Part shown: piece after piece, positions 1 through 45,139 of the stretch
Position numbering within the stretch: position 1 is the stretch's first letter
Layout: each line of letters begins with the position of its first letter
Source of the DNA: a virus
IMG/VR virus record: IMGVR_UViG_3300027969_000161
Location: 1 to 45,139 of that record
Direction: 5' to 3' (one strand)
DNA: 45,139 nucleotides
The notes under the pieces: model-generated
The model's input: the letters and a program-made list of their open reading frames with translations, nothing else
Database searches by the model: none
What the model was told of the DNA's origin: nothing
Position numbers and translations under genes: made by a program

Positions 1-1770
1 ACTTGTATTGGCGCTTACTTGGCTGGTAATCGTACCTGCTGTGTTGGTTACTGCTGCGCCGTTGGCTTTCCATTGCCATGCAATAAAAGTATCGCCATTT
101 GTGTTACTGTCGTTTTTGTTTGTTAGGGTAAAGCCATTTGAATTAAATGATGATATTCTTGCGGGAGTTGTTTCTTCTGCAAGGGTAGCATTAGAAAACA
201 AAGTATTACTTGCGCCACGAACAGAATCCATCAGAACATGGTAATTGGCAGTAACTCTGTCTTTAATCCAAACAAAGTCAGGTTGCATTGATACACCGTT
301 TACAGCATTAGATATTGCTGTTCCATTTGTTCCATTACCAGTATAAGTCGTAGCCGCCATGTAATTAGCCCCGTTGCTAATCGTAGGCGTTGGCAGGTTG
401 TAAGTGTTGAGGGCTACATAGCCGCTTGGGGGTGTGTAGGTGAAGGGGCGTTGACCGAAGTTAGGAGCCCATGTGTCTGCTGAACCACCAGTTTGAGATC
501 CATCAAAGAACGGTGTTATCGGATCTGTATGAGCAAATGTTGCTTGATTGCCAGTACCTGCGGCTGGGTTTGCACTATTGTTCCAAGTTCCATTTTTACC
601 AACCCACAATTTTCCGTTGTCTACATCAAACGCAACCATAATTAAATCACCTGATGCCATTGCTGTTCCATATGAAGAATTGGAACCGTTTGACACTATG
701 CCGTTGTCACCACCCGTATATGATGACCAACCAGCGGCTTGAGTACCCCAAAGGCTTTTAAAGTTATCCCCTGTGCCTAGAGAACTTGAAACAGTCATAA
801 CTCCAACCATTGGGTTATAAGCTCTGGTTACTATGGTTGCTTCAAAATAATATTTACCAGTAGTAACTGCTAATGTCCCCCTAGCAGGATTCTGTGTGTT
901 ATTCGCGGCTACATAATAAAGATTGCCATTAGATAGCGACGGATAATAAGAAGTGCCTCTATCAAGCGGGTTGATAACAGGGTAATTTGCCGCAGTAGCA
1001 CTTGTCAGCGTAGGTACATCAGTCATGCTGTCATAGGTAGACCCAGCAGTTAGGCTGATGTTGTTAGTCGTCCAGTTGTTACCGTTGCCGCTTGCGTCTG
1101 CGCCCAGCGTGGTGGTGCTGGCGTTGTTTGAGAACGGAAGATAAAACCCGTTCGTGCCATAGCTGCCTGTGTATTTAGCAGGCTGCCATACACCTGTCTT
1201 GGCGTTGAATGCGCCGAATGAGGATGGGGTCAGGGCTTGACCGTCAATCCAATAACATTCAGCCATGTAGCCATCAAAAAAAGCCGAATGGTCGTATTGG
1301 AAATCCCCAATGTCTCCAACGTAACTAGACACATTCCATCTTTGAAAAGTAGCATTTTGTGTTTGGGGAGTTGCCCCCCAATTTAATGTTTGTAATACAC
1401 CGTTAACATATAAACGCAATCTATTAACCGCAGTTGTATTGGTTGTATCAAAAACCAAAGTAATGTGATACCAAGCCGAAGGGTCACGATAAACCGCAGA
1501 AGTTGATACGTAGCCTAAGTTACCAAGATACGCAATTGTTATTGTGTCCGCAGCATCAAATCGTAAAAAATCATAGTTTGAAGAAGACCAAATAAATTGT
1601 TGTGACCCAAGTTTCCCCCTTTTGCACCAACCAGACCATGTACCAGTTGTAGTGCTTGTTGCAGAACCTTGTGTGCGTGACAAATAAGCACTTGCACTAG
1701 AACGGAAACGCAGACTGCGGCTGATGGTGTAGTTACTACCGCTGCCGCCGGTGGGAATGAAGGGAAACAT
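1..1770 (-). CDS. LamG/SPRY-like tail or fibre protein, 3' end missing
   Basis: An open frame runs leftward from an ATG at 1770 to the window edge, giving 590 codons with no stop, so the C-terminus is missing. The start overlaps the stop of the upstream gene as TAATG. The N-terminal part (about residues 20-190) has the pattern of a LamG/concanavalin-like sandwich: WSGWCKRG, then WYHITLVFD, LRLYVNGV and a trailing GYMAECYWIDG. A second module (about 270-400) resembles a SPRY domain, with GKYYFEATI and GDLIMVAFDVDNGKLWVG. Both folds bind sugars or proteins, so a role in receptor binding at the tail tip is likely. The family and module limits are read by eye. Confidence 0.75.
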   Translation of the reverse strand, partial: MFPFIPTGGSGSNYTISRSLRFRSSASAYLSRTQGSATSTTTGTWSGWCKRGKLGSQQFIWSSSNYDFLRFDAADTITIAYLGNLGYVSTSAVYRDPSAWYHITLVFDTTNTTAVNRLRLYVNGVLQTLNWGATPQTQNATFQRWNVSSYVGDIGDFQYDHSAFFDGYMAECYWIDGQALTPSSFGAFNAKTGVWQPAKYTGSYGTNGFYLPFSNNASTTTLGADASGNGNNWTTNNISLTAGSTYDSMTDVPTLTSATAANYPVINPLDRGTSYYPSLSNGNLYYVAANNTQNPARGTLAVTTGKYYFEATIVTRAYNPMVGVMTVSSSLGTGDNFKSLWGTQAAGWSSYTGGDNGIVSNGSNSSYGTAMASGDLIMVAFDVDNGKLWVGKNGTWNNSANPAAGTGNQATFAHTDPITPFFDGSQTGGSADTWAPNFGQRPFTYTPPSGYVALNTYNLPTPTISNGANYMAATTYTGNGTNGTAISNAVNGVSMQPDFVWIKDRVTANYHVLMDSVRGASNTLFSNATLAEETTPARISSFNSNGFTLTNKNDSNTNGDTFIAWQWKANGAAVTNTAGTITSQVSANTS

Positions 1771-2171
1771 TAAATCACCCCAAGGTTGCGGCCAACCTCG
1801 TACATATTCGTGCCGTCAGATTCAAAGCAAAAATAATCACGCGCCAGTGCCGTGGAGGACAGCGTGGGCACTGTACCGTTGCCCCACTTAAAGGCCGCGT
1901 TCCACGCCAGTGAACGTCCACCCGTCGCGTCTTGGCGCACTTCGATGACGTAGAACGTATTGGCCGAAAGGTTAGTAGGCGCTGCCATAACTCGACTGCC
2001 GCCGAGCGTCACGTTTGCATTCTGGCCCTGCAAGGTGTCCCAGATGATCGTCGCGCCGTCCGTCAGTGTCTGCGTCACTGGTGTGACCGCACCGCCTCGG
2101 AAGGTGTAAGAAGCAACACCGTTTGCTTGGGCAGTCTGTACGGTGCTTGAGGGGAGGAATGCTACTGTCAT
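1770..2171 (-). CDS. Small tail-fibre accessory protein
   Basis: A 133-residue Ser/Thr/Ala-rich protein of beta-rich character. Its middle holds FYVIEVRQDATGGRSLAW and its end FCFESDGTNMYEVGR, a pattern I associate with short beta domains in phage fibre proteins. It lies between two other fibre genes on the same strand, 3 bases after the upstream stop, and its stop overlaps the start of the LamG-like gene. No catalytic motif is visible. It is probably a virion component, but the exact role is unknown. Confidence 0.65.
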   Translation of the reverse strand: MTVAFLPSSTVQTAQANGVASYTFRGGAVTPVTQTLTDGATIIWDTLQGQNANVTLGGSRVMAAPTNLSANTFYVIEVRQDATGGRSLAWNAAFKWGNGTVPTLSSTALARDYFCFESDGTNMYEVGRNLGVI

Positions 2172-2174
2172 GTT

Positions 2175-2813
2175 TTAGCCCTCTAAGAGAAGATTGACGG
2201 AGCCAGCAGAGAAAGCGCCAGCAGCAGTAAGTTGAATCCTGTCAACAACCCCAGAAAATGACTTCTGCCCTGCTGCCATAACTACTGAATTAGCACCTCC
2301 TGCATTTGTCATGCTTTGTGCTGCCCAAATGTTTCCTGATACCAAGGTCATAACGAATGAGCCGCTATTTGCAGAGCCAGAATTTGAAGTAATCAAGAAC
2401 CCTGTTGTGACGTTGCTTGTGACAACCGAGGTTCCGCTGTTTACAGACATAGAAGATGCGTAGCCTGTTGTTTCTACTGAGGCATTCCCCGCCTGTACTT
2501 GCAAATTTCCAGAGGCATAGTTCACACCATTGAAAGACATGGTGATTCGCTTTGCCCAAGTGGGTATGCCTGTAAATAAAGCAGTTGTTCCGCTTGTGGT
2601 GTTCTGAGCCGTACTCAGCACCATGCGCTGAATTGGTGAACCTGCGTTTGCAAGGTTTCCACTTGCATCCACCGTCAGAATATCCCCCAACGCCCCCGTA
2701 GCACCACGGGCGAGTTTCATGCTCCCGTCTGTATTGGAACGTAGTTGGAAATTGTTTGCTGCTGTTGCGCTGTCACCGAGGACTACAGCGTTAGTTGTGA
2801 TGGTTCCGGCCAT
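2175..2813 (-). CDS. Tail-fibre protein
   Basis: A 212-residue low-complexity protein rich in Ser, Thr, Ala, Gly and Asn. The first 65 residues (FQLRSNTDGSMKLARG, then GDILTVDASGNLANAG) follow a shaft-like pattern common in fibre proteins. The remainder reads as a beta-sandwich ending in VNLLLEG, with RITMSFNGV near residue 90 as found in phage surface domains. It has no enzyme motif. Placement inside the fibre block supports a virion role. Confidence 0.7.
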   Translation of the reverse strand: MAGTITTNAVVLGDSATAANNFQLRSNTDGSMKLARGATGALGDILTVDASGNLANAGSPIQRMVLSTAQNTTSGTTALFTGIPTWAKRITMSFNGVNYASGNLQVQAGNASVETTGYASSMSVNSGTSVVTSNVTTGFLITSNSGSANSGSFVMTLVSGNIWAAQSMTNAGGANSVVMAAGQKSFSGVVDRIQLTAAGAFSAGSVNLLLEG

Positions 2814-2828
2814 TTGTTGTTCTCCTTG

Positions 2829-3302
2829 TTAGCGGAAGATTGCGACTTGAACCCAAGCGGCATCAGTAGCCGAAGACATTCCAATATTTACTGTTGTGGT
2901 AGTTGGGGCGACTACTGTGTTTGTAAACGGACTGAATGAAGTCATTGCGTAAATGTTCGTGCCACCAGTGCCGCTTGAAGTTGAAGTAGAGCCAGTAGCA
3001 ACAACGCAATAATTTGCGTCTGCCATTGCAGTCGCAAATGTCAATTGGTAAGAGCCAGCACCAAGTCGCTGAACTGTGCTGACATTGCCGCCAGCGGTGG
3101 GGGCGTTTGTTCCCGTTGTTCTTCCGTCAAACACACACCAAGCCCTGCATCCATAAATAGGAGCCGAGCCGCTTTGTGCGCCTGAGAGTTTTGCTGCTGT
3201 GATGTTTGCATCCGCAATATCCGCAGTAAGTACCGTTGCATCCGGCAAACCACCCGCTTGCAGCCCCGTAATCGTTCCTGTACCGTTTAAAACTAATGGC
3301 AT
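2829..3302 (-). CDS. Tail-fibre tip protein sharing a C-terminal module with the 507-aa fibre
   Basis: A 157-residue protein. Residues 1-45 are a linker-like segment (ADIADANITAAKLSG) typical of phage fibre stalks. Residues from about 48 on form a domain that recurs at the end of the 507-residue fibre encoded at 5477-7000. Both contain GCRAWC, then F[ND]G, TAGGNV, a Y.[LV].F motif, M.D.NY, and both end in VAIFR. A distal receptor-binding role is likely. The gene stands 7 bases after its upstream neighbour. Confidence 0.7.
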   Translation of the reverse strand: MPLVLNGTGTITGLQAGGLPDATVLTADIADANITAAKLSGAQSGSAPIYGCRAWCVFDGRTTGTNAPTAGGNVSTVQRLGAGSYQLTFATAMADANYCVVATGSTSTSSGTGGTNIYAMTSFSPFTNTVVAPTTTTVNIGMSSATDAAWVQVAIFR

Positions 3303-3308
3303 ATCTGT

Positions 3309-3509
3309 TTACCCCACTATCACTAATGCAGAGTTATCTACAACGGTTAAAGAGCCTGTGTCTGCAATAGTCACAGGGCCAGCCATCTGCGAGTTTTGAC
3401 CTGCAATGGTTGATACAGAGGTGGATATGGTGTTGACGTTGCTCACCATAATTAGCCCCGAGATAATCCCGCCCGAGGCGTTTGAGTTGTCGATGGTTAC
3501 TTGTGGCAT
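3309..3509 (-). CDS. Small fibre-block protein
   Basis: A 66-residue protein made of short beta-prone stretches rich in Ser, Thr, Ile and Val (for example MVSNVNTISTSVSTIAG). It has no Cys, no membrane segment and no recognisable domain. It sits 3 bases from its upstream neighbour and 6 from the next gene, so it is certainly co-transcribed with the fibre genes. A small structural role is plausible; the function is unknown. Confidence 0.55.
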   Translation of the reverse strand: MPQVTIDNSNASGGIISGLIMVSNVNTISTSVSTIAGQNSQMAGPVTIADTGSLTVVDNSALVIVG

Positions 3510-3512
3510 GGG

Positions 3513-3680
3513 TTACTCCTGTGCTGGCTCGGGTGTGTTGCCTTCAGCGAGCCAAGCTAGATATTGCTGGTAGTCTGTATTGGTGGGGTCGAATGGAATG
3601 AATGCGTTGTCGGGCAACCGTTTAATTTGGTTGTCAACAATCGTTCCATCAAGCAATTTGATATGTTGGTATGTGTACAT
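3513..3680 (-). CDS. Short tail-assembly chaperone-like protein
   Basis: The ATG at 3680 is chosen because GGAG lies 8 bases upstream, within the last codons of the preceding gene. An in-frame ATG at 3707 would overlap that gene and lacks such a signal. The 55-residue product has the segment IPFDPTNTDYQQYLAWLAEG followed by Asn-Thr-Pro. That pattern occurs in short XkdW-like or tail-fibre-chaperone-like phage proteins encoded next to fibres. Assignment rests on this one motif and on position. Confidence 0.65.
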   Translation of the reverse strand: MYTYQHIKLLDGTIVDNQIKRLPDNAFIPFDPTNTDYQQYLAWLAEGNTPEPAQE

Positions 3681-3682
3681 TT

Positions 3683-4903
3683 TTATAACTCCGCTGATGC
3701 TGCCCAATGACCCGCAGTTAAGGTCAGTGATGCAACTGCTTGTTGACTGATTGTTCCCCCGTTTGAATCAACAGAACCAAAAGAGAACGCATTTACCTGA
3801 AATCCCCCGTTTGCGTACCAATATCCTGAACTGTTACCGTATGCATTAAAAGTTGGTGTGGTTCTTTTGGTTACTTTGAATGCGATATACCCGCCCCAAG
3901 GGAAGTTATTAGTTACATAACCAGACCACATCCCCTGATTAGTAGAAAGGGAAGACCCGCCCCCATTTGACGGGGCAGTATCCCAAGCGAACGATTTTTC
4001 GTAATACCGCTGGCACAAAGCCAACTCAGTACCAAATGGACGGTAGTCAAACGATGTGGCTACGCTGCCTTTTTCTAGCTGTACGCCTGTGATGTAGAAA
4101 GTAGCGCCGTTTGTGCCGACTACGCTGGTTGCGCCTGTGGCTGAGGTGTATGTATTTGACGACCAAGAACCAGCCGTACCGCTATATGTTGCTCCAGCGC
4201 CAAGACTAAACCATATTGCTAGTCCTATTCCGTTAGTAGCACCTACCCAAGTTCCAGAGGTATCGCCAGCAATAGTTATAGAAATTGTTGTCCAAGTATT
4301 GGCTGTTGGAATTGTATAAGTAAAAGGGTAACTTCTACTGTTTCCTGAATTTGTAAGCGAACCACCAAAAGTACCTGTAAGGCTTGAATAAACCCTAAAA
4401 GATAAAGTTACTGCTGATGCAGATGCAGTACCCCAAGCCATATCAGCAAAGTTGAATCCCTCAATTAGTTGTTGTAATGCAAATATATCCCCTGTTAAAA
4501 CACTATATGCAGAGGTAGAAGTTACACCTAAATATTTACTAAATCCAGTTGGTGGTGTAATTGCGCCAGCATTTTGCTGTGCTGTAAATTTAGAAGCCTG
4601 AGTTAAATTTGCATTAAATCTATCAACTAGATATTGTCCCTGTGTAGGAGTAACACTCGTCCCAGCATTACGCTGGTCAATCACCATTGCACCATTGATG
4701 ATGCGGTTGCGGAAACTCAGAGAGTTACTTGGGTTAATCGTGCCGCTGACTGTCCCTGCAAACGTAGCGTTGCCAGAGGCATCAAAAGCCAGTGCATTGA
4801 TCTTTGCACCGTAGGGGCCTGTTTGTAGGGTGAGCGCACCATCAGCCGCACCTGTGAATGAGGCGTTGTCTGTTGCGGAGCCGGGGTTGAGTATGCTGGG
4901 CAT
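3683..4903 (-). CDS. Tail fibre with carbohydrate-binding-like domain
   Basis: A 406-residue fibre protein. Residues 1-60 form a stalk-like lead (GSATDNASFTGAADG). Residues from about 65 open with NRIINGAMVIDQRNAG, a signature of a widespread phage fibre domain found in marine and freshwater phages. Around residue 270 comes the family's typical ITGVQLEKGSVATSFDYRPF followed by CQRYYEKS. The domain resembles carbohydrate-binding sandwiches, and receptor recognition is the likely job. The gene belongs to the leftward fibre operon, 9 bases after its upstream neighbour. Confidence 0.8.
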   Translation of the reverse strand: MPSILNPGSATDNASFTGAADGALTLQTGPYGAKINALAFDASGNATFAGTVSGTINPSNSLSFRNRIINGAMVIDQRNAGTSVTPTQGQYLVDRFNANLTQASKFTAQQNAGAITPPTGFSKYLGVTSTSAYSVLTGDIFALQQLIEGFNFADMAWGTASASAVTLSFRVYSSLTGTFGGSLTNSGNSRSYPFTYTIPTANTWTTISITIAGDTSGTWVGATNGIGLAIWFSLGAGATYSGTAGSWSSNTYTSATGATSVVGTNGATFYITGVQLEKGSVATSFDYRPFGTELALCQRYYEKSFAWDTAPSNGGGSSLSTNQGMWSGYVTNNFPWGGYIAFKVTKRTTPTFNAYGNSSGYWYANGGFQVNAFSFGSVDSNGGTISQQAVASLTLTAGHWAASAEL

Positions 4904-4912
4904 GGGTTGTCC

Positions 4913-5467
4913 TTATCCTGCTATTTCTTGCAAAATTATTGTTGCTGTTCCTTGCCCAAAACCACTAGGGGAATTAAATGTGACCGTGCCAGCAGAGTTT
5001 GTAACCATAAAATAAAGTGTGTAGGACGTTGCTGATGTTGTTGCTGGCGAATCTAAATACGAAAATCCAACTCCAGTTTGGACAGCATTGCTGGCACTAT
5101 ATGCAGTGGTAAATCCATTAGTTGATAAATTGGTTGAGTTTCTATATAAAGTAAATACACCCTGTACATTAACAGCGCCCGGAAACCCGGTACCGCTAAC
5201 GGTTGCTAGTATTTTGCTTGTTGAGCTTGATGGAGTAATACTTGCTGTTAATCCAGTTGTTACGAATGTATTGAATGAAGTTGTTGAAACTTGTGTTGTT
5301 AACAGCCCTTGCACTACTTGCAACACAGCACCCGCACCGAAGTTAGACCGTGCTGCACCTGCTGCGAGTTTTGTTGCTGTCACCGCACCATCCACAATCT
5401 TGGTCGTGCTGACCGTGTTAGCGCCGATAGTGTCGGCTCCTGTAGAGCCATCGAAGTAGGTCGTCAT
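4913..5467 (-). CDS. Tail-fibre protein
   Basis: A 184-residue protein. Its N-terminus (GADTIGANTVSTTKIVDGAV and then TATKLAAGA) is the repeating stalk pattern of many phage fibres. From about residue 45 a beta-rich domain follows, with TTGLTASITPSSSTSKI in its middle and an ATIILQEIAG end. This form is common in fibre proteins of environmental phages. Gaps of 9 bases on both sides place it firmly in the fibre operon. No enzymatic residues are seen. Confidence 0.75.
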   Translation of the reverse strand: MTTYFDGSTGADTIGANTVSTTKIVDGAVTATKLAAGAARSNFGAGAVLQVVQGLLTTQVSTTSFNTFVTTGLTASITPSSSTSKILATVSGTGFPGAVNVQGVFTLYRNSTNLSTNGFTTAYSASNAVQTGVGFSYLDSPATTSATSYTLYFMVTNSAGTVTFNSPSGFGQGTATIILQEIAG

Positions 5468-5476
5468 GGTGTGTCC

Positions 5477-7000
5477 TTAGCGAAATATGGCAACGTGGAC
5501 AGAGGTAGCGTCTTGGCTTGATCCTGCTTGCCCAAACATCCTTATGCCGACAGAACCAGTAGCGGCGGTTCCAATGGTTGCTATGTACCCGTTAGCGCCC
5601 TGAGTACATGACGCAACCGCCGAATAGTTTGTGTCTGGCATCACAGTTGTGAAGTTGACGGTGTAGTCACCAACGCCGTTTCGGGTAACGCTTGTGACAT
5701 TTCCACCAGCGGTTAGTGCGCCTGTCGTTCCATTGAATAAGCACCAAGCTCTGCATCCAAATACTGGGGCTGTGCCGGAAGGCGTAGGCATAGAGGCTGA
5801 ACCGAAGGTTGGCGCAGCACCAAAAGTGGCGGTAGAGTTAAATGCAGCCGTACCCGTGTAGGTCTTATTCCCACCCACGGTCTGATTCGTCACCGTACTT
5901 ACGTACAAGTCAGTTCCACCGGGTGTTCCACCACCGACCACTTGGGTTACGACACCTGTGGGGAATGTGATGGTTTGACCTGTCGCAACGGCGAGTACAC
6001 GGTTGACCATCACATCTTTGACTTTGCCGACAGTGTGTGTACCTGTTCCTGCGGAACCTGCAACGATGGCCGTCCCACCAATGGTGGCTGAGACTTGGAA
6101 CGCTGAAGAACTCAGTCCAGTGGAGATGACGTAGTAGAAGGCCGATGTCGAGAAGTTGGTCGGCAACGTACCTGCGGTGTTGAACCTTACAGGCTGGTCG
6201 GCTACGAAGGTGTTGGCCGCTGTGACAACAGCCGAGCCGTTGGTAAACGTGCAAGCAATGTTGATCGCTGCATTTCCAATGGTGTATGAGCCAGTGGCGA
6301 GTTTGTCGTTCTCGTAGAAGACTTGGTCGGTTCCCGCACCTGTGGCTCCACCGCTGCCACTGCCACCACCACCGGATGAGCTTCCAGCACCGCTGGACAA
6401 CTGAAACTGAGTGCCGTCATAAATGATGGTGACCGCTGCACCCGCAGGTATGTCGCCCGAAGACAACGCTGTAGCACCGGACTTGGTGATTGCCTTGGCA
6501 CCGAGCCCGTTGATGTTGATAGTGGCTGCGCCTGTATTGGCCCCAGCAGAAATGAACCTAAACGCCTGTCCTGCCACGTAAGCCGTGATGGCAGGGGTCA
6601 GGTTGCCTGTAATGGTGTTGGTGCCGTTGACCGAGGACAGCATAAGGTGGGTGCTGTTCTGCGTGTTGGTGATCGTGGCATAGGTAGATACTGCGTCGGA
6701 AATGGGTAGGAGTTCGTTGATAACCGCCGCGGTTAGGTTTAAAGAGACCGTAGTTCCCGTAGCAAACGCTCTTGCAGTGGTGCCATCTTGAGCACGCTCA
6801 ACTGTGAATATGTCAATGCTTCGGTTGGTGCACTTCACAACTTCCGGGATGTTGGACGAATCCAGCAGGGTCAAGTAAAAATACCCGGTGGTAGGAAACG
6901 CTGCGCCCCCGCCGGTTGCCACAGTAAATGTTGTGGCGCTATTGGTTACCCCCGAGGCTAGGGTGGTACGGGCGTTATTTATGAGCTGTGCGCGTGGCAT
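5477..7000 (-). CDS. Main tail fibre, with Gly/Ser linker and C-terminal tip module
   Basis: A 507-residue protein and the first gene of the fibre block. The N-terminal 75 residues (LINNARTTLASGVTNSATTF, later VVKCTNRS and FTVERAQDGT) match a pattern seen in phage virion proteins that attach fibres to the tail. A Gly/Ser-rich linker sits at about residues 205-225. The C-terminal 100 residues form the GCRAWC...VAIFR module shared with the 157-residue protein at 2829-3302. I read it as a tail-attached fibre carrying a distal binding module. Confidence 0.75.
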   Translation of the reverse strand: MPRAQLINNARTTLASGVTNSATTFTVATGGGAAFPTTGYFYLTLLDSSNIPEVVKCTNRSIDIFTVERAQDGTTARAFATGTTVSLNLTAAVINELLPISDAVSTYATITNTQNSTHLMLSSVNGTNTITGNLTPAITAYVAGQAFRFISAGANTGAATININGLGAKAITKSGATALSSGDIPAGAAVTIIYDGTQFQLSSGAGSSSGGGGSGSGGATGAGTDQVFYENDKLATGSYTIGNAAINIACTFTNGSAVVTAANTFVADQPVRFNTAGTLPTNFSTSAFYYVISTGLSSSAFQVSATIGGTAIVAGSAGTGTHTVGKVKDVMVNRVLAVATGQTITFPTGVVTQVVGGGTPGGTDLYVSTVTNQTVGGNKTYTGTAAFNSTATFGAAPTFGSASMPTPSGTAPVFGCRAWCLFNGTTGALTAGGNVTSVTRNGVGDYTVNFTTVMPDTNYSAVASCTQGANGYIATIGTAATGSVGIRMFGQAGSSQDATSVHVAIFR

Positions 7001-7008
7001 GTTCTACC

Positions 7009-7659
7009 TCAGAATTGGTTAGGCTTAACAGACATAGAGCTGTTGATACGCCCGCGTTTGGATATGTTTCTAGCGCGGTTCATGAATGTGCGGAACCTGA
7101 CATCGGACTCCCTTGCTTTGGTGTCGTCGCTAAAAAAATTACCCGGTATAGAGTGGATGCGCACCCGTGCGCCCGCCACAATGGCCTCAACCCAGTCGTT
7201 GTAGAGCAGGTCTGGGAGGGTAGTCGCTGCCCGGGTTGGCTTAGTGGCAATGCGAGCACTCAGTATCGAGGTCACGGTCTGTGCCGGTAGGGGGTACACC
7301 CCAATAACTCCGGGGGAAAGCTCGTAGAAACACCTTGGCTCGCTCATTTGCTGGGGAAGCCCTGTGACACCGGAGCTGAACGCAAGGATGCTGTCTATTT
7401 CAGCCGTAGGGGCGGGGGTAAGCAGTGTGCCGCCGTACCAGACCTTCATGGTGCTGACGATTATGGTGTCGGCTGCAGGGGCTAACGTGTAAGTTCCAAC
7501 GCCAGCGGTTACATCTACCGGAGCTAACTGTTGCTGCACGAGCTGAGTCTCTTCACAAAACTCGATGGCCGCATCTACTAAAGACTGGCGGGCTAAAGGC
7601 TCAGAGCAACCGGTCACCCAAGGTAGCAAGCGGGGGAGAAACAGGGAAACTGCACTCAT
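7009..7659 (-). CDS. Head-tail connector or tail adaptor protein
   Basis: A 216-residue protein. The start ATSV-like lead is followed by ARQSLVDAAIEFCEETQLVQ, a helix pattern usual in small podovirus connector proteins, and by PELLYNDWVEAIVAGAR-like helices near residue 155 (here DLLYNDWVEAIVAGAR). The end is basic (RARNISKRGRI). It overlaps the adaptor gene upstream by 4 bases (ATGA), indicating translational coupling. Order capsid, adaptor, this protein, fibres supports a head-tail joining role. The exact family is uncertain. Confidence 0.7.
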   Translation of the reverse strand: MSAVSLFLPRLLPWVTGCSEPLARQSLVDAAIEFCEETQLVQQQLAPVDVTAGVGTYTLAPAADTIIVSTMKVWYGGTLLTPAPTAEIDSILAFSSGVTGLPQQMSEPRCFYELSPGVIGVYPLPAQTVTSILSARIATKPTRAATTLPDLLYNDWVEAIVAGARVRIHSIPGNFFSDDTKARESDVRFRTFMNRARNISKRGRINSSMSVKPNQF

Positions 7660-8345
7660 TTAGCACTCGTCGGGTTGGTCGGGTTAAAGGGCGCTGCCGC
7701 CAACGTCGGACTGCGCTGGAGTTGTTCTGCGGACCCTACGCCTAGCGCTTCCTTAAACATCTGGTAGTGCGCTGCGGCTTTAGTGGCGTTGTCGCCATAT
7801 TCAATGTCTTTGCTCATGGCCCGGTAGCACAGGTAGTGCGTCATGGCATTGCTCAGGCTGTCTGGCACGGAGATGAAATCAGTCCCCAGTGTGATGAGTG
7901 GGGGGATGGCAGAGTAGACCATCTCGACATTGGTGCCCGCCACTGCAGGTGGGTAGGTTTGAAACACGAACGGGGTAGCGGGGTCGTAGGTGTAGTGAAC
8001 AATGGTGCTGCCCGGGGTACTGGAGTGCCAGTCAAGGTCAACGTCGTCCAGCAGCGACGCCGTGGTAACGCGTATAACTCGTCCGGGGGTAACCCCGTCA
8101 GCTGCTATGTTGCGCGTAATGTTGAGTAACAGGTGTATGTCAGTGAGGCTGACAATAGGCTGGCGAACGCCGCCAGCGAGGGGGAAAACAATAGTTTTAG
8201 TGAAAACGTCCGGTTTAATCAGCACTGCATCGCGCTGCCCGTCGTTCAAAAAGTTAATCATCTCGGCAACAGGCCAACGCACGTACGAGGTATCGTGCAG
8301 CAAGATGGCGGCGCGGTCGATAACTATTTGTGCAGTTGTTGCCAT
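7656..8345 (-). CDS. Phage adaptor protein, DUF6682-like
   Basis: A 229-residue protein with the features of the DUF6682 phage adaptor family: an N-terminal helix (IVIDRAAILLHDTSYVRWP), then EMINFLNDGQRDAVLIKPD, a central beta region, and a C-terminal helical pair (LSNAMTHYLCYRAMSKDIEY, then AAAHYQMFKEALG). Such proteins bind beneath the portal and join head to tail. It is the first gene after the capsid terminator and has AAGGAT 4 bases before its start. It is coupled by ATGA overlap to the next gene. Confidence 0.8.
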   Translation of the reverse strand: MATTAQIVIDRAAILLHDTSYVRWPVAEMINFLNDGQRDAVLIKPDVFTKTIVFPLAGGVRQPIVSLTDIHLLLNITRNIAADGVTPGRVIRVTTASLLDDVDLDWHSSTPGSTIVHYTYDPATPFVFQTYPPAVAGTNVEMVYSAIPPLITLGTDFISVPDSLSNAMTHYLCYRAMSKDIEYGDNATKAAAHYQMFKEALGVGSAEQLQRSPTLAAAPFNPTNPTSAK

Positions 8346-8351
8346 AAATCC

Positions 8352-8388
8352 TTAAAAAGAAAGGCCCAGCCTTTTTAGGGGCTAGGCC
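8352..8388 (-). terminator. Intrinsic terminator after the capsid gene
   Basis: Arms at 8363-8371 and 8380-8388 pair over 9 bases (GGCCTAGCC with GGCTGGGCC, one G-U pair) with an 8-base loop. On the leftward strand the stem is followed by TTTCTTTTT. It lies just after the capsid stop and just before the adaptor gene, so it should reduce fibre and adaptor expression relative to capsid. Confidence 0.85.
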
Positions 8389-8400
8389 GATTCTATCAAG

Positions 8401-8412
8401 CTAACACGTTAG
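8401..8412. repeat. Palindrome CTAACACGTTAG
   Basis: One of six exact TAACRYGTTA sites I found in the window. It lies between the capsid stop and the terminator, in non-coding sequence. It may be a protein-binding site. Confidence 0.6.
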
Positions 8413-8414
8413 TT

Positions 8415-9437
8415 TCAAGAAATAACGCAGACAGCCAGTGATTCAGGTTTAACAACCTTGTAGCCGAACACATTCAGTGAGCGGATGTAATCGCCGAAGT
8501 CAGAAGGATTACGGATGGTTTCCATCTTAGTAATCTGGCTGGCAAAGGTGATACCGGACTTGTGACCTGCCACGATCACACGACGGCGGGCTGCGTTGGT
8601 GGTAGCCGAAATGGAAGTCTCGTCACCTGCACCGGAGGTCCACACGGTCGCGTTAGCGGCTGCAAAGGGCAGCTGGTTGGTCACGTACACGGTGAAACGG
8701 TCAATCACACCGATCTTGCCGTTGCGAACCATAGACTGGCTGTCACCCATAAACTGGGCTTGGGCCAAGTTGGTGTTCATCAACAGAGCGCGGGTGGCGG
8801 GGTCCAACAGCAAGAAGCGGTCAGACTCAGGCACGTTTTGCTCGTCCAGCACAGAGGCCATCTGCAAGATTTTGGTCAACACGTTTGCAGCGTCGCCAGC
8901 GGTTGCGTTGATAGCGATGGGGGAACCGGATGTACCCAAGTTGAACGAACCAGACTTTCCACCTGCAGAAGCGCCTTGGTTGGCAGCGGCGGCAGAGAAG
9001 ATGGTGTTGTAAATGACTGTGGAGTCAATCGCAATCTTCATCTGCTCACCGGCGTCAGCCGAGAACATGTCCAGCAAGTTAGGCTTGGCTTGGTAGTCCA
9101 GCACGTCATTGATTTGGAAGGCGAAAGCCTTGGCCTTGTCAATGTTCATCTCCTGCACGTCAGCCTGTGGTACTTGGTAGTTCAAGCCAGCGCCACCAAC
9201 GGAGTAGTTGGTTACCGTGATGGTAGGAGCTGTGTTGATGATGACCTTATCACCCATAGAGCTGATTTCACCTTGCCAGTTGGTGTTGGCAATCTCACCG
9301 AAAACGGTGGCTGCATAGAACTTGGCGTTCAGCTTGGCGGACCAGACTGAGGGGATGAAGTTGCCCGATGCGGGAACTGCGGTGTTGAACGGGGCGGATA
9401 CTGGGAAAACCGCTGAACTGTTACGTTGGATAGCCAT
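8415..9437 (-). CDS. Major capsid protein
   Basis: A 340-residue protein in the position of the major capsid gene, downstream of the scaffold. It follows the pattern of P22-like podovirus coat proteins: FIPSVWSAKLNAKFYAATVF near the N-terminus, GDKVIINTAP, QADVQEMNIDKAKAFAFQIN with a DVLDYQ turn (spine-helix region), and YVTNQLPF late in the sequence. Many copies would build the procapsid shell. It has AGGAGATAAATC just before the start, a strong ribosome-binding site, and is followed by the strongest terminator in the operon, both fitting very high expression. Confidence 0.88.
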   Translation of the reverse strand: MAIQRNSSAVFPVSAPFNTAVPASGNFIPSVWSAKLNAKFYAATVFGEIANTNWQGEISSMGDKVIINTAPTITVTNYSVGGAGLNYQVPQADVQEMNIDKAKAFAFQINDVLDYQAKPNLLDMFSADAGEQMKIAIDSTVIYNTIFSAAAANQGASAGGKSGSFNLGTSGSPIAINATAGDAANVLTKILQMASVLDEQNVPESDRFLLLDPATRALLMNTNLAQAQFMGDSQSMVRNGKIGVIDRFTVYVTNQLPFAAANATVWTSGAGDETSISATTNAARRRVIVAGHKSGITFASQITKMETIRNPSDFGDYIRSLNVFGYKVVKPESLAVCVIS

Positions 9438-9460
9438 GATTTATCTCCTAAAGGGTTGGG

Positions 9461-9829
9461 TTAGCTGATGCGGTGGAAATCAGCACCGTTGTTGGAGCCG
9501 AGTGCGAGGAATACCGCTTGACCTTGCGCAGCCATTGACACGGATGCGTTCAAAGTGCCCACGCTGTTGGTTGCAGAAATGGTTCCGCCAACGGGTGGGA
9601 AGATTGCCAAGGTGTTGGTGGCAACTGTGGAAGTCACAATAACCATAGAGCCAGCTGGTAGCACGGGCAGTGCAGCCATGCTGTTAGCAGCCATCGTGGA
9701 GATGACGTTGCTCATGCCGGGCAGCGTCTGGTTAGCAATCGCAGCCGCCTGCGTATTGGTGGTGTTGGTGATCGTGAGACCCGTTTCGCGTCCGCCGATG
9801 GCGGAAACTATGTTCGATACGTTTGCCAT
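9461..9829 (-). CDS. Probable head decoration or stabilisation protein
   Basis: A 122-residue beta-rich protein with alternating small hydrophobic residues (for example MVIVTSTVATNTLAIFPPVG). It ends in FLALGSNNGADFHRIS, a pattern I have seen in small phage virion domains. It lies between scaffold and major capsid genes, where many phages encode a decoration protein. No Cys or enzyme motif. The role is inferred from position, size and composition. Confidence 0.6.
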   Translation of the reverse strand: MANVSNIVSAIGGRETGLTITNTTNTQAAAIANQTLPGMSNVISTMAANSMAALPVLPAGSMVIVTSTVATNTLAIFPPVGGTISATNSVGTLNASVSMAAQGQAVFLALGSNNGADFHRIS

Positions 9830-9869
9830 TTCAAATTACTCCAAAGTGGCCGCGCAACGGGGGTCGGTT

Positions 9870-10838
9870 TTAAATGATTCGACCTTCCGCTAACGCGGCG
9901 TTAATAATTCCCTCAAGCCGCAAAAACTCGGCCTCGTTACCCCTGTAAGCTCCACGTCGCTCTGCGTCGTAAAACGCTGTGACTTGGGCTTGCGTTATCA
10001 CGGGTTTATCCGTAATAGGGGCCGGTGCCGCCGTTGATGCTGATCTCGGGCTAACATGTTTGTCCAGAGGGTCGGGGCCTTTAGGGGCGGCTTTCTTTGG
10101 GCCAAGGTAGGCATTGAATACAGCTGCGGCTTGCTCGGCGTTTAACTCCGACCTAGCTCTATCCAGTGCTGCCTGACGGTTCATTCCGTACACAGGGTCC
10201 ACCTCTGCCAACCAAGCTAAAAAGCTAGGGTCTGCGTTGGTTTGTTCCCAAGTCGGGACTAACTTGGTCACCCGGTCAAAGAACGACTGTTCGGCTGTCA
10301 CGGCAACTTGTTGGGTTGTGCCCTTCATAGCGTCTGACAACTGAGCAATCTGGCTCTCGAACTGAGCAATCTTCGCGTCAAGCACCTGTGATGCACGACC
10401 AATCGCTTGGGATGCAACACGGCTTACCATGTCCACTAAATCCGCCCCAAAATTCTCAACATCTCTGGGGTCCGCAACTTGTGGCTGCTCCGGGACACTC
10501 TCCTTCGCTTTACTCGCGGCATCCATACGTTCAATGGCAGCGCGTAGATCAGTCTGAAGGTCGCGTACTTGGTGGTGAAGGCGAGGCACTTCTGCGTCGT
10601 ATTTTCCTTGAAGCACACGGTAGCGTTGTTCCCAAGCATCCGGCTTTTCAGCCGTGGCTGGGGGTGTTTCCGGGGCAGCTTCTAGCTGCGGGGCTTGCTG
10701 AAACGGGTCAGGTTGTGGTTGGTCGTCTTGCGCCGGTGTTGCTTCTAAGACTGCAGTGTCTTGGTTCGTGCCATTCGCTGCTGCTAGGGTTGCATCCGCT
10801 GCGGCCAACGCCGCCTCTACCTGTTTTGGCAATGCCAT
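9870..10838 (-). CDS. Capsid scaffolding protein
   Basis: A 322-residue protein with the build of a podovirus scaffold. Residues 1-65 are acidic and rich in Ala, Gln and Pro. Residues 68-115 form a charged coiled coil (RYRVLQGKYDAEVPRLHHQV). A second helical region (about 140-180) is followed by a helical C-terminus ending in LEGIINAALAEGRII. Scaffolds guide procapsid assembly and are lost on maturation. Position, two genes before the capsid, supports this. No protease is encoded next to it, so exit rather than cleavage is likely. Confidence 0.8.
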   Translation of the reverse strand: MALPKQVEAALAAADATLAAANGTNQDTAVLEATPAQDDQPQPDPFQQAPQLEAAPETPPATAEKPDAWEQRYRVLQGKYDAEVPRLHHQVRDLQTDLRAAIERMDAASKAKESVPEQPQVADPRDVENFGADLVDMVSRVASQAIGRASQVLDAKIAQFESQIAQLSDAMKGTTQQVAVTAEQSFFDRVTKLVPTWEQTNADPSFLAWLAEVDPVYGMNRQAALDRARSELNAEQAAAVFNAYLGPKKAAPKGPDPLDKHVSPRSASTAAPAPITDKPVITQAQVTAFYDAERRGAYRGNEAEFLRLEGIINAALAEGRII

Positions 10839-10883
10839 CTATCTTCTCCAAGCCGATTTAACGGTGATTGGTTTACAAAATGC

Positions 10884-10905
10884 GCTTACGTACTAACACG
10901 TAAGC
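10884..10905. repeat. Inverted repeat upstream of scaffold gene
   Basis: Eight-base arms GCTTACGT (10884-10891) and ACGTAAGC (10898-10905) flank a 6-base centre. It occupies the gap between the 69-residue gene and the scaffold start. No T-run follows on the leftward strand, so it is not a standard terminator. It may be an operator or an mRNA hairpin. Confidence 0.5.
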
Positions 10906-10918
10906 ACGCGAACAAAAG

Positions 10919-11128
10919 CTACTTCTTTAAAGCAGCGGGTGCGTCATCCATCAGCTTTAGCATTGACTCAATAAACGCAGCTCGCCCTTGGGCTTTGCGG
11001 AGTTGGTCGATGTCGATAGATTGCACCAAAATCTTCATTTCACCGTCGAGTTTGAACTTGAGCCATTCCCGCAACTTGTGCTGTCGAGAGAGGTAGTCGA
11101 AAAGTTCAAGCTCGTCCGGTTTCGTCAT
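10919..11128 (-). CDS. Small late-operon protein, unknown
   Basis: A 69-residue mostly helical, charged protein (LFDYLSRQHKLREWLKFKLD, then QLRKAQGRAAFIESMLKLMD). It has no Cys or membrane segment. It lies between the scaffold and the 79-residue gene in the leftward operon. The helical make-up would suit a small assembly partner, but nothing shows what it does. Confidence 0.6.
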   Translation of the reverse strand: MTKPDELELFDYLSRQHKLREWLKFKLDGEMKILVQSIDIDQLRKAQGRAAFIESMLKLMDDAPAALKK

Positions 11129-11148
11129 TAGTGTGTTTATACCACAAA

Positions 11149-11164
11149 CTAACGCGTTAGTTAA
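11149..11164. repeat. 16-base palindrome around TAACGCGTTA
   Basis: AACTAACGCGTTAGTT is a perfect palindrome between the 69- and 79-residue genes and is the longest member of the TAACRYGTTA set. It just reaches the stop codon of the upstream gene. It may be bound by a dimeric regulator. Confidence 0.6.
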
Positions 11165-11400
11165 ACAACATCTTTCGATACGTCATCAACAGGAGCTTCT
11201 TCTTTAGACTTCCTGCTTGACTTGGCGGGTTTGACTTCTACGTCAGTAATGCCTTGGAGCATCTTAAGTACGTCTTCGCCTTCAGGTGTCAGTACCAAGG
11301 CTACGCCGGGGGCGATCACGCCCACATCCTTATTGCGCCAGATCAGGCGGTTGCCAAAATAGCTCGCGCCCTCTTTCAGGAAAAGTTCTTCGTGGTTCAC
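11161..11400 (-). CDS. Small late-operon protein, unknown
   Basis: A 79-residue protein with a compact N-terminal half (FLKEGASYFGNRLIWRNKDV, then VLTPEGEDVLKMLQG) and a charged, probably disordered tail (KPAKSSRKSKEEAPVDDVSK). Similar short proteins between portal and scaffold genes occur in other podoviruses, but I cannot name a family. It is preceded by AGGAG 5 bases before the ATG, so it is likely well translated. Confidence 0.6.
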   Translation of the reverse strand: MNHEELFLKEGASYFGNRLIWRNKDVGVIAPGVALVLTPEGEDVLKMLQGITDVEVKPAKSSRKSKEEAPVDDVSKDVV

Positions 11401-11414
11401 GGTTTACTCCTAAG

Positions 11415-11555
11415 TTACTTTTTCAAAAAGGCTGGGACCTTACCCTTGGCCTGCTTTTTATCCAGAGCCATGTCGGCTTTAGAGCCTTCCTTCATGCCCT
11501 TCTTCTCGACGTCTTTTTTTGACTTCTCAAAAGGTACGTATTTCTTTGTTGCCAT
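11415..11555 (-). CDS. Small lysine-rich protein
   Basis: A 46-residue, strongly basic protein (MATKKYVPFEKSKKDVEKKG at its start, ending in PAFLKK). The start at 11555 is chosen because the upstream gene stops at 11557, so ribosomes can restart across one base. A longer reading from 11603 would overlap that gene. About a third of its residues are Lys, which suggests binding to DNA or to an acidic partner. Its function is unknown. Confidence 0.6.
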   Translation of the reverse strand: MATKKYVPFEKSKKDVEKKGMKEGSKADMALDKKQAKGKVPAFLKK

Positions 11556-11556
11556 A

Positions 11557-11793
11557 TCAACACTTCCACTTATCAAGTGCCAACTTTTTACGGGTTGGCT
11601 CACCGTTTGGTTTTTTCATTGGCCCAGGCATTCCTGACATTCTTGAGCAAAATGAATCTTTACGTGGTCCGCCTTCGGGTTGTGGCGGTTTGAGGTTCAT
11701 GCCCTGCTTCTTTGCAGATGCCCGCCCTTTGGCATTGAGCCCGCCTGTTGGGCTCTGGCCTTCCTTACGCTGCCAAGCTGCGGTTTTTGCCAT
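11557..11793 (-). CDS. DUF6321-like protein
   Basis: A 78-residue basic protein with the layout I know for DUF6321: AWQRKEGQSPTGGLNAKGRA near the start, then LKPPQPEGG, a Cys-containing middle (FCSRMSGMPGPMKK) and KPNGEPTRKKLALDKW at the end. The family is found in phages, often near structural and DNA-packaging genes, and has no known function. It sits one base after the HNH gene and one before the lysine-rich gene. Confidence 0.75.
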   Translation of the reverse strand: MAKTAAWQRKEGQSPTGGLNAKGRASAKKQGMNLKPPQPEGGPRKDSFCSRMSGMPGPMKKPNGEPTRKKLALDKWKC

Positions 11794-11794
11794 A

Positions 11795-12511
11795 TTAAGC
11801 TGCCATTGGTGAAAAAGAATTTGACTTGCGTTTATTCACGCTTGCGGGGATGACCCGCAGGTTGTTCCACACGTGCAGTCCGCTAACTAACTTTCCGCGC
11901 AGCGGGACGATGTGGTCAACATGCCAACTGACGTTGGTGTATCTTTTGCGCAGCCGAGTCAGCGCGGCGGCTTCTTTGGTAACGAAGTCGGTCAACTCAA
12001 AATCCCATTGCGGCATAGCGTTGGCTTTACGCGCCCTGTATCTGGCGTTGGACGCCAACCTAACTTCGGGGTGTGTGGCGTGCCACTTTCGGGTTTCTTC
12101 GCGGAGGCGTTCTCTGTTGGCTTCTCGAAACTCAGCAGAGTAGGTTGCTATTTTTTCGGCGTTGTTGATCTTGTACGCCGCGATCTTCTCCGAATTGGCG
12201 GCGCGGTATTTTGCCCGTGCGTCTAAAATATCACTTTTGTGTTTTTTGTATTGCGCTCTTTTGAGTTCCGCGCAATGCTCCGGGTTATCTGCTCGCTGCT
12301 TTTTGCGGTGTTCTGAAATAGCATCGGCGTTGGCTGCGTAATATTTGGCTTGCTGCTCGCGGATTGCCTCATACTTTTCAACGTAACGGGCTTTCCCCAA
12401 CTCTACAACCCGCTCTTTATTTTCAGCTTTCCATCGGGCGTTCAGCTCTTTGTACCGTTCCGCATTTTCGGCTCGGTATTTCCGCATGTACTCTTTGCGC
12501 TCGGGTGTCAT
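11795..12511 (-). CDS. HNH homing endonuclease with 15-residue repeats
   Basis: A 238-residue protein. Residues 1-165 consist of about ten imperfect 15-residue repeats of the form A.YRAANSEKI.E, predicted as basic helices that could track along DNA. The C-terminal 60 residues carry the HNH nuclease: WHVDHIVPLRGKLVSGLHVW, then NNLRVIPASVN. It overlaps the portal stop as ATGA and lies inside the morphogenesis operon, between portal and scaffold. That insertion pattern is usual for free-standing homing endonucleases. A packaging-linked role of HNH proteins is the alternative, but those usually sit next to terminase genes. Confidence 0.85.
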   Translation of the reverse strand: MTPERKEYMRKYRAENAERYKELNARWKAENKERVVELGKARYVEKYEAIREQQAKYYAANADAISEHRKKQRADNPEHCAELKRAQYKKHKSDILDARAKYRAANSEKIAAYKINNAEKIATYSAEFREANRERLREETRKWHATHPEVRLASNARYRARKANAMPQWDFELTDFVTKEAAALTRLRKRYTNVSWHVDHIVPLRGKLVSGLHVWNNLRVIPASVNKRKSNSFSPMAA

Positions 12512-14613
12512 GCTGGCTGCGGACTAAAGTTGTCCGTGATGGGCTGGCCGTTCATAAGCACCTGTCCAGATTGCGGGCCTGTAGGACCATTTGCTGCCTG
12601 CTGCGCCCCCGGCTGTTGCTGCATAGCAGCTTGCGCTGCTTGGATTTGCTTTAGCCTCATGCCGGATATTGACGGAACAACATCATCGACGTTCATGTTT
12701 AAGCCCCGAGCCACTTCGCGCAGGACTGCGGCCCTACCCTCGATACCCATAATTTGCATATCTAGGGGGTTCCCGGTGGATTGAAGGAAGTTAGCTCTGG
12801 CTTGGTTGGCTGCTTCCTTCACTTGCAAGCTCAGTGCGCCGCGTGCCACGATCTGCAAGTCCCCACGGAACTTGAACTCCGGGTCATATTGCATCTTGAA
12901 GTCGAACAGGCGGTTTAAGACGGGGGAAGTCACGTGGATGTCTAGGCTGGAGACCAGCGAGCGCACCACCTTGCTGGCGTTGCCCACCATCATCGAGAGG
13001 CCAGAGGCCGTACGCCCTGCGCCGGGGGTGCCTTCGGTTCCCGTCATGTAACGGGGGATACCGCTGTACTCGTCTGCCATCACGCTGAACTTGTCGTACA
13101 CGCCCATGAGCTCTGCGGCGTTGCTGTTAGGCTGGAAGAAGGATATAGGCGCTGCGCTAGACCCCATCGGGTCGCTGTTGAACTGCCAGATTTTCCAAGG
13201 GAACATCTCCGACACATCCTCACCTGCCGCCACGCGGTCAATGTTCACGCCCACTTGAGGGCCGGAGCTGATACCAAGGTTGTTTGCCAGTGCCCGCGCT
13301 GCTGCGTTGCACATACTCTGACAGTCCTCGATCAGGTCGTACAGACACGAGTGCCAAAACGCTCCGGGGATGCGGTGGTAGCCATCTGCGTAATACGGGC
13401 GACGCGCCAACGGGTCAGGGTTGATGACCGCCTTGATCACGTACTCGCCAATCAGCCAGCACTCCACCGGGTACTCCTTGGCGTCGTCGGTGATATCTTT
13501 CATGCCCCACTCGCGCAGCATCTTGCCCGACACGTTGCCCCAATACTGCAGGGCATCTATGAGCTCACTGGAGGAGCCGGACACTACCGGGGTGCGACCC
13601 TCGGCACTTTCTTTGGCAACGTCCACCGACAACCACTCGTGCAGTCCGCCAGTACCGTGTTCGTTGAGCACGGCGCGTATCGCATCTTCGCTGTAGCCTT
13701 CCACGCCAATCATGGCGCTTAGAGACCCGCGGCTCAGGCGATGGCGTTCGATCAGGAAGGCGTCTTCGACACTCTTGGACCAAGGGGCTGGGTAAATCAT
13801 GAACGGGTCAACCCGCTCCCAATCTAGACTCTTGACAGTCTGCACCTGTGCGGTGCTTTTACCGTCGGGCCCTTTGACCCACCTGAGTTTGGGCTTGTTG
13901 CTGATCACCGGCCCTTTGATAAAGGCCGTCTTGAACGTGGTCAGGTCGTCTAGAAAATCGTTAAGCGCCTCAAGGTAATTCCCCTCAACGAGCGTATCTT
14001 CCAAGTCGGTGGAGAGTTTCGCAGCCTCGTGCCGGGCGGTCTGCATCACTTGATCTTCGAGCCGGTCTCGGGCGTCGCGCAACAACTGGCGGATGTCATC
14101 TATGCTCATGGGGGCGGGCCCCATCTCGGCTTGGGCGACAACAGCTTGTACTGCCTCGGCAATCTGCGCCATGTCTTCGGGTGGGAGTTCTGGCTTGGGG
14201 CTAGGCGTCACGGTCCAAGGCTTTTCAGTACCGGCACCTACCATCACGTCGGCCAGCAGCGCTTTGGCTTGTCGGGCCTTAGTGGCAAACAACATCATGT
14301 AGACAGTGGAGCCGCCTTGCTGGCGGAGTTTGGACTCCATCTCGTCGGAGTAACGACCCGATTTGGCGCGTACCGCTTCGAGCATCTTGCGCTCGACCTC
14401 CAGCTTGGCAGTCTTCGCTAGGCTCCAGTGGTTCTTGAGCATCCCCACAAGACCTTCAACCACAGGCTCCTTGGACGCCAAGTTGGCCCGTTGTGTTGCA
14501 GCATCCGCAGCTTCTTGCGCCATCAAAGTAGACAGCGGCTTCATGCTGAATACCCCACCCACGTTGATCTGCTGTGGGCGTGGAGCTGTACCGGGCGGCG
14601 CGAGTCCTAGCAT
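12508..14613 (-). CDS. Portal protein
   Basis: A 701-residue protein, the usual size for podovirus portals. Recognisable segments are HWSLAKTAKLEVERKMLEAV near the N-terminus, RWVKGPDGK with DWERVDPFMIYPAPWSKSVE in the middle (clip/wing region), HSCLYDLIEDCQSMCNAAAR, and TASGLSMMVGNASKVVRSLV. Twelve copies should form the packaging channel. It follows the large terminase gene after 52 bases. The start at 14613 has no clear ribosome-binding site; a Met at residue 24 is an alternative start. Confidence 0.9.
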   Translation of the reverse strand: MLGLAPPGTAPRPQQINVGGVFSMKPLSTLMAQEAADAATQRANLASKEPVVEGLVGMLKNHWSLAKTAKLEVERKMLEAVRAKSGRYSDEMESKLRQQGGSTVYMMLFATKARQAKALLADVMVGAGTEKPWTVTPSPKPELPPEDMAQIAEAVQAVVAQAEMGPAPMSIDDIRQLLRDARDRLEDQVMQTARHEAAKLSTDLEDTLVEGNYLEALNDFLDDLTTFKTAFIKGPVISNKPKLRWVKGPDGKSTAQVQTVKSLDWERVDPFMIYPAPWSKSVEDAFLIERHRLSRGSLSAMIGVEGYSEDAIRAVLNEHGTGGLHEWLSVDVAKESAEGRTPVVSGSSSELIDALQYWGNVSGKMLREWGMKDITDDAKEYPVECWLIGEYVIKAVINPDPLARRPYYADGYHRIPGAFWHSCLYDLIEDCQSMCNAAARALANNLGISSGPQVGVNIDRVAAGEDVSEMFPWKIWQFNSDPMGSSAAPISFFQPNSNAAELMGVYDKFSVMADEYSGIPRYMTGTEGTPGAGRTASGLSMMVGNASKVVRSLVSSLDIHVTSPVLNRLFDFKMQYDPEFKFRGDLQIVARGALSLQVKEAANQARANFLQSTGNPLDMQIMGIEGRAAVLREVARGLNMNVDDVVPSISGMRLKQIQAAQAAMQQQPGAQQAANGPTGPQSGQVLMNGQPITDNFSPQPA

Positions 14614-14665
14614 AAAGAGGGCGTTAGATGTTAGTCAGTATGGTCGCAATATACACCAAACACGC

Positions 14666-16099
14666 TTACGCGTAAACATATCCAGATTTCTGAATCTCAC
14701 GCCTAGCCCTGTTGCGTCCGTAATAGTTGCCTTGCGCCTCCATTGCGTAGTGGCTGCAAAAATACTGAAACGCGTCGCTAAGGTGGCTGTGGTGGTTTTT
14801 TTCGGGTGTCAGCGTCGTCTGCCCGTTGGCGGACTTCTTGTAACGGTAACCCCACTCGCACGCCTCGACCAGATAACCGCATGACGGACTCACCAAAATC
14901 CCCGCTGCGCCATCAATTTGCTTGGAAAGTAGGGCTTCTACGGACGAAATTCGCCTCTCAGGGTCGTTTGTGGGGGCTTTTCTGACCGTATAACCGTACC
15001 GCATAACCGCCTCTGCGATGGTCTTTTCATCCAACTGAGACCTCTGAAAACAGGCTGGGTCGAGCATAAACACGACATTTTTGGGCTGAAACGGGTATTT
15101 TTCCCGCAGCAGAGGCACCAGCTTGCGCTCCAAGAAGCTCTCTACGCCCATCGTCTGGTCTTGCGGCACGTAGCACTCATCTAACACGTTAACTCTACCC
15201 CGCATATCCTGCTGCCCGATCACCGCAGCGGCCTGTAGCCCATTGTCCATACCGACAATCAGTGAGTTGACCGACTGCATCACCGGCATCAGTGCGTCTT
15301 TGGCTACGTGGAAATCGCGCTTAAAGCTTCCCTTGTACACCGGCTGACCCATATTGCCCGGCCCGAAGTTGTTCTTCAGGTAGACATCTACCCACGCGTC
15401 GGTGTTAGCGGATATCAGGTTGTCGTAGTAGTCCGGGTCCAAGTTGGACAAGTTCTCGGCGTTCGGGTTAAGCGACCCATCGTCCAGCAGTGCGCTGGGC
15501 TGTATGAACACCTTGACGTTGCTTGGCGGGGTAGAGATCATGGTGTGCCAGAACCCTCCGAGGGGGGGCGGGTTGGTCGAGCAGACCACGCCGGGGTAGG
15601 TCACGCCACCCGAAGCCCTGTTGGGGAACCGCGCCACGCGCCCTTGCAGACCCGCAAACACCTCGGGGTCCACCTCCCGGGCCTCCTCTACCCAAGCCGC
15701 TGAGCACTCCACGGAGAGCAGTCGGCGCACGTCATCGGGCGTGTCCGCAGCCATCATGATGAACTCGGTGTGCACGGTGGTGCCGTCAGCGGCCTTGGCC
15801 TTGATCTCAAACGTATTGTCTGTAAGACGCCACTGGCCCATTGGGCTGGGCGGCATGGTAACCATCCACTGGTCAATAAGCGGCTTGACTGTCGATTTGA
15901 GCTGCGCCATCGTGTTGCGCAGGATGATGAACTTGGTACGTCTGACGTTGTTGTAGGGCTTCTGATCAAACGCCCGGCTGAGCAAATCAACAAACGCCAC
16001 GGTGGACTTACCCCCGCCCACGGGGCCCATCAGGCACTTAATGAACGTGCGGTCCCGCAGGAACGCAGAACCTGTAGGGGTTGCGGTGTACCCGATCAC
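14666..16099 (-). CDS. Terminase large subunit
   Basis: A 477-residue packaging ATPase-nuclease. The Walker A motif is GPVGGGKST (residues 25-33). The Walker B region is CSAAWVEEAREV (near residue 130). The nuclease half has VGMDNGLQAAAVIG (first acidic residue), VVFMLDPACFQ and HHSHLSDAFQYFCSH (final Asp). It pumps DNA through the portal and cuts it. The start is GTG at 16099, overlapping the previous stop as GTGA. The stop codon falls inside a TTACGCGTAA palindrome. Confidence 0.92.
   Translation of the reverse strand: MIGYTATPTGSAFLRDRTFIKCLMGPVGGGKSTVAFVDLLSRAFDQKPYNNVRRTKFIILRNTMAQLKSTVKPLIDQWMVTMPPSPMGQWRLTDNTFEIKAKAADGTTVHTEFIMMAADTPDDVRRLLSVECSAAWVEEAREVDPEVFAGLQGRVARFPNRASGGVTYPGVVCSTNPPPLGGFWHTMISTPPSNVKVFIQPSALLDDGSLNPNAENLSNLDPDYYDNLISANTDAWVDVYLKNNFGPGNMGQPVYKGSFKRDFHVAKDALMPVMQSVNSLIVGMDNGLQAAAVIGQQDMRGRVNVLDECYVPQDQTMGVESFLERKLVPLLREKYPFQPKNVVFMLDPACFQRSQLDEKTIAEAVMRYGYTVRKAPTNDPERRISSVEALLSKQIDGAAGILVSPSCGYLVEACEWGYRYKKSANGQTTLTPEKNHHSHLSDAFQYFCSHYAMEAQGNYYGRNRARREIQKSGYVYA
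15182..15191. repeat. TAACACGTTA palindrome inside the terminase gene
   Basis: An exact TAACRYGTTA site within coding sequence. Being inside a gene it cannot be an ordinary promoter operator, which is why the set as a whole is interesting. Confidence 0.5.
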
Positions 16100-16479
16100 A
16101 GAGCGTCCAGACTTAGCGGCTGCATGTCGCCTATAGACAGTGTGAACGGCGCTTTCTCGTCAGAAGTTGCGCTGCCCTGCTCTGTCGGGACTTCCTCTAC
16201 AACCTCGACGGCTTCCGTCTCCACCGCAGCGGGGGTTATGTCCATCGTTACGGTGCCGTTGTTGATGGTCCAGTGGATGGTCGGCAGGTTGTCTGCTTTC
16301 TCTTGGTTCATCACCCCGGTACGCTTGGCGGTGAACTCTGCCACTTTGACTGCGTCCGCCATCGACAGCTGTTCCTCGCTTGCGAGCTTTGTCGCTATGA
16401 GGGTCATAGCCTGCATGTGGACTTCTTTTGCAGCCTCTCGAGAAATGTGCTCGAAATTATCGGTAATCGTTTGGGTCAT
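16096..16479 (-). CDS. Putative terminase small subunit
   Basis: A 127-residue protein directly upstream of, and translationally coupled to, the large terminase. The N-terminal half is helical (HISREAAKEVHMQAMTLIAT, then LSMADAVKVAEFTAKRTGVM), which would suit a small DNA-binding subunit. The C-terminal half is acidic and rich in Val, Glu and Thr. No clear helix-turn-helix can be read, so the call leans on gene order. It could also be an unrelated small protein. Confidence 0.55.
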   Translation of the reverse strand: MTQTITDNFEHISREAAKEVHMQAMTLIATKLASEEQLSMADAVKVAEFTAKRTGVMNQEKADNLPTIHWTINNGTVTMDITPAAVETEAVEVVEEVPTEQGSATSDEKAPFTLSIGDMQPLSLDAL

Positions 16480-16721
16480 GTGTTCAACTCCCGCAGCTTA
16501 GATTCGATGTTCTGTATCCCCGAAATGAAGTTGCCTTTCGTTAAAGTCTTTGCAAACTCCGTCACTTCATCAGCGGTTAGCCCTGACCAAGGACGTGCCC
16601 TTTCCGCTCTTAGTGCGGCTTTCTTCAGCGCTTTGTTCTCTTCAACAAGTTCGTTAATCTGATTAAGAACATCCTTCAGCATTTCAGAAGTCTCGTGGAG
16701 TGCTTTCATTGCTTCAGTCAT
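16476..16721 (-). CDS. Small coiled-coil protein, unknown
   Basis: An 81-residue protein. The ATG at 16721 is preferred: it overlaps the previous gene by 8 bases and has AAGGGGG just upstream, while a longer reading to 16781 would overlap that gene much more. Residues 5-45 form a heptad-like coil (LHETSEMLKDVLNQINELVE). A conserved-looking WSGLTADEVTEFAKTL follows. Its stop overlaps the putative small terminase start as ATGA. Confidence 0.6.
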   Translation of the reverse strand: MTEAMKALHETSEMLKDVLNQINELVEENKALKKAALRAERARPWSGLTADEVTEFAKTLTKGNFISGIQNIESKLRELNT

Positions 16722-17049
16722 GCTTGCCCCCTTGCTTTGGCTTGCAAGCATCATTGAAACCCTCGGCATAGCCCATTGCATATTCTGCGGGTGTATTCTT
16801 CTCCCGCAGTCGCTCTTGCGCCGCCGCCACTAGGTCAAACGGCGCGTCTTTCTTGTCGAGCATCAAAGACATACTCTCCTCGTCAGTCAGGTCTTTCCAC
16901 CCGCCTCTAGATGCATAAGACAAGGCGTGTTGCAGTACGTCCTTGGCATGGCACAGTGCTTCTGTGGACTCGCTCAACTGCATAGGGGTAGTTGCGTCAA
17001 GCTCTAACTTGATGGCTTCAATGGCAAACCTGATAGCTTCAATAATCAT
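16714..17049 (-). CDS. Small helical protein, unknown
   Basis: A 111-residue protein starting MIIEAIRFAIEAIKLELDAT, then EALCHAKDVLQHALSYA. Near the C-terminus is EYAMGYAEGFNDACK, a common pattern in small phage proteins. The N-terminal pair of helices resembles those of the 98- and 72-residue proteins upstream, which suggests a set of diverged copies. Both ends overlap their neighbours (ATGA at the start, 8 bases at the stop). Confidence 0.6.
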   Translation of the reverse strand: MIIEAIRFAIEAIKLELDATTPMQLSESTEALCHAKDVLQHALSYASRGGWKDLTDEESMSLMLDKKDAPFDLVAAAQERLREKNTPAEYAMGYAEGFNDACKPKQGGKHD

Positions 17050-17198
17050 GTCTCTTCTTCCTCTAGTTCAGGTTCTAAAAGTTCTTGTAGTCTTTGCAGC
17101 CTTTCGATGGCCGCAAGCACCTCTTGTCGCTCTTTGATGGACAAGGTTCGTGACGTTCGTAAACCGTTTAAAGACAACAGCAGAGCTTCGATGGACAT
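17046..17198 (-). CDS. Small leucine/glutamate-rich helical protein
   Basis: A 50-residue frame from ATG at 17198 to TGA at 17046, whose stop overlaps the next start as ATGA. It reads MSIEALLLSLNGLRTSRTLS at the start and continues as one amphipathic helix with an acidic end (ELLEPELEEEET). GGGGA lies upstream. The tight coupling with the following gene is the main argument that it is real. Function unknown. Confidence 0.5.
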   Translation of the reverse strand: MSIEALLLSLNGLRTSRTLSIKERQEVLAAIERLQRLQELLEPELEEEET

Positions 17199-17246
17199 GG
17201 TTTTCCCCGAAAAATCTGATGTTAAAAAGCGAGTGTGAAACGCCAG

Positions 17247-17543
17247 TCACAAACGGCCCCTTATGTTGTGAACAGTCTCAACGGCATGCCCAAAAGCGAT
17301 GTATTTGTCGTCTGAATCAGACAGTGAATGCCATATCGCAGACAGTTGTGCATCGGTCAAAGGCGGTGAGTTGTAGGGACTCAGTGTGGCCTTGGCCCAC
17401 CTCTCCAGCCGTGACGGGTCAACCGCCGGGTGTTGAAGCGCAGCTACCAGTATTTGGATGGCTTGTGGGTACACCGACTCATGCCGAACATGGCTCTCAA
17501 TCACCTCGATGGCGTACTTGAGGGCTTCATCCTTAATGTTCAT
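17247..17543 (-). CDS. Small helical protein, unknown
   Basis: A 98-residue protein with LKYAIEVIESHVRHE and QAIQILVAAL in the first half, the same helix-pair layout as its neighbours at 16714-17049 and 17533-17751. The second half (SPYNSPPLTDAQLSAIWHSL) looks like a small folded module. Its start overlaps the upstream gene by 11 bases. No family is recognised. Confidence 0.6.
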   Translation of the reverse strand: MNIKDEALKYAIEVIESHVRHESVYPQAIQILVAALQHPAVDPSRLERWAKATLSPYNSPPLTDAQLSAIWHSLSDSDDKYIAFGHAVETVHNIRGRL

Positions 17544-17751
17544 CAGGTGCCCCGAAAAACTGCGACCTCTGGTGCGTCAAGGCTTCCACATCTTCATCAC
17601 TGAGCGAGTACCGAGGGGCGTGCAGGGCGTTGCGTAGAAGCTCGATGGCGGTATCCACAAAACCCTCGTCTGAGGGGGGCATGGGATTGAACTCGCGCAC
17701 CAGTTGCAAGGCCTTGTACGCCACCTCGGCAGCGTGTTTCAGGTCACCCAT
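17533..17751 (-). CDS. Small helical protein, unknown
   Basis: A 72-residue protein with AAEVAYKALQLVREF, a short Pro-rich turn, and TAIELLRNALHAPRYSLSDE. The helix-turn-helix layout parallels that of the 98- and 111-residue neighbours. It begins right after the stop of the 61-residue gene (TAAATG). Function unknown. Confidence 0.6.
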   Translation of the reverse strand: MGDLKHAAEVAYKALQLVREFNPMPPSDEGFVDTAIELLRNALHAPRYSLSDEDVEALTHQRSQFFGAPDEH

Positions 17752-17937
17752 TTACACACGCTCGGACAAGATACGCTCGGGGTCACGCTTTGGCTCTTGG
17801 GGCTTTTGGGCCTTCTGTGCCTCTTGCTGCTTGACCTGCTCGGCCTTCTGTTGCTCTTCCACTGCGCCCACCTTCTTGACAGGCTCAACGGGCTTGTGTG
17901 CTACGTGATTTACGCTGCTGGCTGCATCAACTCTCAT
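17752..17937 (-). CDS. Small charged Gln/Lys/Glu-rich protein
   Basis: A 61-residue protein that is mostly low-complexity (EEQQKAEQVKQQEAQKAQKP), likely a single charged helix or disordered. CAGGAG stands 7 bases before the ATG at 17937, a good ribosome-binding site, and the gene overlaps its upstream neighbour by 11 bases. Function unknown. Confidence 0.6.
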   Translation of the reverse strand: MRVDAASSVNHVAHKPVEPVKKVGAVEEQQKAEQVKQQEAQKAQKPQEPKRDPERILSERV

Positions 17938-18100
17938 TTTCTAGCTCCTGTAAAAATAAAATTAACGACTTCAACTCTTCTGCCATCCGGCGCAGAGCTA
18001 TTGGGTTACCTCGCCCCTTGGCGCTGGCTTCCATCAACTCAGCGGCACTGGTCAGCGAATCAATCGCATGACCCAATCTCTCTATGTGTTCCGCTTTCAT
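17927..18100 (-). CDS. Small helical protein, unknown
   Basis: A 57-residue frame from ATG at 18100 to TGA at 17927. It starts MKAEHIERLGHAIDSLTSAA, continues with a short basic turn (KGRGNPIALRRM), and ends in a hydrophobic helix (LKSLILFLQELENES). The start overlaps the previous stop as ATGA, and it fills what would otherwise be the only gap in a tightly packed run of genes. Function unknown. Confidence 0.6.
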   Translation of the reverse strand: MKAEHIERLGHAIDSLTSAAELMEASAKGRGNPIALRRMAEELKSLILFLQELENES

Positions 18101-18378
18101 GCGTTCTTGGCCCTCAACTCGTTCTCGATGGCACGGGCAAACGTCAGGTACACATTCCCACCTGTCTGCTTGCGCACGTCTTCCAAGATGTCAGATACCT
18201 CTTTTTCGCGCAGACCGTCCCAGCTTCGCTTGGTAGAGGTGCTGGGTTTGACTTGGGTGTAGGTCACCTTGCACCTGCTGCATGCCCATTCCGATATGCG
18301 GTTGGCGCTGGCATCGACCCAAACGTGTTCGCAGTTCATCTCTGTGGGGTGGGTCTTAGGCCGCATGCTGTTTGACAT
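18097..18378 (-). CDS. Zinc-ribbon protein, first gene of the leftward operon
   Basis: A 93-residue protein with a likely zinc site made of C16, H18, C33 and C36 (CEHVW, then WACSRCK). The C-terminal half is helical and charged (EVSDILEDVRKQTGGNVYLT). It is the first gene after the divergent control region. No ribosome-binding site is seen before the ATG at 18378, and a promoter -10 lies 6 bases upstream, so it may be read from a leaderless transcript. A nucleic-acid-binding or regulatory job is possible but unproven. Confidence 0.65.
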   Translation of the reverse strand: MSNSMRPKTHPTEMNCEHVWVDASANRISEWACSRCKVTYTQVKPSTSTKRSWDGLREKEVSDILEDVRKQTGGNVYLTFARAIENELRAKNA

Positions 18379-18386
18379 GTATTGAT

Positions 18387-18400
18387 ACTAACACGTTAGT
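18387..18400. repeat. Palindrome ACTAACACGTTAGT
   Basis: A perfect 14-base palindrome with one central purine-pyrimidine step, a member of the TAACRYGTTA set. It overlaps the putative -10 box and abuts the parS-like site. Confidence 0.6.
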
Positions 18401-18413
18401 TTCACGTGAAACA
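18398..18413. promoter_or_regulatory. parS-like ParB-binding site
   Basis: AGTTTCACGTGAAACA matches 15 of 16 bases of the well-known bacterial chromosomal parS consensus (TGTTTCACGTGAAACA). The inner 14 bases, GTTTCACGTGAAAC, are a perfect palindrome. No ParA or ParB is encoded in the window. It lies between the -35 and -10 boxes proposed for the late promoter. Host ParB is the natural candidate to bind it. Confidence 0.75.
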
Positions 18414-18484
18414 AGTAGCTAACATGTTTTGACAGGCTCATCTGATGAGCTTGCGGGCTCAGGGCGCTTAGTAGTCTGGGTGTA

Positions 18485-18513
18485 ATTTACTTAACAGCTT
18501 GTTAAAACTAGGT
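18485..18513. repeat. 29-base direct repeat, copy 1, with dyad
   Basis: An exact 29-base sequence also present at 18583-18611. It contains TTAACAGCTTGTTAA, a dyad with perfect 6-base arms. Likely a regulator-binding site. Confidence 0.75.
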
Positions 18514-18582
18514 AGGATTTTTTGGCTGGCGGCGGTCACTTAGCGCAGGCGTTGGCTTTGTGAGCTTGCGTAGATGAGTGTT

Positions 18583-18611
18583 ATTTACTTAACAGCTTGT
18601 TAAAACTAGGT
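18583..18611. repeat. 29-base direct repeat, copy 2, with dyad
   Basis: The second exact copy, 98 bases from the first and in the same orientation. The preceding bases are also similar (GTGTTATTTAC against GTGTAATTTAC). Spacing of 98 bases is about nine helical turns, which would allow looping between bound dimers. Confidence 0.75.
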
Positions 18612-19027
18612 TCTCGCTGAGCGCGACACGTAAGGGTACCGGGGCCTCCGCGTCCACGTTGTCCCATCCCCCCTCCCGACGTGCTGCCACCCCCCCCTAC
18701 CCCCCGATTTTCAACATTAGTAGCACTGTATGGCAGTGATCGCGCTGCTAACGTAGGTGGATGTTCATTAACAAGGTCACATGCCAGTTAAACCTTATGC
18801 TTGCCGCGTGCTATGTGCCGCGCTAGGTGTAGCGTTCAGCGTACGGTGTGTGGATTGTGTTAGTGGGCGGACTATGTTTGGCCTTTAACAATTCGGATTG
18901 GGTAAACCTATGTGCTTACACCTAGAGATGTGTATGCGTAGCAGTAGCCGATGTTTTGCGCTTTGAGTGAAGCAAGCGCCGTTTTAGACCGCTCAGCACC
19001 TAACCGCCTCACGGCGCAGGGTGTAAA

Positions 19028-19042
19028 CACGTTGGCAACGTG
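19028..19042. repeat. Dyad CACGTTG-G-CAACGTG
   Basis: A perfect inverted repeat with 7-base arms around one base, about 75 bases before the first rightward gene. It could be an operator for the rightward early genes. Confidence 0.5.
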
Positions 19043-19115
19043 GAGCGGGCTACTAAATGGGTTTTCATTCCGAGAATCCATCTTTTAGCGTACTTAACCC
19101 CACGAAAGGCTCAAC

Positions 19116-19514
19116 ATGAACGCAATCACCACCATCGACACCCAGACCTTCGCAATCAGCAAAAAGGGTGCAATCGGCTCCTTCGCTCTCGCCATCGCTT
19201 TCGCAGACCGCAACACGCGGCTCGAGATCGGTCAGACCATGTATGCATCATGGATACGCTCGGGCAACTTCCAGAGCATTGTGAACGACACCATGAACAA
19301 CGGCTTTTTCACCAAATCACAGTGCATCGTGATGAACGCGGTGGTCACTTCGTTCAAGGTGCAACCGGGTGAGCGCCTAAACGCGACTCAATTCGCACAA
19401 TTCTGCGACATCGCTTGCGCCACCGTGGGCGACAAGGAATTGAAGGGCAAGAAAGCCTTCATCTTTGGAATCCTGAGCCGCGTGTCTCGCAAGTCTATGA
19501 CTGTTGACGCCTAA
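19116..19514 (+). CDS. Early protein, unknown
   Basis: A 132-residue protein, the first rightward gene. It has GAAAGG 7 bases before the ATG. The sequence is balanced and looks folded, with SKKGAIGSFALAIAFADRNT, then IVNDTMNNGFFTKSQCIVMN and ELKGKKAFIFGILSRVSRKS. I cannot assign a family. As the first gene after the divergent control region it is probably made early in infection. Confidence 0.65.
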   Translation: MNAITTIDTQTFAISKKGAIGSFALAIAFADRNTRLEIGQTMYASWIRSGNFQSIVNDTMNNGFFTKSQCIVMNAVVTSFKVQPGERLNATQFAQFCDIACATVGDKELKGKKAFIFGILSRVSRKSMTVDA

Positions 19515-19536
19515 GCGTCTAACACCCCCCACGCTT

Positions 19537-19567
19537 CACTCAGTGCACTCAAACGGTGCATTGGGTG
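19537..19567 (+). promoter_or_regulatory. Hairpin in the gap before the 87-aa gene
   Basis: CACTCAGTGCAC (19537-19548) can pair with GTGCATTGGGTG (19556-19567) over 12 bases with two G-U pairs and a 7-base loop. No T-run follows, so it is not a standard terminator. It may stabilise or attenuate the transcript. Confidence 0.4.
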
Positions 19568-19597
19568 ATGTCACGTCAAAACTACTAGGAGAAAACC

Positions 19598-19861
19598 ATG
19601 CGAGTGCACCTGCTACCCAAGGGTGTGACCATTGCACCTCTGCCAGCACCCCGTACAGGCGACGTGGGCCGAGTTTTACAGGGTGGGCTACCACCCCAGC
19701 CATACCGCGCTCGAAACGATTGGAGCGCCGCTAATCCAAGAACACGCCGTGACGGCACATCTAACGCTCTTCATGTCGAGTGCTTCCATAGTGTCGCATT
19801 GTGGGACGCCTCTGCACGCAACCGTGCAGGTCACGTGGTCGGTCGGTGGGTCGCACCATGA
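19598..19861 (+). CDS. Small early protein, unknown
   Basis: An 87-residue frame with a strong AGGAG 7 bases before its ATG, and a stop that overlaps the start of the following small membrane protein as ATGA. The product is rich in Arg, Pro and His and looks unusual (TGDVGRVLQGGLPPQPYRAR). Another frame of similar length overlaps it but needs a TTG start with no signal. The ribosome-binding site and the coupling favour this frame. Function unknown. Confidence 0.5.
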   Translation: MRVHLLPKGVTIAPLPAPRTGDVGRVLQGGLPPQPYRARNDWSAANPRTRRDGTSNALHVECFHSVALWDASARNRAGHVVGRWVAP

Positions 19862-19953
19862 GCTGGGAAGTTGAACTTACCTTACTGGGCATCATCATTG
19901 CGCTGGTGTTCTACGCTGCGATCTACCACGGTCGCAACGGCGACGGCAAGTAG
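19858..19953 (+). CDS. 31-residue single-span membrane protein
   Basis: ATG at 19858 overlaps the preceding stop. The frame encodes MSWEVELTLLGIIIALVFYA followed by AIYHGRNGDGK. Residues 7-23 would form one membrane helix, with a short basic cytoplasmic or periplasmic tail. Small phage membrane proteins of this type often act on the host envelope or in exclusion. Nothing further can be read. Confidence 0.5.
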   Translation: MSWEVELTLLGIIIALVFYAAIYHGRNGDGK

Positions 19954-20447
19954 GTGGGTGGGTGCACGCCAGTGCCCCAATGCCTAAAAAGGATTGGACA
20001 GATAGTGAGTGCAGTTAGGTTAGGTGCAGTCTTGGGACTCAAGACAAAAAACAATTGCTTCTATTTGTTCTCTTTCTTTATTTTATTTATTTCTATTATT
20101 TTCTTTACTTGCTTCACTTGCTTCACTTGCTTCCTATAAAGGTATTTTTTGAAGAGGTACGTGTAGAACGCAAAGTGTATTACAAGTTAGTGTTAGTGCG
20201 TTTTATGTATTTCCAAAAAGTGTATTACACAATTCAGTTTAGTCCACTCTTATCGAAAAAAAGCTTTATAGGAAGCAAGAGAAGCAAGGGTGAAGCCCAA
20301 AAACGCAAGAGTAGACCCAAAAACGCAAGAGTAGAAGTCTTTACTTGCGTCCATTTCTTTACTTGCGTCCGCCAATTTAAGCTTTTTGTAATCACGTAAT
20401 CTTGTATTACACTAACAGGCTAACCAACTTTCACGAAAGCCCCGAAA
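19954..20447. other. AT-rich non-coding region with dense repeats
   Basis: This 494-base gap has no frame with a ribosome-binding site. Its first part contains a long T-rich stretch (about 20050-20106). The rest is a crowded set of direct and inverted repeats described separately. Origin of replication, early promoter array or a structured RNA are all possible. Confidence 0.6.
20107..20412. repeat. Iteron-like and inverted repeat array
   Basis: Visible repeats are: three tandem ACTTGCTTC units (20107-20133); an inverted pair of 25-base arms, 24 of 25 matching (20117-20141 and 20264-20288); two perfect tandem 20-base units (20296-20315 and 20316-20335); two copies of CTTTACTTGCGTCC (20339-20352 and 20357-20370); and three TGTATTACA copies (near 20175, 20221 and 20403). 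The core ACTTGCKTC occurs in both orientations. The layout resembles a plasmid- or phage-type origin with iterons. Confidence 0.7.
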
Positions 20448-20810
20448 ATGCAAGAGAAGAAACGCAAAGGTAAAACCGAGCAAATCAACGTCCGGATGCC
20501 CAAATCCGTGCTCGATAAGTTAGACCAAATGTCTGACCGAACAGGCTGGACTCGCACCAAACTGGTCACATTAGCGTGTGACAGGTTCACCAAGCAGTGT
20601 GACAACCTGCTGCACTTTGAGCCCGTACCCCTGACCCCTGAGCGCATAGAACTGCGCGAACGTATCCGCAACGTGTTCACTTGGACTGCCCAAGACTGGG
20701 TGAATTCAGGCTACCCCGATGGCGCAAGTGCAGGCCGTACACCTGATGACGCGTACCACAACCTGCTGGTGTTTCACAAATTCCGCCCGCACATCCCTGA
20801 AAACTACTAG
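20448..20810 (+). CDS. Ribbon-helix-helix DNA-binding protein
   Basis: A 120-residue protein. Residues 10-52 have the ribbon-helix-helix (Arc/CopG) pattern: TEQINVRMPKSVLDKLDQMS, a turn, then WTRTKLVTLACDRF. The basic N-terminus (QEKKRKGK) would help DNA contact. The C-terminal half (ERIRNVFTWTAQDWVNSGYP) is unknown. It follows the repeat array directly, so it may bind those repeats to regulate its own operon or replication. Confidence 0.75.
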   Translation: MQEKKRKGKTEQINVRMPKSVLDKLDQMSDRTGWTRTKLVTLACDRFTKQCDNLLHFEPVPLTPERIELRERIRNVFTWTAQDWVNSGYPDGASAGRTPDDAYHNLLVFHKFRPHIPENY

Positions 20811-20818
20811 GAGAAAAC

Positions 20819-21001
20819 ATGGACACACTGAAAGTCTCAATCAAAAACGTGTACGGCAGAGACACCATCTACCCCGAAAACGAAACTGCGGAAATCTTCT
20901 GCCGCATCGCTGGAACACGCACACTAACGCGTGAGACCCTGATCCTTGCTGGAAAACTAGGTTTCGGCTTAGAGGTCATCGCACCTACGGTGGTCTTATG
21001 A
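20819..21001 (+). CDS. Small protein, unknown
   Basis: A 60-residue protein with AGGAG 6 bases before its ATG. It reads as a small alpha/beta fold (TLKVSIKNVYGRDTIYPENE, then RETLILAGKLGFGLEVIAP). Its stop overlaps the next start as ATGA. It has no recognisable motif. Confidence 0.6.
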   Translation: MDTLKVSIKNVYGRDTIYPENETAEIFCRIAGTRTLTRETLILAGKLGFGLEVIAPTVVL

Positions 21002-21252
21002 GTGACACAAGTGGCGTAAGTGATGCAGGTAGAGAGTACAGCGCCGTGGGCGCTTACCGGCAGCACGTCAAAGCGTGCATCTTGCGTTACCGAGTGACGC
21101 CAATACGACAAGCCGCGTTCATGCGGCTATCCCAGCAAGACGATGCCCCGCGCAGGGTAGTTACGAGGACGGACTCCGAGGAGTTCCCCTATCTATTAGT
21201 AGACACACTAACAGGCGCAACGCGCCACTATATAAAGGAGAGCGAGACATGA
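20998..21252 (+). CDS. Small protein, unknown
   Basis: An 84-residue protein coupled by ATGA overlap at both ends. Ser-rich start, then YRQHVKACILRYRVTPIRQA and EEFPYLLVDTLTGATRHYIK. No family is recognised. Position in the coupled chain of small early genes is the best evidence for it. Confidence 0.6.
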   Translation: MSDTSGVSDAGREYSAVGAYRQHVKACILRYRVTPIRQAAFMRLSQQDDAPRRVVTRTDSEEFPYLLVDTLTGATRHYIKESET

Positions 21253-21413
21253 TCTGTCTTTATGCTATGCCCAAAGGGGCGTCCGAGCGGCGCAAGGAAT
21301 GGTTAATAGCCAAACTGGAAACCCACGGAGATGCACTTCGCCTCAAACATCAGCTCATGCAACAGGGCTGGCACACATTTCGAATCACAAGTTTTGGAGG
21401 AGCGTTCGCATGA
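21249..21413 (+). CDS. Small protein, unknown
   Basis: A 54-residue protein. The start at 21249 is chosen over earlier in-frame starts because it has AAGGAG at the right distance and overlaps the previous stop. It reads MICLYAMPKGASERRKEWLI and ends in WHTFRITSFGGAFA. Alternating hydrophobic and basic stretches suggest a compact fold. Function unknown. Confidence 0.6.
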   Translation: MICLYAMPKGASERRKEWLIAKLETHGDALRLKHQLMQQGWHTFRITSFGGAFA

Positions 21414-21586
21414 GCAAAGCAAGTTGGATCGAGCTGACCCAGCTCCACGCATGGTGGAAATGGGGTGACAGACCAGTGGAGCAGGTGAGTGCCGCGCTTA
21501 GCGCCATGATCAAGTACGCATCCCCACGGGATGCTGAAACTATGCGGGATTACGCCAAAGAGTTTGGCATCCCCATCCACGCCTAG
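21410..21586 (+). CDS. Small protein, unknown
   Basis: A 58-residue helical protein with four Trp residues in the first 20 (WIELTQLHAWWKWG) and EQVSAALSAMIKYA later. It overlaps the previous stop as ATGA and has GGAGGAG upstream. It ends the first run of coupled small genes. Function unknown. Confidence 0.6.
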   Translation: MSKASWIELTQLHAWWKWGDRPVEQVSAALSAMIKYASPRDAETMRDYAKEFGIPIHA

Positions 21587-21634
21587 GGTAAACACTTAGG
21601 CTTTTTCACGTCTGCGTTAGTGTTAGTGCGTTAT

Positions 21635-21650
21635 TATATATAACATGTTA
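21635..21650 (+). promoter_or_regulatory. Putative promoter -10 with overlapping palindrome
   Basis: TATATA (21635-21640) is followed at once by TAACATGTTA (21641-21650), which would sit across the transcription start. Upstream is GTTAGTGTTAGTGCGTT, also found in the repeat array near 20186. The 108-base gap before the amidoligase gene is a natural place for a regulated promoter. No clear -35 is seen. Confidence 0.4.
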
Positions 21651-21694
21651 GTCTAATACAGACACTCTGTTTTTAACTCAACGAAAGGTCTCAT

Positions 21695-23788
21695 ATGGTC
21701 ACACGATCATCACTCCCCACCCGCCTAGCGGAAGGCCGCATCTACAACGTGGCGTTACCTAGAGAAGAGATGCGCCTTGGGCGCAGCGCTGTACTGCGCG
21801 GCCCAGCACTCGAGCAGCAGTATCAGGTACTAGGAGGCGTACCCGTGCCGGTAGGTGCACCCAAGCGCGTGGAAGGTTCGGCTGGTAAGAAGGTAGTCGT
21901 AGGTTCTATCGTCTTGCTCGCTAGTGGGCGGGCGTCTTACATATCGGTGAACGCTGAGCTCAGCATGGCGCTCTACGGGGAAGCCAACCGCACCGGGTCT
22001 CACATACGTGTGCCCTCATACGACACCTACGGCGGCAAACTGTACGTAGTAACAGGCGTGAGCAGCGACGGCAAGTTGTTCTCCGTGGTTAGGCTATGGG
22101 AGCCGTACCGCTACGACGCTCGGTTGATAGTGGACTCAGGAGCTGGAACTGTCGGGATACGCGGCGGCGACACTGTGGCAGAGGTGCGCTCTAATACACG
22201 CCGCACCGTGGTAAGTGAGCTGGTCTCGCACTCCACCATGACACTGGCAAGGGCTTCACACATCCGCGGTGTGTTCTCGCCAAGCGCCCTGCCCCCCACA
22301 CTGCTCGAGTACATCAAGTCCGAAGCCAAGGGCCGCATCACTGACGCGATGTATAAACGCCTAGCCGACCTAGCGAACGCGCCACTGGAGAACTACCGAG
22401 CCATCCAGATTCTGGACCACCTGCGCCATGACAACAGGCTCACACGTGTGGCGCGCTGGGCGCACAAAGGTAAGTTTATTTCTAGACAGCTCAGTCGCGC
22501 TGCGAAATACGCTGCAGCCGGTGCACGTTCACGTGCGCTGGAGCCCCTCAACAATGCCCACACCACACTCTCAGAGGTGTGCCGCACTAACGTCGATACG
22601 ATAGTTAACGACTACGCCAAGCGCATCGGGCTGGGGGATTTATCCCGGGCTGGGTGTGGACACTGGCACGAAGGGTCGGCAACTACCTTGGTGCTCGACA
22701 GGTACGGACGGACGGATACCTACTGCCCCGCATGCACGTCCAGCTACGGCGTGAACGCTGTGTTGGATGACGGTACTACGGCGATGGTGCACAACAGCAA
22801 CCACCTGCACGACTGGAGCGACGGTACTAGGAGAATGGCGCGTGAGCCCGGCGTCATCGGCGGTCGGCACTCCGGCAAAGGTATCGTGGGGTTCATAGAG
22901 CCACGTGTCAAGCGCGAGATCGGCAGCTACCCCACACTGGGGCTGGAGCTTGAGATGCAGGCGTACAACAACACACCGCGAGAGGCGGTCGTGCGTGAGA
23001 TGCGCAACAGGTTAGCTAACGTGTTATCCCCCCAAGAGCTGCGCCGCTACGTGCACTTCGAGGAGGACGGCTCCACGGGTATCGGGGGCGTAGAGATGGT
23101 CACGGGCTACACCGACCTGCACACTCACAACATGCTGCTCAAGAAACTCCTGTGCACCGACGAGGGCAAGCCAGCATGGGCGGGCAGACTGCGCAGCCAC
23201 GATGCGTCCGGTCAGTCTTGCGGTATCCACGTGCACATCCAAAAGCCCAAGAGCTTGATACATGCGAGCCGCATGCGCTACTTCATCAACGCCGCAGCTA
23301 CTAAAGAGTTAATTACCGACGTGGCACGACGCTACAACGTCCACTACGCCAAGATTAACAACTCGCTAACAGCAGCATCACCCGAGAAAGCCGCGTCCGC
23401 GCAGCTCAAGAACTTCAAGGGCTACGACACCCGTGCGACCAAGGAGACTCAGACCCGTGCACTCAACCGGTTCAACACCGACCGCTACGAGGCGCTGAAT
23501 TTCCAGAACCCGAGGACAGTGGAGTTCCGCCTGTACAGGGGCAGCATGATGCACGAGACGGTCATGGCATGCATGGAGCTCACCCAAGCGGTGTACGAGT
23601 ACACGCAGTTCCGCACAGCGGGTATGCCCACAGTGCCCGGGTTCATTGACTTCATCAACGCCGCAGACCAAGCCTCTACGACTAAAAACTTGCGCAACTA
23701 CCTGCACAAGAAAGGCTGGAGCGAGGTGCGCGTGGCGAAGGTGCGCAAGGAAAAGCTCGAGGCTGAGACAGCTGAGCTGGCAATTTAA
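21695..23788 (+). CDS. Amidoligase-like (COOH-NH2 ligase) protein with zinc ribbon
   Basis: A 697-residue protein. Residues 1-160 form an unassigned beta-rich domain and 170-310 a helical region. Residues 321-347 give a probable zinc site (CGHWH, then CPAC). The C-terminal part (about 410-690) has the motifs of the glutamine-synthetase-fold amidoligase family (PF12224): GLELE (416-420), EEDGS with GVEMVT (456-470), CGIHVHI (509-515) and TVEFRLYRGS (608-617). Such enzymes join a carboxylate to an amine using ATP. The next gene, a glutamine amidotransferase, could supply ammonia. The substrate is unknown. Confidence 0.75.
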   Translation: MVTRSSLPTRLAEGRIYNVALPREEMRLGRSAVLRGPALEQQYQVLGGVPVPVGAPKRVEGSAGKKVVVGSIVLLASGRASYISVNAELSMALYGEANRTGSHIRVPSYDTYGGKLYVVTGVSSDGKLFSVVRLWEPYRYDARLIVDSGAGTVGIRGGDTVAEVRSNTRRTVVSELVSHSTMTLARASHIRGVFSPSALPPTLLEYIKSEAKGRITDAMYKRLADLANAPLENYRAIQILDHLRHDNRLTRVARWAHKGKFISRQLSRAAKYAAAGARSRALEPLNNAHTTLSEVCRTNVDTIVNDYAKRIGLGDLSRAGCGHWHEGSATTLVLDRYGRTDTYCPACTSSYGVNAVLDDGTTAMVHNSNHLHDWSDGTRRMAREPGVIGGRHSGKGIVGFIEPRVKREIGSYPTLGLELEMQAYNNTPREAVVREMRNRLANVLSPQELRRYVHFEEDGSTGIGGVEMVTGYTDLHTHNMLLKKLLCTDEGKPAWAGRLRSHDASGQSCGIHVHIQKPKSLIHASRMRYFINAAATKELITDVARRYNVHYAKINNSLTAASPEKAASAQLKNFKGYDTRATKETQTRALNRFNTDRYEALNFQNPRTVEFRLYRGSMMHETVMACMELTQAVYEYTQFRTAGMPTVPGFIDFINAADQASTTKNLRNYLHKKGWSEVRVAKVRKEKLEAETAELAI
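23017..23026. repeat. TAACGTGTTA palindrome inside the amidoligase gene
   Basis: An exact TAACRYGTTA site within coding sequence, one of six found. Confidence 0.5.
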
Positions 23789-23808
23789 CTAACTGAAAGG
23801 AACTAATT

Positions 23809-24906
23809 ATGTGTTTACTTATTGTTCAAGACGCTCAGACCAACTTCACGGACGAGCACCTACACGACTTCTACTCACGCAACCGCGACGGTATAGGAGT
23901 TATGTGGTCGGAAGACGGACAGCTGTGCTACGAGAAGATGCTCCCCGCGTCAGCTCAAGAGTCGGTAGATTTTTACAACCGAGTGGCGCGTGGCAAAGTG
24001 TGCGCTGTGCATTACCGCATGAGAACTCACGGAGATATCGACTATGAGAACTGCCACCCCTACGAGGTGTTCGGGTTCGACAAAGAGCACGAGATGCCCA
24101 TGCTGCTCATGCACAACGGTGTGCTGCACACAGGTAACGCCTCCGACAAGACCAAGTCTGATACGTGGCACTACATCCGCAACTACCTGCACAAGTTGTT
24201 GGCAGCAGACCCCGCGCTGGCTTTCACGCCCGAGTTTAGTGACTTGATCGGCAGACACATCGGCTCTAACCGGTTCGCCATCATGAACAACCTTGGGCAG
24301 ATCGCTGTGATCAACAAGCAGCAAGGCGTGACGTTCAACGGGGCGTGGTTGTCCAACGAGTACGCATGGAGCTCCACTAAGTACCTACCCCGCAAGGTGT
24401 ACACACAGAGCAGCTACGGTGGGTGGAACTCTAAGACAGGTAAATACGAGGGTGGACTGCACCACCCAAAGTCACCGGCCAAGACGGTGGCCACGACGCC
24501 CAAGAGTACGTCCGCTGGTGGGAAGAAACCCAAGACACTCAAGACGTACCAACCTCAGACCCCCCTATACCCGGATGGCCTCCCGAACCCAAAGATAAAT
24601 CCATATAACAACTGGACCAACGGGGTCGGCACAGACTGCGACTGTCTAGAAGACCTCATCGAGGTGTACGAGATTGTTTCGGATATTTACCCCGAACACT
24701 GCACCACCATGAAGCAGCTCGAGTGCATGGCCGAAGAAATGGGTATCACCAAGCTGTACTTGGCAGCAGAGGTGCTAGGAGAAGGACTGATGAGCGAGCA
24801 GTCGTGGGACACGCTTACAGCCAGCCGCGTAGAAATGCGCCACTTCGCCAAGCAACCCATAACCGACTGGTATCCCGACCGAGCAACTAAAGCCCTGATT
24901 ATGTAG
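23809..24906 (+). CDS. Class II glutamine amidotransferase
   Basis: A 365-residue protein beginning MCLLI, so removal of Met would expose Cys as the N-terminal nucleophile of an Ntn hydrolase. Further class II amidotransferase marks are HYRMRTHG (residues 68-75), MHNG (101-104) and SDT (117-119). These enzymes release ammonia from glutamine for a partner. Residues 200-270 are a Pro/Lys/Thr-rich linker and the last 90 residues an unassigned helical domain. No synthetase domain is fused, so the amidoligase 20 bases upstream is the likely partner. AAAGG precedes the ATG. Confidence 0.85.
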   Translation: MCLLIVQDAQTNFTDEHLHDFYSRNRDGIGVMWSEDGQLCYEKMLPASAQESVDFYNRVARGKVCAVHYRMRTHGDIDYENCHPYEVFGFDKEHEMPMLLMHNGVLHTGNASDKTKSDTWHYIRNYLHKLLAADPALAFTPEFSDLIGRHIGSNRFAIMNNLGQIAVINKQQGVTFNGAWLSNEYAWSSTKYLPRKVYTQSSYGGWNSKTGKYEGGLHHPKSPAKTVATTPKSTSAGGKKPKTLKTYQPQTPLYPDGLPNPKINPYNNWTNGVGTDCDCLEDLIEVYEIVSDIYPEHCTTMKQLECMAEEMGITKLYLAAEVLGEGLMSEQSWDTLTASRVEMRHFAKQPITDWYPDRATKALIM

Positions 24907-25072
24907 GGGGTTCATAGCAGCACGCTGGCGAACATTGAAGGTGCATCTGCCAGACCCAGCGTGGAGTGCATGGAGTCCCCCTTGCAACAAATACTTCTGC
25001 GCTCGCCTTTCTTACCTTGCGCCGGGCAAGGAATGCACACCCCGGCACCTTCATATCTAACAAGGAGTTGAC
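24906..25072 (+). other. Intergenic region with several complementary arms
   Basis: CACGCTGG (24921-24928) pairs with CCAGCGTG (24956-24963), inside an outer G5/C5 pair (24906-24910 and 24977-24981). CCTTGC and GCAAGG (25015-25031) form a second hairpin. GAAGGTGC (24937-24944) is complementary to GCACCTTC (25045-25052), so the loop of the first could pair beyond the second. It does not read as a tRNA. The region may be a structured RNA or a leader controlling the DUF6876-like gene. Confidence 0.4.
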
Positions 25073-25444
25073 ATGGACACCAACACATTTAAATCTGCGT
25101 ACAGCGAGTTCCGCAATGGGGCCAACGAGTTCTACAAACACTGGGCGCAAGAGTCGTTCCACTATTCGGACGGGGTTAAAGCCTGTGCGGACGCGGGATG
25201 CCACTGGTTACTAGACGTTGCCGCCACTGAGCTACCCGCAGTTCTCAAGGACAAGGACGAGATGCTCGGATGCTTACACGTTAGTGTCCAAGACAGTAGC
25301 GCCAAGCTGTACATGACGGGCGGCGCAGACAAAGTGTTGTGGGAGCGCTCCGTGCCCTACACCGACATGCCCGATGGGGAGTGGATGTTCTACGTGGCAG
25401 ACGAACTTTACCGCCGCGCCATGATTCTGCCCTCTGAGTATTGA
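25073..25444 (+). CDS. DUF6876-like protein
   Basis: A 123-residue protein with the pattern I associate with DUF6876: ANEFYKHWAQESFHYSDGVK near residue 17, then DAGCHWLLDVAATEL, and a later half with LHVSVQDSSAKLYMTGG. The family has no known function and is found in phages and mobile elements. AAGGAG precedes the ATG. It follows the amidoligase and amidotransferase genes and could take part in the same process, but the 166-base gap weakens that link. Confidence 0.65.
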   Translation: MDTNTFKSAYSEFRNGANEFYKHWAQESFHYSDGVKACADAGCHWLLDVAATELPAVLKDKDEMLGCLHVSVQDSSAKLYMTGGADKVLWERSVPYTDMPDGEWMFYVADELYRRAMILPSEY

Positions 25445-25448
25445 TGCC

Positions 25449-25565
25449 ATGAACGCTTACATGTTAGAGCAACTTTTCGAGAAACTGAACCGCCCCAAGT
25501 GGTTCTGGCCTTTGATCTACGCGGTACTAACCCTACTGCTATTACTAGGAGGAAATGACGAATGA
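25449..25565 (+). CDS. 38-residue membrane protein
   Basis: ATG at 25449, four bases after the previous stop, encodes MNAYMLEQLFEKLNRPKWFW, followed by a hydrophobic helix (PLIYAVLTLLLLLGG). One membrane span with an inside N-terminus is likely. Its stop overlaps the next start as ATGA. The function is unknown. Confidence 0.55.
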   Translation: MNAYMLEQLFEKLNRPKWFWPLIYAVLTLLLLLGGNDE

Positions 25566-25732
25566 GACCCAGCATGCGCAGCCTGATGAACAGCAGGGAT
25601 ATGAGCTACGAGGAAGCCGACGACTACATGTCGGACTGGTACGACCAGAAATACCACGAGGAAAAAGACCGCGAGGTAGAGAAATACTTTGCCGCTAAAG
25701 ACAAGGAGGTGCGCCGTGAAACTAGAGATTGA
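25562..25732 (+). CDS. Small acidic protein, unknown
   Basis: A 56-residue, highly charged protein (SYEEADDYMSDWYDQKYHEE, later VRRETRD). AGGAGG lies upstream and its start overlaps the previous stop. Likely helical. Function unknown. Confidence 0.55.
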   Translation: MRPSMRSLMNSRDMSYEEADDYMSDWYDQKYHEEKDREVEKYFAAKDKEVRRETRD

Positions 25733-25958
25733 AGAGTCACCCTCGACGTTCGACATCATCTGGGACTACGCCGTGGCAATGTTTGCGACCTTGGGGTTCC
25801 TATGCGCACTAATCGCCGTTGCATTTGTCGTGGGGTTTGAGTCCCAAAAGCAAGCTGCAGCTGTAGTACCGGCTACCGACTGCCAAAACTTCGGAAGCGA
25901 AAACACCGTGCAAGTCGGTGAGAAATGTTTTACCAAACGTGGAAAGGAATTGAAATGA
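25716..25958 (+). CDS. Membrane-anchored small protein with two Cys
   Basis: An 80-residue protein from a GTG start at 25716, chosen because AAGGAGG lies 6 bases upstream; an ATG-like longer reading lacks this. Residues 18-40 form a membrane helix (AMFATLGFLCALIAVAFVVG). The outer part has two Cys (DCQNFGS and EKCFTKRG) that could form a disulphide in the periplasm. Overlaps its neighbours on both sides. Such a layout suits an envelope-directed early protein. Confidence 0.55.
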   Translation: MKLEIEESPSTFDIIWDYAVAMFATLGFLCALIAVAFVVGFESQKQAAAVVPATDCQNFGSENTVQVGEKCFTKRGKELK

Positions 25959-26086
25959 AGAAATTTTATGTGTTCAACCACAACGGAACCCTGTTAGGTC
26001 AGTTTGAAACCCTCGAAGCTGCTGAGGCAGAGGCTAAGTTTTACAGGGAACAGACAGGCAACGCCGCTTACGTAGAGGAGCAGTAA
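25955..26086 (+). CDS. 43-residue protein, unknown
   Basis: ATG at 25955 overlaps the previous stop (ATGA) and the frame ends at 26086, overlapping the next start (TAATG). It begins MKKFYVFNHNGTLLGQFETL and then has an acidic helix. The opening F..NGTL pattern recurs in the next gene, which suggests a related small fold. Function unknown. Confidence 0.55.
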   Translation: MKKFYVFNHNGTLLGQFETLEAAEAEAKFYREQTGNAAYVEEQ

Positions 26087-26274
26087 TGAGCCTAACTCTT
26101 CGACTTCCCGAGCCGACTGACTTCCCAGCGTCGGTGTTTGATCAAAACGGAACCCTGATATTTATGGGGCCGAGGGAAAACTGCGAGCAGCTGGCCGAAA
26201 AGGTGGGCGGGCTCTACTGCTGGAACGTAAACGGCAAGCCGATCATTCGTAAAGATTATGAGGAGACAGCATGA
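26086..26274 (+). CDS. 62-residue protein, unknown
   Basis: Coupled to both neighbours. It contains ASVFDQNGTLIFMGPRENCE and GLYCWNVNGKPIIRKD. The VFDQNGTL segment parallels VFNHNGTL in the 43-residue protein just upstream. Function unknown. Confidence 0.6.
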   Translation: MSLTLRLPEPTDFPASVFDQNGTLIFMGPRENCEQLAEKVGGLYCWNVNGKPIIRKDYEETA

Positions 26275-26540
26275 AACATTCTGAACGTTTTGCACTTGGT
26301 CAATGGCTTTGTGCCTATCCCGACGACACCAGCTACGACGAGATTTTGCAGATGGTGCGTGATGAAGATGAGAGGGTCACGGTTTGGGAGCCTTTAGATA
26401 GGAGCCCGAGCTATGAGGTAGCAGACGTTATCGAAGACACCAAGATCGCCGTTGAGCATATGTTGGACGACCTTGTGTATGGGGTTCGTCTGTCTGACAA
26501 GACCGAAGAAGAGTCGATAGCAGAAGGAGTAATGGAATGA
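26271..26540 (+). CDS. Small acidic protein, unknown
   Basis: An 89-residue acidic protein (FALGQWLCAYPDDTSYDEIL, then VADVIEDTKIAVEHMLDDLV). Net charge is strongly negative, as in DNA mimics, but no such family is recognised. Coupled by ATGA at both ends, with AGGAG before its start. Confidence 0.6.
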   Translation: MKHSERFALGQWLCAYPDDTSYDEILQMVRDEDERVTVWEPLDRSPSYEVADVIEDTKIAVEHMLDDLVYGVRLSDKTEEESIAEGVME

Positions 26541-26923
26541 AAACAGCAGAACTGACGGGCGCTGCCCTTGATTGGGCGGTGGCGCAAGCGCAAGGCTTGG
26601 ACTATGAAATCGTCGATGGCACTGTGGTAACAGGGGCAAAACGCTACGAGGCTAACAGCGCCAATGACTACTGTGGCTGTGAATTCGACGAGGTGTATGC
26701 GCCCTCAACCGACTGGGCACAAGCTGGCGCGATCATTGAGCGGGAGTTCATCGAACTCCTCTTGTTTGTCGATGATGGTTCAGTGTGGTTTGCACACCTT
26801 GGTGCAAAGCATTTCCCATTAGACGCACAGGTTACCGGCCCCACCCCACTAATCGCAGCCATGCGGTGTTACGTTGCAAGCAAGCTTGGCGAAGAAATCG
26901 AGATACCGGAGGAGTTGATATGA
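26537..26923 (+). CDS. ninX: DUF2591 (NinX-like) phage protein
   Basis: A 128-residue protein matching the DUF2591 pattern: LTGAALDWAVAQAQG at the start, YAPSTDWAQAGAIIERE in the middle and TPLIAAMRCYVASKLG with an acidic end. The family includes NinX of lambdoid phages, encoded among nin-region genes, and has no proven role. It starts with ATGA overlap and ends with one onto the zinc-ribbon gene. Confidence 0.85.
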   Translation: MKTAELTGAALDWAVAQAQGLDYEIVDGTVVTGAKRYEANSANDYCGCEFDEVYAPSTDWAQAGAIIEREFIELLLFVDDGSVWFAHLGAKHFPLDAQVTGPTPLIAAMRCYVASKLGEEIEIPEELI

Positions 26924-27153
26924 AGTGCCCACGATGTGGAATAGAAACAGGGAACAAGGTGCTGGAGTCTCGCAAGGTAGACGGGGAAGTGCTACGAAGA
27001 CGCGACTGTCACGGGTGCGGTAAGACGTTCGTAACCAAAGAAGTTGCGGACCTTGACCTGCGAATCCCAATGGTCAGGCGAAACCAACCGGTAGGCGAGA
27101 GGTCACACGGCGTTCGAGTTAGTAACAACGATATTTTTGGAGCGTGGAGATGA
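26920..27153 (+). CDS. NrdR-like zinc-ribbon protein lacking the ATP-cone
   Basis: A 77-residue protein from the ATG at 26920, which overlaps the previous stop. Residues 1-40 match the N-terminal zinc ribbon of NrdR, the repressor of ribonucleotide reductase genes: MKCPRCG, then LESRKVDGEVLRRRDCHGCG and FVTKE. The ATP-cone that follows in NrdR is absent and is replaced by a short basic tail. It could act as a small DNA-binding regulator or interfere with host NrdR. The role is inferred. Confidence 0.7.
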   Translation: MKCPRCGIETGNKVLESRKVDGEVLRRRDCHGCGKTFVTKEVADLDLRIPMVRRNQPVGERSHGVRVSNNDIFGAWR

Positions 27154-27320
27154 TGCACACCAAGGACGAGTTTTTGACATGGAAGCTAGAGAACCTCGCA
27201 GGGCTGGCATCCGAGCTGCACGAAGATAACGCCAAGCTGCGCGAGGCCAATGAACAACTGCGCCTTGATCTTAGAGACGCCATGAAGTTAGTCAGGCAAC
27301 AACACAAGGAAACCCAGTGA
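27150..27320 (+). CDS. 56-residue coiled-coil protein
   Basis: ATG at 27150 overlaps the previous stop. The protein is one long charged helix with heptads (LASELHEDNAKLREANEQLR). It ends in a GTGA overlap with the DNA polymerase start, so it is made together with it. It may assist replication, but nothing shows this directly. Confidence 0.55.
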   Translation: MMHTKDEFLTWKLENLAGLASELHEDNAKLREANEQLRLDLRDAMKLVRQQHKETQ

Positions 27321-29242
27321 ATTTAATAACCGTTGATTACGAAACCTTTTGGACCAAGGAACACAGCCTGTCCAAGATGCTGCCCATGACTTACGTGATG
27401 CACCCGCAGACGCAGATCATCAGTTGTGCTGTCAAGATCGACGACGAGCCCACCGAGGTGTGGTTCGGAGAAGACAATATTGCCGAGGCGTTCAAGTCCA
27501 TCCAGTGGGACGACGCTATGGTGATCGGGCACAACATGAGCGGGTTCGACGCCATGATTCACGCTTGGCGTTTCGGTATCCATCCAAAGATGTGGGGCTG
27601 CACGTTAGCTATGGCAAAACCCATCCACGCAATCACGGTGGGTAACTCGTTAGCCAAACTTGTAGAGCACTACCAACTCGGGGTGAAGGACAACTCCGTA
27701 CTCGTGGCGACCCAAGGTAAGCGGCTGGAAGACTTCACCGCGGACGAGCTGGCGCAGATGAGCCACTACAACAAGGCCGACACTGACCAATGCTTTGAGT
27801 TATTTAAGCGGCTGCGCCCACACTTTTCACGACAAGAGCTGTGGCACATCGACGCCACGATCAGGATGCTGGTCGAGCCCAAGTTTGTAGTAGACAAAGA
27901 CATGCTGGGGGCTGCACTACTAGGAGAACGCAACCGCAAGTACGAGGCTGTGATGAACTTAGCTGAACTGTTGGACCTCGACATCGAGGGCGACACCAGC
28001 AAAATCGAGGAGGAAGTTACCACACAACTGGCCTCCGCTGCCAAATTCTCCGAGATTCTGGAAAATCGGGGCGTACCTGTGCCTATGAAAGACTCACCGT
28101 CTACCGAGGGCAAACAAATCCCAGCACTGGCTAAGACCGACCCCGGGTTCATCGCACTACAGGAACACGACGACGACATTGTAGCTGCAGCCGCGTTAGC
28201 TCGACTTGCCATAAAGTCTACCATTCTTGAGACACGTATTAACACGTTCTTGGAAGTAGCCGACACCGCGAACGGCATGTTACCCGTGCCGCTGAACTAC
28301 TGCGGCGCAACAACTACAGGGCGCGACTCAGGCTGGAGCTACAACCCGCAGAATTTACCAAGGGTAAACCCTAAGCAGTCTAAGTTGTCTGACGCACTGC
28401 GCAACTGCATGAAGGCCCCCGAGGGTTACTCAGTTGTAGTGGCCGACTTGTCCGGCATCGAGCTGCGGGTTAACCACTTTCTATGGAAGGTAGATTCCAC
28501 AATGGAGCTTTATCAGAACGACCCACAAGCCGACTTGTACCGCGCTGCGGGGGCTCAAGTGCATGGCCGCACCGCCGAGGAAGTGACCAAAGACCAGCGT
28601 CAGATTGAAAAAATCAAAGCCCTCGGACTCGGGTTCGGCGCAGGAGCCTCAACATTCGTTCGCATTGCCAAAACTATGGGAGGCATGGACATCACGCTAG
28701 ACCAAGCCCAAGACTGGGTTTCTCAGTGGCGTTCGCAGTACAGGGATATTGTTGAGGGGTGGAAAACTTGCGGCAAGGTGTTGCAGGACATCCGCGATGG
28801 CATCGAACGGGATATCGACCCGTGGGGGCTGTGTAAAACTAACGCGCAGGGCATACTTCTGCCAAGCGGGAGGCTGATTCGCTACCCTAAACTTCGCACA
28901 GAAGAAGGCGGCACTTGGGACGACGGACGCAGTAAGTCATCGTGGGTTTACGGCGAAGGCAGACACAAGACGTTCTTGACCGGGCCAAAAGTAGATGAAA
29001 ACATCGTCCAAGCGTTAGCCCGAGACGTGCTCAAAGACTACAAGGTGCAAATATTTGCCGCGACTAGACACCGGTCAGTGTTAGATGTGCACGACGAACT
29101 TGTTTATATAGTACCCACAGAGCAAGCCAAGGAACACCTTGACACCGTTCAGTCTATTATGCGCACCCCCCCAAAATGGTGGCCTGAGTTGATAACGTGG
29201 TCGGAGGGGAGCTATAATTCCACTTACGGTCTAGCAAAATAG
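27317..29242 (+). CDS. Family A DNA polymerase with 3'-5' exonuclease
   Basis: A 641-residue replicative polymerase. The exonuclease domain carries DYETF (D7, E9), HNMSGFD (D78) and YNKADTD (Y151, D155). The polymerase domain has motif A ADLSGIELR (D377, E382), motif B RQIEKIKALGLGFGAG (near 428-443) and motif C VHDEL (H592, D593, E594). The starting codon is GTG at 27317, overlapping the previous stop. The length and layout suit a phage polymerase of the T7/PolA superfamily without a 5' nuclease domain. It should copy the phage genome with the primase-helicase encoded at 37630. Confidence 0.92.
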   Translation: MNLITVDYETFWTKEHSLSKMLPMTYVMHPQTQIISCAVKIDDEPTEVWFGEDNIAEAFKSIQWDDAMVIGHNMSGFDAMIHAWRFGIHPKMWGCTLAMAKPIHAITVGNSLAKLVEHYQLGVKDNSVLVATQGKRLEDFTADELAQMSHYNKADTDQCFELFKRLRPHFSRQELWHIDATIRMLVEPKFVVDKDMLGAALLGERNRKYEAVMNLAELLDLDIEGDTSKIEEEVTTQLASAAKFSEILENRGVPVPMKDSPSTEGKQIPALAKTDPGFIALQEHDDDIVAAAALARLAIKSTILETRINTFLEVADTANGMLPVPLNYCGATTTGRDSGWSYNPQNLPRVNPKQSKLSDALRNCMKAPEGYSVVVADLSGIELRVNHFLWKVDSTMELYQNDPQADLYRAAGAQVHGRTAEEVTKDQRQIEKIKALGLGFGAGASTFVRIAKTMGGMDITLDQAQDWVSQWRSQYRDIVEGWKTCGKVLQDIRDGIERDIDPWGLCKTNAQGILLPSGRLIRYPKLRTEEGGTWDDGRSKSSWVYGEGRHKTFLTGPKVDENIVQALARDVLKDYKVQIFAATRHRSVLDVHDELVYIVPTEQAKEHLDTVQSIMRTPPKWWPELITWSEGSYNSTYGLAK

Positions 29243-29250
29243 GAGTGAGT

Positions 29251-29919
29251 ATGGGAGTCGTAAGAGATTTAACCGGGTTAACAGTCGGTAGATTAACCGT
29301 TACAAGGCTGTCGCATATCGGGGAGCGAAACCGAAGGTACTGGAGGTGCGAGTGTCAGTGTGGGGGTGTTAAGGTGCTGAAGTCTGACGCTATAACATCG
29401 GGAAAAACGCTGTCGTGCGGCTGCTTGCACTTAGAACGGGCTAGGTCTTTTCGACGTACCCACGGTGCTACCGCAGGGGGCGCGTCAAGAACGTACCGTA
29501 TATGGTGCGGTATGAAGGCTCGATGCGACACCCCGACAACCACAGGATTCCCGAGTTACGGCGGTTCGGGGGTTACATACGACGCCCCGTGGGCGGAATT
29601 TAGTTCGTTCTTAGAGGATATGGGCGAGTGTCCGTCGAGCAAGCATTCACTAGACCGAATAGACGGTATCGCGGGGTACTCCAAGAACAACTGCCGCTGG
29701 GCAACTGCGGTAGAACAGACTCGGAACCAACGTACAAATATCACCGTCGTTGTAAGGGGGGTCAAGCAGTTAGCCCGAGACGTTGCGGCATCTAACGGCA
29801 CACCACTGCCAACATTCAAAAAAAGGCTGTACACGTACCGGTGGCCTGTGGAACAAGCCTGCGGACTACTGCCTAGAGTTAAGGGCGATATCGCTAACAG
29901 TTACGGCGCGGCTAAATAG
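29251..29919 (+). CDS. HNH-type homing endonuclease with zinc ribbon
   Basis: A 222-residue protein. Residues 1-75 contain a four-Cys region (RCECQCG, later SCGCLH). The nuclease part has YRIWCGMKARC, YGGSGVTYDAPWAEF and SLDRIDGIAGYSKNNCRWAT with EQTRN, a well-known pattern of phage HNH-family homing endonucleases. The ATG at 29251 is favoured because AGGAG lies 5 bases before it; a GTG at 29245 is possible. Placement directly after the polymerase gene is typical of homing endonucleases that target conserved replication genes. Confidence 0.85.
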   Translation: MGVVRDLTGLTVGRLTVTRLSHIGERNRRYWRCECQCGGVKVLKSDAITSGKTLSCGCLHLERARSFRRTHGATAGGASRTYRIWCGMKARCDTPTTTGFPSYGGSGVTYDAPWAEFSSFLEDMGECPSSKHSLDRIDGIAGYSKNNCRWATAVEQTRNQRTNITVVVRGVKQLARDVAASNGTPLPTFKKRLYTYRWPVEQACGLLPRVKGDIANSYGAAK

Positions 29920-30010
29920 TCTACGTGCGACCCCCCCCCCAACAGAGGGTGTAGTTAGTTTGTCAAGGTGTGTAATAATTAACACAACTATTTAGACACT
30001 AAGGACGTAT

Positions 30011-30661
30011 ATGGACGCACAAACTAAGAACGAGCTTGTAGTTGCTGTTAACGTACTGATTCAGTCGCCTAACGCACACCACTTGTTTAACATGATGGAG
30101 TCGGTCGCACCGTTGTTAGCACGCTACAAGGAACTGCAGCTGTCGGGCGAGGCAGACGACCTCTATCCGCTGGCCCGATTCAAGGTTAGCCACCCGGAAG
30201 AGTACGTGAGTATCGTCGAGCTGATCGAACGCAAGCGAATGGACAGGGGGTTCGAGCCCCTGCGTACTGACACGGACGACAAGTTCGACAAGGCTGAGTA
30301 CATGCAGCAGTTCATGCAGCAAAAACGTATACGTCAGCGACGGGCTGCGGACATCGAGAACCTTCAGCGAGGTGAGCGGGAGAAACTGGTGGGGCGTGCC
30401 CGACTGGACTTCATGCAGCGTCAGTCTGAACAGTGGAAGCAAGAGCGCGACGCTCTGATAGACATTGCGAGGAAAGCCGCCCACCCCCGAAAGCTCAAAC
30501 GGGAAGACATCTCCGCAGTTCTAGAACAGTTCTGGGGTAAGTTGGACGCCAAGCTGGACGCACTGGAAGCTGCTGCAAGGTCTGGCAGGTACACCGGAAT
30601 AAAGAACACCTCGCTGGCTGATCTGGAGTCCGCCCTGAAGTACGACCCCTACAAAAAATAG
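30011..30661 (+). CDS. Unknown helical protein
   Basis: A 216-residue, charged and mainly helical protein. It has FNMMESVAPLLARYKELQLS, then EYMQQFMQQKRIRQRRAADI and DALIDIARKAAHPRKLKRED. The Gln/Arg-rich middle may be a coiled coil. AAGGACG precedes the ATG. It is the last gene before a hairpin and a new promoter. I do not recognise a family. Confidence 0.65.
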   Translation: MDAQTKNELVVAVNVLIQSPNAHHLFNMMESVAPLLARYKELQLSGEADDLYPLARFKVSHPEEYVSIVELIERKRMDRGFEPLRTDTDDKFDKAEYMQQFMQQKRIRQRRAADIENLQRGEREKLVGRARLDFMQRQSEQWKQERDALIDIARKAAHPRKLKREDISAVLEQFWGKLDAKLDALEAAARSGRYTGIKNTSLADLESALKYDPYKK

Positions 30662-30684
30662 AAAAAAAAACCCCTTCTGCCTAG
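30662..30684 (-). terminator. Intrinsic terminator facing against the rightward operon
   Basis: CCCTTTCTGCC and GGCAGAAGGGG (leftward strand) pair over about 10 bases with a 4-base loop and are followed by nine Ts. On the rightward strand the same hairpin has the A-run before it and no T-run after it. As written it should stop leftward transcription, although no leftward gene is near. Confidence 0.75.
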
Positions 30685-30787
30685 GCAGAAAGGGCTAAGG
30701 CCCGCGGGGGGCAGGGAGAGACACACAAGAAAGAGATAACACTATAACAGCTAACGCGCAATAGTAAAAGTCCTGTATTAAAAACAC

Positions 30788-30815
30788 TTAGAAGCTATGT
30801 TAGATAGCGTACAAT
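30788..30815 (+). promoter_or_regulatory. Putative promoter of the nuclease/recombination block
   Basis: TTAGAA (30788-30793) and TACAAT (30810-30815) are 16 bases apart. The -10 ends 6 bases before the ATG at 30822 and no ribosome-binding site is present, so the message may be leaderless. It follows the hairpin at 30662-30684, which supports a new transcription unit. Confidence 0.55.
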
Positions 30816-30821
30816 ACAACC

Positions 30822-31496
30822 ATGAATAAAAATAACCTGCCGTGGTCTTACAGCAGTTTGACGGCTTTCGAGACGTGCCCACGACGATTCAAGCTGACTA
30901 GGGTCACAAAAGAGGTGATCGAGCACCAAACTGAGGCGACTTTGCACGGTAATGAGGTGCACAAAGCGTTAGAAAAGCACCTAAAAGGTGAAGCGCACCT
31001 GCCACCCAAGTACGAAAGCTACCTTGCACTGGTTGACAAAGTCAAAGCTGCGCCCGGACACAAGTTAGTTGAATTCAAATTTGCGCTAACTCAAAACTTC
31101 AAACCCACTACGTTTTTTGCCAAAGATGCGTGGGTGCGCGGTGTGATTGACTTCGGTGTTCTGTCAGAAAAGACCGGCGTTGTGCTGGATTGGAAGACCG
31201 GCAAGCCCAAGGACGACCACGACCAACTCAAACTCTTCGCTGCTGTAGCGTTAGCTACCTACCCGTATTTAGAGTCCGTTAAGACGGGCTACGTATGGTT
31301 AGCCCATAATAAAATGGATAGCAAAGAGTTCACGAAAGCGGACATACCTGAGATTTGGGGGGACTTCGCGCCCCGAGTCATCAGACTAACAGAAGCAGCA
31401 GAAAAAGATACGTTTCCCCCCAAACCATCGGGCCTGTGCAAAGCGTGGTGTCCGGTTCCTCATAGCAAGTGCGAGTTTTCAGGAAGGACAAGCTAA
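30822..31496 (+). CDS. PD-(D/E)XK nuclease, Cas4/AddB-like, with Fe-S cysteines
   Basis: A 224-residue protein with the marks of the PDDEXK_1 (AddB/Cas4/RecB-like) family: H47, D110 (RGVIDFG), D123-W-K125 (LDWKTG) and Q135 (QLKLFA). Four Cys (C19 in ETCPRRF, and C206, C210, C217 near the C-terminus) match the iron-sulphur cluster pattern of Cas4 and AddB. It should be a DNA exonuclease acting in recombination or in DNA end processing. It heads a block with a VRR-NUC nuclease and a helicase. No CRISPR array or other cas gene is nearby. Confidence 0.85.
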   Translation: MNKNNLPWSYSSLTAFETCPRRFKLTRVTKEVIEHQTEATLHGNEVHKALEKHLKGEAHLPPKYESYLALVDKVKAAPGHKLVEFKFALTQNFKPTTFFAKDAWVRGVIDFGVLSEKTGVVLDWKTGKPKDDHDQLKLFAAVALATYPYLESVKTGYVWLAHNKMDSKEFTKADIPEIWGDFAPRVIRLTEAAEKDTFPPKPSGLCKAWCPVPHSKCEFSGRTS

Positions 31497-31666
31497 TGAT
31501 CGCGTCGAAATCGTACACATGGATGACTAACGAAGAGTTAATTACATATCTAACTACCGAGGGCAACCTAACAAGTTTAGAGGTCCAGTTGGTAGACAGA
31601 TTAGTTACCGCGATAGACGAGGTCACTGCGCTCACCAACGAAATAAATCTGCTCACGCCACAGTAA
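31496..31666 (+). CDS. 56-residue helical protein
   Basis: ATG at 31496 overlaps the stop of the nuclease gene as TAATG, and its stop overlaps the next start in the same way. It is helical and acidic (TSLEVQLVDRLVTAIDEVTA, then LTNEINLLTPQ). It is probably a partner or just a linker gene; its function is unknown. Confidence 0.6.
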   Translation: MIASKSYTWMTNEELITYLTTEGNLTSLEVQLVDRLVTAIDEVTALTNEINLLTPQ

Positions 31667-31947
31667 TGGCGGCGACCCCGGAGGCCAAAGTCAAGGCCAA
31701 AGTCAAGGCTTACCTTCGGGAGCGCGGGGTTTGGTTCTGCATGCCTATGGGCACCGGGTTTGGTTCCTCGGGTGTTCCAGATTTCATTTGTTGCCACAAC
31801 GGCAAGCTCATTGGTATTGAGACAAAAGCGCCCGGCAAATTAAAAAACACCACCCTACTGCAAGACATGCAGATCGAGGCTATCCGCGAAAGCGGCGGTG
31901 TTGCCGTGGTGGTTGACGACGTAAGACAACTGGAAGGAGTTATATGA
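31666..31947 (+). CDS. VRR-NUC domain nuclease
   Basis: A 93-residue protein that is essentially a stand-alone VRR-NUC domain (PF08774): PEAKVKAKVKAYLRERGVWF, then SSGVPDFICCHNGKLIGIET with K54. The catalytic set is D39, E52 and K54. Such domains cleave branched DNA and are usual in phage replication blocks. Coupled by TAATG with the gene before and by ATGA with the gene after. Confidence 0.9.
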   Translation: MAATPEAKVKAKVKAYLRERGVWFCMPMGTGFGSSGVPDFICCHNGKLIGIETKAPGKLKNTTLLQDMQIEAIRESGGVAVVVDDVRQLEGVI

Positions 31948-32222
31948 GCGACAGAAATTACAAACGCGAGTGGGCTACTGCCAAGGCCCGAGGTGAAGGC
32001 GAAGACAATGCAACCCGACACCGTGCCCGGTACGCGATGGAGAAAGCTGGCAAGGTCAGTAAGAACGACGGCAAGGATGTAGGTCACGTAACGGCTATCA
32101 AGCGAGGCGGCTCCAACGCACCGAGCAACTTGAAGGTGCAGAGCAAGACAGAAAACCGCAGCTTCGCCCGCAACCCGGACGGCTCTATGAAGTCTGAGAC
32201 CTCCAAGAAAGAACGCAAGTGA
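31944..32222 (+). CDS. Small HNH-like protein
   Basis: A 92-residue basic protein. GKDVGHVTAIKRGGSNAPSN followed by LKVQSKTENRSF resembles an HNH nuclease core (normally D..H...GG...NL....N.), with VGH where D-H is expected. It is found in phage replication regions, where it may bind or cleave DNA. Whether it is catalytically active is uncertain because the first His position is altered. Coupled to its neighbours by ATGA and GTGA. Confidence 0.65.
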   Translation: MSDRNYKREWATAKARGEGEDNATRHRARYAMEKAGKVSKNDGKDVGHVTAIKRGGSNAPSNLKVQSKTENRSFARNPDGSMKSETSKKERK

Positions 32223-32476
32223 CCAAGACTGAGCTGTCGCTGTTGGCCCTGTACCGCAGCCCTGTGGTGCGACTGGAAGACATATCGCGTGCCTACTTCA
32301 ACATGGACTACAAGACCGCGCAAGACCGCGCAGCGTTGAACTCGCTTGGGGTGCCTACCTTCCGACTTTCCGAGTCACGCAAGTCCCCGCTGGTGATCTC
32401 TGTGTCCGATCTTGCGTCATACATAGACGCCAAGGCGTCACAAGCCCGAGACCGCTGGGAAACCTCTCAGGTGTGA
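32219..32476 (+). CDS. PrtN-like (pyocin activator family) regulator
   Basis: An 85-residue protein from a GTG at 32219 overlapping the previous stop. It follows the PrtN family pattern (PF11112): SLLALYRSPVVRLEDISRAY then F, a short middle, LGVPTFRL, KSPLVISVSDLASYIDAKA. PrtN activates pyocin genes in Pseudomonas after DNA damage. In phages, homologues are often placed beside integrase genes, as here. It may control the integrase promoter or the switch to lytic growth. Confidence 0.75.
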   Translation: MTKTELSLLALYRSPVVRLEDISRAYFNMDYKTAQDRAALNSLGVPTFRLSESRKSPLVISVSDLASYIDAKASQARDRWETSQV

Positions 32477-32645
32477 CATAAGTGTGGCAGCACCACGCTA
32501 GACCTCATGAAACTTAACACTCACTCCCATCCATCATCGGTGCAACGCTAACACGTTGTAAGTCTGTGCGGTGGTTGTTCATTGGGAGATATTTTGATTT
32601 AGACTAACATATTGATAGACATTGAGGGCTTTTAAGCTGTATACT

Positions 32646-32707
32646 TTGTGACGAAAGTTGTGACGGAGACCTCGTGTCACACTGGATGTCACACTCAATG
32701 TCACACT
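32646..32707. repeat. 12-base periodic repeats upstream of integrase
   Basis: Two TTGTGACG copies (32646 and 32658) and three TGTCACACT copies (32675, 32687 and 32699) are each spaced exactly 12 bases apart. The two words are related as inverted GTGAC/GTCAC elements. They may be binding sites for PrtN, integrase (arm-type) or another regulator. Confidence 0.7.
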
Positions 32708-32718
32708 GGAGAACACAC

Positions 32719-33774
32719 ATGACAATTCGCAAGAGAGGCAGTTCATGGCAAGCAATGGTTCGGGTGAAACTCGAAGGTCAGCAGTACGAAGAAACAAGAT
32801 CGTTTGCCACGGAACGTTTAGCAAAAGACTGGAAGCAGCGAACCATAGCCTCGATCAAGATCAATGGCATACCGCAACGCGTCAAATCATCCATGACGCT
32901 CGGTCAGTTATTGCTGGATTATCAAACCGCAGTCAACGAAGTCAAGCCTATGCGCAGACAGATGAACTGGGAGATCGAACAACTTAGCGAGGAGTTTAAA
33001 GATGCAAAACTCAACCAACTTACCCCCAAAGTTTTCTCCGACTTCGGGCGCAGGCGAACTTCTGACGGCGCTAGTGGAGCCACCATCATGCACAACCTCG
33101 CAACAGTCAGGGGCGTCCTCAATGCTGCAAAACCAGTATTGGGGGTCGATGTCAATGGAGACACAGTTAGCGATGCAATCAAAGCTCTGCAACGAATCGG
33201 AGCAGTCTCGAAAAGCCAGAGCCGAACGCGACGCCCATCTGGCGACGAACTCGTGGCCCTACGCAGGGAGTTCCACCGACAAGCAGGACACCCCCAAACG
33301 CTACTCCCGATGGAGGCCATCATGGACTTGGCTGTCGCACTACCGAGGCGCTTGGGCGAACTTACTGAGATGCTGTGGACTGACTACACAGGCGAGCAAA
33401 TCACCCTCAGAGACACCAAGAATCCGGTAGCCCCACGCACCGAGGTCATCCCTGTACCACGTGATGCAGCAGATATCATCGACACCCTGCCGAAAATAGA
33501 CGCTCGAATACTGCCGTACAAAGCAGAGTCCGTTGGAGCAAGCTGGCAGCGTGCTTGCGGTCGCTTGAAAATTGTGGACCTGCATTTCCATGACTTGAGA
33601 CACGAGGGCATCAGCAGGTTGTTCGCCGCCGGGCTTGACATTCCTGAAGTCGCGTTGATCTCCGGGCACCAGAGCTGGGCCATGCTCAAACGATATACAC
33701 ACCTAAAACCAAGCACTGTTTTAGAGAAACTAAGTGCAAACAGAAAAGCAACTCCGAGCAAGGATGAAACATGA
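32719..33774 (+). CDS. int: Tyrosine recombinase (integrase)
   Basis: A 351-residue tyrosine recombinase. Counting from the ATG at 32719, the catalytic set is complete: R210/R211 (LPRRLGEL), K234 (RDTKNP), H291-DL-R294 (HFHDLRH), H317 (SGHQSW) and Y326 (KRYTHL). The N-terminal 60 residues are a basic arm-binding-like domain and the following region a core-binding domain. GGAG stands 8 bases before this ATG. A start at 32674 would run through the repeats and is less likely. It can integrate or resolve phage DNA. No attachment site can be named. Confidence 0.92.
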   Translation: MTIRKRGSSWQAMVRVKLEGQQYEETRSFATERLAKDWKQRTIASIKINGIPQRVKSSMTLGQLLLDYQTAVNEVKPMRRQMNWEIEQLSEEFKDAKLNQLTPKVFSDFGRRRTSDGASGATIMHNLATVRGVLNAAKPVLGVDVNGDTVSDAIKALQRIGAVSKSQSRTRRPSGDELVALRREFHRQAGHPQTLLPMEAIMDLAVALPRRLGELTEMLWTDYTGEQITLRDTKNPVAPRTEVIPVPRDAADIIDTLPKIDARILPYKAESVGASWQRACGRLKIVDLHFHDLRHEGISRLFAAGLDIPEVALISGHQSWAMLKRYTHLKPSTVLEKLSANRKATPSKDET

Positions 33775-34025
33775 GCAAACTACTTGAAGCCATAGCTGCC
33801 ACCTGCAACATGGATTACGAGTCCGACGCGCAGTTCCGAAGCGAGTACCAGTACCAATCCACCCGAACCAAGAAGCCTATCTTTACGGCAGGGGACGACT
33901 ACTACTGCATGAGTTCCACCAAACCCACAGACGAAGTTGGTTCCGACTGGACACTTCACACAGACCAGTTCTGGGCGGAGCAAGCCGGTAGCAAACTGTG
34001 GCGCAGTTCTGCGAAAGGCGAGTAA
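33771..34025 (+). CDS. 84-residue protein, unknown
   Basis: Coupled to the integrase (ATGA) and to the helicase gene (TAATG). It is polar, with many Tyr, Asp and Ser (SEYQYQSTRTKKPIFTAGDD, then YYCMSSTKPTDEVGSDWTLH). No family is recognised. Placement suggests a helper in recombination or replication, but there is no direct support. Confidence 0.6.
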   Translation: MSKLLEAIAATCNMDYESDAQFRSEYQYQSTRTKKPIFTAGDDYYCMSSTKPTDEVGSDWTLHTDQFWAEQAGSKLWRSSAKGE

Positions 34026-35572
34026 TGCTAGTCGTAAAAAACCACAAGAAACTACTGCTCAACCTGAACAACCCGGACCGGGTAACAACCATCATCCCCA
34101 CAGCACGTGCCGTGGAAGTCAAGGGGCAGACGTTAGTAGCCGTCCCCCACCGAATGGAAGAGGTCCGGGTATTGCGCAATTTAGGTTTCGACGCACCCGC
34201 TCCGATGGGCAGCTACTACGACTGGCCGGGCAGGTTCAAGCCTTTTGAGCATCAGAAAGTGACCGCAGAGTTTCTGACAATGAACCCCAAGTCGTTCTGC
34301 CTGAATGGAATGGGCAGCGGCAAGACCCTCTCAGTTCTGTGGGCGTTCGACTACCTCAAGAAGCTAGGCGCAGTCAACAAGATGCTGGTCGTGTCACCTC
34401 TGTCCACGCTGGAGCGCACTTGGGGAGACGAGGTGTTCAACCACTTCCCTGAACTGACTTTTGCTGTCTTGCACGGTAGCCGAGAGCGCAGACACAAGCT
34501 GCTCGCCAGCGACTTTGACATCTACTTGATCAACCACGACGGCATCAAGTCCAAAGAAACCTGCAAACTTCTCGCGGACAAAGAGGGGCTTGACGTCGTA
34601 TGTGTGGATGAGATCGCCAGTTTTCGCAACGCCAGCACGGACCGCTGGAAAGCGCTGAACGCGATATGCAAAGACAAGGAGTGGGTATGGGGGCTCACCG
34701 GTACGCCTACACCTAACGCACCTACGGATGCTTGGGCTCAAGTCAAACTCATAAGCCCTACCCGAGTGCCCAAGTATTTCACAGCGTTCCGAGATCAAGT
34801 CATGCGCCCGCAGACCAAATTCAAGTGGACGCCAAGAGACGGGGCATTGGAGACGGTACGCCAATCCATGCAACCCGCAGTGCGGTTCGCTCGTGAAGAC
34901 TGTATCGACCTGCCACCCACGACGTTTGTGACCCGACAGACCGAGCTGACCGCAGAACAAAAGCTGGCGTACCGGCAGATGCTGGTCAAGATGAGGGCTG
35001 AAGTGGGCAGCGGTCAAGTCACCGCTATCAACGAGGCTGTGAAACTTACCAAACTCTTACAAATAGTGTGCGGCACAGCTTACACCCCGGACGGCGAGGT
35101 CTCCATACCGAGCCACCACCGCGTCAACTTGGTCAAAGAGATCATCGAGGAAGCTGGGGCCAAGGTCATTGTGTTCGTACCGTTCACCGGAGCGCTCAAC
35201 GCTGTAGCGGAAGAACTCGGCAAGGACTTCACCGTGGAGATGGTGCACGGCGGTGTCAGTAAGAACGAGAGGGACAGAATCTTTGGGGCGTTCCAGAAAT
35301 CCCAGAATCCACAGGTTCTAGTTGCCAACGCAGCAGCAATGTCCCACGGACTAACACTAACAGCAGCCAACACAATAATTTGGTTCGCGCCCATAAATTC
35401 GCTGGAAACCTACGAACAGGCTAACGCCCGGATTGTCAGACCGGGACAGAAGCTCAACACCCTGATTGTCAACGTCGAAGCCTCCGACATGGAGCGCAAG
35501 ATGTACGCCCGATTGCAGCATAAGGGCAAGATGCAAGGGCTGCTGCTGGAACTTCTGAAAGGAGAGAGTTGA
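34025..35572 (+). CDS. SNF2-family DEAD/H-box helicase
   Basis: A 515-residue helicase. The ATG at 34025 (TAATG overlap) is preferred over one at 33998. Motif I is GMGSGKT (residues 95-101), motif II DEIA (195-198), motif III GLTGTPTPN, and the C-terminal RecA fold carries VFVPFTGALN, HGGVSKNERD and QANARIVRPGQ (motif VI). This is the SNF2/SF2 pattern found in phage replication blocks. It probably remodels DNA or protein-DNA complexes during replication or recombination. Confidence 0.9.
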   Translation: MLVVKNHKKLLLNLNNPDRVTTIIPTARAVEVKGQTLVAVPHRMEEVRVLRNLGFDAPAPMGSYYDWPGRFKPFEHQKVTAEFLTMNPKSFCLNGMGSGKTLSVLWAFDYLKKLGAVNKMLVVSPLSTLERTWGDEVFNHFPELTFAVLHGSRERRHKLLASDFDIYLINHDGIKSKETCKLLADKEGLDVVCVDEIASFRNASTDRWKALNAICKDKEWVWGLTGTPTPNAPTDAWAQVKLISPTRVPKYFTAFRDQVMRPQTKFKWTPRDGALETVRQSMQPAVRFAREDCIDLPPTTFVTRQTELTAEQKLAYRQMLVKMRAEVGSGQVTAINEAVKLTKLLQIVCGTAYTPDGEVSIPSHHRVNLVKEIIEEAGAKVIVFVPFTGALNAVAEELGKDFTVEMVHGGVSKNERDRIFGAFQKSQNPQVLVANAAAMSHGLTLTAANTIIWFAPINSLETYEQANARIVRPGQKLNTLIVNVEASDMERKMYARLQHKGKMQGLLLELLKGES

Positions 35573-35608
35573 TGGCCGAAACCACGAAGGCCGAACTAGA
35601 AATAGTTC

Positions 35609-35639
35609 TTGCATGTTAGTCTGTTAGTTATGCTACAAT
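35609..35639 (+). promoter_or_regulatory. Putative promoter before the 125-aa gene
   Basis: TATGCTACAAT (extended -10, with TACAAT at 35634-35639) lies in the gap after the helicase. A TTGCAT 19 bases further upstream could be a weak -35. Purine-rich AAGGAAAGG ahead of the ATG at 35667 is a good ribosome-binding site. Confidence 0.5.
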
Positions 35640-35666
35640 ATATTCACACAAGGAAAGGAAAATAAA

Positions 35667-36044
35667 ATGATCGACGACATCGTAGAAAAGTACGTGCAGC
35701 TGCGCGACAAAAAAGCCGAATTTAAGGCGGAATACAACCAAAAAGTGGCCCAAGTAGACGAGGCGTTAACCCGCATCGAAGCTCACTTGCAAGCCAAGAT
35801 GCAGGAGCAGGGGCTTAAATCCCTGCCAACCAGCGCGGGCACTGCTATGTTAGTGCACAAATCGTCCGCCACAGTAGCTGAGTGGGGTTCGTTTCTTGAC
35901 TATGTGAAGGCTAACAACCTGTGGCATATGCTCAAGCAAGACGTTAACCCGACCGCTATCAAGGAGTTTCGTATTGCCAATGATGACATCCCCCCGGGAC
36001 TGAATTGGCGCGAAGCAGTTGTAGTCCAAGTAAGAAGGAGTTAA
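35667..36044 (+). CDS. Conserved-type phage replication-block protein, unknown
   Basis: A 125-residue protein. The first 50 residues form a coiled coil (QLRDKKAEFKAEYNQKVAQV, then ALTRIEAHLQAKMQ). It is followed by LPTSAGTAMLVHKSSATVAE, FLDYVKANNLWHMLKQDV and a C-terminal GLNWREAVVVQVRRS. I have seen this layout in phage proteins next to recombination genes. The role is unknown; Gam-like host-nuclease inhibition is one idea that cannot be tested here. Confidence 0.65.
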   Translation: MIDDIVEKYVQLRDKKAEFKAEYNQKVAQVDEALTRIEAHLQAKMQEQGLKSLPTSAGTAMLVHKSSATVAEWGSFLDYVKANNLWHMLKQDVNPTAIKEFRIANDDIPPGLNWREAVVVQVRRS

Positions 36045-36074
36045 CATCATCACCCCACACAAGAGTAAAACCTA

Positions 36075-36329
36075 ATGACAACTACCCCGCTAACACCGCA
36101 GGGCCGCGCTGAACTTCTGGAGCATATGACCCATGCGACCATTTTGTGGACAGAAGACCTGATGAAAGGGTACTTTGAAGACCCTAAAGGTAGCGAAGCA
36201 CAGCAACTAACCCTAGAAGCTTACGCTCAAGCTATCACCATAATCGCAAACCGACTCCCCAACCGCAAGGCACTCTTAAAAACCTTTCTGTTGGAACTGC
36301 AAGACACCGTAAACAAGGAATCCAAATGA
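36075..36329 (+). CDS. 84-residue protein, unknown
   Basis: Helical and moderately acidic (ELLEHMTHATILWTEDLMKG, then ANRLPNRKALLKTFLLELQD). It overlaps the next gene as ATGA, so it is probably made together with the ssDNA-binding candidate. Function unknown. Confidence 0.6.
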   Translation: MTTTPLTPQGRAELLEHMTHATILWTEDLMKGYFEDPKGSEAQQLTLEAYAQAITIIANRLPNRKALLKTFLLELQDTVNKESK

Positions 36330-37279
36330 CCGCAATCATCCCATTCGACGCCCAACTCCCCGCCCGCCGCTCCGGTAACCGTATCCCTGGCATCAACAAA
36401 GATGTGCTGGGTGCAGCCATCGCCACGTTCCCCGTCTTGTCCATCAAGGGCAAGGTGTTCACTCTGGTCAAAGGCTCCGAGAAGAAAGTTCTCACTCGTG
36501 AGATCGACGGTGAAGAAGAACCCGTGCAGTCCTTGACTGTGGCTGTGGCACGAGCTAACACTAAGTACCGCGTGTTCTACGCATCTAACTACACCGAAGG
36601 CGAGTCGGACGGCAAGAAGCCCACCTGCTACTCTCACGACGGCGTTACCCCAGACTCCAACGCTTCCGAGCCTCAAGCCAAGAAGTGCGCCATCTGCCCG
36701 CAGAATGTGTGGGGTGTGCGTGACGGCAAGGGTTTCGCTTGCTCCACCAAGACCCGCTTGGCCGTGGTTGACCCTAACAACCTCAACGGTGAGCCTTTCC
36801 TCTTGAACGTACCCGCTGCATCCCGCAAGAGCTTTGCTCAGGTAGTAGACGCCGCCGATGCACGTGACCGGGACTATAACGAGATGGTGATGAAAGTCAC
36901 GTTTGACAAAGACGCCGCATCCCCCAAGCTGGTGTTTAAGCCAACAGGGTGGCTCGACGATGCGTCTTACGCGGCGGTGCGCAGTCTCTACGACAGCGAG
37001 ATCGTACGTGACATGGTGGGTGCAACTAACCCCTCAACTGCCGCTGAGTCTGTAGACGAGTCGGAAGTCACCGCTGCTCTTGCCGCACACAAAGCAGTTG
37101 CCACTGCCAAAGCTGCCCCGAGAGCCGAAGTCATTTCCGTGGACGACATCGAGGAAGTGGTTGCCAAGCCCAAGGCCGACAAGCCCAAAGCAGAAAAGCC
37201 TAAGAAGGCAGAAGCAGCCACCAGCGTAGACGATCTGCTGGCGGACATGGACTCCATCCTCGGCAACAAAGACGACTAA
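36326..37279 (+). CDS. Probable ssDNA-binding protein with zinc site and acidic tail
   Basis: A 317-residue protein. Four Cys in two groups (CYSHDG near residue 102 and CAICPQ near 122, with a later C) could bind zinc. A central part (FLLNVPAASRKSFAQVV, MKVTFDKDAASPKLVF) looks beta-rich. The tail is a long Lys/Ala/Pro-rich linker ending in the acidic DDLLADMDSILGNKDD, the hallmark of phage and bacterial SSBs. Position between the helicase and the primase supports this. The OB fold itself cannot be proven by eye. Confidence 0.6.
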   Translation: MTAIIPFDAQLPARRSGNRIPGINKDVLGAAIATFPVLSIKGKVFTLVKGSEKKVLTREIDGEEEPVQSLTVAVARANTKYRVFYASNYTEGESDGKKPTCYSHDGVTPDSNASEPQAKKCAICPQNVWGVRDGKGFACSTKTRLAVVDPNNLNGEPFLLNVPAASRKSFAQVVDAADARDRDYNEMVMKVTFDKDAASPKLVFKPTGWLDDASYAAVRSLYDSEIVRDMVGATNPSTAAESVDESEVTAALAAHKAVATAKAAPRAEVISVDDIEEVVAKPKADKPKAEKPKKAEAATSVDDLLADMDSILGNKDD

Positions 37280-37347
37280 GAACCCCCCCGACCCGCCGCG
37301 CAAGCGGCCCCGGATAAAGGTAACCGGGAACTATCTGGAGACTACAA

Positions 37348-37611
37348 GTGTTAGATTTTTCAATGGTCCAAGCTTCGGGCCTTACCCAAGTCGAGCTTGC
37401 AAAGGTGTTAGGTGTTAGCCGAACAACGGTTAACCTTTGGTTCAACGGCAAGATGAACCCCCACCGCCTTCATGCCGAACACGTCGAGCGGCGCATGGAA
37501 TTGTTAAGTGCCGCACTGCGCAAGAACCTTATCCCCAAACAGACCGGGCGTCGAAAGCCGAGACATGCCGAGATAGAAAAAGCATTGCAGCTCGCTGCCA
37601 CTGAACAGTAA
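37348..37611 (+). CDS. Cro/XRE-like helix-turn-helix protein
   Basis: An 87-residue protein from a GTG at 37348 with GGAG 8 bases upstream. Residues 10-38 form a clear XRE helix-turn-helix: GLTQVELAKVLGVSRTTVNL followed by WFNGKMNP. The rest is a basic helical tail. It may be a repressor or activator of this phage. No second, larger repressor is visible in the window. It lies 18 bases before the primase gene, so it is probably co-expressed with it. Confidence 0.8.
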   Translation: MLDFSMVQASGLTQVELAKVLGVSRTTVNLWFNGKMNPHRLHAEHVERRMELLSAALRKNLIPKQTGRRKPRHAEIEKALQLAATEQ

Positions 37612-37629
37612 TAGCACCTCGGGGGAATC

Positions 37630-40600
37630 ATGCTAGAAAGTTTCTATCGGGATGTACTCCCGGCAGAGGGGAACTTCGCCCTCTGGAATAAATTAACCAA
37701 GAAGAATATCTGGTTCTCGAGCCAAGAAGAACTCCTCGAAGCCACGCAGTACGCCGTAGAAGATGAAGCGCAAGGTGTGTACTTTGCCACTGCGACATTC
37801 AACGATCAAGCGGTCATCAACGGGGACAAGGACGCCCGCACCCAAGCTAACGTAGCTGGCAAAAAGTGTTTCTATCTTGACCTCGATGCAGGTGAGAAGA
37901 AGCTTGCCAAACACGGTCCTGACAAAGTTTATGAGACGCAGCGCCATGCGCTTGCGGACTTCGTGGCGTTCACCAAAGACACCGGACTCGCGCCTACCTA
38001 CCTGATTTCCAGCGGCGAGGGGCTGCACCTGTACTGGGTACTAGGAGAATCGGTGGATGTGGCCACGTGGACTGCCACTGCCAAACGGCTGTCTCGCCTG
38101 TTCAAACAATACGGACTCAAGGAAGATTCAGCGGTCACCGCAGACAGCGCCCGCATCCTGCGCCCCATCGGCACCATGCACGAGAACGGTACAGTAGTCA
38201 GAGCACTCACCCGCCGTGGCCCAGAGTACACCTACGAGGGATTTAGGACCGCAGTATCTAACCTGTTAGATGATGAATTTGAAGACGCCCCTCCGCGCCG
38301 CGAGCGGGATTCCAGCATCAACAAGGAGGTCATGATTGAGGGGCCTCCCAAGTCCATACGCAAGATTGCGGTCAAGTGCGAGGCTATGGCTGACGCTATA
38401 CGCGCACGAGGTAACGTCGAAGAGCCCTACTGGCGAGCCATGCTGGGCATCATTAAGCACACCGTCGAGGGCGACAAAGCCGCCCATGCGTTTAGCTCAG
38501 GACACCCTGACTACGACCGCGCTGACACGCAGTACAAGATGGACAACTGGAAGACAGGCCCCGCTACCTGCACCGAGTTCAGCAAGTACAGCAAGAAATG
38601 CGAGAGCTGCCCAAGCAGAGGTAAGGTCAAGTCCCCCATCACCCTCGGCTACATGAACGACGCTGAGGTGGAGAAGCTGCCGGAAGAACAAAAACCCGCA
38701 CCCCCTGCCCCACCTGCTCCAACCGGAAGCCCTTGGGACGGCGCAATCCCCGCCGGGTTTGAGGTTAAAAACGGCACCCTCATTTACCACATGCCTGTTC
38801 AGAGGAAAGGCGAGGATGGCGAGTACCACACCGGCCACGAGACTGTGCCCTTCACAAGAGACATCTTCTGGGTTGCCCAGTGGACCGACGCGGAGCACAG
38901 CGACGACCGAGCAGGAGCAGACCTGCACAAATGGAGTCAAGGCAGAGTTGTAGCGTTTCACATGGACCAAGAAGCCGCTGCCGACTCATTCAGCCTACTC
39001 AAGTTCTTGGGGCGCATGTCCATACACACCCTACACACTACCGACCAAGCAAAGGCAGCTAAAGCCATGACCGCATACGCAAAAGCATCTCTCGACATGA
39101 TCAAGTCCCTGCCCGCTCGGCAGAAAGTTAACGACCGATTTGGGTTGTTCATCAACGAATCCGGTGAACTTCGTTGCGCCCAAGGCGAGTACCTCATCGA
39201 AGCAAGTGGGGAAATCAGTCGGGCCATCGTCGGTCCCAAATTGCGGGCGCTCTCAGACCACTTCCACATCCAACTGCCCTACTCCGCAACGGGCAAGTGG
39301 GAACCCTCCGTGTGGGATACCGACATCATCCCCAAAGCCAAGCGGCATGTGGCTTACATGAAAGAGTCCTATGCGGTCAAGGGCCGTGAGAAGTACCAGC
39401 TCGCTGCCATGCTTGGGTTAGCCAGCCCCCTGATGGCGTTTGTGACTGGGGAATACACCCGCGGTAACAGGCTCCCTAAGAATGGACTGTCTGTATCTTT
39501 GTACTCTCAAGACGGTGGTCGCGGCAAGACTGCAGTTATCGAATCCGCCATGCTGGCCTACGGTATGCCAAGCGCGCTCAACGAGAACCGTGACGAACAA
39601 GGCTCCACCGCACTCGGGCGAATTGCAGAACTCTCTACGCGTGGCACGCTGCCTATAGGCTTTGATGAGATGGGAAACACCCCCGCTGCAACCTATGCAT
39701 CCCTGACCAGCGCGATTGCCAACGGCGCGAGCCGCATACGGGCCAGTAAGGACGGTGGTTTGGTGGTTGGCGTACCTTGGGCGCTTATTGCGCTGTTCGG
39801 GTCTAACAAGAGTGCGCGGGACATGATCGCTGCGGCCAGCGGCGAGAGCAATGCCATTCAGTTCCGCTTGATCGAGCTGGATTTTGACCACCAGCCGGAC
39901 TTCTCCGCCGAGCAGCAGGAAGAACACAAGGCTCGCTGGGCTGCGGTTACGGACTGCGCTGGCGCATTGGGCGCGGTAATCCACTTGCGTATCTGTCAGA
40001 TCGGCGTAGCGGGCATCAACAAGTTGGTCTCAGACTGCGTGTCCAAGGCCAAGGCATCCCTGAAAGAGACGGAGCAAGCTGGACGATTCCAGTACCGCGC
40101 ATTGGGTGCAGCGATGGCTCTTCAGGTCATCCTCAAGAACGTGGGGTTGGATATGTTTGAGTGGTCAGACCTACTGGCCGAGTTCCAGAACGCCCACGAC
40201 AAGGGCATCAGCTACACCGTTGAGAACACCCTGCCGTCCGATGGGTTGGCATTGCTCAACATGGCTCTGCACGACCTGACTTCAAACACGGCTGTGACTC
40301 AGGACGAAACACGGCGCACCCGGCACATCACGAAGTACGACGACCCTCTTGTACCCGTACCGCAGGTGGTTCATGCCCGCCACATCGTAGGCACACGGCG
40401 CACTTACGTATCGTCGGGAGCGCTGCGCGACTGGTGCGCCAGTCGTAAAGTGTCGTTCACTAAGGTCATCAACGCCGCACGAGACGCCAACGTGATCGTC
40501 AGCGTGTACGCCAGTCGGGGCGACGGTAAAGCTCAGGCTTACAACCTGCTCAAAGGGATGCGCGGCAGCACCGAGTCAATGGTTTCATGCTACGCGTTCG

Positions 40601-40749
40601 ACATCGCTGCGCTGACCCGGGAGACCGGACAAGACCACAGCGACGCTCTCAACCTCCCCTCAAATGTCGTGGCAATCCCTCGGGCAAGCTCCGAAGAACC
40701 AGCCGAGGTTAGAGAGGCCGAAAGTACGGCGGTCAGTTTGACGACGTAG
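37630..40749 (+). CDS. Primase-helicase fusion (AEP-like primase plus DUF927-like ATPase)
   Basis: A 1039-residue protein. The N-terminal primase part (about 1-220) has YLDLDAG (D84, D86) and LISSGEGLHLYWVL (H133), the signature of archaeo-eukaryotic primase/polymerase folds. Residues 240-345 form a PriCT-like helical region with Cys C314, C324 and C327 (TCTE, KCESC). The C-terminal half (about 560-800) is a P-loop ATPase with QDGGRGKTA (627-635), GFDEMGN and a downstream Arg, in the DUF927/superfamily 3 style. It probably primes and unwinds DNA for the family A polymerase. Its last 17 bases overlap the opposing gene. Confidence 0.8.
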   Translation: MLESFYRDVLPAEGNFALWNKLTKKNIWFSSQEELLEATQYAVEDEAQGVYFATATFNDQAVINGDKDARTQANVAGKKCFYLDLDAGEKKLAKHGPDKVYETQRHALADFVAFTKDTGLAPTYLISSGEGLHLYWVLGESVDVATWTATAKRLSRLFKQYGLKEDSAVTADSARILRPIGTMHENGTVVRALTRRGPEYTYEGFRTAVSNLLDDEFEDAPPRRERDSSINKEVMIEGPPKSIRKIAVKCEAMADAIRARGNVEEPYWRAMLGIIKHTVEGDKAAHAFSSGHPDYDRADTQYKMDNWKTGPATCTEFSKYSKKCESCPSRGKVKSPITLGYMNDAEVEKLPEEQKPAPPAPPAPTGSPWDGAIPAGFEVKNGTLIYHMPVQRKGEDGEYHTGHETVPFTRDIFWVAQWTDAEHSDDRAGADLHKWSQGRVVAFHMDQEAAADSFSLLKFLGRMSIHTLHTTDQAKAAKAMTAYAKASLDMIKSLPARQKVNDRFGLFINESGELRCAQGEYLIEASGEISRAIVGPKLRALSDHFHIQLPYSATGKWEPSVWDTDIIPKAKRHVAYMKESYAVKGREKYQLAAMLGLASPLMAFVTGEYTRGNRLPKNGLSVSLYSQDGGRGKTAVIESAMLAYGMPSALNENRDEQGSTALGRIAELSTRGTLPIGFDEMGNTPAATYASLTSAIANGASRIRASKDGGLVVGVPWALIALFGSNKSARDMIAAASGESNAIQFRLIELDFDHQPDFSAEQQEEHKARWAAVTDCAGALGAVIHLRICQIGVAGINKLVSDCVSKAKASLKETEQAGRFQYRALGAAMALQVILKNVGLDMFEWSDLLAEFQNAHDKGISYTVENTLPSDGLALLNMALHDLTSNTAVTQDETRRTRHITKYDDPLVPVPQVVHARHIVGTRRTYVSSGALRDWCASRKVSFTKVINAARDANVIVSVYASRGDGKAQAYNLLKGMRGSTESMVSCYAFDIAALTRETGQDHSDALNLPSNVVAIPRASSEEPAEVREAESTAVSLTT

Positions 40750-43700
40750 GTACACCACGCTGGAGCTTTTTCTCCCGCTGGTCTCTGTTTTGTGGGGCTT
40801 TGAGTAGGGTGGACAGCGGTTGACGCTTGAGCAAATCGTTCGAGTCGTTAAACAAATACCGCAGGTTGTCCTTCCCTGCTTGAAGCTCCATGAATTCTTC
40901 CCGAGCCTCAGCCATACCCTGAGAGTCGCCATCCCGCACGGCGTTCACGTAGTCCCGCGTGATCTCTTTGCTGCGGTTTTGGTAGAACTGTCCAATCTCA
41001 TACTGCTGCCCACGCAGCCAGTCCATCCGCTTGAGTTCTGCACTTGGCAGACCCAACGCATCTAACGCCAACGCCATCCCGTTGATGTCGTCTGGCCGCA
41101 CCATCAAATCCCCATTCTTTAACGTGTACCCATCGTTGGCAATACGAAACGCCTTGAGCACATCTGCCGGGCCTTTGGGCATAAACTTTTCAACCGACTT
41201 GTAATACTCACCTTGGCGCATCAGACCTACGCCGTCGGCAAACTTGCTGGCTTGGGAAAACGCCGGGCCACCCAACACCCCCGCTGCAGTCTTAGCCAAG
41301 CCCGACGCACTGGTCAGGTCAAACTCCGTGTAAGGTGCGATTGAGAAAATCTTGTCGTCGCCCAGCTTGGACGACATGTCCAGACCGATCATTGACAGCG
41401 GGCCCTTCAACAGCATGTTTGCCAGATCGTCGTCTCCAATCCACTTGCGCAAGTCACGCTCTAAATCCGGCGGCTCATCGCCACCCCCCATCGCGCCAAA
41501 CACTCCACCGACCAAGTTCATCAGCGGCAGACCGAGAACACCTGCAGCCATGCTGGTGTGGAACATCTTGTAGGCCAACATGCGCCTACCGATAGCCTTT
41601 TCTTCGGGGGTCGCACCCTTAAACGCTTGCATAAACGCCTTGACGTACAACGCCCCCATCATGAACTGGTACTTGCGGTACTGCACCATCGGCTTGGGCA
41701 ATTTCTTGAGCAGGAGCGGCGAGCCCATACGAGTGAAGTCGCCTTGAGTGGACTCCAGCATCCGAATAGCGTAATCCTCGGGACTACCCCTGTCGTTCTG
41801 AGCAGTCTTTTTCTCCACCGCCATCGTGTACGCCGCAGTTGCAGCGGCTATGCGGTTCCACGCCTCAATCGTTTGTGAGATTTTCCGCAGCTTGTTCAGC
41901 GCAGAGCTCGCAATATTAGACGCGCCGTCCAGTGCACCATACCCGGTACGCATACCCTCCAGCCGGGTCATGTCTGAGTCCATGCCGATGTCCAGCAGTC
42001 CAGCGTCCATTGCGTTTTGTAGTGTTCTACGCAACCCCTCGTCTTTGACGCGGCTCAAGTCCATGTTATCGCCAGTACCCACCTTACCAATCGTCTCGTA
42101 ACCTCTCATCAAGTGTTTCCAAGCGCCAAAGTAATCATTAAAGTCAGACGCCAGCTTGGGCAGCGACACCATGAAACCCTGAGTCATGTTGGTCACGTGG
42201 TAACCCACACTGGTAGCGAGCTGAAACGCACTCGTGCCCGCCATGATGGCGTCTTGAATTGGAGTTTCCTTGTAGTTCAGGCTGTCAGCGTAGTGGTCAG
42301 CGGCAATGTTCACTGCATCTTGGTACTCACGCTTACCCGTCTTCTGGTTACGGGCTTGGTTGTTCATCTCCAAAAACAAACTGCTGATCTTCTCGCCGTG
42401 CTTAATGCCTGAGATAAATCCCGCCTCTGCACGAGCATGGGACAAGAACGAGCGCATCATGTCTTTCTCAAAGCCAGCAACCCCTTGGCGTTTAAGGTTA
42501 GACGTTCTCGCATTCTGCTCATCAAGCGTTTGCAAGTACATGTCTTGCAGCATCTTTTCCATTGCCGTTCTGGAAGACTGCGGAACCGAATCGTTCATCT
42601 TGAGCGCAGCCATGATCTTTTCCATCATCTCAGGCTTCATCATTCGCCCCTCGTCCACACGTACGGCTTTATTGAACGAGTCAGACCAACCGTAAGCAGG
42701 TTCATTGATACGGGCAAACTCCGCCGCCTGACCCGGGGTGTCAAAAGTAGCTGCCACGAAATGCTTGGAGTCTTTCTTCAACTCTTCCACCTTTTTGGTG
42801 TCACCCGCTGCTTCTGCGTCGCGCAGTTCCTGAGATTTCAACAGAGCCACGTGGTCGCCGAACCGCTTAAGTGGGGCGTAGGGGCCGTCCAACATACCGG
42901 ACTTGGTGAAAAGCCCGTCAATTCCCAAAGCTTTCAGTGCCTTTTGTTTCTCACGGCGCATCAAATCCCCATGCTCAAACACCGCTTCGGCCACCGCACG
43001 CTCTGCCGGGTTCAAGCCTCGGTGTCTCTGACCCATTGCAGGGTCAACTTGGGCGTTGGGTTTCCACGCGGGCACATAACCCCATTTTTGGGACGTTGTG
43101 GCATCCGCCAGATAGGCGCTGACGCGGGCTGATTCTTGTGGTTTTAGCTTCTCGTAGGCCGAGGCGATTTTCTCGGCACCCTGTTCAAGCTGGCGGCGCG
43201 TGGCAGCAGCTGCGCGAATCTCGTCGTACCAGCGACCCATAGACTGTACCGTGCCTTTGTACATATCCACAATATCGTGTAGACCCATCATGTACAGCCC
43301 GGCTTTTTTGGCATAGAACGCCGCATCGGTTGCAAGGCGAGCACCGGAGGCCCCGGCTCGGTCCCTAAACTCTTGGTTCAGCCGGTCTTCAAGACCGCTG
43401 CGCTTATCTCCGAACCTAGGAGAACTTACAGGTTGAAGCCCGGCCTTGCGAATGCTTTCCGAAAATCGTCTTTGCGGAGTGAGCGTTTGTCCAGTTCCGC
43501 TATTTTCGGATTCAAGGGCTTCGTATTCTGCTTCTGCTTGTCGGCGTCCTTGGCTTGCGTTTCGGTCTCTGTTGGTTTTTGCGTCATTGATAACTCCTTG
43601 AATGAATTTTCCCAGATTTGGCGTCAAAAGGCTAGTGCCCGAAGGCCCCGTGGCAACGGCCCACAACTGCGCAATCAGCTCTTCCGCTTGCCGACCCTCG

Positions 43701-44401
43701 TCCACATACTCAAACGGGTATGACAAGATAGCGCCAATGTTGGTATTGGTGTCCGCTACTTTGCGGGCTTCTGACTTTAGGGAGCTCGTTAAAAGTTTGG
43801 CGTAAGCGCGAAGTCCTGTGGGGCCCAGCGCCCCGTCCGCCAAGTGACCCAGCTCGTGGCGCGTAGTAAATGCCGCGTCGCTGTCTTTATTAAGAGTTTG
43901 TCTGGCGTACCAAAGCTCCACTTCACCTGTCTCGCGGTTAAACCATACCGCACCGTTACCATCAAAGTCCCCTTCCGCGATATATATCTGGTCTACTTGG
44001 TCCATTAGTCCGCCCACACCAGCGGCATCCAGCTGATCAACGCCCGTCTGAACTCCGGGGTTGTCTTTTAAAAACTTGGTAATGTCAGTGACTCGAGTGG
44101 TGCGACCTTGGTAGTCTCCCGGGATACCGTAATTCCCCGACTGACCCCAGTCGTACGTTTTCTGCACTGCAGCAGGTGCAGCTTTAACCTCGGTCTCTTT
44201 TAACTTACGCGCTAACGCGTCTTGAACCGCGCTTTGCAGTTCTTTCAGTTCCGACACTTGGTCTTCCGCAGCCATTGCATAGTCGCGGTTGATGTCGCCA
44301 GAGCTGTACTTTTCCGCTAACGCGTCGAGTTTCCCAATGTCCGCCACGCTCAAGTCTGAGCTCTGGTAGCACGCTGCTTTGCGTTTTGAGGTTCTAGCCA
44401 T
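40733..44401 (-). CDS. Polyvalent protein: zinc metallopeptidase and PLxRFG domain
   Basis: A 1222-residue protein on the leftward strand. Residues 150-250 hold a zincin-type metallopeptidase: TTRHELGHLADG (H182, E183, H186) with a possible third ligand in EYVDEGRQAEEL. Residues 505-520 carry PYAPLKRFGDHV, the PLxRFG signature of large phage polyvalent proteins. The remainder is long and helical. Such proteins are thought to be packed in the virion and injected with the DNA to act on host defences or cell machinery. It runs head-on into the primase gene with 17 bases of overlap. Confidence 0.75.
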   Translation of the reverse strand: MARTSKRKAACYQSSDLSVADIGKLDALAEKYSSGDINRDYAMAAEDQVSELKELQSAVQDALARKLKETEVKAAPAAVQKTYDWGQSGNYGIPGDYQGRTTRVTDITKFLKDNPGVQTGVDQLDAAGVGGLMDQVDQIYIAEGDFDGNGAVWFNRETGEVELWYARQTLNKDSDAAFTTRHELGHLADGALGPTGLRAYAKLLTSSLKSEARKVADTNTNIGAILSYPFEYVDEGRQAEELIAQLWAVATGPSGTSLLTPNLGKFIQGVINDAKTNRDRNASQGRRQAEAEYEALESENSGTGQTLTPQRRFSESIRKAGLQPVSSPRFGDKRSGLEDRLNQEFRDRAGASGARLATDAAFYAKKAGLYMMGLHDIVDMYKGTVQSMGRWYDEIRAAAATRRQLEQGAEKIASAYEKLKPQESARVSAYLADATTSQKWGYVPAWKPNAQVDPAMGQRHRGLNPAERAVAEAVFEHGDLMRREKQKALKALGIDGLFTKSGMLDGPYAPLKRFGDHVALLKSQELRDAEAAGDTKKVEELKKDSKHFVAATFDTPGQAAEFARINEPAYGWSDSFNKAVRVDEGRMMKPEMMEKIMAALKMNDSVPQSSRTAMEKMLQDMYLQTLDEQNARTSNLKRQGVAGFEKDMMRSFLSHARAEAGFISGIKHGEKISSLFLEMNNQARNQKTGKREYQDAVNIAADHYADSLNYKETPIQDAIMAGTSAFQLATSVGYHVTNMTQGFMVSLPKLASDFNDYFGAWKHLMRGYETIGKVGTGDNMDLSRVKDEGLRRTLQNAMDAGLLDIGMDSDMTRLEGMRTGYGALDGASNIASSALNKLRKISQTIEAWNRIAAATAAYTMAVEKKTAQNDRGSPEDYAIRMLESTQGDFTRMGSPLLLKKLPKPMVQYRKYQFMMGALYVKAFMQAFKGATPEEKAIGRRMLAYKMFHTSMAAGVLGLPLMNLVGGVFGAMGGGDEPPDLERDLRKWIGDDDLANMLLKGPLSMIGLDMSSKLGDDKIFSIAPYTEFDLTSASGLAKTAAGVLGGPAFSQASKFADGVGLMRQGEYYKSVEKFMPKGPADVLKAFRIANDGYTLKNGDLMVRPDDINGMALALDALGLPSAELKRMDWLRGQQYEIGQFYQNRSKEITRDYVNAVRDGDSQGMAEAREEFMELQAGKDNLRYLFNDSNDLLKRQPLSTLLKAPQNRDQREKKLQRGVPTSSN

Positions 44402-44834
44402 CTAACATCTCCATCTGCAGTAAGGCTGCAATAAACTCAGTTGCTAACACATCCTCACGTTGTAGTCTTGATTTTCGCTCAAATTGGCGGTTTAGGTTCT
44501 CAACGTAGTAGTCTCTTTGGGCAGGTGCGGCTTTACCTTGGCCGGTGTCTTGGAGAATGGTCCTGATGAACGCGTAGGGGTCTGACAGGACACCGGTAGC
44601 TCGGATTGCAAAGCTTGTTGCACCCGCCATGTCGTTGTTTATTACCCCGGCAGCGAGCGTACCTACCGCAGTTACCGATATAGACCCACTACCCTGCGCA
44701 AACAATAGGGCCACAGCCTGAGCAGTGGGCGTGAAAACAAACCCGGCAGCACCCGCCATAGCTCCAGAGCCAGACTGCACCGGCCCCCAGCTACTACCCC
44801 AGCTACTACCCCAGCCCTGAAAACTAGACGCCAT
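44394..44834 (-). CDS. Small virion protein, unknown
   Basis: A 146-residue protein. The first half is Gly/Ser/Ala-rich and beta-prone (two GSSWG repeats, then ATGFVFTPTAQ-like stretches). The second half is helical and charged (YYVENLNRQFERKSRLQRED). Its stop overlaps the polyvalent gene start by 8 bases. It shares the Ser/Thr/Gly-rich strand style of the gene upstream, so both are probably virion proteins. Confidence 0.6.
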   Translation of the reverse strand: MASSFQGWGSSWGSSWGPVQSGSGAMAGAAGFVFTPTAQAVALLFAQGSGSISVTAVGTLAAGVINNDMAGATSFAIRATGVLSDPYAFIRTILQDTGQGKAAPAQRDYYVENLNRQFERKSRLQREDVLATEFIAALLQMEMLDG

Positions 44835-45139
44835 CTAAGGCCCCCAAGGGTTCGCTTCGCTGCCTACTCCATTGACCACCACATCGTTGACCTTTTTAAT
44901 GTTCACCGCTGGCGGGGCCGCATTCATAGCCGCAAGGATGGACGCAGCGGTCAGCGTGGTCGTGTCCACCGTACTCCCAGACATAGAGCCGATAGCGTAG
45001 GGTGTGACGTAGCCTGTGATTGCAAAGCTGCTGGCCCCCGATGCGCTACCAGTGCCCTTCAAAGTAGCCACACCACCCGTCAGGGTGAAGTTGGCCGTGC
45101 CAATCGCGTTAAGCACCGCTGTCAGTAGTGGGTTGTTGG
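44835..45139 (-). CDS. Virion protein, 5' end missing
   Basis: A leftward frame that is open to the right edge, so at least 101 residues with the true start outside the window. An internal GTG at 45116 could serve as a start but there is no signal there. It is rich in Gly, Ser, Thr and Ala (GTANFTLTGGVATLKGTGSA, later VNIKKVNDVVVNGVG). The style matches the 146-residue protein that follows. It is probably a structural protein. Confidence 0.55.
   Translation of the reverse strand, partial: NNPLLTAVLNAIGTANFTLTGGVATLKGTGSASGASSFAITGYVTPYAIGSMSGSTVDTTTLTAASILAAMNAAPPAVNIKKVNDVVVNGVGSEANPWGP

Follow-up and report, generated by a model that had tools for sequence, protein, structure and literature searches.

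The analysed stretch of DNA (hereafter the window; virus record IMGVR_UViG_3300027969_000161, positions 1 to 45,139, 45,139 bases) carries a gene for a glutamine synthetase (GS)-fold amidoligase followed by one for a predicted stand-alone class II glutamine amidotransferase (GAT). We propose, with a probability of about 0.6, that the two products are one functional unit, a glutamine-dependent two-subunit enzyme which would amidate a carboxylate, act early in phages and serve in conflict. Both proteins can be placed by sequence and fold class, their catalytic residues are intact, and the two genes are linked almost without exception and have diverged in step. In its minimal form of two genes, the unit is widespread and retains intact active sites, and its cultured carriers include Polynucleobacter strains and the OM43 phages MEP401 and MEP402.

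Gene layout and enzyme families

In the window, structural genes including an SU10-like portal occupy the minus strand up to ~18.4 kb, and a rightward unit beyond this point encodes polymerase, exonuclease, integrase, helicase and primase. Three Open Reading Frames (ORFs) on the plus strand encode the ligase (21695..23788; 697 aa), the GAT (23809..24906; 365 aa) and a DUF6876 protein (25073..25444; 123 aa), exactly as a preliminary description of this DNA had placed them. The spacing of 20 bp between ligase and GAT that it gave is also correct, and a ribosome-binding site (GAAAGGA before ATG-TGT; 23796..23808, plus strand) can be read inside this gap. A consensus scan detected a terminator-like hairpin just 5' of the ligase (GCCTAGG...CTTAGGC followed by TTTTT, 7 pairs; 21581..21608, plus strand), which suggests that the pair may open its own transcription unit, while the number of hairpin-type sites in the region is not above that in shuffles.

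Ligase residues 498-633 match PF12224 (Amidoligase_2) at an E-value of 2.5e-9, with 37.8 bits against a curated cut-off of 22, so the profile search recommended in the preliminary description gave a clear hit. The protein also matches phrog_2443 ("amidoligase enzyme", E 4.9e-7), while a search of PDB sequences with the ligase profile returned no match. The AF2 model is confident from ~400 to 680, with a pLDDT of ~90 or more in the catalytic domain, and poor before residue 240. Using this model, Foldseek retrieved glutamine synthetase (E 9.3e-5), GmaS and then, more distantly, Dop and the Pup ligase PafA, at E-values from 9e-5 to 5e-3 and with low TM-scores, because the whole chain was the query. 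The active-site motifs (22940..23629, plus strand; with little or no variation in 53-64 non-redundant rows) are G416-x-E418-L-E420, E456-x-D458-x-S460, E467, C509-G-x-H512-x-H514, R546, R597, N602 and E610-x-R612. Across 64 pairs non-redundant at 90%, E418, E420, E456, D458, S460, E467, C509, G510, H512, H514, R546, R597, N602, E610 and R612 are invariant or nearly so, and we take them, by motif and not by superposition, to be the metal and phosphate (substrate) ligands of glutamine synthetase. The earlier assignment to the GS-fold amidoligases is borne out by the profile match, the Foldseek result and these metal-ligand motifs.

The GAT is more divergent. As a single sequence it gave no match to PF13522 and only a match below the cut-off to PF13230 (E 0.02; 14.2 bits versus 23 bits), and the GATase_6-type profile check that had been suggested thus gave no hit above a cut-off for the window protein alone. 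Among the relatives, 50 of 53 match PF13230 at E<=0.1 (best E 1.3e-6), and the family profile retrieves PurF in PDB with an E-value of 0.007. The AF2 model is confident at residues 1-190 and in a helical C-terminal region (280-357), and Foldseek matched it to the glutaminase domain of GlmS (E 7.9e-6) and, about equally well, to PurF and EgtC. All 64 GATs start with Met1-Cys2, and in the 64 pairs non-redundant at 90% the invariant residues are C2, N25, G28, G30, M32, K43, H68, R70, T73-H74-G75, N81, H83, P84, H102-N103-G104 and D118. These presumably correspond to the nucleophile and the glutamine-binding residues of class II amidotransferases, a correspondence drawn by motif rather than superposition. 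Model and conserved residues, Cys2, R70, HNG and D118 in particular, agree with the earlier reading of a class II enzyme with an N-terminal Cys, and we regard the protein as a probable divergent class II glutamine amidotransferase with predicted glutaminase activity.

A zinc site had also been noted in the ligase, and it is genuine. Nearly all relatives carry a zinc ribbon (C-x-D-C ... C-x2-C) directly before the catalytic domain, often followed by an acidic linker and then an invariant His (H392); in the window it covers residues ~312-350 (GCGHWH ... YCPAC; 22628..22744, plus strand). C321, C344 and C347 are present in 53 of 53 rows, and column 319 is Cys in 50 of 53 and Ala in the window. 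The first Cys is lost in the window and in two related loci, L086 and L008, which all carry G-C-[GN]-H; the site of this supported branch (98/92) reads GCGHxH ... CPAC. The branch is also distinguished by a ligase of ~690 residues, compared with a median of 469 aa among relatives. Residues 1-300 have a clear counterpart only in L086, whereas the L008 N-terminus aligns weakly with both; they are partly of low confidence in the model, and most relatives do not have that much N-terminus. The 400 N-terminal residues which had been left unexplained as a possible substrate-binding part are therefore not one domain, since ~312-350 is the family-wide zinc ribbon and 1-300 is specific to the branch. 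The zinc ribbon, together with the long N-terminus in the window branch, probably positions a macromolecular or peptide substrate. The conserved zinc ribbon adjoining the ligase domain and the branch-specific long N-terminus are new in this analysis.

Linkage and neighbourhood in viruses and bacteria

Single-sequence scans of viral contigs gave no match, while protein queries located named-phage relatives at five places in four records, and alignments of these relatives gave access to the family in IMG/VR, where at least 524 GAT and at least 254 ligase relatives were found; 80 of each were kept. Of the 80 viral loci selected by GAT, 79 have the ligase immediately upstream in the same orientation, and the one exception starts at a contig edge. 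Among 61 further ligase-selected viral loci, the GAT is the next gene downstream in 54, and in the remaining seven the sequence stops no more than ~140 bases from the ligase. The gap between the genes is mostly 2-80 bp, and in L008 an 802-base stretch with small ORFs separates them. The pair is also present in the named phages MW202733, MEP401 and MEP402. Pairwise distances of ligase and GAT are strongly correlated in 52-64 non-redundant pairs (Mantel r 0.91; none of 1000 permutations as high), a correlation to which shared descent contributes. The linkage is near-obligate and, judging from conserved order, invariant active sites and matched divergence, is more than chance. The preliminary description had called for a survey of conserved pairing and had named a missing fold match, loss of catalytic residues or absent linkage as grounds for abandoning its interpretation; instead, the fold matches, the residues are kept and the linkage is strong.

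In phages the pair stands at the start of a rightward unit near primase, helicase and polymerase genes: a divergent terminase-type gene is located upstream in 34 of 64 non-redundant loci, and DnaB-like primase-helicase or polymerase genes follow downstream. From this layout, early expression of the pair may be expected. The third ORF of the window is indeed a DUF6876 protein (PF21781, E 3e-20; 72.8 bits versus a cut-off of 27). The three-gene cassette envisaged earlier did not hold up, since only 8 of 64 non-redundant loci have DUF6876 close to the pair, usually on its upstream side and in either orientation, and no match to it was found in phage records; it is an occasional neighbour and was ruled out as a core partner. 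Integrase was likewise rejected as a general partner, since queries with four integrases found it, out of 64 viral loci, in MW202733 and the window only. An ATP-grasp gene related to the StenR_269 counterpart follows the pair in 5 non-redundant loci, not including the window, which indicates that the minimal pair grades into a larger cassette; gamma-glutamyl cyclotransferase (GGCT) and second GS-like genes were found in no locus of the ligase-GAT family.

In GTDB genomes, 435 relatives were found and 80 were kept for locus analysis. A GAT comes next after the ligase, in the order seen in viruses, in ~73 of these 80 loci (33 by HMM and 40 by motif), and three of the seven remaining loci are without room for one. 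The loose GAT motif occurs in 6 of 544 other ORFs and the strict motif in 2 of 544, while the strict motif adjoins the ligase in 59 loci. A single ligase-GAT ORF in L168 was rejected as a fusion, since a GGGAG site precedes an internal ATG-TGC. No plasmid carriage of the pair was found at the sensitivity used. Three Polynucleobacter isolates (L147-L149), representing one lineage, carry copies nested within the viral clade, located between a tyrosine integrase and a relaxase/TraG/LPD7 transfer region.

Mobile elements are generally rich in defence genes. Genes for SIR2 and HerA follow directly on the pair in L148 and L149 (PADLOC E 7e-85 and 1e-183 in L149), while PADLOC recognised no defence neighbour in L147. 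More distant pairs are found near Gabija A/B (L171), pAgo and its partner, TIR and a type IIG restriction-modification (R-M) enzyme (L192), a type IV REase (L152), a type III MTase (L163), an AriA-like ATPase (L160) and the candidate system PDC-S06 (L168). PADLOC matches at E < 1e-60 were obtained in 5 of 20 bacterial loci versus 0 of 19 control regions taken from a part of these genomes, and 86 flanking proteins from 14 bacterial-genome loci (L147-L149, L152 and L192 left out) matched 154 PADLOC families at 1e-10, compared with 46 families (best E 3e-39) for 85 control proteins elsewhere in eight of those genomes, in a small sample with partly hand-picked case proteins, crude gene calls and a control unmatched for mobile elements. 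The signal is modest and suggestive of defence-gene enrichment around the bacterial copies. Such company was not reported in the literature searched, and we offer it as a new, suggestive but unproven observation. None of the PADLOC-DB families matches the ligase or the GAT themselves.

Proposed function and alternative readings

In the proposed mechanism, removal of Met would expose Cys2 of the GAT as the N-terminal nucleophile, and glutamine would be hydrolysed to glutamate and ammonia. The GS-fold ligase would bind Mg-ATP and phosphorylate a carboxylate, and ammonia, passed on within a putative physical complex, would displace the phosphate on the ligase to give an amide. The substrate would be held by the zinc ribbon (and the long N-terminus in the window branch), and a host component, for example a peptidoglycan peptide or a protein side chain, would be capped. 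In phages, expression of the pair would fall early in infection, and on some integrative elements it would be carried as cargo. The idea that the GAT feeds ammonia to the ligase had been put forward before, and family, fold and linkage favour it; since the GAT resembles EgtC, a hydrolase of gamma-glutamyl amides, ammonia donation is only predicted. The pair most likely serves in conflict, whether with the host or with competing phages: many phages and some bacterial mobile elements keep the two genes together and their active sites intact, which probably reflects such a role, and the place of the pair in phage genomes and its neighbours in bacterial elements fit with it.

MurT-GatD and AsnB/LtsA amidate stem peptides in other bacteria. 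Tentatively, the phage pair may likewise amidate a stem-peptide carboxylate (D-Glu or meso-DAP) and so keep other phages from entering or lysing the cell, which would be a sub-case of the amide-synthetase explanation with the target named. Cell-wall modification against superinfection was proposed in print for related podovirus cassettes (PMC5498523), and two-gene glutamine-dependent wall amidation is established for MurT-GatD (PMC3267633). Phage self-protection, as raised in the preliminary description, is already a published idea for such cassettes. However, the GGCT and second GS-like genes of the cassettes are absent from the family loci, their ATP-grasp gene is as rare as described above, and a zinc ribbon is unexpected on a precursor ligase. 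The main chemical rival is a gamma-glutamyl ligase/hydrolase pair, in which the ligase would join glutamate to an amine (as GmaS/PuuA) and the GAT-like hydrolase would remove it (as EgtC), controlling a polyamine or modified metabolite. GmaS is indeed among the best matches of the ligase model, and the GAT model fits EgtC about as well as PurF, but we consider this chemistry rather unlikely, because R70, THG, HNG and D118 are the set of glutamine-binding class II domains, and a hydrolase undoing its ligase in a near-obligate operon needs a separate trigger.

Amidation of a carboxylated base or nucleotide, protecting phage DNA, could account for the adjoining replication module and for a zinc ribbon that could bind nucleic acid. 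It is improbable, since base-carboxylating, hydroxymethylating or thymidylate-type genes were not recognised in the subset of window ORFs searched, and the integrative-element copies replicate as host DNA. Even less probable is a contribution to nitrogen metabolism during infection: the GS fold and the use of glutamine are compatible with it, and the OM43 phage paper lists amidoligase/GATase among auxiliary metabolic genes (PMC10580990), but a glutamine-consuming unit does not assimilate nitrogen, and a zinc ribbon together with a varying N-terminus points to a specialised target. The SIR2-HerA, Gabija, pAgo and R-M neighbours and the nesting of the Polynucleobacter copies within the viral clade would also be expected if the pair itself were an anti-phage defence (or anti-defence) system moving between phages and integrative elements; given the small sample, the imperfect control, the single Polynucleobacter lineage and L147 without a recognised defence neighbour, we regard this as doubtful. 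It is similarly speculative that the zinc-ribbon ligase and the GAT are an undescribed two-gene immunity or host-control system of phages and integrative elements, which would shut out competing phages by covalently amidating a macromolecule of the host or of a virus. The defence genes around the bacterial copies raise a testable link to anti-phage islands, and this is the part worth following. On what amidoligases do, and on any part they play in defence, the literature searched offered predictions only.

Comparison with known systems

Phage amidoligase/amidotransferase pairs of this kind were reportedly described by Iyer et al. in 2009. MEP401, MEP402 and Podoviridae sp. ctgrD200 (MW202733) share with the window the same two families in the same order, a Cys-rich region before the ligase catalytic domain and a Met-Cys start of the GAT, at identities of 23-34% for the GAT and 18-26% for the ligase. 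The window ligase differs from theirs in its altered zinc site and in a long N-terminus of its own.

The cassette of LUZ24, PaP3, tf, phiEco32 and StenR_269 consists of GGCT, COOH-NH2 ligase, GS-like, ATP-grasp, amidoligase and GAT genes. Like the window, it places a class II GAT after an amidoligase close to replication genes, but it contains at least four further enzymes. The amidoligase and large GAT of this cassette align weakly with the window family, while StenR_269 has a small GAT1 that is recognisably related. In phmmer searches with StenR_269 proteins, GGCT, the GS-like COOH-NH2 ligase and ATP-grasp were unmatched in the window, which was therefore rejected as a cassette of this type. 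The wall-modification proposal for phiEco32 is cited in PMC10580990 and PMC11318856.

MurT-GatD and AsnB/LtsA work like the proposed enzyme, in that a carboxylate is amidated by a ligase and a glutaminase in a glutamine-dependent manner, but their ligase folds are unrelated, GatD is a class I glutaminase and AsnB is a single chain. Glutamine synthetase, GmaS and PafA share the catalytic fold and metal-ligand motifs with the window ligase, which differs from them in its separate glutaminase partner and its zinc ribbon. The window pair joins a known phage enzyme pair as a new member, with an N-terminus and a zinc site specific to its branch.

Other genes of the phage

A ribbon-helix-helix/HicB-like regulator (20448–20810) lies upstream of the amidoligase (ligase) and class II glutamine amidotransferase (GAT) pair, and an integrase is encoded at 32674–33774; together, these two genes suggest that the phage is temperate. 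The HNH endonuclease encoded at 29245–29919, immediately 3′ of the DNA polymerase gene, is likely a homing endonuclease, and the 1222-aa protein on the minus strand (40733–44401), which matches DarB-like antirestriction phrog_10089 (E = 2e-33), is a candidate polyvalent protein.

Bacterial copies of the pair

In the bacterial locus L168, a single ORF (5173–7218) spans both ligase and GAT, but its interior contains an RBS and ATG-TGC, which suggests that the two proteins are translated separately.

Defence genes adjoin several bacterial copies. A SIR2-HerA defence pair directly follows ligase-GAT in Polynucleobacter integrative elements (L148, 10078–14506; L149, 9682–14137), and in Collinsella sp. 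An7 (L171, 5407–8945) the Gabija genes GajA and GajB lie immediately upstream on the opposite strand of a distantly related pair. In an Ignavibacteriae MAG (L192, 11601–18599), pAgo and its partner adjoin the pair, as do genes for a TIR protein and for a type IIG restriction-modification enzyme.

DUF6876 and ATP-grasp neighbours

A DUF6876 gene (25073–25444, plus strand, in the window) is found near the pair in 8 of the 64 non-redundant viral loci (the window, L123, L085, L038, L032, L033, L044 and L008), and only in the window and L008 does it follow GAT without an intervening gene. An ATP-grasp gene lies 3′ of GAT in locus L133 (10837–11607) and four further non-redundant loci, and is related to the ATP-grasp of Stenotrophomonas phage StenR_269, whose larger LUZ24/phiEco32-type cassette also includes amidoligase and GAT.
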